A DNA stretch of 64,000 nucleotides, taken from NCBI RefSeq assembly GCF_037038585.1, contig NC_092525.1, forward strand, positions 30,158,367 to 30,222,366, written 5' to 3'. The translations under genes and the position numbers were made by a program. Shown here one piece after another: positions 1 to 64,000 of this stretch. Origin of the DNA: Patagioenas fasciata. Its lineage: Eukaryota > Chordata > Aves > Columbiformes > Columbidae. The notes below the pieces were generated by a model. That model was not told where the DNA came from. It saw nothing but the letters and a program-made list of their open reading frames with translations, and did no database searches. The first letter of the stretch is position 1. Every line of letters begins with the position of its first letter.

Positions 1-2715
1 CTTTCCTTGCCTTCCGGTCTTGTTCTTCCCCCAAATACCCGCTTCTTAACAAAAGTCTTGGGAAAAAGTCTAATGAGGCAGCAGCACAGCGTTTCAGCTG
101 AACACATATGCTTCCAGGAGCCCTGAGGGGTGAAGCAAAAGTAAACCCATTAGAAGCAAAAAGGGAAAGTTGCACAATGTGCTTTTTTCACTTTTCTTGA
201 TCCGTGCTGTGAAATGGGAACTTCCCATTCTGCTTTCTGTTTGGAGGGGAAGAGAAGAAAAGAAAGAGATTTGGAAGATGCTGGCAAGCAATAAAATACA
301 AAGAAATTTTTTTCTTGTATAGTAAATGAATCGCTTTCTGCCTTTCCTTTTGTTAAAGCTCTTAATCCAGCCTGTAAATAGGGATTTTCCCTTTGGACTG
401 GTTGTTTAGATATAAGACTTAGAGCTGATCTGAAGTAATGGGATCACAAAATAGAAGATATATCAAAGAGAATGATACATATGTTCATCCTACTGAACTT
501 TCTCTTGCAGTACTCCTCGTATACTGTATGTAAATGTTTGCAAGTACAAAGTGAGCTTCATTTTACTGCAGACCTAAGCTAAGACACTTGCTCGAGCAGC
601 CTGCCTGTTTGATCCCCGGGGGGCAGCCTGCCTGCCTTCGAGCAAAGCACAGATCCTCTACAATAAAAAAGAACAGGAGAGGTAATTTTGTTGCCTGGCC
701 TGACTTGAGTTTACTAAATGCTGGAAGAACTCAGCATTTAAAGAGACTGGAAGCGCAGATTCATACTCCCAGATCTTGGAAACAGCAGTAGTACACCTGA
801 CCAAGCAGAAAACCTAGCAAAACAGGGACTCAAGATAGAGTGAACTATTTTTTGAAATTTGTCTGTTTTCTAATTAAAAAACATATTTCATCTTCATGAA
901 AGAACTTTTTACACTACTTGTTACACTACTTGAACTTTTATAATGAAGCTGTAGCCCTTTTCTGGCTGTCTGCTCAGGGCTGTGCCTTCTGTGAGTCTGG
1001 CCTTGGCAATACATTGTTCTTCTTGGGTTCAAAAACCCTCCAACTTGTATTCAGCTGCCATGGCAAAAAAAAAAATCCTGAAAATTCACAGACTTGTTTC
1101 CAAAGACACCTCTGACCCAGGCAATGTATTCTAAAATCCTTAATAATTTTCTACTTATTGAAAATCCTTGCTGACAGAATAGGAATTTTTCCCAAGTCAG
1201 AAATCAAATGAGAGATGGGATTTCTATTGTAGTTCTTAAAGATTAACATAAAAATATATTGAGAATATAGATATAAAATATGGTACATATATTTTCTTTT
1301 TATTTTAAAATGCATAAATATCACTTGCCTTCCATTTTATGTTTAGGAACATTTGTATTCTATTTGCTATTTATATTTTTAGGGAAGCTTTTCATCAGAT
1401 TTTTTTAATACGTACTGCTATAACTGTGTTTTAGAAGGTATTTGAAGCAATATAAAGAGGAAAAGTTCCAACCAGTGCCATCAAGGTAACTTGAAAAAGT
1501 TACTCTGACTAGAGAGCTCCGAAACCCAACTTAATTTCTTCTGTTTCTTGCATTAATCTTGTGTAAACCAAGTGGAACTTTGGAGATCGATAATTAGACC
1601 CAATGAAAAAAGATGCCTAAAGAAAGTATCTCTTCTGCTGCCCAGATTTGCTTTACACATCAGTAAGAGTAAAGATCAGTATTTGTGAAAGCTCTTGGTC
1701 TGAGCATATTTTCTTCCCCATTGAAAATATTGTGTGACTAAAGCAGGAAATGTCTAGGTGAGGCAGTGTGGGGTGTGCCCGTGTTCCCAGAGTCCGTAGC
1801 CATCAGCACAGAACTAATTCCTCATAACAATCCCAGCTCGTCCACTGAACAGTATGAACAAAGAACAGACATCTATGTGCATCCTCTCTTTTTCTTTAAA
1901 ACAGCCTTTATTACCATTGTACACTCTTCTAAACTGAATGGGTGACTTCTTTTTTTCTATGCTTCTGCTGGCTTTTGTTTTCTTCTCAAAGTCACAGAAT
2001 AAATTATGAACATTTAAAGTGGCAGTATTTGTATTAATACCTTCACTCCTGGTCAGCCAAAAGCTGTGAAAAGTTTGCTTTGAATTCATCCCCAAGATAT
2101 CTTTTTATATACCAGTAAAAGGGATGTTTTAATTACACTAGATAAATAGCAACCACTTTACTCTTTCTTTATTCTGTGCTTTAAGCAGTACAACCACTTG
2201 AATATCTCCTACATCAAATACTAAGCCATAATATTTAAAACATTTGTAATAAATACTTTTATTTACTTCAGCATTAGTATGACTGCTACTAAAAGATGTG
2301 TCCTTTGTAGGCTGTTTCAACTTTATACTGCAAAGCCTTCATTTCATTGAATTTAATCTCAACTAACATAACTAACAAGCTGGAATATGGGATAATGACA
2401 TGGCACTGCACCAACTCAGTTGCTAATGCAAAATGGTGAGTGAGCGGTGAACGGTCAGCTCTGGAACTGGGGCCTGTAAATGCAGCTTGCTTTTCATATT
2501 GATTGTGTTTTCCAGTGGGCTTCAGGTCAGGTGCTGGGACCGTGGAGCTCACTCTGTCTTGAACAGCTGTCTTGCTGTTTTCTTAGCTTACCTTGAGCAA
2601 ATTCTGCAGTGTTTCTGTACTGTTCTTCCAAAGAGATAATAGGTCTAATGTTTATCAGTGTTGCAGAGGCATCATTCCACCCAAAAAGGTCTTTAGAATT
2701 CCCTGGGAGGAAGAT
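1..2715. other. unique non-coding DNA
   Basis: AT-rich, with short ORFs under 100 codons on both strands and none with recognisable content. I see no repeat family, RNA gene or credible exon. Confidence 0.6.
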
Positions 2716-3855
2716 ATTCAAAATAAGAGATGGGTTACAGCATTGGTGGATAAGAGAAGAGCAACTGATGAAATCTGCTTGGACACGTGCAATGCATTAG
2801 ATGCTGTCCCTCATGACATCCTTGTCTCTAAATCAGAGAGACACGGATTTGATGGAGGTAACATTTGGTGGATAAGGAATTGGTTGAACAGTCACACTCA
2901 AAGAATGGAGATCAGTGACAAGCGCCATTCCGCAGGGGTCATTTTGAGGCTGGACAGTGAACTCGAGTGCACCGTCAGCAAGTTTGCCAGCAACACCAAG
3001 CTCTGTGGTGCAGCTGACATGCTGGAGGAAAGGGATGCCTTCCAGAGGGACCTTGACAGCCTTGAAAGCTGAGCTTGTTTGAACCTCGTGAAGTTAAGCA
3101 AGGCAAAGTGCAAGGTCCTGCACATGAGTTGGGGCAATCCCAAGTATGAACACAGGCTGGGCAGAGAATGGATTGAAAGCGACCACAAGCGACCACTGGG
3201 GGTGTTGGTTAATTAAAAGCTCAACATGACTTGATAACATGTGCTTGCAGCTCAGAAAGCCAACTGCATCCTGGGCTGCATCAAAAGAAACATGCCCATT
3301 GGGTCAATGGAGGTGATTCTTCCCCTCTACTCTGGTGAGACTCCACCTGGAATCCTGCATCCAGCTCTTCAGCCCCCAACATAAGAAATGTTAACCTGTT
3401 AGAGAGAGTCCAGAGAAGGGCCATGAAGGCGCTCAGAGGGCTGGAGCACCTCTCCTATGAAGACAGGCTGCGTGTTTAAGTTGTTCAGCCTGGAGAAGGA
3501 AAGGCTCCAGGGACACCTTATAGCAGCCTTCCACTACCTAAAGGGGACCTACAAGGAAGTTGGAGAGGGACTTTTTACAAGGGCATGTAGTGACAGGACA
3601 AGGGGTAATGGCTTTAAACTGAAAGAGGATAGATTTAGATCAGATATAAGGAAGAAATTAATCACCGTGAGGGTGGGTGAAGCACTGGAACAGACTGCCC
3701 AGAGATGTTGTGTATGTCCCATCCCTGGAAGTGTTCAATGCCAGGTTTGATTGGACTTTGAGCTGCCTGGTCTAGTGTCCTTGCCCATGGCAGGGGGGTT
3801 GGAACTAGATGATCTTTGAGATACCTTCCAACCCAAACCTTTCTATGATTCTATG
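2716..3855 (+). mobile_element. CR1 LINE, 5'-truncated and internally deleted
   Basis: The reverse-transcriptase region is readable (for example VPHDILVSKSERHGFDG at about 2806-2856, then WIRNWLN), followed by the usual C-terminal part in broken frames ([14 protein letters not shown] near 3597-3638). A block of the RT domain is missing around 2930-2950, where the frame jumps to SELECTVSKFASNTKL. The 3' end carries the CR1 octamer repeat TTCTATGATTCTATG (3841-3855). Dead copy. The 5' limit is approximate. Confidence 0.92.
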
Positions 3856-4417
3856 TACAGCGTGTGTATATCAAGGTTTAATGTTTCTCCCTGGGCTATT
3901 TATTTTTATCTATTATTAAATCCATTGTGAATCAATGCTTTTGTTTAGGTTCAAATGGTTGTACAAAAAAAAAAGAAGAGAAGATATAGGCACCTGTTTA
4001 GAGAAAGGGGCAACACAGAACTATACTTTTTAGCAAAAATATTTGTTGATACAGAACAGATTAATGTGTATCTGCACAATAAGGTGGAGAGAAGATGAGA
4101 CTAAATGTTCAAATAGATATCCTAATTAGAAAGGACATGTACATCCATGTATAGAGAACCTACAGTGAGAAAATGACAGATTCAGCACTACAGTGAATTA
4201 TAAATGTCAAATTACAAGGATGCACGTAAAAAAAGCTTGTAACTGTTAGGAACTAGACTGTGTATTCCTGTGAAAACTGTTGCCTTTATCATAATCTTAA
4301 ATCCCTTTTAAGATATTCTGTCATTCACTGTTGAATTTTCAACATAAGATACTAAGATGTATGTCACATAAGTGTCCAAAACTGCTTCTCTGCCATTGCC
4401 AGGACACACCAATATAT

Positions 4418-4486
4418 TTTGGGTTTGGTTTTGGGTTGTGGGTGTTTGTTGGTTGGTTGGTTTGGCTTGTTTTGTTTTTAAAGCAA
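4418..4486. repeat. GTTT/GGTT low-complexity tract
   Basis: TTTTGGGTTTGGTTTTGGGTT then TTGGTTGGTTGGTTTGG, about 70 bp with little C or A. Confidence 0.75.
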
Positions 4487-4769
4487 CAAGAATATTAGGC
4501 AGGAGGTCTGCTTAAGTATTAGCAGTCAATTATGAAAGGGTTTTTTCCCCCTTCAGACGTGACAAAATCTAATGCATAATACCCAAAATGTAGGGGAATA
4601 GGGAACCAGCAGCATGGTTCAGTTTTGCCTGTAGATTCAATAGGCTGTCAGGGAGCCATAGGATGCACAATGGATGCTAAGTAAATTTTGATGTGCAAGA
4701 GCATGTGTTTGATTTGCAAGGTGTTTTGTTTAATTAAAAGGTAAATACCATTTATAATTCTTCTCACAG

Positions 4770-4843
4770 ACTGCGAGCAGCAGCAACACCTACAGAGCTC
4801 TCAAGCCTCCTGAAGAACTTCTTTGATGCATCTGATCCATGGG
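4770..4843 (+). ncRNA. candidate exon upstream of the CpG cluster (74 nt)
   Basis: Acceptor TTTATAATTCTTCTCACAG ends at 4769 and donor GGG|GTAGGT follows at 4844. One frame is open throughout (LRAAATPTELSS at about residues 1-12). I recognise no protein. It could be an upstream exon of a non-coding RNA or chance. Confidence 0.22.
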
Positions 4844-6619
4844 GTAGGTACATTTAAATGAGAACAGTTCACTACTCTATTAAGCATTAATTCTGGTTTT
4901 ACACAGTATTGGTTTTTAGTATTATTTCTAAAAATATCTAAACCTCAGTTGCAAGATGTTAGCTGCATAAGACATGCAAAAATATTCTGTTATGGAAGAG
5001 TGGTGAAAATCCCTCCCCAGATATAACTGACTCAGAGACAACATCCACCATGTACAGGAGATTTGCATCAAGCCAAGACATCACACAAATATGAAGGTGT
5101 AGAACCTATCTGCACAAGCGATGTTCAAATCTCACTGCATACACGGCACACAGAATTGCTGCTGAAGCAATCACGTCTCTTTGAGGCTTGCTTTTCTCAG
5201 CTGCATCCTCTCCTTCCATATAACCCCCCAAGCCTGCAGATCTTATGGTTCCTTTTACATTTCCTTTAAGGCTTTTGAGACTCAACACTCTGTTATTGCT
5301 TTTGGCCCCATGGTCTACTTTGAACTCCTGTGGTTCCTTCAGCAAAACACATCATCTGACTAGACTCATCCTCACTCCCCATAGATTGAGATGAGTCTGT
5401 GACAGGAGCTCTGCAGAGGCATCACTCATTTGGCAAACGGCTGCTGAGGCCAGGAGAGGAACAACAGTATCGAATGAAAAGGCAGCACCAGTGCGGTGAT
5501 GGGTGTTGTATGCAGTCAGGTCATCCCACTGTATCTATACAGTTGTGCTCTGAGAATCAAGTGTCTTCTGCCAGCTGCTCAGCAGCGCTTTCTGGCTACA
5601 ACTGCTGAGGGGAAAAGTATAGGACGACTGCCTGTCTCTGAGAGATGGCTTCCTCTACTACCAGTGGTCTTCAGGGGCAGCTGTGAACCCAGCAGCTCTT
5701 TGTTAGGTTGTTTTTACATGAGAAAAATGACTGGCAAGAGGTGCAGGCTGCTGACACACAGCTCTCTAATATGCTGAAGCTGGATCCTGTTCTGCTCAGA
5801 AGTTCTGATGGTATCAGCCTCCAGAGAATCAGTGTCTGACACTCCCAGTCTGTTGTTCATATTGGTTTGGTCTCAGCTGAGCTATTTCTAAAAAAGAAGA
5901 ACATATCTGAGAGAGTTACAATTTGCTGTAGTCATATTTTTCCAGTTTTTTTGTGTGATAATTGCTCCCATAAATATCATTGCTTCACCTCAGCTCAACA
6001 GGGTGCTCTCTGTTTCTGTTCTCAGTCTCAGCCTTCCGCACTTGGATTGCTGGGGAAGGTCAATGATACTGTTTATTATTACTAGGACCACTCCTGCTGT
6101 GGGGCTCTTTGGGTTTCCAGTTCTGGTCCAGTTTCTGTGTTGTATTAACTGATAAAAAATTGCCATCTGAAGTGAAAACTAGCAAAGAAAGGGTGTTAAA
6201 TTGTTCATGTGTTTAATATATATGTGACATATAATATATATTGATAATAATACAGCTTTGACTTAGTTTTCAACCAGGCAAAGACTTGAAAGCCAGAAGA
6301 CAGGATGTAGCTTTGCAGTAAAATGTCTCTAACTTTACTGCTGGCCCCTGGGTTTAGTTCAGTAACAGAGAACATTTTTAATGTAATCAATGGGCTGCAG
6401 ATCTCAGGAATTCTAGTTCCTACTGTGCTTACTGACTAACAGCTTTTAGGATAGATCCTTAAAGTAGACTTTGTAAGAGCAGGGACTATTTTTAACCAAC
6501 AACCCAAGAATCTCAGATGCATTTGGACTTCAGAGCACCAGGCACTGCGAGCACCCAGAAAGGAAGTGTTTGGTCTGAGAGTATATGATGCAAGTAGGTA
6601 TATGGGAAAGAAAAAGGGA
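4844..6619. other. unique non-coding DNA
   Basis: Only short overlapping ORFs. A TA-rich patch lies at 6215-6255. Nothing else supported before the SINE at 6.6 kb. Confidence 0.55.
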
Positions 6620-6775
6620 TGAGAGCAGGAGTATTACTGTCCCTATTTTAAAATTGGCAAAAGACCCAAGGACTTGCCAAAGGTACCTCTGTTACCTATG
6701 GAAAACCTGGTGTTCGAAGTGAAATCTCCAGATTTCTAATGTACCCTCTTAACTCCAAGGCCATTCTTCCCCTCC
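6620..6775 (-). mobile_element. ancient MIR-type (CORE) SINE fragment
   Basis: It resembles the reverse complement of MIR: TACTGTCCCTATTTTAAAA, GGACTTGCCAAAGGT, GGTGTTCGAAGTGAAATCTCCAG, in the right order and spacing. It is strongly diverged, as expected for a repeat older than the bird lineage. Confidence 0.6.
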
Positions 6776-7929
6776 AGAAGATGATATATAGGTATATAAA
6801 TGTGCATTGATGTAATGCCAAGTTATAAACCACAAACCTTTCAGAACTCATGTCCATGATAGATTGCGAAAGAACTTGAAGTCAGGAGAATTGTGGTTTG
6901 TCTGACCTTATGCTAATCATTCTCCCTGCTTGTGTCTTGGTCAAACTGAAAATGGATAGAATAATGAACCCTTTTGAAAACTGTAATTTCTGGGTGTTGG
7001 TCACGACCCAGTTTTCATAAGTTGCTAGGATATGGGGATAATCAGGGAAATGAAGATTCTATCTTACAAGACAAGACCGAAAAGCTTGATTTAAACAAAA
7101 GAAATGAGGAGAAGGAATATTAGTACACTGCAAGGGGAGTAAATATCAGAACTAATTAAGTTCAAGGACAAAATTGGCATCTGAACAAATGCATATAAAC
7201 GGGCTCCTAATAAATGTAGGCTGGAAATCTTAAGAAGTGAGTTATAAGATTCTGGAACAGCTTTCCAAGGGGAATAGTAGGGCCAGAGAAAGTAAGTGCT
7301 TTTCAAATGGATCTCAATCAGTTTATGAACTGGGTATCATGCCTGAGACAACCAAAGAGCTAGACTCCTGGGCCACACATGTCCAATGTTCCCAGGTAAC
7401 AGCCAGAACACCACCAAGCTAGAACGTCTTGGTGGTTTTCTGGAAAAAGAAGTAGCCAGCCACAATGTACCTCAAGTTGCATCACATATTTTGGTTTTTT
7501 TTAGGCTCCTCCATTCAGAGAGTCTCTCCAGTTCCCTGATTATCCCACCAACCTAGCACTTGAGATGTTAATCTACATTTCCAGGGTGAGCCTTCCCCAC
7601 TCTCAAGTGCCAGTGTAGGAATACAGCTGAAACAGCTCAAGGTAATGTTGAAAGTGGAACTCTTTGTGTTTGCTGTTGAGGATGGGAGAGCAGGGATGGA
7701 TGTGAGCAGGGGCAGGTATCTGGGCACAATGGGATTTCTTGTAAGGCTGGAGACTCTGTGTGCAGAGGCTAGACCCTGTGCACGACCTGTGCAGCCCCTA
7801 GAGAGGTGAGACCCTGCCAGGAACCTACTGGCAGTGTCTTTCAGTGCATTTGGCAACAGGGGGATGCGGATGCTGGTGCAGCCCTGCATCCTCTCCCACC
7901 CAACCATGTGGAAGGGATGAGTGACCCCG
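6776..7929. other. unique non-coding DNA leading into CpG island A
   Basis: AT-rich until about 7.7 kb, then rising GC. No exon or repeat supported. Confidence 0.55.
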
Positions 7930-8680
7930 CTTGCCTCTCTTTCCCGGCCCGCCTGTGCCCAGAGCCTCCTCTGCCGTGGCGCTGTCCCACTCCCGCCGCG
8001 AAGTCCCCGCTCTGTGCTCAGCTCCCGCGGCCGGGCCGCGGCCACCGCGGGTGGAGCAGTGCAGTGACCTGCGTGGGCTGCGGCGCCTCGCGCGGCCAGC
8101 AGGGGGCTCCGCCGCTCCGCACCGCTGCGCGCCGCGCAGGCGGCTGGGGCTGTGGGACCGGTGCGGGCTGATCCCGCCTGGCTCCGGGAGCGCCGGCAGC
8201 CGCCCCGGGACCACCCCCCGCCGCCCTGCGGAGGGTGCTGGCCGCCGCCTTCCCGCAGTCCCCGCCACAGAGGGCCTGCCGCAGCTCCGCAGGTGCGGGA
8301 CGGGCCGCACCGGTCTCGAAGCTTTACTGCGCCGGTTCCGCCCGGCACGGCCCGGGGACGTGAGAGTGAGGCCGGCGGAGCGGCAGTCCCAGCTGGGCGA
8401 GGCGGCGGCTGCCGGGAGACAAAAGGCGGCTGTGTGTCCGCCTCTGCGGCAGCGCGAGGTGCGCGTCCGCTCCCCCTCCACGGGCAAGCAGGGACGGGGT
8501 CTGCCGCCCTGGCCGCAGCCCAGCCTCCCTCCCCGCCTTGCTGCGGCGTGGAGCTCGGAGCTCCCGAGGAAAGACCGTTTTGTTATTAACCGTAATAGGC
8601 GGCCGTGCGTGCCGAGGGCGGCGGGGAGCAGACAGCCCGTGGGAGCAGGCGGCTACGGTGCCGGTCTCCGGAGCGGATGC
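7930..8680. promoter_or_regulatory. CpG island A (largest upstream island)
   Basis: This is a sharp switch from AT-rich flank to about 750 bp of GC-rich sequence dense in CpG (for example GCGGCGCCTCGCGCGGCC near 8080-8097). It ends in an AT-rich patch around 8580. Overlapping long ORFs on both strands here are a by-product of GC richness. It is likely a promoter or a developmental (Polycomb-type) island; it could serve a distal MIR137HG start or an antisense RNA running left. Confidence 0.8.
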
Positions 8681-8869
8681 CAAAACCCATATGAACGGTG
8701 TTAACCCCAGGTAGAAAGGGAAGAAAGCGAGTCCTTACAAACCAGTGTTCAGATGTGGTGAGAAAGAGAGCGGCCACCGTTTATTGGGCACTGGTACTTC
8801 TGAATTATAAGAAACAATAACTAGATCGTTTTAGCATTTTTTTTCCTCTGGTACAGCATTTTGTGCGTT

Positions 8870-9245
8870 ACCGTGGAAGTGGTGCCGAGACGTGCGGAGG
8901 CACGGGAACGCGTGGCTGAGGGAGTGGCACCGGGCGGTGCCCAAAGTTCCCGCTCTCCCCACAGAAGCAGAAATCATCCCTTTGGGGCAGGGAGCGCGGG
9001 GCTGAGGCGGTGGGGAGAGAAGAAGGGAGGGGCTCCTGCCGGGCTGCCCCCTCGTAACCGCTGCCCCAGTCCGCCTGGCTTCCCGGGAGGTTTGCCTGGG
9101 GATGAGAGAGAGGCAAACTCGAGTTGTGCCGGGGAAAAGTTACTCGGCTGGGGGGAGTCGGGCGGGATCCTGAGCGCCGGCACCCGCCTGGCCCTGTTTG
9201 ATGCTGAGCTCTTGCCTTGTTTCTCGGCAAACCCGGGGAAAGGTC
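8870..9245. promoter_or_regulatory. CpG island B
   Basis: This GC-rich stretch has frequent CpG (GTGCCGAGACGTGCGGAGG at 8882-8900 and many CCGG/GCGC runs to about 9240). It is separated from island A by about 190 bp of AT-rich DNA. No convincing exon boundary is visible. Confidence 0.65.
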
Positions 9246-9514
9246 AGGCTTTGCCTAGGAAGTTTCCTTCCCGTAGTCATACGGAGAGAAGGGGAGAAAG
9301 AAAATAACATGTCGTCTGAGTGGCACCTCTCCTTCTTCTGTCTTCTGCTCTCCTGGCCAGGGTGGAAGAGAGGCTGGGGACAAGCGTAGCAGTGCTCCGT
9401 GCCCTGCCTGATGCCAACTCTCCCCGCTCCTAGCCCCTCTTAAAGAAACACATCCGAGCCCTCGTGGTGAAGAATCAAAACCAAGAAAAGTTGGATCTTT
9501 TTCCAAAAGGGGGC

Positions 9515-9665
9515 CCGGAGAATGCCGAGCCCGGTGGCTCCCGCCTGCCGCACGCTCGGCAGCGCGGAGCGCTCGCCGCGACTGGGGCTTGACCTGCAGA
9601 GGGCAATAGTTGGACGCAAATGCTGACAAAGGCGGCGAGGCTCGTTGGCTCGGCACCGTGGCCGG
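9515..9665. promoter_or_regulatory. CpG island C (small)
   Basis: This is a short CpG-rich patch (GCCGCACGCTCGGCAGCGCG near 9546-9565). It is followed directly by an AT-rich, homeodomain-site-rich stretch. Confidence 0.5.
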
Positions 9666-9689
9666 GACCCAAGAATGCCGTGTAGGTAG

Positions 9690-9965
9690 GCAGCAGTGCT
9701 TAATTAATGTATATTGAAACAAAAGATCGGGTAAATTGTTTGATTTGTCTTTAGGCTACGTTTTCAAGGCTAATCTAATTCATAACTGTTAGATGTATTC
9801 TAAAGAGATGAGGACAAACTTCCAGGAGAGGCATGCAGTTAACTCCAGAATTACCCTAAACACTGTTTGCCGGAATATTTACATTCAGCCGCTTGGATTC
9901 GTATTATTAGCGTTATTAGTCTCTGCTAATCAGATAGATGAGGTGGGAACGAACGGGTGCTTTCC
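9690..9965. promoter_or_regulatory. AT-rich element with repeated TAAT sites between CpG islands
   Basis: Between islands C and D lie CTTAATTAATG (9699-9709), GCTAATCTAATTC (9769-9781), GTATTATTAGCGTTATTAG (9901-9919) and GCTAATCAG (9925-9933). TAAT cores at this density suit homeodomain or POU binding and are typical of conserved promoter-proximal enhancers. Function is inferred from composition only. Confidence 0.4.
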
Positions 9966-9997
9966 CGATTGTGGTGCGATTGACAGGGCGACCGTGC

Positions 9998-10220
9998 AGA
10001 CTTTGCCAGAGGAGGCGGCAGCCGCCCGGCGCCCTGCGCGGCGGTGACGGGCGAGTCGCGCCTGGCCATTGTCTGCGGGGCCGGGCTGCTGCCGTTTCAG
10101 CACCGGACGGGCGGACAGCGCCCAGCCCTGCTCTCCCGCCGCTCTTGGGGGGCGGGGGAGGGAATTCGCCCCCGTCCGCTCCGGCAGCCCCTTCCCCGCT
10201 GGTGATGGGTTTATTAGGGA
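9998..10220. promoter_or_regulatory. CpG island D with the upstream RE1 motif
   Basis: GC- and CpG-rich (GCGCCCTGCGCGGCGGTGACGG near 10028-10049). It contains the expanded RE1 at 10096-10122 and a G-run cluster (GGGGGGCGGGGGAGGG near 10146-10161). Confidence 0.7.
10096..10122 (+). promoter_or_regulatory. RE1/NRSE motif with expanded spacing (REST site)
   Basis: Left half TTCAGCACC at 10096-10104 and right half GGACAGCGCC at 10113-10122 are both perfect against the RE1 consensus. They are separated by 8 nt instead of the canonical 2. That equals a half-site distance of about 17, inside the 16-19 range described for non-canonical REST sites. It sits in a CpG island 4.3 kb upstream of miR-137. 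REST silences neuronal genes outside neurons, and regulation of MIR137 by REST has been reported for the human gene. Occupancy here is inferred. Confidence 0.75.
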
Positions 10221-10460
10221 GTGGAAAGGAGCACCCCGACGAACGCACTTTGTCTCCCCGTCTGTGTGTGTAGACGCGGTTACCGTAGACGTCTGCAGCT
10301 TGTGTACATATATTCCTTTAATAATTATATATACGTGTCTGTAAGCTTATTATTCAGGAAAGACTAGAAAAAGCGAGCAAACTGGAGTGTTGGCAGCAGG
10401 GGTGATTGCGGGTCTGGATGCATACTCCATCTCTTCCCAACTCGCCGCCCCTTTCCTCCT

Positions 10461-10474
10461 CCCCCCCCCCCCCC
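10461..10474. repeat. poly(C) tract
   Basis: A run of about 14 C follows TCCTCCT, and a second C-run lies at about 10681-10689. On the minus strand these are G-tracts able to form non-B structure. They are likely to be length-polymorphic or assembly-uncertain. Confidence 0.8.
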
Positions 10475-11279
10475 AATCATATTTAACTGAGATTATGTCA
10501 AATTTCAGTGATCGGAAATGTCTTGCCCAAAAGCCCTTCCCGCTGGAAAAAGTCAAAAGGGTTCCTGGCATTAAAACGACTTTGCGTCATTCCTGATGAA
10601 ATTAGCAGCGCTGCATGTTTAGAGCCTGGCTGTGGATGCACTTTGGTCACAGTAAGAAGTAAAGAGATTTGGGGTTTAAGCCCCCCCCCTCCTGCATCTG
10701 AGCAGGAGCCTTCTGCTTTCACTAGCTACAAATCCTGAGACCGGTACTCGAAAGCACCTTAGTCCCGCAGTCCATTTTTTACTTAAGTGCAAGCAATGGG
10801 AATTGCTAACCTCGGCTAAGAAAATTTCATTTCCCCCATCCTGCTAAACGGTTCTGGTCGACATATGTTTGTTATCAGAGAGAGGTGCTATGAACACAGA
10901 GCCATTTTCTTAGTAGCTTTTTGACTCTGTGTTACCATAGTCCCACACGGCATTGGTCCTTTCCCGTTGGGAAGTCATGAATAAGAGACTGTGAAGCTTG
11001 CACGTCAGATCTTCCTCAATTAATCCACCATTAGCATGTTTGGGATCCTCTACTGGATGGTTAACAGCAGCTTTGGTAACTGTATGCTGTCCATGCCCAA
11101 TTATGCTCTGCTAAAAATGAACTCTGCAGAACAACCTTCCTGAGCTGTCAGTGTCTCCCGTTTTCTTATTTTAACGCTTGTGTGTAGTGGCAGGCGACAG
11201 ATGGTGTAGATCAGATCGATTTGATTGCATTAGGCGATTTTTTTTTTCCTCCTCTCCCCCCCGACTCCTTTTCTGGAAG

Positions 11280-11521
11280 CCCACATTCATCTGAGAGGCG
11301 ATCGCCGGGGACATGGGAAGCAAGAGCAGCCGCCGATGTGTGAAAGCAACGAGACATGGCCAGCCAGAGGCGCCGGGGTCCCTTCCCGGGGTTTGTTAAC
11401 ATGGTAATCCGGCACCAGGAGAGAAAGCTGCTTTCTGCTGCCCAGAGCCCATTCCCCATCACACATCAGATGACTCCCTGGTTTTACACACGGAGTTCTG
11501 CTCGAAACCTGGATTTAGAGG
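11280..11521 (+). ncRNA. MIR137HG: candidate first or early exon of the host RNA, with strong donor
   Basis: A near-consensus 5' splice site, AGAGG|GTAAGC, lies at 11521/11522. Upstream is a moderately GC-rich transcript-like stretch with a well-placed ATG (GAGACATGG, 11356-11358) that reads 55 codons to the donor. Spliced to the exon at 14024 this frame would stop within about 7 codons, which argues against a conventional protein and for an uncapped-at-unknown-site host RNA exon. The 5' boundary is a guess; transcription could start anywhere between about 10 and 11.3 kb. The implied intron would be about 2.5 kb (11522-14023). Confidence 0.35.
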
Positions 11522-11924
11522 GTAAGCTCCTCAATAGAGGTGGATTTCTGGCGGTTACTCGGGTAGGTGGCGAAAGGAGCGAGCTCCCAGAGATTTTAAA
11601 AAGAAGCTGCCTTTGAGCGGGAATGAATATTTTCTTCCTTCCGCTTTTCTTTCTTCCCCTCCTCCCTTTTTTTTTTTCCTCTTTTCTCCGCGGCCCCTTT
11701 CCTTTTCACCAGCAAGCCCCCTAATTCAGAACAGTTTCCCGCACGGAAAGACATCGTGCCTCTCTATTGACGGATGGGATCAATATTCCCCCCTCTGAAA
11801 TTCGCTTTTCGTGTCAAAACGGAGCTCTGCTCAGAGCTCCGCTGCCGATAGCTTAATTGTTTAATTCCCTCCATCCCTTCCCCTCCTTTCTGTCTCTCAC
11901 CCCTCCCCCCACCCCGCTCCGAGC

Positions 11925-12375
11925 ACGGCAGAGGCAGTGGAAGTGCCCCCCGGGGCCCCTCCTCCGGCACCCGGGCTCTTTCGGCGGGGGAACGGGGCGG
12001 CAGCGCCGATAAGCATGGCTTTCTGGAGCCAGGGAACAAAGGTATTTAACGCCGAGCGCGCCGCCGCGGGCGGCTCCCGCATGCGGCGGAGAAGGTGCGA
12101 GGCGGGCAGCGCGCCGGGGGCTTCGCTGCCACAGTGCTGAGCCTGCCCGGGGGGTGTGTGTGCGCCCGGGCGCGCCGGTACTGGGGCGGCAGGGACGGAC
12201 CCGCCGGCGGGAGGCGGCGCAGCGGGGGCCGGTTCTCGGCGCTGTCCGGCGCCGCGGGTGCTGAAGGGCCCGGCGGCCGGTGGGTGAGGCGGGCAGGGCC
12301 AGTGCGGGGCGACCGCGGCGGCGGGGCTGCGCAGGGGAAGTTTCGGAAGGCGCTGTATTCGCGGGGGAATGGGGG
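11925..12375. promoter_or_regulatory. CpG island E with the reverse RE1 motif
   Basis: This is the strongest CpG density nearest to the 14-kb exons (CCGCCGCGGGCGGC at 12061-12074, GGCGACCGCGGCGGCGGGG near 12309). It holds the RE1 at 12238-12265. A short ATG ORF at 12015 meets a possible donor AAAG|GTATTT at 12041/12042. It is a plausible promoter for the host RNA. Confidence 0.75.
12238..12265 (-). promoter_or_regulatory. second expanded-spacing RE1/NRSE motif, reverse orientation
   Basis: Read on the + strand it is GGCGCTGTCC (12238-12247), 9 nt, then GGTGCTGAA (12257-12265), which is the reverse complement of both RE1 half sites without a mismatch. The half-site distance is about 18, again in the non-canonical REST range. 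It lies in the CpG island 2.2 kb upstream of miR-137, in the opposite orientation to the motif at 10096. Confidence 0.72.
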
Positions 12376-13544
12376 GGATGCTTTTGAGGGAGCGGAAGGC
12401 AGTGTCAGATGGACACAGCGAGAATAAGGCGGGTGCCGCGCAGGTCGTCTTTTCCCCGGGAATCGCGTTCTTTAATATTAAAAGAAACCCACACGCAACC
12501 AAACAAACAACAACAAAAAAAACCCCACCGAAGTTTGGATTTCTGCCTAATTCTCGATGCATTGGTGGAGCGCCTCCAAATTTCGGAGAATGTCTAAGTG
12601 TATCACTGTAGAGCGTTTTCGCCACGACTCGGTGAATTTTACTTTTTCAAACGGCTTTTGTTCAAGTTGAAGGAAGCCTACTGCATCAGTTATCTGAGTT
12701 CCAATGCCGGTTAATGGGGTTACAGCCTTCAATTTCACAGCGGGGAAAAATTACAGTGTTTGTTATTTACTTTCTGTCTATCATTTAAAATGCAACTTGA
12801 AAGCTTGGTACGTTAGAGGAATATAGGAAATTACACCTAAAATGAGATTAAAATAGAAGAGAGTTGGATTTTTTTTTCTTAATTTAAGGTAATGTGGCTA
12901 TCAAAGTTTTTTTTTTTTATTATTTCTCTCTTTGTTTTTCTCTTTTCTTTCAAATTCAGACAAGAGTCTGTGTTACAAAACAAATGCTGTCTTCTCGTAT
13001 GTTTTCTTAGGAAGCATAGTGGTAATATGTCAGGGAAGGCAAGGGCTCGTGTTAAGGAAAGAATCTGTCGAAAAAACAAGCATCTTGTATTAATTTCAGT
13101 TGGAATCTAATCAACAAGCTGGTCAGTTACCGAGTGCAGTGGATAATGAGAGCTGTGCGTGCTGCATAATTACTCACGGCTGAAGAAGTGCGAAGTACCC
13201 CTTCTATGTGCGGGTTTTGACCGTGCATCGCTAGTTTCATTCCCCCCTGCCCGTCATTCACACAGAAGCTGTCCTTAGCATCAGGAGACTGGGTGAAATA
13301 ACCCGGAAAAGTTCCTAATCGCCAGGCGAAGAGTGCTGTGCCATGACGTTGCAGAGATCCTTTCTATTTAGTTGGCGAACAATAAACGTTTATTATCACC
13401 GCGGCAGATCATCAGACAAAGCTTTCCCCTCCCGCCTCCCCCAAGTACGAGCGCTTCTGATAAGGGAACTGCTCCGGGTGACAGGCAAAGCCGCAGGCGC
13501 CATTTGGAAATAACTTTTTTTAAAATTATTTCCTCTCCCCCCAC
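12376..13544. other. AT-rich DNA between CpG islands E and F
   Basis: A CAAA-type tract at 12484-12530, long T runs near 12860-12960, and a CATAATTACTC site near 13166. No exon supported. Confidence 0.5.
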
Positions 13545-13700
13545 CCCCGCCCCGATTCGCCTTTTGCAAACAGGGCAGGGAGGCGGCGGGTGTCGGTGCG
13601 GAGGTGCGCTCCGCTGCCCCCGCCCGCTGCGGAGCCGCCCGCCCGGCTCGGAACCCGCAGCCGCTGGGCTCTGCCGGTCGGGCACACGCGGGAAGTGAAG
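13545..13700. promoter_or_regulatory. CpG island F (small) and flanking TTTATGG sites
   Basis: CpG-rich from about 13545 to 13697 (GCCCCCGCCCGCTGCGGAGCC near 13615). It is followed at 13718-13750 by GCCTTTATGGCC and TTTTTATGTCAC, which resemble posterior HOX/CDX sites. It lies 330-480 bp upstream of the 115-nt exon and could hold an internal promoter. Confidence 0.5.
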
Positions 13701-14023
13701 TGCGCCGAATTTGTATTTTGAAGCCTTTATGGCCTCCGATTTTTATGTCACTAGGGAGGCCTGGCAGATGAGTGCCTCTGCTGAGCTCGGAGCCTTTGCT
13801 ATTTCTTTCTTTGATTTTCTTTCTCTTCATCGCTTTCCTTTCCTCCCTCCCTCCTCTTGGTAGCACACCGAGTCAGTGTGAGTCAGGACTTGCAAAATGC
13901 ATTTCCAAAGCCCAGATGAAAAGTCTCTCAGGCGTGGCTGCTGCTTTATCGAAGCTCTCCCAAGCCCACCTATGCAAACAGATTTGTAATATTTGTGTGC
14001 TTAACCGTGCATCTCTTTTACAG

Positions 14024-14138
14024 GAATCTGTTGCTGCGTGTGACATCTCTTGCAAGCTCCCAGGGAGAATTGATGGAGCATACAGCCAGGGAATAGGATG
14101 CCAGAGATGCACAGAGGAAGAAGCCAGGCAATCACCAG
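14024..14138 (+). ncRNA. MIR137HG: candidate internal exon of the miR-137 host RNA
   Basis: This 115-nt stretch has both splice signals: an acceptor CATCTCTTTTACAG ending at 14023, with a branch-point-like GCTTAAC about 20 nt upstream, and a strong donor CAG|GTAAAC at 14139. It contains stop codons in useful frames and shows no protein similarity, so it is best read as non-coding. It is separated from the miR-137 exon by an intron of only 136 nt (14139-14274). Strand, spacing and signal strength all fit a host-gene exon. No transcript evidence is available to me. Confidence 0.5.
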
Positions 14139-14274
14139 GTAAACTCAACCTTACTTTGATTTATTTCCTTTCACCTCGCCTGCAAGACCTTGCCCGCTCC
14201 AGTAAGGCAGCAGGAGAGCAGAGGGACTGTACGTGTGTGTATTAAACGCCTGCTCCTCTCGTTTGCCTCTGCAG
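14139..14274 (+). other. short candidate intron of the host RNA (136 nt)
   Basis: It starts GTAAAC and ends TTTGCCTCTGCAG, with pyrimidine-rich sequence before the acceptor and an ATTAAAC branch-like motif about 30 nt upstream. It is small even for a bird intron, so retained and spliced forms would differ only in the leader before the miR-137 exon. Confidence 0.45.
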
Positions 14275-14275
14275 C

Positions 14276-14440
14276 ATGGGAAGGTTCAGCGTCCATTGGA
14301 TATGGGACAAGATCACTCGGCAACCCTTGTGGATTCTCCTTCTTCTAGAAGGGAGTTATAGTTGTGGATTTATTGTCCCGGTGCAGCACTTCCACCACCA
14401 CCACCAGCAACAGCAGCAGCTTTCTGACTCTCTTCGGTGA
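14276..14440 (+). CDS. 54-codon small ORF inside pri-miR-137 (micropeptide candidate)
   Basis: The ATG is the second base of the exon that begins at 14275. The ORF reads a basic/aromatic N-terminus (MGRFSVHWIW), a hydrophobic run PLWILLLL at residues 17-24, then HHHH (residues 40-43) and QQQQQ (44-48) and ends SDSLR with TGA at 14438-14440. The hydrophobic stretch looks like a signal peptide or membrane anchor. The homopolymer residues come from the CAC/CAG repeat that abuts the hairpin, and the last codons lie in the lower stem. I do not recognise the protein. Translation is unproven: the ATG is only two bases from the splice junction, and any intact translated RNA must escape Drosha. It may be only a chance ORF. 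Confidence 0.2.
   Translation: MGRFSVHWIWDKITRQPLWILLLLEGSYSCGFIVPVQHFHHHHQQQQQLSDSLR
14393..14419 (+). repeat. (CAC)4-CAG-CAA-(CAG)3 trinucleotide repeat abutting pre-miR-137
   Basis: Four CAC units (14393-14404) are followed by CAG CAA CAG CAG CAG, ending one base before the hairpin. Human MIR137 has a length-variable 15-bp GC-rich repeat just 5' of the precursor, so a repeat occupies the same place here with a different unit. Length variation could alter pri-miRNA folding or processing; that is inference. Confidence 0.85.
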
Positions 14441-14462
14441 CGGGTATTCTTGGGTGGATAAT
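14440..14462 (+). ncRNA. MIR137: miR-137-5p passenger arm
   Basis: The 5' arm runs from ACGGGTATTC to GGATAAT and pairs with the 3p arm with a few bulges. Its first base is the last base of the TGA that closes the 54-codon ORF running into the hairpin. Which arm is used is known from the family, not from this sequence. Confidence 0.93.
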
Positions 14463-14475
14463 ACGGATTACGTTG

Positions 14476-14498
14476 TTATTGCTTAAGAATACGCGTAG
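14476..14498 (+). ncRNA. MIR137: mature miR-137-3p
   Basis: The 23-nt guide strand on the 3' arm starts TTATTGCTTAAG and ends ACGCGTAG. The seed (positions 2-8, TATTGCT) is at 14477-14483. It matches the vertebrate miR-137 guide as I recall it, with no mismatch. It is loaded into Argonaute and represses mRNAs carrying AGCAATA sites. Confidence 0.98.
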
Positions 14499-14499
14499 T

Positions 14500-15310
14500 C
14501 GAGGAGAGTACCGGCGGCGGGCAGGCAGGCAGGCAGCGCGACCGCCCCCAGCCCACCAGCTGGCTCCTCACCTCCTCTAGTTGCCAAGGTAGCACCTTTT
14601 CCGTCTTTTCCTACGCTTTGCAATGTTTCACTTTGCCTGTGTCTCTGCCCGGGCGGGGGGGAGCTCGGACGCCCTGTCCCCTGCGGAGTGGGGGTTGCCC
14701 GTGTGTGCGTGCGTGGGAGCAAGCATAGGGCCGGGGAGGGCCGGGGAAAGGCTTGCCAAGCCCCGCAGCAGCATGCCGCGGCGGCCCTGGCCCGTCGGGT
14801 GCTGCGGGCAGGGCTGACCGGGCGAGCCGGGGCCGCTGGGGTGCGCCTCCGCGGGCAGCGCTTGGCAGGCTGCACCGGGGCCGGGGAGGAGGTCCCCGCC
14901 CCGCCCGGGAAGCCCCGGTGCCCCGATACACGGCAAACAGTCCCCAGTCCCCGCCGCGCCCGGTACTCGCGTCCCCTCGCCCCTCTCCGACGGGGAGCGC
15001 GGGGCGGGGACGGGAGGACTGGGGCGGCCGGCCTGCCGGCCGGGGGGATCCTCGTTCCAAGGCACTGGCTGCCCGCAGGGCCGGGACGGCACCGGCTCTG
15101 CCCGCACCCGCCGGCAGAGCCCGGAATGCTGCCCCCTCTGCGGCCCACGGGTCGTGCGGGGCCAGGGTGCTGCCCGCGGGCAGGGAGGTGCCGAGCACCC
15201 GTGCAAGCGAGGCCAGGGGCACCCCGCACAGCCGTGGATGTGCCCTCCCCACCGAGAGGCGTTTGCTCCCTGGCTGCCGAGGGCTCCAGCCACCCGGTGA
15301 GGCCGCTACT
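14500..15310. promoter_or_regulatory. CpG island G overlapping and following miR-137
   Basis: About 800 bp of very GC-rich, CpG-dense sequence starts at the 3' base of the hairpin. The human MIR137 hairpin is likewise embedded in a CpG island that becomes methylated in tumours. Long ORFs on both strands within it show no recognisable domain and are compositional. Confidence 0.8.
14520..14535 (+). repeat. (GGCA)4 microsatellite 3' of pre-miR-137
   Basis: Four perfect GGCA units follow a GGCGGCGG stretch, about 11 nt beyond the base of the hairpin. They lie just past the CNNC processing motifs. With the CAC/CAG tract on the other side, the hairpin is bracketed by two short tandem repeats. Confidence 0.85.
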
Positions 15311-17112
15311 GGGGAGCAGGTTGTGGCTGATTGCTTCCGAAAGGGTGATTCCTTGCTCCCTTATCCTCATCCCACAATACCAACCTGGTGAGGCAGGATT
15401 AAGAACTCACCTCACACCAGCCCCAACTCAGCAGGATGGGAAGCACCCAGCTGAATGTAGACCTCATCAGTCTCTAAGGCCCCAGGTTGAGATACATGTT
15501 AAGGGTCAGGGCGTTGTTTACCCTTCTGCCCCTCAAGTGATGGCTTCTTTGCCCCTTCAAAGGGCTCAGTAGTCCCCAAATGCTTCTTGCAGCTGGGCAG
15601 GAGGGAGACACAACCAAGGGAGTGTTGATTCCCATTGCTGGCCAAGCCATGCCGCATTTTTTAACAGAGAAGAAGAAGTGCCTCCATCCTTTCCTCCAGC
15701 ATCAGGGACAGGCTTTGGTTTAAAACCTTGGTAAGTCTTTCAGATGCTGTACTTGGGAAAACACAGGCATAGCATTCGTACTTCCAGTCTTTTCTCTCCT
15801 GCTCCTCTGCCCCCAGGACTGCTAGAGGCAAGGAGCGGAGTGTGATCAGCCCCATGTTTCCCCATTTGAGACATCTTCACATGCCCAGAGGATCTCAGGT
15901 CTTGTTTCTACATAGTTGCAATTGTGAGACAAGGTTTTAGCTGTAAGTGAATTAGATCAGAAGCCATTTTAAAGCAAGACCAAGAGTATTGTGATGAGGT
16001 AGCTTTTTGAATGGATCCTTCCCCAAGCTCAGCTATGATGACGCTGAGAATGATTTTTTTAACATGGATGAGCCAGATGTGGGGTGATCCTTAAGTTGTG
16101 AGTGCAAGGCTTGTTGATGGATAATGTCTCTTGCTTAGCATTTGAAAGGTCATCTATATTCTGCTTAATTGTTTCCAACAACTGCCAGAGGAATCTTACT
16201 CTGTTGCCTGCAGTAGCGAGTGGAACGCTTATTGTTACACAGGCGTGTGGATGTTATTCTTTAGACACATCTTTGATGCCAGCACTCTGATCCTCATGTT
16301 TCTCTAATACTACTTGAAAGCAGATATTTTTTTCTTGTCGTTTAGTATGTTCAACAGCCTCAGAAATAATGTTAAGTTATGCTTTAAAAAGACATGATCA
16401 GCTGCTAAACCATAGTCAGTTCAGCACTGTAACCCAGCCACATTCACAAGTGCTGCAGGAACAGCAGTGGAAACACTATTTTAAACATCCAGGTTTGTAT
16501 TACAAACCTTCCTCTGATCTGAGCTTTTAGTTGACATCTTCCCTTCAGTCAGGACTTAGAGTATTATCAGGAGTTCCCATTTCATCACATAAAGGATGTG
16601 GTTCTGTTTGCTCTTTGCTTGGTTGAGTATCTTGTGCAGTATGCATTGGACTGGTACCTAAAAAGACAAGCTTAGCAAAATGTTTCTTTATACCTGGTTT
16701 CTTCTAGTTGCCTTCTCTTTAGCATGATGAGCTGATTTTGCTGAACAATGCCTTAATGACAGGGCTGATGCATTTTTAATGCTTGTACTCTTTGTCATTG
16801 TCAAAATTAACATTTTGATGATTGTAGGTTTCTTTTCTCTAAAATCTTTTGAGAATTGTTATGATGTGTGTGTTAAAATAGTGAAACTGTAAGGTCCAAT
16901 CGGAGAAATACTGGGTATGCTCACTAAAATAATTATAAAATACTGTGTAAAGGCTCAATAGCATAAGGGCTCTTAGAATGATGTTTTCCAATAGCACGAT
17001 CTCAGAGTGGCTCTCCCCATTCATTAGCAGTTCCTGGGATCTGTCATGTATGTATATTGAAGGACAGAAGCAGTCATTTCTGAACAACAGATATCTAAAA
17101 AGAGACTATTTA

Positions 17113-17270
17113 CACTGCGAGCCTGATCCTGGGAACACACGTAGGTTCCATGGGACTAGTCATGGAAACAAGGTTGCTCGTGCTAAATCCAAAATATTTT
17201 GGGCCAAATCCTACCATCCAATGCAATAGCAAAGCCCCAGTTGATTTCACTGCGGGAAAGATTAGACACC
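17113..17270. mobile_element. possible second ancient palindromic repeat
   Basis: GAGCCTGATCCTGGGAACACACGTAGGTTCCATGGGACTAGTCATG and GGGCCAAATCCTACCATCC resemble the arms of other old palindromic elements shared by reptiles and birds. It is diverged and may be two adjacent fragments. Confidence 0.4.
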
Positions 17271-17379
17271 TAGGGAAAGGATTTTTACAACACTACACTT
17301 CCTATGTTTTTGCTTTAGAAATTGCGAGTCCTGTGTGCTAAAAACTGAGTCTAAAAACCCCCTGCCTCTAATAGTCTAA

Positions 17380-17700
17380 TGATATTTTATTAACAGTAGA
17401 AATTATACTAAAAGGCTATAGTGCAACATAATAAGAAATTACTTTCTAAATAGGAGTTTTTAATTGTATCAGTGTGAGTATTTTCTAAGACAACATTTTA
17501 AAATGAGGTTTGTGGCAGCACCAACTGTGTGTTAACAGCTATTTTGGCGAGTGCATATTTAATTAATTTAGAATACTAGATTTCTGCTCTAAAATTGTTT
17601 TTATAATCTGCATCCTGGTAGAAAATTAAATAAAGATTTAGCCCCAAAATAATTACTTGAATTTAGCCTTTTTTTAAAGGCCATAATCCTATGAAGATTT
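17380..17700. promoter_or_regulatory. AT-rich block resembling a conserved non-coding element
   Basis: About 300 bp without repeat similarity and with TTTAATTAATTTAG (17558-17571), AAAATAATTACTTG (17645-17658) and several TAAT cores. It lies 3 kb downstream of miR-137. The composition suits a developmental enhancer. Conservation cannot be seen from one genome. Confidence 0.25.
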
Positions 17701-19512
17701 ATATCTCTGGGTAATTTTATCCACTGGCTGCTCTCATAGGTAAGTCTTTGTTATGCTAGGGCCCCCGCAGCAGCATAGCTGATGGAGCAGCGGACACTGA
17801 GATGGCAGCTGCCCCAATGCAGAGCAGGGTGCTGCAGGGTCCCCCCGTACAGCCGCCTGTGATGCTGACTGCTCCCCAACCAGCTCCATGCCAGGGAGAC
17901 AGTGACTGCTGGGGCCTTGCCGGAGCTGGGGACTGCCAAAAGGGCTGTGACTCCGAGCACCACGGGCACGTCGTGCCCCGCTGTGGCAGTGGGAGCAGGA
18001 AGGGTAGCTTTGGTGCCTATTGCCCTGTGCAGGTAGGGGAACAGTCTTGCCTGGGTCTGCCTGAAACAGGCAGCATTGCCCTCCTTAGCAACACCCTAAA
18101 TTAAGCGATGAGGACTGCCATTCGATTTCAGGTGCTCTTTCCACAAATATTTAAGCCTACAGCTCTTATATATATACGTATATGTATCTGAATGGAATGA
18201 ATATATAAATGTACATATACACATACCCACATTTCTCTGACGGGAGGCTACAGCACAGTAAGAAAAGCCCCACTTTCCCAGAGCTGACAGAGGCACAGCT
18301 CCCACTCACCTCAGCAGGGGCCGTGCCGTTGCAGTGCGTATTTATGACTGGTGTTTTGATTCCTCTTGCTGTTTGCAAATTTTCCTAAAATAAATGCATA
18401 CATTGCACGTAGATATGTACAGTTATACAGACGCCTTTTCTTGGGGTCAGTTCTGCTTGCTTTCTGCTTTTAAGACTACATCTGATTTTGAAGTGAGTGT
18501 AAGATTCCTTCCCGTAACAGGTTATTGCATTTTGTGTCAGTTTAGGTGGCTTCTAGTGTTCATACGTGTTTCTTAAGGAAACTCAAAATAATAATATCTA
18601 TACATCCACACAGCTATATACATACTTTGCAGCTGTAAGAATAAGCTAACTAGCTTTTTTTCTCTGGGTTTTTAGATCACAGTAGAAGTAATAGGTTCAA
18701 CTGGATTTTTATGCATTTTTAAAAATAAATAGTGTCTTCACATACACAACAGGCTTTTCTTCTCTTCCTTTCAAAAGATTACTATTTTTTCTGAAAAGCA
18801 CTCCCCCAGGTATTACCTTTAGCTCTTTTGACACCTGACCATTTAGTGTGGTAAATGTAAATTATAACACTCATTATTAATAATCATAATTTCTTACCAG
18901 ATTCAGCATCTGCCTCTTGAAATCTATAATGGTGGAAACATTTCCTGGACTAAAGCCCATAATGCTTGCCTGCTTTTTATTGCTATCATTTAGTAACCAA
19001 ATTGCTCAAACATCAAAGGACTTGATTCTCTCATACCTGCAACGTGTAGAGCTATTTATAAATGTTGGCTAGATAATAACAATGACTCAAAAGAAATTTA
19101 AATGACAGGCCAAAAATAAGAAGTCTAAAAATGAAAATCCAAGCCAGAATTCATAGAGGTGATGGGAAGAGTCTGGCATTGAAGGACAGAGGTGGTCCTA
19201 AGGAAGGTAAAGAGAAGAGGCCTGGAAGTGATGGGAGAGGGTAGATGTGCCATGACTTTGGAAAGCCAGAGGGCAGATGAGAGGAGAGGCACCAGGCATG
19301 GCAGGCGAGGAGCTATTGCAGCGTGATGCTGGGAGAATGTGCCAGAAATGTGGAAACCAGGGCTGGAACACCACACACATTTGATCGCTTGCTTTTTGGA
19401 AAAACAGTATGTAGTTAAAAGCAACCGAGAAAAAAATAGATAAAATGTTTCAGAAATTGGAGGGGTTGATCGATGGGGAAAAATAAGAGCCCTGAAAATA
19501 TAGGTGAAAAGA

Positions 19513-19552
19513 ATTTTATATATATACGCATATATATATATATGAATATACA
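19513..19552. repeat. (AT)n microsatellite
   Basis: TATATATATACGCATATATATATATATG. A similar TA-rich stretch is at 18168-18225. Confidence 0.8.
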
Positions 19553-22500
19553 TACCTAGCCACCATAACATAATAATGCCCATATAGATAAATGAAATTA
19601 ATATCCTGCTTTTGAAATCATTCTCCTACAGAAACTGGGGGGAATTTTCTATTGATTGCAGTGTGGCCAGAATTTCTCCTATCTGCAGGAAAGCGATGTA
19701 GCCTGGTGCGTGCAAATAGACCTAGGAACTATGTAGGGAGAAAATGCAGTGCGGCTATCATTTCAGTGGACCCAATTCCTCTCTAGCCAGTGGGGATGAT
19801 ATAGAGTAGCGGAGCAATCTCCAGGCAGGAAAGCCCTTGCTTGGGAGATATAAAATTACCTTGGCCAAGACACTGCAGGCAGCAGTCACCCTACGGTGAC
19901 GGCTGGGGAGATCTCGCCTCCAACTTCTGTGATACACCTCCATGGAGGAGGAATGGTGCTGATAACTCCCTGATGCTTTCTACCACTAGAAAGGCAGAGG
20001 TAGGCCCATAAGAAGCTGTTTAAACCTTGCAAGATACTCTCATAGAGTACTTCAGATTAGGTCATAGTTACATCTTTTATCTGTTTCAAGGTCAATTGTC
20101 ACCACAGTACCATTCTGTATCAGTTCATTTGAATCGTATGTAATGTACACCCCTTTCACACTATTACATTAGGCATGAAATGTTGGAAAAATACATCTGA
20201 CTTTTCTCTAATACTAAGAATTGCTGATTCATAACCTTGATTGGAATATTAGCGGTTCTCTTACTAAGTCAGGACAATATCACAAGTTTATTAATGTTCA
20301 CAGGTCATGCCTATCTTCTAAATCACTGAAAATCAATGACAAAGAGATCACCATGGAATTGGTCTTCTCTAATTGGCAAAAGAGGGACATTCTGAACCAG
20401 AACAGTACAGCATTTGATTGTACAGCCTGTTACCAAAAAAAGAACCATCTCACTATATCTTACAGAAGCATTTACATAGATAATGTAGATTTCATATGAC
20501 TACTTTTAGATTTAGTAATAGCTTTGCAAGAATTCACATTCCTCTAACAAGAAGTTGGTAGAAAATTCAAATAAAAAGGAATCACTGTAATTACTGCATT
20601 GTAAAGGATTTATTTTATTTTTTTTAAGTTAGGTGGGAAATAGCAAGAGCAGGGAGGCTTGATGCATTCACACCACCTGGAAACCCATCCTTTAACAATC
20701 ATTCTTCAGGAGATAACTTAACTGGTTACTTCAAGAAAACGTAAAGCAGTATTACTTCTTTGTCAAATTGCCAAAATATTATTCTGAAATCCAAAATTAT
20801 ACAGTTTAATGCCTGCTGTTTTACTGAAGCAACAGTTATTACAATTTTGATGCTCTGGTTGTTAAAAATGACCGTTACAGGGAAAGAATCTTTCTTTTTC
20901 CCCTACTTTGTTTTGTCCACTTGTCCACTGCCTGGCTGTCTACCCTTCCCGTTTATGATACATGCAAGAGATTCAAGGGGATGTAAGGGTTTTTTGTTTT
21001 CAGGGTGTTTTATTTTACAAATGTCAGAATAATTTAATTCTTTTTTTTTCCTTTTTTTTTTATCTTTTTTCCCTGAACGTCTTGAGCTATAGAGAAGAGC
21101 AGCGAAAACTTTCTCAGACCTCAGTCTAAGAAGTGGTGATTTTTTTCATTTTTAAGAAAAAGGCCTTTTTCCCTGCATGTTTGTCTGGGGTCTGACTTAT
21201 GCAGAGAGCATAACATAATTACTTTCAAATTTTCAGTACAATCCTTTGCTTTCTGGCTGTGCATGTTGCATTGTCCCTTATTGTGTTATGACATCACGTG
21301 GCTATTGTACATGTGAGGGCATAAACTCATTTGCCTTCAGTCATTCATAGAGCCCCTTGGTGAAAACACAATCTGCAATTCCTGCTCTAGGAAGCAAATA
21401 ACAAAACCACCCCCTTTTGCTCTCCTTGTTTAGGTGCTCGTAATTTCTGTGTATATAAATTCTCACCAGTGAAGAATGCAGGACCAGTCCAGACCCTCAG
21501 AGATTAAAATAGACATATTTCATTTTCATTTGCTGGAGCTGCAGTAAGGGAGTGCTGCTCACTCTGCTCCAGCCTCCTTGGTACAGAGGGAGGAAAACTC
21601 CAACAAGGGAAAAGAGGCTGAATGGGCATGACGCAAAATCCAAGGAAAGCAAACCAAATAAATAAATTCCCTCACAAAATACCTAGCTGGAATTTTGATG
21701 CTTTATTTTTTACCAAATGCCACTCTATTTAAAGTATTCCACATTTCTTGGACGCAAAACTTAAAAATGTGCCTCGCAGAGGGGCTTAGAATAATAGTTC
21801 TGATTTCTTTAATAAAATCTTTCTTCTGAGATTAACTCTGGAGCTAGCAGTAAGGTCAGTATTTCATTTCATAGAAGTCAGCTCATGCTGACAAGGGTTT
21901 GGCCTTCTTAGTAATGGGCCGTTTGCTGCTCAGAAATGTGAGGAATGGCTTTCCAAAATATCGATATCTTGCCTTTGCTGGAGTTCATGATCAAATTTAG
22001 CTGGCAAGTATTGATGTGCTACAGCACCCGGACTGATGGGCTGTGAGGCTTGGGCCTTGGGCCAGCTGCTAAGGTTTGCTTTTTAAATCAGAGGCTAACT
22101 CTTCCATTAGTGTAAATCAGTGGTTTATAATAATGTCCAATGAGATTTGTGCCAGAGTAGTCCAGACTACATCCTGGTCTTAGCATTTGAAAAGGAATAG
22201 AAAAATTAGGCTGAGACCATTAGTGTTTTGTTTTCATTTGGTTTTGGGGTGTGTGTGTGTATAAACATGCCTATACACACATGTGCACCCATGAAGAGCT
22301 GCATTTAATTCCCATGGATGTTTCCCATGGCCATGTTTTTATCGTTCAACAAAGACCCAAGAACACAAAATCTTCATCCTGATGTAGTTTAATTGACATG
22401 TGCAGAGATCTCAAATAAAGGCTCTGGGATCCCTCTTTTCATCTATTAAAGGAAAGCAGGCAAGCTTCATCCCTAGCTAAACCCTTCACACAATATACAT

Positions 22501-24019
22501 CACTAATGAGGCAGCATCTATTCATATATTGTGTTTACAAATTGTTCACTGGAAATGACTGAATTCAGACAGAAGCTGGTGAGGCAGCCTGAGCCTCCAT
22601 GGGGTCTATTGTTAGTACCCAGGATGACTCCTCAGGCAAATGGGGAAGAGAGGCATGATTTGAAGCCTACTGTGCCACGCCATAGCAGCTTTGGCCCCAT
22701 GCAGGTGGTGTCTGCTCTCAGAGAATGCCTTGGATGGCTCTGCCAGGGCCCAGCAGAGGAGGAATGCAGGAGAAATGGTTGTGACAGCAGGGAGGCAAAA
22801 GCACAGCCCCATTGCGGCTCCCCAGGAAGAGGCACGCTGACCTGGGTGTATCCACTGGGTGAGAGCTCCCTGCCTTTCTTCATGAGTAAAATGTCCAAGA
22901 TGGAATGGGAGGAAGGCAATACTAGTTTGATACACACCAATGCCTTTTTGCCATGTCTTTGCAGAAGGTTTTCAACAATATTTTTTCTTTACCTAGGGAA
23001 AAAAAAAAAAGATGCAGTAAACCAGCCCCATCCAGCATTACAATGTTGGCAGGTCTGTGCAGCTGATAGTCTAGTGATGAGGATGAGGTGCAGTGATGAT
23101 ACATGCCTGTGACAATGAAAACTTGCTTGTCTATGAGATGTTTAGCATAAATAAGGTACTCAAAACCCCTTAGCAAAGCACAATCCAGACAGCACTTTTG
23201 CTCCATGTCCTTTTTTTCTCTTACTTTCCTCTGTGGCCCTTGTGTTTGCCCATATGCTCTAAAGCTATTTTGTTTTCAGTTTTGTGTATGTTTTATGTAA
23301 ATTAGAAGAATCAAGTTCTCCTGCTTGCTAAATTATAAATTGAGTGGAAATTGGCCAACTCTCTTTAGACTATGTCTATAAGTTATACAAAATAGAAGTA
23401 ATCAAGCTGAGCAGGTTGGGTTGGGGAGGGGAAGCGCATCTATAGCATGGGCCGGGTGAGCTGTGACCATGCATCGCTGTATACTGTTGATTGCCTTTGC
23501 AGCCTTGAGTATCTCTTTGCTTTAAAGTGCCGATCTAACTCCTTTCAGGCTGTTCTCCAAGACGCAGGTTTATTGCCTTCTTTGGTAGTTTGCTCAGCAT
23601 ATTCATTACACCTTGTATAAATGAACTGCTCTTAAAATGGTTTTTTCCATTCTTGCTTTAGGACCAGAGTAGATCCAGACTGCCTCTTCTGGGAGCACTG
23701 ATTCATTTTGTTTCCCTTCTTCCCCTTGTAAGTCAAAACACCTGTTGATTTTAGTGTCTGTTTCTTTGGCTTACTCCATGCTTTGGCTCCACTTCCCCCA
23801 ACCCGCACTAATTTTCTTATGCTAGAGATTTGCCCTGAGTTATCTTCTCCTTAGTAGCCCACTGCAACCTCACAGTAGGACCATAATGTAAGAGTGGGAG
23901 CCTGGCAGGGTCTGGCAGCTTGAGAAGTGCTGCCAGGACAGCAAGGGAGTCAGCTGGTGTCTTGGGAGTCTGTGAGATGGTGGAGAATCTGCTACAGGTC
24001 AGAAAAGACAACCTTGCTG

Positions 24020-24860
24020 TGGCCTGTTCCTGCACAGTTAGACCAAGTTAGAGCAAGCTGGAGAGTTGGGCGGGGAAAAATTTAATGAAATATAACAAAG
24101 TCAAGCGTAGAGTCTTGCATCTCAGTAGGAACAACCCCAGGTTCCAGTATAGGTTGGGGAATGACCTATTAGAGAGCAGTGTAGGGGAAAGGGACCTGGG
24201 GCTCCTGGTGGACAGCAGGACGATCATGAGCCAGCACTGTGCCCTTGTGGCCAGGAAGGCCAATGGCATCCTGGGGTGTATTAGAAGGGGGTGGTCAGTA
24301 GATCGAGAGAGGTTCTCCTTCCCCTCTGCTCTGCCCTGGTGAGACCACATCTGGAATATTGTGTCCAGTTTTGGGCCTCTCAGTTCAAGAAGGACAGGGA
24401 ACTGCTGGAGTCCAGCACAGAGCAACAAAGATGATTAAGGCAGAGGAGCATCTCTCTTATGAGGAAAGGCTGAGGGAGCTGGGTCTCTTTAGCTTGAAGA
24501 AGAGGAGATTGAGGGGTGACCTTATTAATGTTTACAAATATATAAAGGATGAGTGTCATGAGGATGGAGCCAGGCTCTTCTCAGTGACTACCAGTGGTAG
24601 GACAAGGGATAGTGGGTTCAAACTGGAACACAAGAGGTTCCACTTAAATTTGAGAAGAAACTTCTTCTCAGTGAGGGTAACAAGAACACTGGAACAGGCT
24701 GTCCAGGGGAGTTGTGGAGTCTCCTACTCTGCAGACATTCAAAACCCGCCTGAACACATTCCTGTGTAACCTCATCTGGGTGTTCCTGCTCTGGCAGGGG
24801 GATTGGACTGGATGATCTTTTGAGGTCCCTTCCAATCCCTAACATTCTGTGATTCTGTGA
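24020..24860 (+). mobile_element. CR1 LINE, 5'-truncated 3' end
   Basis: CR1 ORF2 C-terminal sequence is recognisable ([44 protein letters not shown] at about 24140-24285, then [31 protein letters not shown] at about 24450-24550) with frameshifts between blocks. It ends in ATTCTGTGATTCTGTGA (24844-24860). It has lost the RT catalytic part. Confidence 0.93.
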
Positions 24861-25210
24861 AGCTTTAAGAAAAAGACACCCAAAATCAGACCCCTAAGTC
24901 TATCACTACACATTTTAAAGAAGGGTGAATTTTGGGAGCCAGGAAGGACCAGTGTTATCATAAGAAGATATGGGTATCATCCTACTCTACAGTCTGATAT
25001 CAGGGTTCCTCTTAAAAATGTCAATTTTCAGAAACCTGACAAACCAAACTGTCCCTAAAAGAGGTGACCAATTGCAGCCTCAGCACAGGCAGAAATGTCT
25101 GTCAGGCAGTGGCCATGCTGGTGTCCACCTGCCAGCATGTCCAGCAGCACTGGCCGAGGGCAGACTGGTGCAGCTTGGTGCAGCCCATCTGCCCATGAGC
25201 ACCCAGATGC

Positions 25211-25298
25211 ATTGGAGCAGAACTCGGGGTGATACCATAAATCAGTGTATTGGGGCAGAGCTCAGGATGATACCGTAAATCAGCTAATTGGGACAACT
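25211..25298. repeat. 38-bp tandem repeat, about 2.3 copies
   Basis: Copies start at 25211 (ATTGGAGCAGAACTC), 25249 (ATTGGGGCAGAGCTC) and 25287 (ATTGGGACAACTC). Each full copy contains GATACC(A/G)TAAATCAG. The period is exactly 38. Confidence 0.85.
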
Positions 25299-28200
25299 CT
25301 GTTCTCTGTCCTTTACTTCTGTGCCAGAAAAAATCATTTTAAGACAGGTGGTGTAATGGTGGTGTAAGGCAGTTCTTGTGAAATCTTGAACAACTTTTTC
25401 AGGCCGGCATGAAAGAGCCTGTGAAGGCCATTGCCATGGAAAATTCAGTTTAGAAATGAATTGCTGCGGGGGGCAATTGTGGGTGGTGGGTGATCTCCTC
25501 AGGCACAGCCTCAGGGGCACAGGTCTTAGGCGGATAACACGCTCCCCTGTAATGCCGGTCCTGTACATCTGCTGGGTCCTGGGATGTCTGTGCAGGTCCA
25601 CAAGCCCTCTCAGCCAAGCCTGTCTCTGAGATGTGCTCGGTAGGCTCTGCTGATTCTGACAGGACTGAAGCATGTGTTTCATTGAAGGGGATCCCAATGG
25701 AGTTGGTTCTGCCTGAGTAGACAGGGGACCTTCAGGAGTCTCGGGCTAGGACCTGCAGGGCACAAATGGGACCCTCTCTGCTCAGCCTCTACCCTGCAGT
25801 TATTTAAGTTTGGACTCTCTTTCGCTGAGTTCATAAAATACATGCCTTTTACTTTAATTCATTAAATACTTTGATTCAGTGATATAATGTGAGAATGTGG
25901 TTTATTCTGTCCAGTCAAATGTTTACTGAGAAGTGATAAAAAATATCCAACCTGTCTTTTTACAGCTGCTTCTTTTATTTCAAAAGGAAGGCATAACCTT
26001 TCATTTCCTGCTGTGATTTTTATTAAACCTCTACCTATTTTATTTGTCAGACCACACATAAATTTACTACCATTTCTGTTTCCAAATAGAAGACATACAG
26101 GTTGGTAAGCAGGCTGCTATTCCTTGAAACCTATAAAAGGATCATTTTAATCCATGGAATTGCTAATTAAAGCTGCTTCTCACTATACAAAAATTAAGTT
26201 AACAATAATTAATGTAGCCAGCCTGGAACCTTAGGAAGCTACTGCCAGCAAGTGTCTTTTGCTGCACTCAAGAGGATGCAGTTTGATTGTTGGCACCAAC
26301 AGACAGGTTGGGAATTGTAAACATGGTAATTAGCAGTAAGTTTCTGGATCTCAACTTGCCAGACTGGCAGTCTGATTCTTGGAGTAGTTGTCACATGGGA
26401 GGAAGGAAAAACAAAGTAAGGGAATTAGAGCAACCTTGCATTGCTCCACCAACATATGCCGCTGGACCAATGTTTTTCTTGGCAAAGATCTCTGACAAGG
26501 AGTTTAAAAGCAGCGTTGCAGCCCTGCTGCAAACTGTGAACCCCACTGCAGGCATCAACCAAGCAACTGTCTCTGGCTCCTCTGCTCAAACCATGAGTGT
26601 TGCTCCATGGAAAGGAATTGTAGAACCTGAAATTCCCCTGCTCCACCTCTACAGTGGGGCACAGTGTTGATAAGGTTATCAACAATAATGGGATTAAAAG
26701 AGTTAAAATCCAGCTTTTGCAGTAATCCCAGAGTGTTCTATTGTTGAGCTATCAAAGATTAAGGTTATAGTAACCTTATTAACCCTTGGTGTAGTGTAAA
26801 TAAAAAGGAAATGTCAACCTTAATTCTACCATGAAATTAAATCTTTACTTCTCTAAATGATGATTCAAACACAGCTTACTCCAGCCAATGTGGTTTATGA
26901 AAATACAGAACCCATGTGAATTTAAGAAATCCCATCAGAGAGAGAGAAAGGGGGGGAAGGTTCAATAAACCATGGCATTTATTTAGTTTAAAATGAAAAA
27001 ACAAAAAAAATCTGGTTTGTGTGTCTGCAGGAACTATACCTAGAGCAAACAACTTCTGCAAAGAATAAGACAGGGACCAAGTGCTCATGGTGTAAAGCCC
27101 TGTGATGCAGTGAACACAGCTCCTCCAGACTGCAGCAGCTCAGGCTCTGGCCCTGGGCAGAGCAGCTGACCCTGCGCCAGGCAGCAGCCACAGCACTGCT
27201 CATGGTGTCCCTGTCCACTGCTTGCCAGTCATTGTGTGGCCTCCTTAGTGCTGACCCAGCGCCAGGGACTGGGTGTTCCAACAGGAGAGATTGAACCAAT
27301 CATTGTTCCACCCGTGCTAGAGACAAGATGATGAAAACCAAAAAATGTCAGAAAGAAAATGGTTGCTGAGCCTTGTGGAAAAAGAGAGCCAGGTGCTGAC
27401 GTGATGGGCACAGATTTTCCTGGCCAAGCTGATTTCTAGGAGGTGAGAGCTGCCTCTGTTGGTAATGGATTGTTCCCCACACACCTGTGCTGGGCACAGC
27501 CCCTGCTTCCCCGCCCTCGGAGGCTGAATCTATAAGTGGATGTGAAACTACCCTCTGGGACTAGCTCTCCTACCTGAAGAGAGGGAAGGAAGGGTGGATG
27601 TACTGGGTGTCACTTAGAAGTCAACAGGATGTGGTACAGGTAAATATTTATTTATTTGTGGGGAGCAGGAGGGGAATTACAGTAGGCAGAAATGGGCTGT
27701 GTGCACTTTGTTATGCTTTTTTGACTGGGAGGAAGAATAAAGTAGTGGTAAAATGGAGTGATTCAGAATGATTCTGCATATTAAATAACTTAAATACTCA
27801 CTTTGAGTCTCCAGCAGAGAGGTAATTAAGTATTAAGGAGCTGCATATAGCAGGAAGTGAACTCTCTGGAGGGCAAGAGGCATTGCCAGAGAAAAGAGAT
27901 GGTTTTCGTGGGGCTGTTCCCAGGCAAGAGGGGCTTTGCCACTTCAGCAAAACCCTGTCTGCCCTGCGGCACCTGCACTTCCTGGAAATTGCTGTCTTTG
28001 TGGATTGATAGAGCTGGGGAGTGGGCATGATCTGCCTCTTCATACTGCTTACCCCAGTCCCCATGAACTTTGGTGAAGTTGCATTATCAAACTCAGACTC
28101 ATAAAGTAGCTCAGTTTAAGATGATTTTCCTCCCTCCCCTGACTGAATCATACTCTTCTGTGGGGTAACTTGTCACAGCTCCAGAGCGTGCACCAGTTCA

Positions 28201-31200
28201 GATGCACCTGCTGGGTCCTGGGCTGCCTCTGCTGCTGCAATCACTGCCGCAAACGCAAGCTGGCTCGCTCTGGCTCTTCTTGTCTTTCTGCAGTGTAGCA
28301 ATAGACAGTGGCCCATGGGGTTGTTCAGAAATATTACTGGTTTCCACTGCTGGCATAATGCTCCCTCCTATGTAGTATCCCTCTTCCAGAAAATTTCCCA
28401 GTAAAATAGTAAATGGCAACTGCAGAGCAGTAAAGGAGATGGTGTATTTGTTTGACTGACATTTCAGAGCTTGCAGAGCAAATGCAATTAGGATCTACAG
28501 CTTCCTTTCTTCATGTTGCTACCCCAGAAGAGTTGCTGTTAGGTTCGGCTTAAGCCTGCTTCCCGCTCTGTATCAGCCTCAGGGTAGAGGAGAGGCTCCA
28601 GGAGGGAGGGGGGCAAGTCCCCGCGCCTCAGCAGGCACCCTCAGCTTTGGGAGCAGCTGGTGTCTCGTGGGGCTCAGGTAGGACAGGAGCTGTTGCTGCT
28701 TCTCCACTGCTGGCACTGCAGCTCCAGGCAGCAGAGGGGTGATTTTGGTAGTAGGTGTGAGCTTCCCCTGGACTCAGCAGAGCTGGCACCAGGGTGGCCC
28801 CCCAGCACTCAGACCCACACTCCTCATCGGGGAGAAATCCCTGTTGGTGCCCATGGATCTGTGCGAGGAGAAGCAATCCAGGATTTGGGTTACCCCGGTC
28901 TTCACTGGGGGCAACTGCTCCTTTCTTTGGAGTTTTGCAGGGTCAACAGTTGATGTGCTGTGAGCACATTGATACACACTTGATGCATCAGAAAGAGGTG
29001 GGAAAAAGGTGGCAGTAAGCTTTCAGATTTGTCTGGAGGAGGTAATTGAAAACAAATTGCTACCAAAAGCCAAGGGGTGCAGTTAATTGTGGTGAAGCAC
29101 TGTGGGTCACTCGCCTGTAGGGAAAGACTGCTAGAGAAAGGGCAGAGGTCAAAATTGTTTCTCTCCTGGTGGGGAAAGAGGGTCTCAGCCATATAATTTG
29201 GTTTGTAGGGTTATTCTGTAGCTCATAGACCCTGACATGAAAATCCAGGCCCACAGAGCAGTGCTTTAATCACTGGAAATAATGCAGCGGGTGAAGGCAG
29301 GGGCAGCCATGGCTTGTCTTTGTGGCAGAAGCTGCTGACGCTCCAGCATCCCTCCTGCCATGGGCAGGTCCGACCCCCAGGCAGCACATGGCAGGAGAGG
29401 CATGGGCAGCTGCTGAGGCCCCTCTTTGCTGGGTCCTGCTTGAGGGAGGGGGCATGTAAATCCTGGACTTGGCTGAAGAGAGAGCAGCATGGTGGAGGCT
29501 GCGATGTGCACAGAGCCACCAAGCTACTAGCCTGCTCCAACTGGGAGTTTTACCTTTCCTTTTGAGCATTGCTGCCATGCATTGCTTTATTTGTCAACAA
29601 ACTTAAGCACTGCAATGTTTGCAGAGACTCCATTAATATTACACAATTCAAACATGTTTGTTTTAAGAATAAGAGCTCTGTTTTACAGCAAGTGTGTGTA
29701 CCTGTGTGTGCAAGTGCACATACACACACATACTGCAGTAGTTCAGCATTACGTGGAGTTAGCTGCTGAATTAAGCTGGCAGTCTGAAATGTGTTATCAA
29801 CCTCTCATAGGGTCAGGCATAGTCCCTGTACAACAGAGTGGAAAAGTCTGAGTGGCGCTGGTGAGAATGTTTTCCTGGCTAAATTTGCTCATGTTCAGTT
29901 TGTAACTTCACAGTACCCTTCTTTTCCATTATTTCCTTTTATTTGTATAAACTGAAGGGAAAAGATGAGGGGAAAATGGCTCTCTTGTGGAAGGAAAGAT
30001 CTTGGCAGGACAAAAGCTCTGTGTATGCTGCTGAATACTGCTGGATACAAGAAGCTGCTGAACATAAAGTCTATGTAGTGAACTGAAGGCATTTACAGAG
30101 GGCCAAGTGGCTTTTTTTCATAATAACCTCAGGGCCGAGGGAGTTTCTTGGGGCCAGGACATCTGGGAGCTCAGGGAGCTTCAGTGGTCAGAGTGGTACA
30201 TTATTGCAATGAACAGATACAACATAATCCCCCAGAAAAATAACACATAACCACATGTTCAAAGCCAAATGCCCTGCTGAAGCCGTGGGCACCTGGGCTT
30301 CTTCCGTCCTGCTGCTCCCCTCATTGGGGTGCAGTGCTGAGGGCCTTAGCTTTGCCTTAGCGTGGCTCTCTGCATGGAAGCACAACCGGTGTGGCACGGT
30401 GTTCGGGGCGGCGAGCACCCCAGCCCTCCTGCTCCTTGCTGGGGTGGGACATCTCTGCCAGGGTGGGCAGGGTGCTGCCCGCAAGGCTGAGCGGGGCTCC
30501 TCCCTGCCCTGCCGAGAGGATGCAGCTCAGTAGTATCAGGAGGGGCCCTGTGCTTTTGACCTCAGATTTTTTTCTTGCATATGCATAAAGAACAGTGTGG
30601 TGGTGGAGGGTTTTAATGGAAGGAAATTGAGGAAGCCAGTGAGTTGTTGTCAATGGTATTTATATTCATAATTTTAAAATTCAGTGCAATTTTTTCCAGA
30701 AACTTAATGTTACCTTTAGAATATGAGAGCAGGATGTCACTGGAAATGATAAAAAAGGAGGGTCTCAGTTAAAGAAACTGCAACTGAGGACCTCCCTCTC
30801 CAGTATCTCTCAATGTTTCTACTGATGAATTTCCAAATAGCTACTCTAAACCTTTAGAAATCCAAGTATTATTTTCAGATAGTATATCAACACAATGATT
30901 TAAGCCTGACGTTCACAAAATAAAAGGTATTTGTCACATGAAATAAATCCCTGCAGTCCCTTCTTTGGGTTAACTCAGTCCCCAAGTGAAAAGCTGAGGA
31001 CACCAGAATGCTGAGTGGGTGGAGAAGGGTAGAGGGAATTAGTGTGATGAGCTGAGGAGTCCTGGTCCTCTGGTGTAACCCATGCAGCACCCTTCCTGCC
31101 CAGAACTGTGCTTCCAGGCATGATTCAAGCCTCCAGCACCTTAGCATTCCTGCACAATTACAGGAAACCAGATCAGGAAAAAACCTGTTTACTACAGCAT

Positions 31201-32503
31201 GGTCTAGTTTTTAGATCCAAACAGATTGCTGTACATTGGGTGTGAAATTCCCAAATGTTTTAGTAATGATGCTGGAACCTCTCTGACTGACAGCTCTGAG
31301 CAAAACATTTTCTGAGGTTATGTAAATGCCTAAAAAGAAATCTAACCTTAAATCTTAATTGTGTAGCAGATTTGAGTTCTGTGAAATCTAGGCACTGCCA
31401 AATTTTAAAGTCATGCTGCTACCTTACATAAATACTCATAATTACTTATTGTAAGTGTCCTAAAAAGATCTTTGGTTCACCAAAGGAGCTAGAAGAAGGT
31501 GTTACTGGGCTGCCCCATCTACACCAGCTGCGAGCAGCACACAATGCTGCCCAGGCCTGTTCCAGCAAGAGTGGGAACCGAGTTCCCTTCAAGCCCAGCC
31601 AGAACTGTGGGTATCGGGAATCACATCCCAGGCAGAGGAATGAAGCTACTTCCATTTCTGATGTCCACTAACAGGGTAAAGAAACCTTTCCTGGTGCTTC
31701 TGTGTTCTAGCCTGATGCAGAAACAATTATAAAACACATTTATAAATTCCACCCAGGTGTTGCAGCCCTTGCTACAAATCTCAAAATATATTTGAGATTT
31801 ATTAGTATGGTGCTGCTTCTGGCACAAAGGATGTGGGGGACAAAGAGCAGCGGCATCTTTGCTAAAGGAAGCACATAAAAACCTGTCAGTACCCTTGTAA
31901 TTTAATGCTTCTAACTGTTGTTATCCAAACGTCATTGTACTTAAAATTATTCTGTGTGCATTTATTCTGAGATGTAAAATACTACCTGGTATTAAAAATG
32001 TAATAGTAGCTTGGATTGTTAAGAGTACATTTGATGTTTTTGTGAGAACTCTTGTTAGCTCTTATTGTCTTGTCCTTGGTGTGACTTAAAGTAGAAAACC
32101 GAGAGTTTACTGCATTTAGAAAATGTTCAGAAATATGTGCTTAAGTAAAGAGAGGTCTTTATTTTCAGTGTTTGAATAGGTATACAAAGATTGATTGAAT
32201 ACAGGCAAAGTCTATGTGGTAGAGTTTACTAAATAATGGTTGTACTTGATTTTGCAGAATTGTCCATGAATAGCTGACAAAAAATATTTCCCGTATCCCA
32301 CAACTTCTAGAACTGGCTGACTCATTATTGTATTCAAGGAGTTGTACCTTTGAGCTGTGATCTCATGCATATTAAAAGTTGCCATTGATTTTTTTATTAT
32401 TATTTTTATTTTTTGGAGGGCATTGAATCAGGGTCCTAAAGGACTGTGACATTTTTGAAACAAAATATTTTTTATAACCTTTCTCTTCTGTTGCTTTTCC
32501 TAG

Positions 32504-32596
32504 ACTGGGTGAGGAATTGGTGCTAAATCATGGCAGTGCCCACCTCTCCTCTCCTGGAGGGAGCAGAGGGACAGGGAATCCTAGCAAAGGGAAAAG
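32504..32596 (+). ncRNA. candidate exon with strong splice sites (93 nt)
   Basis: The acceptor has a long pyrimidine tract (CCTTTCTCTTCTGTTGCTTTTCCTAG, ending 32503) and the donor AAAAG|GTAAGA at 32597 is near consensus. An ATG at 32530 (ATCATGGCAG) reads 22 codons to the donor. I recognise no protein. It lies 18 kb downstream of miR-137 on the same strand, so a downstream host-RNA exon is possible. It overlaps the start of the polypurine tract, which weakens the case. Confidence 0.25.
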
Positions 32597-32745
32597 GTAA
32601 GAGAGGAAAAGCACAGAAGGGAATGACTGGAAGTAGCAGAGGAAGGGAAGAAATAGGAAAAAGGAGGAAGAGAATCAAAGAGAGCCAAGGGAATGAAGGG
32701 AGAGGAAAAAGGAGTAGAAAAAGGAAAACAAAAGGGAAGGCTGAA
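32565..32745 (+). repeat. long polypurine (GA-rich) tract
   Basis: About 180 bp on the + strand is overwhelmingly A and G (GAGGAAGAGAATCAAAGAGAG style) with few pyrimidines. It produces a spurious lysine/arginine/glycine-rich reading frame. Such tracts can form triplex (H-DNA) structures. Confidence 0.8.
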
Positions 32746-35700
32746 TAAACATGAGTAAGCTCAATAATTAATTCTCAGTCTTAATCTTCCAGCCTATTCC
32801 TTAAGCAGGAGCTCAATGTGATTTAGAGGTTTGGGGGGGGGGGTTGAAACAAATCGCACCTCCCCCTGCTCCTGCAGTGCCATCTCCAATAGATTTTTTT
32901 CCCTTTTTGCCTTGGCCGGAGTGCAAGGGCCGGCACAGCTCAGCTTCCCAGGTCAGCTGAGAGGGCCACTGCTGGCCATGGGCTCTGGTGCTTGTCCTCC
33001 TTCAGCTGACCTGAGATCTAGAGGGAACATGAGTAAGCACCAGCTCCCGGTTAAATCTCAGCAGGTTTATCATTTACAAAACCATGACAAAGGATGAAGT
33101 AATGTCCTATCTGGCCACACACCAGAGCTGTGGGTCCTCTTTTTGTTTAAAAGGAGAACTGACTGATGTGTGTTGTTACTGTCAAAAAGAAAAAGGAAAA
33201 AAAACAGTTATTGTAATTTAGAGGAACTAAGTGTTTAATATAAAATATATGTTCAGTGATTTCATACAAAGATTCAGTGATAATCAGGTGACTTAAATCC
33301 ATGCACCCTTATCAAAGCCAAAAGATTTAAGCTGTCTGTAAACCATCTCTGCTTTCGTTGTGACCTTCTACAATTATAGATGGGGACAATGAAAATACAT
33401 GTTTCCATGCAATTACTTGCTGTTACCCTATAAAAAACCAAAGCTTAATGAACTTCATTACACAGTAAACTAATCGTGTCCTTGTGAAACAACAACCTGG
33501 GGAGTTTTGCCCTACTACTGACAGTGAAAGCAGATGTGTTTATGAAAATAAGCCTTTGTAAAAAGCCAGGTTTAAGATGAAATTTGAAGGGGTTTGACTC
33601 AGCATTTCCAACCTTTTGAGAGTGAATTCTACCCGTCTTCCGTAGATCTTTGTGTTTTGGAGAGAACAGTACACTGCCCTCTAGTAATCAAAAACATCAG
33701 CTGCCCTCACACAAAGAGCAGAGCTCTGATAAATGTACTGATCCAAATTTGTGCATTGCTTCCGAAGTCATCAAAGCAATTTTAAAATCAATATGTTTTG
33801 CTGAAGTGGGAAGCCATGCGTTCCTCTCTGTGCAGGAATGACCCATTGAGTCTGCACTGGGAGAGTTAACATCCCAGACACAGTGTTTTGTACAAACCAT
33901 AGAATATGAAGAATATTCCAGGAAAGTCATAAAGGGAGATGACGCAGTAACTGTTTTGGGGATGTTAAAAATACGGTTCTGCTTATGAGCTGCTGTATGA
34001 GCCTGACTACAGTGATACTGTAATCTGACTTGGGGTGACACTGTGTGGGTGACAGAGTTTCACAAAGGTCAGGAGTGCAGGGCCAAGTCCCAAGCAGCTC
34101 CTCCAATTTTGACATGAAACAAGGCCAGAAGACAGCTTGGTGCAGTAGCAATAATTTAATGCAATTAATATATGTAAGGATGCATCTGAGATGGTGTTGA
34201 TAGGTTTGCCAACAGCGCTTTGTTAGACACCACAGTGATCAATCTGGGTGGGGGCTGTAGGCTTGGGGACAGCTCTCTGGGATCAAGCCACTAGTTTTTA
34301 ATGGGTTTGAACTATTCTTAAATAAACCTTCATTAATTAGGGTGGCACCATTGAGTCTGCTTCCTACTGAGCAGCAGGAAGACAGAAAGACCATCTACAA
34401 CAGTAACAGTTTAACACAAATTGATTTAAAGACTGCAATAATAGGAATCTTAGAGAGCTTGGATGAGGGATGAAGGAGTTGGGCAGAAAGAGGTGCAGAG
34501 AGATAGCCCAGCCAGCTGCAGATGGAGGAATGTGTGTCCTCCACTTTCTGCTGTCAGCTGAAGCACACCATACTGCAAGCAGGAGATGTAATGCTTGTGT
34601 GGCACTTACAAAACCATTCTCCACTTTGTGACCTGTTTATAGTGCCAGGTGAATGGCCCTGGGCAAACCAGGCTTGCTGCCTTGCACGCCCTTTCAGCTT
34701 CCCACTCCACAACTGGGACCAACTGCAAGGTTGGTCAGACTGTGCTTTATTGAATGGTCTGCTAAGAGGCTTGATTATGGTCTCCAATTTCCAGAGTTTT
34801 TTTTTTAATCTACCCAAAATAGTTACGCCTGCAACATCTCATACCTGTCCTTGTCTTTTTTTGTCTGATGGCGATTAAGTAGTTTGGCTCTTACAATGTG
34901 TCTGTATACAGGGTTTTAGTAGCTTAGATTGCTTTTCTATGTTTATAATGAAAGTAACACCCATGTAAAAATGGTTATTGATCATAGGAAGACAGTAGAT
35001 GGTTTTTAATCTTTAGAAACAGAACTACATTTCAAATTAAATATAGAAATTATTAATATTTTATTTAAAGACATTTTATTTTATTAAAAACACTACATGC
35101 ATGTTGGTAGAAATGGAATATATTTTGTTTCTTTGTATGAGGGTTCAGAGGAAACCACAGTGGGAGTTAGCCCTTCTCGCTCAGTAACTGTGCTAATGTC
35201 AATAAATCAAAATTAGACTCTTCCCAAATTGCATAAACCACAGAAGGAATGAAAAGTAAGGATTTGGAGGGCTGTAAAATTCCCATTTCAATTGGTAAAC
35301 TATCTGCAGGAGTTGTGATCTTTTTGCACAGACACACACAATACATTTTTTCTTTACTGAAAATTTAGGACTGCCACAATGTGTGCCTATACATACACCC
35401 ATATATATGTATGATGTGTAACTGAGCACGTATGTAAATGGTTGTGTATATACATATGTCTAAAACTATATACATATTGCACTATGTTATGAAGAGCTAA
35501 CAATATCTGTTGGCCATGCAATCTGTGCCACTTCTGAGTACACTGAGTCTCACTGGTGCCTGTAGCAGCCTCTGACTGTCCTGCTCAGCATGTGGCTCTG
35601 GCTGACCTAGTGATGATGAATTCCAGCAGAAACTACCCCCTGTCCTTGTTATGACTGCATGACTGAATTTGGGGGTTAGTTTGCATGTTCCAGAATAAGG

Positions 35701-38700
35701 ACTCTGCCACATGTGACCACAGGAATGTGAGGTCAGCAGGCTCAGCCTCATGAAGCAGAGAAGAGCTGCCTTTAGCCTGGAGTTTGTGCCTTCCATTTCC
35801 ACAGTCGAAGCAGGAAACTGGTCCTTCCCCGGAAGAAGTCAACCAAAGAGGCATTATCCATTCAAGGAGGCTGGTGGGACCACCTAGGCCAGTGGTTTTT
35901 GTCATTGACCAGCTCTCTTCAAGCTGGCTGAGGAGCTGAATGGTTCTGTTGATTAAGTTCCATCCATTCAAAAGGAAATCACCATTATAATGTTTTGGCA
36001 AAGCAAAACTTTTTTTTTTTTTTTTTTTGCTAGAAGAGTTTAAGTCCTGTGCAGCCATGATCTCCTCTTAGGATGTCAAAGAAAGAGGCTTCACTATTCA
36101 AATGCTGCCTGCCTTACCAGCCTGCGCTACCCTGATGATAAAGTGCTTCAGTGACAGAAGTCACCTTCTGTGTTCAGCTGAGCTCAACTGGAATTGTGAT
36201 CTGTGGCTGTGCCGCCAAGTGATTCTGAAGACGTTCTGGGTGCAGAGCTGTGCCACTGTATTTCAAGTGATAATAAAAACTCACCGGATAAATTGAAGGA
36301 GCATGGCTTTTCATTGCAGCAAGTTGGGACCGTATGAGCAACTCTGTCATTGTGCTGAGGCAGCAGATGCAGTCAGTGTTTGGAGGAAATGGTTCATGAC
36401 CTGATGATGCTTCCCGAGAGATGCAGCCAGGAAACAAAGACGTTGAGGGCCCCTCGGGTGGAAGTAACATTGGAGGGGTGGGCGAAGGAAGCAGGAGGAT
36501 CAGACAATGGGAGAGCTCCTCCCCCAGCCTGTGCCCACATGTACAGCACTGCAGAGCAGTGAGGGGCTCTGAACCACCTCCACCTCAGGGGCTCTGCAGG
36601 GGCACTTGAATTCCAGCTGAGGGTTTGGCCCCCTAGTCTTTGCATCAGGTGAATCTAGCTCAGCTGCGCTGGTGCAAAGGAGTGAATACATTTTGAGAAA
36701 AAAAAAACACAACATAAAGGTGTAATACATAAAGATAAAAATGCTGCTAATGAAACTCATTGACAATGGCATTATTTGCAGCTATTACCTGGACACTTAA
36801 AAAAATAGGTGAAATAAAGCTGATTTTTTTCTGAAGGAGTGAAAGTTTCTTCACTAACAGTCTACTCTCTGCATGGTTCTCCCCTGCTGTGTTTCTTGCT
36901 TCCCTTGTTGCCTGTTGACCTGCTCACCTGAGGGGCTGTGCTGGGGAGCAAAGCTGTGGCTGCTTTGAAGCCTCCTGTGTCCATGGCTGCTCCCTGGAAG
37001 GAGGAGAGAGAAACTGGAGGAGGCAGCACCAAAGTGAGGGTAAGGGTGTGGACTGGGGGAAGGGAGCAGGTGATAGAACAGCTCCTCCAAGCAGGGACTG
37101 AGGCTGGTGTGCTGCTCTGACAAGTTGCAGTGCCTGGCAGGACTTGTCCCCTGCCAGGGGCAGGTCACCTTCCCGTTGTCTCGGCACAGTGCTGGAGTGT
37201 GTGTGCCTGTGTCTGCATGCGTGTTTGTGTGTGAGCATGTGTGCTGAGCCCAGAAACCAGTCACTGCCACTCTGGGTCTTCTCATAGACACTCATGATAT
37301 TCTTTGCTGCCCTATGATTTGCAGTATCTATTTTATAATTTACATAAACTCATACTCTTACTGTATTCAGGGAATTTCATCCAAGTAAGCACTGAGCTAA
37401 TTCACCTTCCTTTGAATCCATAAGCACAAACACCTTTGACGTAATTTTTCTGCCCCTGGGGTCTCTGTATTACTCACTTTGGTTAGGTCCTTTTTAAATA
37501 AGTTAATCAATCTGTCACCACAAGTCCATTGACTCTCAATAGAACATTTCTTCCATTCCTGAGGTCACTTTCATAACCAGTTTGCATATTAGCGCTGTTT
37601 GTTAGCATCCGATCAGCTTTTCTCTGTAGTATTAGTGTGCATGCGCTTTCTTTAGTAGTATCTAAATCTCATAAGACACCTATGAGTTTGCCTCCTGATG
37701 GGAGAGAAGGTATCGGTAGTCTGTGTTTTGTGTCTTGAGTCTCTTAAAAGGACTACAAATCCCAAATGCAGTAACTTGTGGATTTTCTGTCTTAGAGAAT
37801 TAGGATGTCTTTGCATTACTGAGCAGGCAAACATTGAGCAGTGCTTGATCAATAAGAGGCATTGCCAGAGGTCTGGTATAGTCTGCCACAGCTAACGGTA
37901 AGTGTTGCTATAGGCTATAGAACTAGGAATATAAAATGTTGAATGACAGTAATAATTCATGCATCCTGGGACATATAAAACAAACAGCATGTCAATAGCT
38001 GTGGCATGCTCTGCAGAAAATATGCAGGATTTAGATGTTGCAAGAGGCTGTGTTTTATTTTAAACCACACTTTCTTTGGTGAAATATAGACTTTTGCCAT
38101 TTGTTAAAAGCATTTATTTTGGGTTTCATGGTGCTAGTTTTCTATTAAGATTCAAAGAGCTGCACAGCTGAAAAGGGGTACTGAGATTGAAAAAGCAAAA
38201 CGGGTGTATATATTGAAGAAAAACACATAAAAGATTTATAAAACAGAGGGTACAATGGTATTTGAGATTCATGGACCATTTCTGCATTCATAAAAGTATA
38301 TATGGTTCTCATATTGGCATCACTGGGAATCGGACTTTGCTAGATGAGTTACCCAGGAGGTATCTGGTATTGCTTTAAAATTACACTCATTACAATCACT
38401 TTGCATTTTACTTGGAAAGCAGAATATCTTGTGAAATAAGAACTTCCCCAGTATTCATCTTCTAAAAAAATACTTCAAGATAATTAATATTGCTTGTCTT
38501 AGAAAAGATACTGAAGAGGGTGAATTATTGCATTTGGAAGGGTACAGCAGGCATAAGAAGAAAGATGGCATCTATGTGATACATGTTCTCCCCTGTGCCA
38601 CTATTGCACTGCTGCGTGGGAACCTAAAAGTGACAACTGCTCTTTTACTGGCTAAGGCTCCAACAAAAATTCTTCAGATTAAAATTTAATGAAAAAAGGA

Positions 38701-40204
38701 AAAAAAAATATGTTCAAGCATTCCCATTCTTATTCTTTCAGCTGTATGCTCCTGTGCACCTCAGCCATGTGTTGCCAGGTCTCAATTTCTCTAAATCTGC
38801 CTGGAACTAGAAAGGCGAGACAGAGAAGTTGCATGTCACTCATGATTATATGGATATAGGCCTTAGCATACAGGTAATACTTCTAAAAGAATGTAAAATA
38901 TTAACAAAAAATAAAAGGAAAAGCATCACAAAGAAACCCACCATGCATTATTTAAATCTTCCCTGTGAGAGGCTGAGGACTCAAATGCATATGAATCGTC
39001 TGCTCTTCCCTGTGACAGCAATCCCTCCACTTCAGTTGCAAGGTCCCAGCTCCTAGTTGTCTGCTCAGGATTTTTTTTTTAAGGTGTGCATTCAAATAAA
39101 TCACATTAAATATAATTTCTGGTTTTTGAAGACCATAAAGTGATTTTGGTGCAGTGGACTGCACCTACGTAAACAGGCACTAATAGTTATTTCAGCACAT
39201 TTGCTGAAGCCAGACTGGGACAGAGGTCATGACAAAAATGAAAAAAAAAAAAAAGCCTGCTAACTGCCTGAGACTCTGTTCTGCTCCTTTGGCTTGGTTT
39301 GGGGAGGATGTATTTTACAGTCCTCCCCTGACACTTGGCAAATTTAAAGCTGTCACTGCTGATCTTGCTTCTCTTAGTATTAAAAGAATGTCTATGATGT
39401 TTTATATTATGGGGAAAAAATGCTGTATCTATTATTGTATTTTCATTGTCTCTTTTCTTATGACTGTACTGTTTGCCAGCAGCTGAGGGGCCACTTTGAT
39501 GCTTGCTTTGATGCCATGGTGTGTTGAGCCCACAGTTTTCCTTTCTAATCAGAGTTGGCATACTGGGTGGAAAAAAAATAAAGCTTTTCTGTAATTACGG
39601 TTATCTCTTAAAGTTTGCATTTGTTATAGCTGCTGGGGTGCTGCAAACCAGTGTTTCTAAATACCTATATATATTTTCTGATTTGTTTTGCATCTTGGAG
39701 ATGTTTTTGCCAATTTCTGTTCCTCCCCCTGGTCACTCATGTGAGCAGGCTTGTGTCCCTGTGTGCTGAGTGGTTCTTGCCTCGAGAAGGTATCAACCTG
39801 CACGTGTTACCTGTTACAACCTACACCTTGGTCACTCTTCTCACTCTCTTGATGGGATGCCATCTCTTAAAAACAAATGAATCTTGTACAGTCAATTCAC
39901 CCAGGCAAGTGAGTAGCCAAAATACCAAAAGCATGAATGCTGGCAGCAAGGTCAGAGGCAGTCCAGTGTGGCTCAGGTGTGCTGCATGAACCCACCTCTG
40001 CCTTGCTGCTCTCAGGGATCTATGGTTTCACCATGAGTCCTACTGTGTGTAACAACACTCTCTGGTGCCCACAAAAAGACTCACTTGCTGGTTACCTTCT
40101 TTGCCTGTTGCTCCATGTCATGATACCAGGCTGGACTTGAATAATACCCACTTGGATGTTGCTATTACTTTTCTTCCTATATCTCATGGCCATTTGTGGA
40201 TTGA

Positions 40205-40322
40205 TGAGGGACTGTTCTTTTTGATCTGTAAAATGGAAACAGGAGGGACTTTGAGTGGCTGAGTGATTTGTCCAGGATGATGTAGCAAATCAATGGAAGA
40301 AAAAGGGATCAGGCCACTTCAT
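40205..40322 (-). mobile_element. possible MIR-type SINE fragment
   Basis: GTGGCTGAGTGATTTGTCCAGGATGATGTAGCAAATCAATGG and GGGATCAGGCC resemble the reverse-complement MIR core. The adjoining ATCTGTAAAATGG is less clearly in register. Tentative. Confidence 0.4.
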
Positions 40323-43300
40323 GCAGTTTAGGAGTGTCTTTAACTGCCCTGTGGGTTTTCTAGGAAAAGGCATGCAGATCTCCAAAGAGGCAGCTTCCAT
40401 CGCAGCAGTGCTCCTCTGTTATCTCTTTCAGGTTATTGCTGTGAGTGATGGAGAAAGGCAAAATGTATTATTCATCTCTCCTGCTCATAAAATCAATACC
40501 TATCAAAATACAAATACAATTTAAATCAAAGGGCACTTGTTGAGTGCAGATCCTACTAATTAGGTATGATTTCCCAACAATTTCTTAAATTATTTATCTA
40601 AGGGATGGGTAGCAGGCACTTCATGTGCCCCAGAGTGAATATTACAAACCTCCTGTCATGATACAGCAAATGTGAAATGTAGTGCAATGCAGTGTGATTT
40701 GTAATCTTGATGAACTAATGTAATATCAATAGACATCAGTCTGTGCAAAAAAATATCTGTCTCATCATAACATCTAATAAGATATGTTGAAAGTCAATAA
40801 CCTTGTGAAATGGACACATATCAGTGAAGGACACAGATTGTGCTGCTAGGAATCAATTAAAAATGTAATATGCACCTGCAATGAAAGTTCCTAAACCACC
40901 ATCACCAAAAGAGAGGTTTATATCATGCTTGGACACTTGTGAGAGCAGCTCCCTGCAGGCTGGCTGTTGACTCTGTAAGCAATTCTACTGTAATATCTGA
41001 CCCTTTTTCCTTATGTTGGTATTGCTTAATCTAGCCCCATAGTCAACATCTAAACAATATTTATGCCATATCTAGTTAATTACAGTTTAAAAACCTGTGA
41101 AGAAAAGAGCCAACGGTTTTGAAGATTTTTGTGTACAAATTAGGAAGCAGGTCTCCTGTAAAATGAAAGGTTTACAATTGTCTGTCAATAACATAGATCA
41201 ATGTTCTTCAATTTTCAATCATAAGGATTTTTTCTTATGCAGCTTTTTTTGATCCTAATTTTCAAATGTATACTCCCATCCATACAGCAGATCTTGAGAT
41301 TCCATCACAACAGCCATCTGTCAACTGAAAACCCTTTGTCCCATCATATAGACATGATACCTACTAATCAAATTGTTCCATATCAGCGATTCGAAACAAC
41401 AGTCTGAAATATTAGGTATATTTTCTCCCCAATTTTTAAAACAGAGAGCTTAAAAAGTGAACATTTTATTATTTTACTTTTTACTTGATAATCTGACAAC
41501 AATTTAAGGGTAAGTGTAATTTTGAGACCTAAATAGTTGAGCATGGAACTGCTATGACTTCAAAGACAGCAATACATGATATGCTGAAGTAAAACCATCA
41601 GAGTAATTCAGAGCTTAAACTTCTTACTCAGTGCGTCCCTTTCTAGCCTTCTTGGTGACAAGGCTCCCAAGAAAGCTACCAGGAGCCTGAGCAAAAAGCT
41701 GTAGCAGTCCAAAATGCCCGAGTGTTATGACTGCTGCCAACAGCCTGTGATCTCACCGCGCTGTTGACAGCACTTAGGTGCAATTGTGTAACTGGGGATG
41801 CAAGGCAGAGCCTTAATTCAGAATTTCATGGCATTTTCAAGGACAAGTCAGAATTTTAATGGTATTTAAACCTTCCTTATTAGTTACACAATAAGTGTCT
41901 TTCAGCTAGTGTTCTGCAAAATCTTCCCTGGTGGTCTGTAAAAGACAAGGTTTTGAAAGTCAGAGCTGGAGGCTGAATGCTGGGTGTGTGCAGATGGATC
42001 GCTGTGCCTGAACTGATGGGAGGAATAAGAGAGTCTGAAGAAGCACTGCACTAGGATATCGTGGGCTAATAAAGGTAGTAGCACAAAGTATAAAACAGCA
42101 TGGCATGAATACATTGGTTATACAGGATAAATTCACCTTCAATTTTTCAGCTCTCCTGCTTGTGTGTTTGTTCTTTTTGAGTAAAGAATGTCTGTCTGGT
42201 AGGTATGAAAACAAAGTTCAATACCAGCATGCTTAAGTTACAAGTCTTAGCTACATCAAGTGAAAATAGACAATCCTACATTTAATGGTTTGCATTTTCT
42301 CATTCCATTTAAATGAGAACGAGTTATCTGGAAGGAGCATCAAATATTGCAGTTACCGTTAAGTGGTGTTTTCATTTTTTTCTTCTTCCTAATTCATTTC
42401 ATACATGTTTAAAAAGTGTGTGATTGTACAATATATTAATGATTGCAAAGGCTCCCTAAATTAACGTCATGGACTAATTTTGTTTTAAATGGAGGGTAGG
42501 AGCACATCTGTTTCAAACAGCTTTGCGATACTCCTTTTGTGAGTTCAAATGGCATACGGTAATGACCACTTAAGTGAGCTCCTACATGCACAACTACTTA
42601 CTTGGAATAGTACTAACCAATGCATCTATAAAATGGCAGTAGGATTTTGGTGCACTGAAATAGGTTCCTTCTTTTCCTTCCTCTTGAAAATTCAGTCTTA
42701 TGTTAGTGTTTATTACATACCAAAGAAAAGCATGTGTTCTTCCCCACAGTGGACGTGTTACTCATTGTATAACTGTACTGGTTAGATACTTTACATTTTG
42801 CTTGCCTGTCCCTTAGGGAAAGAGTTGGGACATTTTTTGTAGTTGTAACTAACACTACTTTTCAACCATGAATTGTTATAACTATATAACATTATAAATA
42901 TAATTGAGGTAATAAAAGCAAAGCTAACAGTCAAGATTATATCCTGTGTTGTATTCAGAAGCTAAAAGTGTGTGGGTTTGCCGTACATCACACTTATTTA
43001 GGAAGGATATCATTTGGAAATGATCACACGTGGAAGACACCAGCTGGGGGGGCATGTAACTCATACTCGAGCCTACATCAAATGGCTTACTTAAGCAGGG
43101 AAAATGCCTTTTTCCGCAGATGTCCTTTCTATAAAGGTGTGTACAGCCTGCAGGTGTCTACAGTGGGCAAAGTAAACAAATAGAAATGTGTTCAGCTGAC
43201 AAATTTCTAATGTAAATATTTTTGCCTTAAACTGGAAGGATCAAAGAAATGCCTTGCAGAATGGATCTTCCATCACAGAGACAGGGAGGCAGAGGACTAC

Positions 43301-43963
43301 AACGGTGCTGCCTGGCCTCTGTTGTGGTGCAACCTGTAATGCTTCTGTCCTGTGAAGCAGGAAAGTACTATTACATTCATTTTTCAAAGAGAAAGCTAAA
43401 ACATGGACAGAAACCATGGGACCTGTATGCACACATAAGGGAACTCTGTAAAAGCTGGGGGGTTGAAGAAAGCATTGTGGAGGCCATGGCTAACACCATT
43501 AGATCATCTTTGCAAAATTTATGTTGCCAAGTCTGCTGCCAATGAAATCTGAAAGCAAACATTAGCAGCCAAGAACATCATTCTAGTTGATTGCCTTAGG
43601 AGGACACAATTTCCAAGATCTAGTAAAAGATGGAGTTCAACTCCCCTATGTCCCATTTGATAGCCCAAGAAAACATGCCCACATTTTTCACAGAAACAGT
43701 GACTAATGTCCAACTACTTCTCTCTCAACTGAATAAAACGAATCACCAGGCCCAGAGATGGAAATAGCTGCTCATCAGCACCCAGCCTGAAAAGCTAGCT
43801 CAGGATCTGTCACTGAGGAACTGTTTTCGTTCACCATGTTGAAAGCAGCTTCAGAAGATGACAGCTGACCTCCAGAGCACCTCTCTGTGCTGCTGTGTCA
43901 GCCAACAGAACAGCAGTACCTCATACCTTGCATGCAGCTACCCTGTCATTTTGCTGGTTCATT

Positions 43964-44013
43964 AAAAAAAAAAAAAAGGCAAAACAAACAAACAAACAAA
44001 ACAAAACAAAAAG
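43964..44013. repeat. poly(A) plus (CAAA)n microsatellite
   Basis: Thirteen A then GGC and (AAAC)-type units to 44013. It could be the tail of an old retroposon, but no element body is recognisable upstream. Confidence 0.7.
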
Positions 44014-46598
44014 TTAGCATGTCCTATTCTTGATAAAATACTAGAAAGAAGATAGAGGCATCAATATAAATGCAGTCAACAGTATGTGCCAGCACTGCCT
44101 TGCTGTGCTATAGGTACATGGGCTTTTCATGCCAGAAGGTGTGTAGCCCCAGGGTGACAGCAAGGGCCAGAAGGCTCGAAAAGAGAGGACTGTCTGTGGG
44201 AGCATAACTCTTCTGATTGGGGATGTCCTCTCTCTACGTGGCTCTAAGGCATATGAATTCTTCAGCTGGCTTAAAGACATAATGTTTCTTTTTAGTACTT
44301 AGGGTGATGTGGCTGTACTCACAACGTGCCATGTTCAGGGAGACGCAGTTGCCCTCTCCAAGCATGGGAAGATGGTCCTGCTGTGCTGGTGCAAGCTGTT
44401 TGATGCAATTCCCAGGTTTGTTTGAATAAAGTTGGCTAATTGGGCTGTTGGTGTGCGCACTGGTTTGTTATACCAGAGCTGACCCTGTGGAGTGGATACC
44501 TTTCAGATGTCATGGTGACAGCCCCAGCCTGGGTCACTCGCTCAGAGGACAGTGGGGGATATCTCAGTGGCCACCAAGCAGACCTGGAGGCTCATTGCAA
44601 TCAGGGGAGCAACAGTGTTGTGGAGCAGGACTGTGACAGACCTCAGTGTTTAATCCAGGCCTTCTGGGCATACCTTTATCCACCCAAACACCATTAGTAT
44701 TTGCTAAATGGTCATTTTTTGAAAACACTGAAAATGTTCACCTTCCCCTTTTATATATGATACATGTGAAACTGCTCATCTAAAAAGAGTGCATTGGCAC
44801 CTTGTTTAGTGAAAATGGGCACAAGGAAAGCAGGCACAAATTGCACAGCAATTTTTTACCTTAAATATTGAAAAAATATATTTTATTCTGTCTACCCTGA
44901 GATTAAAGAGCAAAAAACATTAGGAAGGTCAAGGTAAGTAATTGTAACACAGCAGCTATGTGTATTTCCTTGAGATCTCTTAGGTTTGTACAGAGTAATG
45001 ACATTTCTGAACTTCAGTAGCTTCCACACAGAAAGGCAGCCCATTTTGACAGGCCTCAGTAAATCATTTAAAATCATAAGGGCTGCCATTATGCAGCCTG
45101 TGGGATACAGTTAGACATAGCGTATTTTACTGCAATTGGGCTTCAATTTCACTCTAGATTTTAGGTGACATAAAGCTCAAAAGGAGCTTCTGATACTACT
45201 CTGCCAGAGAGGAGATCAACATTATAAATACAAGTTTTGACTACACAGCTGAGGAAAATTGAAGCAATTATTATTATGGAAGGACCAAGGTGATAAGTAT
45301 CATGTTATACATGAAAAACTGTCAGTCAGACGTGCCAAGAAAGGTCATAATCCGTTATATTAATGTCATAGATGTTATCATAAACTGACATCAGGATGGT
45401 AAACTGGGATTCTTGTGCCTTTTTTTGTTTTCTTAAGTGCTGTTGTTTGTAAACTTCACTGTGTCCTGGCAAGGCAAGTTGAATATTATTTTTTTCTCTC
45501 AAAATAAAAGACTTTAAAGATTTTCAGCATAACAGAAGTAATTTTGTTTTTTATTATTTTAAAGTAACTGACTGAAGTGTCACTGCAGAATTCAAGATAC
45601 TGTGATCAGATGAGGGAGGAGAAACCAGCAACACAATAGTTCCTGACTATTTAGATATCATCCCTCCTTGCTTTATTTGAACTGTAGCTGTCACACCTGC
45701 ATCACCTGGGCAGAGGTGGAAACTCCTGCCCTGGCTGCTAACCACACCAAGCCAGCACTGTGCCTTTTGCAAGCTACTCCCTTGACATTCATTTTTTTTC
45801 TGTATCAAATATGAACCAGGATAGCACTCAGGAGTTTTTGACAGTGGAATGAGAGAGTATAAATCATATTTTATGTCTTTTGTGTTGCCAAGCATTTTCA
45901 CACCAACAGAGAGCAGGCAGATCAGTGGATATCACCAGTGCATGGCTCCTCTGAATTTACCTTGGGCTCCCAGAAGAGCATCACCAGGGATGGAGAAAGC
46001 AGAGTGCTCTCTAATGAGACTTTCTTCTTGCCAGCACCAAGGGGTGTGGCATCCATTGCTGACCAGTTAAGAACCAGGAGTAAATTGTTGTCACCTTGTG
46101 TAAATCTGCTCCCAACACAGGCTCCCAAGCAAGGGTAAGGGAGGCGATTGCTGAGCCCATCCAAAACCATACTCTCATGTCCAGACTCATTAACTTTACA
46201 AATTCTGCAAAGGAATGGGATTACCCTGAAATGTGGGTGCATTGGAGGTGAAACAACTACCCAGTTAACACTGAACAACTTGGTTTCCAGCATTTGGGTG
46301 AGTGGTATGGTAAACTCCAGAAATGCAAGAGGAATTTAAGGTGAGTTTTCACATCCCAGGCAGAGTCCAAAGACAAAAGCAGGGTAAGTACTTCTGGAAA
46401 GTGCCATGCTGTATTTACCAACCACATCAGATCAGGGCAGTGGTTTTAAATCAGACTTAAAATTCAGCATTTCCAGCAGACTCATGCTGATGTACGGGTG
46501 TGATAACATTGACGCAGGCAGGAGACAGCCACCAGTGAGTCACTGCAGCACTTCCTGCAGAAGCTGGCTGTCTGCGGTGGGCATCCCATTGCACTGCT

Positions 46599-46678
46599 CA
46601 TCTAGTTGGGCTTGTAAAAATCACCCATCTAGTCGAGCTTGTACAATCTGCAAATAAGCCGTGCTTGTATCACGCAGG
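46599..46678. repeat. about 27-bp imperfect tandem repeat, three copies
   Basis: CATCTAGTTGGGCTTGT (46599), CATCTAGTCGAGCTTGT (46626) and AAATAAGCCGTGCTTGT (46652) recur with CTTGT spaced 27 and 26 bp apart. The third copy is diverged. Confidence 0.6.
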
Positions 46679-47929
46679 TAAATGTTCGTAGTGAAACCGA
46701 TATATGCTGACTTGAATTGTATAAGATAACTGCAAACCATTATTTCAAGTGAGAGCATAATGCTTGGAACCACAGGCAGGAAAATACATTTACAGACTAT
46801 CAAATTATCTTGGGATAATAGTATAATGCTTTATGCTGCTGTACTGTGTGTTCTGATAGCTGAGCAAATAATACTACAGCTGGAAAAGGCTCAGAATTTC
46901 AAAGAGAAGAGATGTCATAAGCAGAGTGCTTCCACAGGAGAGACTGTTTTTTCTGTATTATTTGGGGGAGCATTAAAAAAAAACAGTTATTTTTTTGTGA
47001 CTCAGAACTACATAGAGTAACATTGTATGATAAACAAAACCTTTAGACAATTTGTCTATTTTATAACATAACCTGCGAAGTGTTTCCTTTTTCATACAAG
47101 GTTTCTTCTCTCTGTGCTTGCAACAATATTCTTTTGATCAAATGTGTTTTCAGAACTGGCACAAACAAACCAAGTAGCTAAGCATCTATAGCAGCTGGCA
47201 TGCACAAGTGCTGTTTGAATGTAAAATTTTTCAAGCACATTTTAGAGAAAACAGAGTGTTCTTTGAAATTCTGAAACTAAAGCTAGATACCATAGTGCTG
47301 TTCATAATGTCTGTAGAAGTATATGACACGCTCCAAGGTATATCAAAGAGCATTAACTTCAGCACAGCTGAGAATGTCCCCAGATTCATTTATGAATACA
47401 TGTCTCTTATATCCTGTATGTTAACTACAGTTAACATAGTCTTGGTCATTGAGAATAATCCACAGAGTAAGCCTATTAGGTGAGATTTAGTATCTACATT
47501 TTTCTGCTCACATCTGCTTGCCTGACATATGTAATCTGCCTGGATGTCACAGCTTACATCCTGTTTTCATTGGAGCATAATGAAACTTGATCGGTGTCTT
47601 CATCATCTTCTCTGTCTCTCTAAGCAATATTTCTTGTCAGCTCCTCCTTACCAGGACTCTTTGGTGTGATTGTTAGCCAACTCCTTTATCAAAGGGGAAT
47701 ATGTGCAAGGCTTGCAGGCAGTCATTGTTTGTGCAAAATGGGTGAAGAAAGTGTTAATTCAAAGACAGTAAGAAAATATAAGTGGTGTAGTAATTTCCTA
47801 ATCTGAACTTTCTCTACTTCCTTCTCTTACAAAGCTCTGGCGTATCACTATTTTCGCAGCAATCAGTCAGTACTAGCTTTCTGAAGACTTATGTTTCATT
47901 TTAATTCTTACAAATCTGAACTGCAGGCA

Positions 47930-48125
47930 CTTCAGTAATTTTAGAACCGCTTAGTCCAAGAGGTAAATTAAAATTAGGGAAAATTAGACCATTTCTAATT
48001 AGATGGTTATTACACAGAATAATGATGATTATTGGTTCTGCTTAATAAAACTGTCAGCCAATGCAAAATATATATTAAGTGAAATTACATTACAGTATAT
48101 TTCTATCAACTCAGAAATCCAGTGC
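47930..48125. promoter_or_regulatory. TAAT-rich candidate enhancer
   Basis: AGGTAAATTAAAATTAGGG, TTCTAATTAGATGG (47995-48008) and AATAATGATGATTATTGG stand together with no repeat match. Inference from motif density only. Confidence 0.25.
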
Positions 48126-49224
48126 ATTGCTTTCCCACAAACCAGGAGCATAACAAAATGTTAGGCAGTGCTTCCTTTTCCAAATAGGATGAAATGTGGA
48201 GCTTTCAAAAACAACTCTTCAAAGCCCTGATTTAAAGCCCCTTAAATCCAATACGGTAAAGACTCATGATGACTTCTGTGCCATGTAGATCAGGACTTCA
48301 CTAAAATCAGCTGTGTTGTCTCCTATTGTCTGTACTAGATATCTAGATAATGCTATTGTGCTGTACGTTTTACAGTATTATTAGCCTACTAAAGAAAAAA
48401 ACTCATAGGCACACATTCCCATTCCCCTTGCCTCACTGAGTTCATTGATTGCTGGTTCACCCGCTTTTCTGTTCTCATTAACCTGCAAATTAGGAGATGG
48501 ACTTCATAGGGTGAACTACACTTTTAATTTCTAAGGTGAAAACAATGAGGAAAATTATCTACTAGCTAAAAATGAGATCCTGCTGTATAAAACATGACAC
48601 TGGAGCCCCAAATGCTTAGAGATGATTGGCCAGGAAATCTGAATGCTCAGCATTTTCTTGTTTAAAAGCAGGACATGATATCAAACCTTGCTTCCAGCAA
48701 GGACCACTGTGCTGAGGAATGAGAGCCATCCCTCTGGGACGGTGAGTCCCTGCTTCTACACTGGGAGCCTCTGTGGCAGCAAACTGACAAAGGGAGAGGA
48801 AGAAAAGAGGGGTGGAGTGAAAAGCATGTTTCTGTGTAGGGTTTTATCTAAAGGATGTGTTTTTGTGGCGTGTTTTGATATAAACTAAGCCACATTTGTC
48901 TTACAGTAAAGGTTTTTACTGCAGCTACAGAAGCAGTGTATTTTATAGGTTCTGAGACTAAACAAGCAGTAACAAGTGCATGACGAGACACACCTGTGCC
49001 ATTGATCTGGTGAACTGGGGCATGGAGGTGAGCGAGTCTTTCTGTGGTGCATGTTGAAAACTGGAGCAGCACAGATTTTCCTATATAATTTTATTTATTT
49101 GAGAGTACTATTGCTCCTGCAAACAGCAATGTGTTATCTTAAGTGAGGATGATAACATAGTTAATAAGTCACAACATGTGTTGTTATAAGGCTTTTACCA
49201 TGCTTTGAAACATTTACTATTCAA

Positions 49225-49490
49225 CAAGATTTCTCCTTTTATGAAGCCCATTTTGTAGAGTTCCATAAACAAGGTTCAACAGTCACAATTTCATTAGCAT
49301 TATATTGTTGCCATGGTAATGTGATACCAATTCAATTGATGGGCTTTTCATCCTGGGCTTATTATAGAATTGCTCTTCCTGTCAAAGATACATCTATATG
49401 GAAACAGAAAATAGACTTCACCGTCTGAATATTAGCACAAAATTTCATCCTATGCTAATTTGGATAGGAATGTATCACATTATTGGCATC
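49225..49490. promoter_or_regulatory. candidate conserved non-coding element
   Basis: Unique AT-rich sequence with CATTAGCATTATATTGTTGCCATGG, an RFX-like GTTGCCATGGTAA (49307-49319), CAATTCAATTG and two TATTAGCA/ATGCTAATTTGG octamer-like sites. It ends before the SINE at 49.8 kb. Confidence 0.28.
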
Positions 49491-49794
49491 AGACTCAGAA
49501 ATCATCAGAGACACAATAGAAGTTACTAAACATCATACACAGAAAAGTTGCAGTCTGAAATTAGGAAAATTACTTGCATTGTTTGCTGTGGTATCTGAAT
49601 TTGTTATTGCAAAAGCACTTTGCTCTGCTGTGATCATTCTCTGTAATGCTGTTGGGAGGACACAGTGCTGCAGGTGATAATATCAAAGGGGAAAAAAAGG
49701 GCAGTAATGAATGCTAAAGAACAAAATGTGAAGGGATGTTGGTCCTTCTACTGTTTGCATGTTTTGCAGCATGTTTTGGTGAAACTGCTGCCAA

Positions 49795-49915
49795 ACACAA
49801 TGCCATGGTTTCCCGATCTGTAAAATGGGGATAATGATCCCTCACCCCCTGTGCTGAGCACCTGGCGTACACCTAATAATAAGTGATAGCTGGTACTGCT
49901 AAACATCGTTATTAA
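49795..49915 (+). mobile_element. ancient MIR-type SINE, 3' half
   Basis: The hallmark order GGTTTCCCGATCTGTAAAATGGGGATAATGATCC, then GTGCTGAGCACCTGGCG, then CTAATAATAAGTGATAGCTGG matches the 3' part of MIR closely. It is the best preserved of the old SINE remnants in the window. Confidence 0.8.
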
Positions 49916-51544
49916 GTAGCAATGTTTTTAACAGCTCCAGGAAAATACGCTGCACATCTATAGTTTGAGAAATGTCACTGGGAAAATCTGGACTCACCCA
50001 GGGAAACACAGAAGGGTTGGCAGACTGAGCAGGCAACAGAACGTATGCACTTATGGAGGAAAGATGCATCATTAAAAAATCATGGCAGTTCATAGTTTTT
50101 TAAAAATCAAGAATATTGTAGGCTACAGGAGAAGTATCTGCAGCAATCTGAGCAAACAGAGCAATAATACAATATAAGGCAACAGCAAGGTGGCAAGTTC
50201 ATTGTATATTGAAACATTTTCTTGTATATTTTCACTGTTTTTTATGATTGTTTCCTATTTAGATAGGAAATATCTTTTTCCATCCTGACACATAATGTTC
50301 AGTCTATCATTTCTTAGCTTAATCATGTTGTGTTCTTTGCAGCAGCAAGGGTAAATTACATACAGCATAGTATTCAGTATAATCAAAGATGTGTTCCATT
50401 TTACATGATAAGTTTTGTCTGATTTACAAAGGCAGTATCTTCTCCAGCTGAGAAAGGAAAGAGAGACCTTACTTGCAGATAAAAAACACTTCAGAGGAGA
50501 CGCTTCTCCTCCATTAGGATACTATTGTTCATACAAAAAAATAACCATTGTTACTACTATTTATTTATTTTTACCATGATACAGCCACAGGACACAGCTG
50601 AGACTGGGACCTACTTGTGCTAAGCACAGCAAAACCACACAGAGAGCCACAGTCTCCTCCTCAGACAATCTATAAGCTTAAGAGCCATGAGAAAGACCGA
50701 AGAGGAAATTAGGAGAGACAGCTTCAGTAACTGACTGAAAGTCGGAGAAGACAGTGGCAGAAGCAGAACAGGTCTCCAGCCCCAGTGCCCTCCATCTGGA
50801 TGCTTTCCCCTCTCAGGGATGGAGATATTTGGAGATATCATCTCCCAAATGGTGAGGATTCAGGCTCTAACTCATAGACAGAGCCACATTTTACCTCCTG
50901 TTTTCAATGGCTGCATCTAGTTGCTGAGCAGGGGCAGCCTGAGGGAAAACTTGAAGTCAGCTGTGCAGCTCACCCGTGTTCCCTATTAAAACACCTTCAG
51001 GCTGGCTCCAGGGCAACTTTGCTAATCCTCCCAGGGACAAAGGCTCAGGAATACCCTAGTTTTCAAGCATGTTCAAGATCATGAGGGTCAGGGTACCTGC
51101 CAGAGGAATATTAATGGGTTTCACCACCACCACCGAGGCAACAGGGATCAGGCTTTCTTCTTTGGTGGTAGGCACTTCCAAAGCCAAGCCCGAACAGACA
51201 GAGGGGTTGGGGGTGAGAGAGGAGATTTTGGTCACAAGAGCAAAAAGTCAGTCTGCACCAGAATTTGAAGGCTTTGATCAGGAAGAAATATGTTGTCTTA
51301 GACAACAAAAGTATTGGCTTGGTGTTTTTCTTGCTTTCTCCCGCTCTCTCTCTCTTAAAAGTCCATGTAATGTAAAACTGTTAAACTCTGGGGGAGGAAG
51401 CATTAATCTTCTGAACAGTAAATACTTACTTTTGCTGTGTGGTACCTGCTGACTTTACTGCTGTTGCAACCTTTTAAAATGCTTCAAGGAAATCTCATTA
51501 GATTTCAACCTTTTTTTTTTTTTTTTTAATCAGGGAATCTGAAG

Positions 51545-51960
51545 AGAGTTTCTAATAATTCTAGTTTAACTTTTTAATAAAAACTGCAAATAATATGCTA
51601 GCATGGATTTGATCTCATATACATATCTGATAAAAATTCTGATTTGTAGTAAAATTCATTAGCCAAGGGTCTGTTGTCATCATATTAATGAACATAAAGG
51701 TTGAAAGCTTTAAAATGGCAATATTACAGTGAGCCAATATTTTTTATAATGGTTTTGCATCATGCATTCAGTATTGGTGAAGATTAAGATTTAACATGGA
51801 GAAGCAATATTCATTATGATGGGATTGTCCACAGTGAATTGCGTAGGACATTTGCTTAATAAAAAGTATTTATCTTAGATGATTGAAGAAGTGTGTCCTA
51901 CTACTGAACTGATGATCTAAATTAGTTTCCTATAATCAGTTCACTATTGATGATTGTCCT
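51545..51960. promoter_or_regulatory. candidate conserved non-coding element
   Basis: About 400 bp of repeat-free AT-rich sequence with CATATTAATGAAC (51680-51692), TTGCATCATGCATTC (51755-51769) and TTGCTTAATAAAAAG. It looks enhancer-like; no direct evidence. Confidence 0.25.
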
Positions 51961-54379
51961 TATACCAAACAGAAGAAGAAAAAGGTAAGAGTGAGAGGAA
52001 AGTAACAGATCAAACTGAGAATTTAAAGCAACTTTAGAAATAATGATTAACACTACACCATGAGTAGGAAATACACACAATCACACCCATAATGCAGACA
52101 GCTAAACAGAGCCCTAAAATGGTGTCGTTCCAACAGAACATTAGGAAGCCAAAACATGAAGAAAAGATCATATTCCCACTGTCACCTGCTGGACCTGTGC
52201 TACTTCACCTTCCCCTCATGAGGCCTCAGAGCACATCAGGGAGCTGACCTCAAGGGGTAGGCAGGAGCTCTGCCGCCGTGGGGGGTCTGTGAAGCGCCGT
52301 GGTGTAGTGCGGGGGTCTCATGGGGTCTCAGCAGCCAGGTCCTGGCTGGGGAATTCGGGTAGAGAGTGGGGAGCACAGCCAAGGCAAAGGCCAGAGCTAC
52401 GGGGAGGGCAGGAGCTAGGCTAACCTGCTCCCTAGAGTGGGTTTAAGTATCTGTTTACAAAAATACACCTTTAGGGGAGAGGTCCAGTTGGGGGAGTGCT
52501 TCAGCCTATCTCAATGTTACAGCTGGACAGCCTGTCTCCTGGACTGATCCGTCTTCCTTCCTTGCCATGCCAGATGACCCATGGAGAGTTGTAGATCTTC
52601 AGTCTGTGGGGACAATCTAACACCAGAAAATTCTGGGGCTGCTACTACAAGGTAGGGCCACTTCTAACTCCTTCAAACCATTCCATCAGCTCATCTGAAA
52701 AGCTTGTGAGTCCAACCACAGAGACTTACTTGTCTGCTTCTTGGAAAACCCTCCTGCCCATGAGGCAGCTTCCCGAGACAACTGGACTTTCCACCAGCCA
52801 GACACACAAATCACCCACTAACTGGTTTTTGGCTGAGGTTGTTGGATGAAATCTTCATAAATAGAGCCAAGAGGACAGGCAAGAAATATTTCTCTTCTTC
52901 ATGCCACAACTTGTTTTCTCATTATTTCTTCTTGTCTCCTTTTTATACTCCAGGCATTTTTTCTTTCTACATAAGCTAATAGGAAGAAATACTGTGCCCT
53001 ACTCTAGTAAATTAATTAATTTGTTTTAATTCTTCTTATGAGCATTCAAATAGCAAGTGACATTTATTGATATATGTTACTCTTCAGACACACTAGAAAA
53101 AATTATTTGGCCCATTTTCTGCTCGTGTTGGCTTAGATGCTGTTTTAGGAATAGCAACCAACTTGCAATGGGCTGTGCGTGTGCACAGGACAGAGCCATC
53201 AGTGAAGTGCATGGCCAGGAACCTGGTTTTGATCTGTCCATGTGATTTTCCAGGTGGTCCTCTGACCCTGCCTCCAGTCTGTGCTACTAGACCTGGTCCT
53301 GTGACAGCAGAGGGAGTGACACCCGGACACCCAGCATCCCGCTGCCCCCAGTGGCTGCACAGGGCATTTGCTGCCACCGGACACCAGCTGCCTGACGCCC
53401 AGCCCAGCTCGACCGCTGGCGGAGACGCTGCTGGGGCCAGTTCCCCCGACCTGGTGCTGCCTGCCGGCCCTGTTCTTCTGAGTGATGCCCCAGCCCACTC
53501 CTGCCTCATTGTGCTCCTGCCTCTGGGCCAAGTTGTGTTTTCAATGATCACAATATACAATGCAAATGCTATGTAAAACAGCCAGCGTGACTCAAGCAGG
53601 CTGAGCTCAGTAGAAATATAGTTAAATCAAAAGGACTGCTATACTACCAGGAGGCTGATTGGAACCACAAGATACCAATGTCATATCCTGTGGCTTTTAT
53701 GTTGGTGGATGTAGATTTTAGCCATTAGAGTCTAGCTATCCAACAGATAACAACCAGAGGAAACGCATCTGGGCATCATCAATGGTGAATAAGTGATACA
53801 TTTTTGCCAATAAACGGAAGACCTGGTAAAGTGCCAGAAGGAAAAAACTTTTGAGATGCCTACAAATATAAGCAGGCATGTAATCCGTGATAGCTTCTAA
53901 CTATGTACAACTTAAAGAAGCTCCCTGATTACACACAATACATTTAAAATGGTATGTCAAGAGAGCTCTGATCTCAGAGAATCGATGAGTGGTTACACTG
54001 CCAACTCCACATTCAGTCAAGGAAATAAACAGCAAGTGTAGGTCTCAATGTTTGTATTTGTACAAACCGTAACAAACCCCTGGCTTGGGTAGGTGGGGGT
54101 AAAATGCTACGAAAAAAAGAGGGAGAAATAAGAAAAAAATACAATAACATAAAATGTGCCTGTTATTAACTTCTAGAAAAGCTCAACAGCTAGAATTTTA
54201 GATTGTGGTATGTAGACAAATGTAAAAAGAGCAACACATTGAGTGTGTTTTTCTCCAGAGCAAAATGAAATAGGCATACAGAGCAAATTATAATATTTAG
54301 TACTTTCAGGGCAAATTCTAGTTGAGGATCATGAAGTAATTTGAAATTATTAATGAATTAGCCTCACAGCTAGCTTTCA

Positions 54380-54560
54380 GGTAGATAATAATGATAATTA
54401 TTACTATAAATAAATACTATTATTATCATTCTTGCTCCAAATAAATGAAAATTGAGGCATAGAGAATTTATGCATTTGTCCAAAGTCTGTATTTTACTAC
54501 TGTAACCATCCTTCTCTAGAACTATTATATATCGAGTTTATCCTTTTCCAAATACTGTAT
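54380..54560 (-). mobile_element. ancient MIR-type SINE fragment
   Basis: ATGAAAATTGAGGCATAGAGAATTTATGCATTTGTCCAAAGTCTG follows a TAATAATGATAATTATTACT-type stretch, as in reverse-complement MIR. It is diverged and the borders are approximate. Confidence 0.55.
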
Positions 54561-55414
54561 GTGATACACTATTCAGTTTATGAGCTCTAAAAACCAACCA
54601 GCTGAGCTTCCTTATGAAACAATGCCTGTGAACATCTCCATTTGCATTTGAATTCTCAAGCAGCGACAATCCTGCTTAAAAAATATAAAGAAAAAAAGGA
54701 ATCATGGAAATCAGTACAAAATCTGTCAAGGCCCCATCTGTGACTGGGAATCAGAATATCGCTAAGAAGCTCTGAGGAACAAAGTTCATTCCAATTCTAA
54801 GGCATAGTGCTTTTTTGTCGATGAAATTAATTCAAGCAGGGTGAAATGAGGGCACATACCATGAAAAACTCTGTTCCTCCACTGAGGGGTGAAGGAAAGC
54901 AGCATGTCTGCTGTGTGTGTGATCCTGGTTTTGGTACATGTAGCCATGCTTTAATGTAATACTAAAGGTTTTACATGGCAAAATGGTCAGTGTTCTCACA
55001 TCTCCTTTTGTTGCCATGCAGACCTGCTGCTTCTCTGAGGAGTATCGGGGAACGAGTGATCTCTGGTCCTAACAAGATGAGGACTTAGTTCACCTGTGCT
55101 TGTGGCAAAAAGCAAGCTTTCATAGCCAGCTACCTGAAGTAGTATGGAAATAAAATAATAGGTTCCACCTGGTCTTGAAAATACCCCTACAAACATGTTT
55201 ACTTCCTGCTGGATGGCAATATATAAAGTTTAGGGACACTTATTTGTAGGATATTTATATATCTCCTATTCAGGATCTGAATTCCTAAGAGTCTTGGCAT
55301 TCGCTTTTTGCTCTCACATGTAATATTTGGAACGAACTATAGGAAATAGGAAAACCACAGCATTAACACCATTCTAATGCATCATCTTATTTTTCTTTCC
55401 TTTTTTTTTAACTG

Positions 55415-55690
55415 TTAGAGTATGCAAATGTTCTGTTAACTGGCCCTCATGTTTTCTCTTTATTGAATTGCTTTCACTACGGTAAATAAATATTCATAAA
55501 GAAATGTGGACAATAAATCATTTCAAATAGTTCAAAGCCATTTTCCTTCTACACTGCATATATATTCAGCTGTGACTCGCCTTTAATATTTCATTCAAAA
55601 GAGAAACTTGTAGAAGGACAATAGAGATAATGTGTCAAGTAGTAATTAAAAGAGTGGGTAATGATTAAAACCATTTTATCTACATTGTGC
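55415..55690. promoter_or_regulatory. candidate conserved non-coding element with octamer site
   Basis: It contains a perfect POU octamer core TATGCAAAT (55422-55430), AAATAAATATTCATAAAG, GTAGTAATTAAAAG and GGGTAATGATTAAAACC. Repeat-free. Function inferred from motifs. Confidence 0.28.
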
Positions 55691-56111
55691 TCTGTCAAAT
55701 TCATAATCTCCTGTGTTTGTTAAGATGACTTTCTACTTGCTTTATACAGAAACTCAAAATAAACTTCTGTTTGAAGATACTGCACAGAACAAAATATTTT
55801 AACCCCAAGCTTGTAGGATGCAGAGCCCTTCCCAGCTCTGGAGTTTTGGTATATCTTCTGTACCATCCTAACAAGATAAACTCAGGTAGGCACCCCAATG
55901 TGTACAAGCATTTGTAACCTCTCTCACCATTCAGATTTAAGCTAAGAGCTTCAAAAGAAATCAAAGTTAAAGATCTGTTTAGCTTATACATTTGGGGACC
56001 TTGGTTCAAATTCAAGTAACAATGGTGTTCCTTGTCTCATTATATGCATTTTGGCTGCTAATACACATATTTGGACCAAACTCATTATCTTTCCTGATTT
56101 GTTGCTGACTT

Positions 56112-56278
56112 TAGGCCCTGATTCAACAGAGCACTTACATACAGACTTAAATAAATTGATTTAAGAAAGCATTCCTCTTTGTGTTTAATCTTGGGCAGAC
56201 ATTCAACTTTGAAATCAATGGGACTTATGAGCAGCCCTGACCTTGGGGTCTAAATGGTTGCTGAATCAGTGAATTGAC
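56112..56278. mobile_element. ancient palindromic repeat common in amniote non-coding DNA
   Basis: It begins GGCCCTGATTCAACAGAGCAC and ends GTTGCTGAATCAG, which are inverted versions of one another, with AAATCAATGGGACTTATGAGCAG inside. This is the pattern of a palindromic, MITE-like element seen widely in sauropsid genomes. I do not assign a family name. Confidence 0.5.
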
Positions 56279-58437
56279 AGAAACATACTGGAAAATATAA
56301 TATCCATGTCTAATCAGAATTATAGTTTCTACTTTCATGGGAAATTACCCATAGATAACACATTATTCTGCTCAAGAAATCCATTTTATAGCATTTATTA
56401 GAAAGCCTCAATTCACATTGTCTGTTTATGCGAAAGGTACCAGATGAACAGTGTCATTCCTTAATATATCTGTAATATTCTTTAAATGAAAAAATACAGG
56501 AAAAGTACTGGCACAGGTGGTCATTACAGACTTTCTCAGTTGCCTGCCATATAGCAATCCTTTGGAGGAGGGGCAGATGGAAGGTGGAGCAGAGTGGTTG
56601 TGAAATCCCATGGACTTGCAGACAATTGCATATGAAATATCATGTTATGCAGTATCTAAAAATGAAACTCAACCCTAAGAATAACATTTATAAGAGCTCT
56701 CTGCCCTGTCTACATAGGGAATTTTGAGTGATCACATTTTTATCACACGATGAGAGCAGCAAGGGTAAAACCAGCAGATCTCTCTTCTATTATGGTGTAG
56801 AGGTTATACAAGTGTAACCATAGCCAAGTCTATGAGATTACAAGAACCAGCTGTTAAAATAATTGAGGCTATGTTGTATGAAATAAAATAGTTTTCTTGC
56901 CATTCTTTAAAATGTTTCACACTTCAGTTTTATTTACTGTATTTCAAACATGACAAACAAGGACTCTTTAATGTTGTTTACAGATTTGACACACAGACAT
57001 AGAAGGGGAACTAAATTATGATGGGTCCCATTATGTAATCTAATTCAATGAATGACAAGAATGAAGATCATAAGAAGCTGGAGGAAGAGTCAAGGGGTGC
57101 TGCCTCTCTGTCCAACTAGGGAGGACACCATGATCCACATTATTCCACTGGGTTCTGGTGGCAGAGTTTGGGAATAACACATAAAGAACAGCTGTGCAGT
57201 CAGTGTTCACCTGGCTCACAGTGGTAGAAAGTCTTGCAGTTCCTGGTATCTATCTTAATGTTCCCCACACTTGCTTTAAAGCTGATGAGCCAGGAATATG
57301 CAGCTGCTGTGTTGCAGGCTCATTGCATGCAAGCTCTGTATTGCCTGCAAGCCTCGGAACGGAGGTCCCTTAGATCAAAGGGCAGACTGTAAAAGGAAAG
57401 CACAGAAGGTCAGGACCTATCTTATCCTCCTGTATAATTCTCAAATCACCGAAAAACCCCTGAAGCTCACCTTTCCATCATAACCATCTACTCTACCCCA
57501 GGAGAGGGTGAGGTTAGCGCGAATGCGCATTCTGAAACAGTTGCTGCTTCTGATAGGCATTTCCATATATGGTCATGAATTGAAGCTAAATTTGCTTAAT
57601 TTAAGCTCACCAGCTCTCAATGAAATCAATTAGCGCCTAGCAGGAGCAGAAAACTTATAGAGCTCAAGGTGAGCAAGAACAGGTCTTTGTTGGGTCAAAG
57701 GATTTTTCTAATGTGAAGAATTGCTAGAAGGAATAACAGGTATGTGCTATGATGTTAGGATCTCCTAGATCAGTTCTGTAGTTTCTGCTGAAAGCTTACT
57801 GAATTACAGAACTTACAGAGGCAAGTTTTGTAACTGATTTAAAAAGTCTGGGATTGCACTTTTTCAACTTTCCTGACACCTTTGATTACAATGTAGTAAT
57901 AATTTTTCTATAGTGTGTGTAACATAGAGGTCATAGAAAAAAATGTTTACCGCTTCACTTCAGTAGTATTTACACTGGTTTATTTTTGAGGAGCTAGAAA
58001 GAGCTCACCTGCTCTGTTCTGTACCAAACAGTATCCCTGTATGCCTATTTGTCACAGTTATTCTCCTTTTTAACTTATGAAGATTATTATTTGTATCTGA
58101 AAGTTCCTTTTATGATCTCATCATATGTTATGCTATTACCTTCACGCCCTGCTGCAGCACTCAGCTAATGTGAGGTGAAATGCAACACACAGTAACTTGA
58201 TAAGGGAGAAATGCTTCTTAATGCTCATCTGCGGAAGTGGGGAAAGAAATTTGTTTTTTCACTTTACTAGTGTATTTCCTTTTCTTCCATAATTACTTGC
58301 AAACTGGGAAGCCTAAGATAAAATGGATGGAAAGGACCGCTATGCATCCCACATTGCTGTTTGATTAATTTCATTACATCCAAAGCATCTTATCAGAATG
58401 ATGTTTGGTTATCAGCTTTTGCCTCTCCAATTTTTTG

Positions 58438-58535
58438 TGTGTGTGTGCCGTTTTGGTTTGGGTTTGGTTGTTTTTGGTTTTTTTGGCTTTTTTTTGGTTT
58501 GTTTTTCAGTTGGTTGGTTGTTTTTTCTCTCCAGC
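58438..58535. repeat. GTTT/T-rich low-complexity tract
   Basis: GTGTGTGTG then TTTGGTTTGGG-type repeats and GGTTGGTTGG. Same composition as the CAAA tracts at 61.7 kb in inverse orientation. Confidence 0.8.
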
Positions 58536-59542
58536 ACTCTGGCTTTTTTCCAAGCAGGGGGCTTGTTCCAGCTAATAACAGATGTAGACCGTCCCGTAAG
58601 AATCAGGATTAATTAAAGAGAAGGTAACTGTTGTCTTTAACATCTTAAGATCTACTTTGGTTTAAAAGTCTGCTTTGCTTCCTGCAGACCCATTTTTTAC
58701 TAAAATAATGCTACAAGTGCAGCCATAGTATGCTTGGGAAAAGAAAACAAACTAAAAAAACTAGATTGAGTTTATAGTCAAATGCAAACTGTTCCTTGCA
58801 GAGGAATAAGGAAAAAAAAAGACTTTTGGTGCTGTGACAGAGTTAAAAGCAAAAGCTCCACATGGTAAAAAGGGCAAGTGAGAAGAGAGGATGAAAAACA
58901 GGTGGCAGAAGAAGAAGGGGAGGGCATAACAAAACAAGGGGAAAAGTGTACTAAAGGAAAAAGCTTAGACCAAAGGAGCGTGTACAGCCCCAAGGGTATG
59001 CTTGTGACACTTCAAAAAAAGGTCTGACTAACTTTCAGAGATAGTAAAAACAGAATGAACTGGAAGGAGAGGCGTGACAGCCTATACGTAGCAGAGAGTT
59101 AGAAGAGATCTGGGCAGAAAAACATAAGGCACACTCTGGTTATTGATACATTCTCCCACACTTCTTCCTTTGTAAAACATCCTATGGCTCTGTTAGTGTG
59201 GAAGTAGGAAGAGCACAAATGGATGTAATGGCTTAATGTTGCTCATGTGTCCTGTGACTAAATAGTTTGGTTTAGGATATCAGTGCTCTGAACATGAGGT
59301 ACAGACCATTTATAGCACCCTAAAAGGGGTGGGAGTGGGGGGAACCAACAACAACCAAAAAAAACCCCAGAAACCCTACTATGGAGTGCATACTGATGAT
59401 AGAAGTGATTTATGTATGGTAGAAACTTCAGATGTTCAGTTACTCAAGTGGAAATCAAGGTGTTACAATATTAAAACTTGGTCTAAATAGATTCATATTT
59501 TGAGTATTTCACACTTTGGATTCAGTACCACTGTTGTCTTTT

Positions 59543-60399
59543 ATGGAAGAAATGCAAATGCTTGAAGCTTAGATATGAAAAACTCCAGATACATATTGGT
59601 TTTGAAGAATCTACACGTGCTGCTCTATGTAATCAAATTGAATTGATTCTGTCTCCAGTGAAGTTATATAATTGGGTCCAGGGTCCGTTTATGACTTTGG
59701 TAGAAAGTTTAAAGGTCTCTTTTGAGAGGCTACATGATAAGAGTTTAGCCTCTGCTGTGTGTACAACTTGTCTGTCCCACAAGCAGGCTTTTGTCAGCAC
59801 CTTGGGCCTGCTGGTCACAGCCCTGGCTGCATAGGCTTTCTGAGAAAGCACTGTAAGGAGCATGTGTTGCTTGTATCAACATAGTTGGCTAAAGTTGTAT
59901 TTTGAGTGTAAAAACTCAATTTACTGTGGTTGTTCTTAAGCTTAGACATGCACCTTTCCTTCTAACTGACAGTTTCAGTGTTTACTTAACAAGAACAATC
60001 TGTGCTATAAAAATGTCTGCTCTTGATCTTGTTCTGAACTCCTTTCATACAGCACATCCTTCTAAGCACTCTTTGAAGCTGGTGGGACCTGACTGACTGT
60101 GTAGTCAAGGGCTATCTAAAGTCATCCAGAAAGACGGCTCAGGTCATCTTGGTGGACTTTTGCCATATGCAACAGCTCTCTTATCTGAGGAGAAACTATT
60201 TGTCCCCTTACTTGGGATGGCTAAAAGCTTCTTCATTGAAAGATACAGAGCTTTGCTGCAGCTAATTACAGACGACTGGGCAAAATTAACCCCTCAAAGC
60301 TCCATCAATGAATGCCTTCACTTATTAACAGGCACTGAGTTTTGCAAACAGCAGATATCACAGATAATTACCTTCAGTAAAGAGAACACCAAATACTGA
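59543..60399 (+). pseudogene. decayed coding-like region of unknown origin
   Basis: 59562-59834 reads 91 codons without a stop. From 59902 to 60399 a second frame reads 165 codons with only one stop (TGA 60094-60096), where about eight would be expected by chance. Readable pieces include QGPFMTLVESLKVSFERLHD, KSFFIERYRALLQLITDDWA and INECLHLLTGTEFCKQQISQ, with an amphipathic, helical look. The two parts are in different frames with stops between them, as in a processed pseudogene or old transposon gene. I cannot name the source. Confidence 0.3.
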
Positions 60400-61290
60400 T
60401 GTTGGCAGACTTACATAATTTGTAGAAATTTTAAACAGCAAATCATGTTTTCCTCCAACCATGTTTTGGCCAGAGGGATACTATGCATTTTTGTTTTAAT
60501 CGAGAGTGCTTTATTTCAGCCCTAAAGGACGAGACAAATTAAATAAAAATAAACCAAACACAAGAAAATTACGAAGCCCCTTACCAAAATTCACAGGTCT
60601 CCATAGAATTTAGAGCAGTTGTTATCTCAAGTGTATTGTTTCTATTTAAAACATTTTGAGTTTACACTCAGTCATAAATATTTCTAGTCTACTAGTCCCT
60701 TCTTTATTTCGTTCTGTGGAAGCAGTATGAGATTGAGGTACAGACTTTTAAGTTAAAAAGTGTTACTGGAAGAAGCAAAGCCAGCTATGTCTGACTCTGC
60801 ATCCTTCCAGATTCATTCTGCTGATACTAAGGCTTGTCCCTTGCGAGATCACAACCTACCGTTGTAGTGAGTAGTATTTGCTCAGTGTCACATTACCCAA
60901 GCAGTGCAAAATCAGATTCAAGGCAAATTGTGTTACCATGGCTTTAATGGGGGTGGAGGGAGCTCATCATGTTTAAATGGCTGGTATGTAGTTGCAAAGC
61001 ATATAACCAAAAAACAGAACTGACAGTTTAAGTAAATGATGGGAGAATAACAAACAAGTGTAACAAACAGATGGGCCAGCCAGTCTGTTACAACGTGGTT
61101 CGACTGCAGGTCTGGCTGTGTGTGTGTGGGAGCGCCTTAGTCAATCTTAATTGTCATAGCTCTATTGACTTTGGTATTTACAATAGCTTTACTTACATGA
61201 TGATGATTAATTTCTTCTGTGATTGAGGAAAAAGAATAAAAATTAAAAAGACCTTTTAAATCCTATGTTATTATATTCTGTTTCTTTCAG

Positions 61291-61337
61291 GTTTATAGCA
61301 AATATATCCAGTGACAGTGATACAGGTTCTCTCTTCA
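61291..61337 (+). ncRNA. candidate 47-nt micro-exon
   Basis: Acceptor TTCTGTTTCTTTCAG ends at 61290 and donor TTCA|GTAAGT begins at 61338, both strong. The frame FIANISSDSDTGSLF is open across it. I do not recognise it, and it does not match the DPYD exons I would expect next on this strand. Isolated; may be chance. Confidence 0.2.
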
Positions 61338-61671
61338 GTAAGTGTGAAATGACAAGTATACATATATATATGATCTCATTGTCAGTATTTGACAAGCTTA
61401 AAAAAAATGTTTTGGCTATAGAAGCTATTGATGTAGGTGTTACGAGGCACGTGGGAGGAATTCTTCAAGATTTTGGAATGTATGAAGCAGGAATTTGCTG
61501 TGTGGGCTAAAAGGACTCTATCCACACCCCACTCTCCTTCCATGAGTACCAGCCAGGTGGAGATCACACTTTCCCAGCTGGCTGTTGTGGCTGGAGTCCA
61601 CTTCTGCAGGAAGCGGGGAGGCAGCATAGCCGAAAGTTGCCATAGCAATAGATTATTGCACAGAGTATAAT

Positions 61672-61785
61672 CTTTAAAAAAAAAAAAAAAAACGAAACCA
61701 AACCAACAAACAAAAAAACCCACCAAAAAAACTACAAAAAACAAACAAAAAACCCCAACAAAACAAACAAACAAAGAAAAATGAC
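61672..61785. repeat. A-rich / CAAA low-complexity tract
   Basis: A run of about 19 A is followed by about 95 bp of AACCAAACAAAC-type sequence. A related tract lies at 61992-62066 (CCCCAACAAACAAAAACCC, then CAA repeats). Both resemble degenerate microsatellites. Confidence 0.8.
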
Positions 61786-61991
61786 AGCAAGAAGATACAA
61801 AACCTTTTCGTTTGCTCCTTTGCATAAGAAGTGGACAGCCTTACAGTCACCATTATCTTTTTTTTTTAATCAAACCCTGTATGAAGTGAAGAGCACCCAG
61901 CATAATACAGAAATACAGTACATTTTTGTTAGGTATATATTTCAGTATTCCATGAAAGCTGTTGTTTTCCTGTGTGAGACTTAATATAGAT

Positions 61992-62066
61992 TAAAAAAAC
62001 CCCAACAAACAAAAACCCAAACCAAAACAAACCCCAAACAACAACAACAACAGAAACAAAACAATA
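61992..62066. repeat. CAAA/CAACAA low-complexity tract
   Basis: C- and A-only sequence with CAACAACAACAACA near 62038-62051, only 200 bp from the similar tract at 61672. Confidence 0.75.
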
Positions 62067-64000
62067 GATGAACAGAGAAATGTCTTGTGGATGCAAGATA
62101 CTTGTCTAGAAAAGCTGTCATAAGGCTGACTGGTATTATGGGGCTAATCATAGGTAAAGAAGAAGAGAAAGGTAGATTAAATAGTTTTGGAGGAAACAAA
62201 AAAAAGCGGGATTAATTTTTTTGAATCTGAACAAAATGTACAAATTTAGGCAGGAGATTAGACAGTGTAATCTTGTTTTAGTTGGTGGGAGAGGATATGT
62301 TTTTTGAAGTATGGTATGTGCTCTGTAGCAGTAGTCATTTTCATTGGAAATCAGATTGTCTGTATTGATAGATCTTGTTTGTGATAAAGGGTTAATTTCC
62401 AGAAGGAGACTGGTTTAGCTCAGATTTTTTTTTTATCAAATTGACTCTGCTTGATTTGATGTACTGATCTAATATGACCTTGATTAAATTAGAAAGAAAA
62501 TGATGATGCAGACTGTTTGTGCTATTGACAATTCGCTACCTAAGGCTAGGGTGTCAGTGAATTAATGTCTTGCCCATATTTTGCAGGGACCTCTGGTAAG
62601 AATGAGTTTCTCCTATTAATTTCAGCCTTACCAAGAAGACAATAATTGTTGCTGATTGTAAAGTTAGCTATTTCTGAAGTAGTGAAATAGGCTTCACCAG
62701 TTTGCTCAAAAACAGCCCAAGACAGATGATTAGCTTACGACCAGCCTAGAAGCTTAGCAAGGACATACGTATGTACCACAAGTTGTTTGTATTATCTGAG
62801 CATCAGTTCTCCAGTCAACAACCAAGATGGTGGATGGTCTTTATCCCTTGTCTTATACCACAGGTGGGGGCTACAGCCACATCTGACACCTGTAAGTGGA
62901 AATCAGGTTTCTTCTGTACAATGTATAGCATAAGAAACGATCATCTTGCCAGCATAATAGACTCAAGCAGGATGTCTCAGCAAAGCATATTTTATTAATG
63001 ATTTTGAAAGACTGGGTGGTTTACCTAAGGGTAGGCACACAGAACAGGACAGAAAGCTGCTGCTTATATCCCCCTCAAATCCCAGCTGCAAATTCCCTCC
63101 CCTGTCCCCATTAGTTGGGTACTGCAGGGTTTACAGACTACCTGACACTTCCCAGATGGCCTGCCTCAGTTTACCTATTTCACTAATCCAGTTCTAATGA
63201 CCCTCTCCTTATTTATTTCCATTGAATGTGTGGTTTCTTGGCTCTCTTACCTCCTCCTCTAGCTTAATTTTTAACCACAGGCATTGGTTTTGCTTTCCGA
63301 GATTAGTGCAAAGAGCCCTTGTTTTACATTCAAGATCTGATAGCTAGATATCCCTCAGTCCCCACCCACTGGGGTCAGGCCTCAGATCCCCACTGGCGAA
63401 AACAACATTTCTCCTTCAATGGCTCCTTACATATAGATCCTGGGTAAAAGTCAGCTCTATAGCAAGGTAGCAAAGAGAAATTTTCTTTTTGGCCTATTTT
63501 CTGGAAGCTACAGAGCAAAGGTGTACTGGTGAGACCACTGGGCGTTTTCACTTCATATTTCCAGCCCAAGCCTGATGTTACATTACAGCAATTATTTATG
63601 CAATGTAAAGCACCATAGAACAGTTTTTCTCTGGCAATATTTCATTGCTTGTCTTAAACAAAATATTGAAGCTAATTACCTATCTGTTAACTTGATGGCT
63701 GTCAAACACTTTTATAAAATCCAAGTTATAGTTGAGGTCCTTTGCATTGAGTACTGTAAAGACCTGGAGAAGACAGTAGCCTATCTTAGAAAAGTTAGTC
63801 TTTTAACTCTGTTTAAATCTTGTAACAGGAGCAACGCATTTCACTCTGTGTATGGCTACAACTGGTGAAGTTACAGACAAGTGTGATAATTTGCAAGTAA
63901 ATGGAGCTCCCTATAGGAAGCAACTCACAGGCACGCAGAGTTGGGATAACAATGTGCAGAGTCCTCTTTAGTGTTTACATAGAGCACTGGTGGAGGGAAA
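62067..64000. other. unique non-coding DNA to the window end
   Basis: No repeat, island or credible exon seen. In mammals DPYD follows MIR137 on the same strand; its first exon would be expected beyond this point. Confidence 0.5.

Follow-up and report, generated by a model that had tools for sequence, protein, structure and literature searches.

The locus studied here raises the question of which gene a 64-kb stretch of Patagioenas fasciata DNA carries and how that gene might be controlled. The whole stretch, which we call the window, corresponds to C6:30158367-30222366 in an assembly that totals 1.45 Gb and comprises 359 contigs. Scanning these 64 kb with Rfam, we identified a single match above a gathering score, to the mir-137 family (RF00694), at 14433-14503 on the + strand (87.1 bits against a gathering cut-off of 56.7, E 4.3e-18, model positions 1-72). 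Five other rows were observed in the window at E<=5, each below its gathering score, and one of them is the antisense of the hairpin itself. Both mature arms, matched with the known sequences of the family, are present without mismatch and once each on the window's + strand, miR-137-5p at 14440-14462 and miR-137-3p at 14476-14498. The 3p arm, the mature guide, carries the seed UAUUGCU at 14477-14483 (+). The hairpin at 14433-14503 is confirmed as miR-137, an already known microRNA, and its presence in a bird is expected because miR-137 is a deeply conserved neuronal microRNA. In chicken ovary, gga-miR-137 has been sequenced and checked by qRT-PCR, in a study whose available text does not state the gene copy (PMC3700833).

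The predicted fold of 14400-14540 has an energy of -57.1 kcal/mol (z -4.68), and none of 200 dinucleotide shuffles was as stable. In this predicted fold A14440 is paired with U14496, so that the two arms end with a 2-nt 3′ overhang, and a basal stem of 11 pairs runs inward from 14427/14509. A basal UG at 14425-14426 (+) lies exactly at the basal junction of the fold. Counted from the 5p start, this is -15/-14, a shift of one base from the canonical -14/-13. Downstream, two overlapping CNNC motifs occupy 14512-14518 (+), starting at 14512 (+14 past the 3p end) and at 14515 (+17). An earlier note on this DNA had proposed the miR-137 precursor and its coordinates, and the covariance score, the exact arms and the stability of the fold all bear these out. 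The note had also called the Drosha flanking motifs intact, which holds for the CNNC motifs and for a UG at the basal junction, with the amendment that the UG is displaced by one base. Four GGCA units follow directly after the second CNNC at 14520-14535 and may form a microsatellite within the basal flank.

The 5′ side of the human hairpin is marked by a 15-bp VNTR six bases ahead of pre-miR-137, for which two repeats are described throughout primates and at least three in human (PMC6692358). Unlike human MIR137, the window has no such array. A CAC/CAG-rich run at 14392-14420 (+), just 5′ of the hairpin, occupies the place of the human VNTR, and none of the 13 tandem-repeat rows of the window (score >=50) lies near 14380-14430. 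The 18 bases at 14424-14441 are identical to the final 18 bases of the published reverse VNTR primer after reverse complementation; the full 24-base complement has no match at <=3 mismatches, and the forward primer likewise has none (primers as given in PMC6692358).

Both PF14691 matches lie on C6, at 30319873 and 30330023 on the + strand, which places them 147 and 157 kb downstream. We take PF14691 as a marker of DPYD exons, and in human DPYD lies downstream of MIR137 on the same strand. On the other side, a PLPPR5-like exon is located 233 kb upstream of the hairpin and on its strand. Paralemmin exons gave 11 rows, on C48 (4), C34 (4) and C6 (3). The three C6 exons, near 29.75 Mb, are on the strand opposite to the hairpin, 414-423 kb upstream of it, and fit PALMD. 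DPYD, PLPPR5 and PALMD make up the human MIR137 neighbourhood, and the identity of the window as the MIR137 locus is supported by the covariance model, by both arms and by the DPYD-type, PLPPR5-like and PALMD-type exons around it, in agreement with the earlier note.

That note had additionally described the window as otherwise gene-poor and had read every other feature as host gene or regulatory landscape. The former fits the part tested, as 12 of the 60 listed ORFs of the window had no Pfam match at E<=0.1 (10/10 and 2/2), and no tRNAs were found in the 64 kb. The latter was too broad: the segment at 24302-24769 is an interspersed repeat, for which 101813 first-look candidates yielded 150 scored matches, counting the segment itself. 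The ORF at this position belongs to no Pfam family and, to our eye, resembles a CR1-type LINE remnant. Dozens of equal-score matches to the repeat fragment were observed on C47 between about 9.9 and 43.2 Mb, many of them as inverted pairs ~167 kb apart, a pattern that looks like a huge palindromic amplicon array. Elsewhere in the genome, C2 carries a nuclear copy of mitochondrial DNA in which cytochrome b is followed by tRNA-Pro and by an ND6-like frame on the other strand, an arrangement typical of birds; we recognised this frame as ND6 by eye, and tRNA-Thr was not found in the C2 copy. Its cytochrome b scores 685 bits against 1bcc, which we take to be the chicken entry, and the next chain scores 575. 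The gene arrangement and this score support a bird as the source of the genome.

Upstream of and around the hairpin, a CpG-rich domain extends over 8001-15000 (unstranded; GC >0.5 and CpG observed/expected >0.6 in 500-base bins), with CpG-rich bins at 8001-9000, 9501-10500, 11501-12500, 13501-14000 and 14501-15000. This domain is likely the promoter region of the host transcript. Within it we found two motifs for the neuronal repressor REST (REST/NRSE type) in which both half-sites are exact, one with a 9-bp gap at 12238-12265 on the - strand (C6:30170604-30170631) and one with an 8-bp gap at 10096-10122 on the + strand (C6:30168462-30168488). They lie 2168 and 4311 bases ahead of the hairpin, about 2.1 kb apart, and each matches over 19 bases without a mismatch inside a CpG-rich bin. 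Both were found only by a variable-gap search of the half-sites. At the canonical gap the REST consensus gave 0 sites in the window at <=3 mismatches, half-site gaps of 0 and 1 gave none at the same threshold, and gap 0 gave one chance-level row with 4 mismatches. The REST consensus used is supported by the genome-wide gap counts.

In these counts, which covered gaps 2-14, exact half-site pairs occur 14 times at gap 2, never at gaps 3-6, 14 times at gaps 7-10 (one at 7, eight at 8 and five at 9) and once at gaps 11-14, the lone pair having gap 11. The two motifs of the window are among the 14 pairs at gaps 7-10, and reversed half-site controls returned 0 in all four genome searches. For REST sites in human, a gap of 2 bp or one of 7-9 bp is reported, and none of 3-6 bp (PMC8096226), and altered REST gaps in mouse stem cells are described as most often 0-1 bp long or lengthened by 7-11 bp (PMC2573930). 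The gap distribution of the bird genome follows the reported human REST rule. With gaps of 8 and 9, the window motifs fit the noncanonical NRSE/RE1 class (7-9 bp gaps) as described in PMC8096226; the window differs from that description in holding two such putative sites ~2.1 kb apart with all half-sites exact.

The location of the split motifs in CpG-rich bins, together with a status as REST sites that is read from sequence, could be taken to mean that they are chance products of GC-rich islands. We consider this very improbable, given motifs that are exact over 19 bases, shuffles of 8000-15500 of which 0/200 fell below 3 mismatches, and genome gap counts that fit the human REST rule with nothing at gaps 3-6 or in the reversed controls. 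With 30 permuted half-site pairs, the best match had 3 mismatches in 7 cases and 4 in 20, and the other 3 pairs matched nothing within 4; half-sites in swapped order reached 3 mismatches at best.

If the two motifs are instead REST sites, their positions can be compared with those known in human. ENCODE REST occupancy in intron 1 of human MIR137HG is given as chr1:98513800-98514144, and a predicted REST site at the VNTR as 98511764-98511782 (PMC4393679). These coordinates place the intron-1 occupancy 2.0-2.4 kb from the VNTR site, approximately the distance from the motif at 12238-12265 to the hairpin (2.17 kb). For the motif at 10096 we had no human counterpart to compare. ChIP in SH-SY5Y cells is reported to have detected REST at the VNTR but not in intron 1 (PMC4393679), and the distal site may be cell-type dependent for this reason. 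According to the available text of a review, miR-137 is under direct REST control in a mouse striatal cell model (PMC11241563). Because the SH-SY5Y result runs contrary at intron 1 and because no canonical-gap REST motif at <=5 mismatches lies within 13400-15500, we infer REST binding at 10096-10122 and 12238-12265 and do not count it as observed. Altogether, the locus is like MIR137 of human (1p21.3) and chicken (gga-miR-137) in its mature arms, its hairpin, a same-strand DPYD downstream and a putative REST motif ~2.2 kb upstream. It differs from the known locus by a second such motif 4.3 kb upstream, and from the human internal promoter by the absence of a canonical-gap REST-like match at 13400-15500.

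A covariance search of the genome for mir-137, in which 66 of 293944 first-look candidates were scored, revealed a second mir-137 at C39:3056149-3056218. At 80.8 bits it is above the cut-off and is the only other above-cut-off copy listed in the genome searches; the other row of that search is the antisense of the C39 hairpin and is below the cut-off. The window's own mir-137 was absent from the genome search results, which did list both REST motifs, 2 and 4 kb from it; its stretch seems to be missing from the genome sequence searched, to which all genome counts refer, and an identical third copy could be missed likewise. The same search in 14 control genomes gave below-cut-off matches in 3. 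The earlier note had named a better-matching second locus as the observation that would speak against its reading; a second locus does exist, and it scores lower than the window's gene.

Neither arm of the C39 copy is identical to that of the window's gene. Its 3p arm has one change, A to G at nucleotide 10, and the seeds are identical because this is the sole 3p change. With a 141-base query, the C39 match has 86% identity over 80 of the 141 bases, and the outer flanks of the two hairpins align poorly. The C39 fold has a z of -3.06, with 1/200 shuffles as stable. Comparing the two folds, we found 33 stem pairs common to both, of which 29 are unchanged. Two pairs carry a substitution in one partner and 2 in both partners, among the latter the pair that contains 3p nucleotide 10. 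At the base of the stem, three additional positions differ in their pairing or pair in just one of the folds.

Ahead of the C39 hairpin, and on its strand, is a PLPPR2-like gene, and a SWSAP1-like start codon lies ~1.1 kb beyond the hairpin. Pfam matched one of the three PLPPR2-like ORFs to PAP2 (25.9 bits, just below the 27.2 cut-off) and gave only ATPase matches for the SWSAP1-like ORF, all below cut-offs. With Pfam results this weak, the names rest on sequence resemblance, on the neighbour order LPPR2-SWSAP1-EPOR reported in a bird ('Hidden genes in birds', PMC4539667) and on the cross-match of one exon: the PLPPR2-like exon has three matches in the genome, namely itself, the PLPPR5-like exon on C6 and one on C48. 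The available text of that paper describes LPPR5 as the closest paralogue of LPPR2, and LPPR2, SWSAP1 and EPOR as GC-rich genes. Two of these had been reported as missing, LPPR2 from birds and SWSAP1 from chicken. Neither microRNA nor miR appears as a term in its main text (PMC4539667).

The C39 locus also has a REST-like site of its own, 143 bp upstream of the hairpin, with the canonical gap and 2 mismatches. It is the only one at <=3 mismatches in the 120 kb scanned. In shuffles of the 3-kb C39 locus, 0/200 fell below 4 mismatches, and with the REST motif one base shorter 1/200 had a match within 3.

The C39 and window genes are most likely paralogues that would date from vertebrate genome duplication, since each follows a PLPPR-type neighbour in the same orientation, PLPPR2-like in one case and PLPPR5-like in the other. 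A pseudogene, or a late copy of the window's gene, is an improbable origin for the C39 hairpin. The confinement of the 86% identity to part of the query, with poorly aligning outer flanks, can be read in its favour, whereas the stem keeps 29 of its 33 common pairs unchanged, the hairpin lies beyond a PLPPR2-like gene as the window's gene lies beyond a PLPPR5-like exon, and the canonical-gap REST-like site has 2 mismatches where no shuffle fell below 4. The existence of a second full-length mir-137 gene on C39 further allows that the window holds a decayed or non-expressed copy and that the working gene is elsewhere, for example on C39. There is very little to recommend this, as the window copy has both canonical mature arms unchanged, the higher score (87.1 against 80.8 bits), the DPYD/PALMD neighbourhood and two exact putative REST motifs.

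Extra mir-137 genes are known in fish. Zebrafish is described as having three mir-137 genes with the same pre-miR sequence (PMC5070046). The bird genome resembles zebrafish in having more than one copy; unlike the zebrafish copies as described there, the C39 gene has two arms that each depart from those of the window's gene, and it adjoins PLPPR2-like and SWSAP1-like genes. In the literature listings searched we picked out no description of a second bird mir-137, and the name mir-137b is already in print. Among the papers that contain this name, two are, by title, on medaka and salmon, and MirGeneDB names imply vertebrate mir-137 paralogues. We make no claim of a first report.

The window's gene might work as follows. 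A non-coding host transcript would start in the CpG-rich domain at ~8-15 kb and carry the hairpin, from which Drosha and Dicer would cut out miR-137-3p (14476-14498). Loaded into Argonaute, miR-137-3p would use its seed to repress neuronal target mRNAs. REST on the NRSEs at 12238-12265 and 10096-10122 would keep the gene off in non-neural cells, and loss of REST during neuronal differentiation would release it. The second mir-137, beside the PLPPR2-like gene, would make an almost identical microRNA. We hold with high confidence that the window carries the bird orthologue of MIR137, with predicted silencing by REST via two gapped NRSEs and with a probable duplication paralogue elsewhere in the genome. 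The analysis shows the sequence, the predicted structure, the synteny, the exact REST motifs and the second locus; the steps from transcription, processing, binding and repression to the age of the duplication are those the sequence would predict. We lean, with more reserve, towards a wider picture in which vertebrate genome duplication left birds with two mir-137 genes that are both under REST control, one on the DPYD side with a gapped site pair and one on the PLPPR2-SWSAP1-EPOR side with a canonical-gap site 143 bp away, their guides differing by one base.

Less expected than the hairpin itself are the two exact gapped REST motifs and the second mir-137 on the GC-rich contig C39. The locus has a putative REST motif about as far from the hairpin as REST occupancy lies in human, even though the two lineages are ~300 million years apart, and the window motifs are both gapped. 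With two genes, removing the window's mir-137 in a bird may leave miR-137 activity. Bird miR-137 reads and probes may likewise mix the two genes, and because the second mir-137 gene exists, small-RNA reads are to be separated at 3p nucleotide 10.
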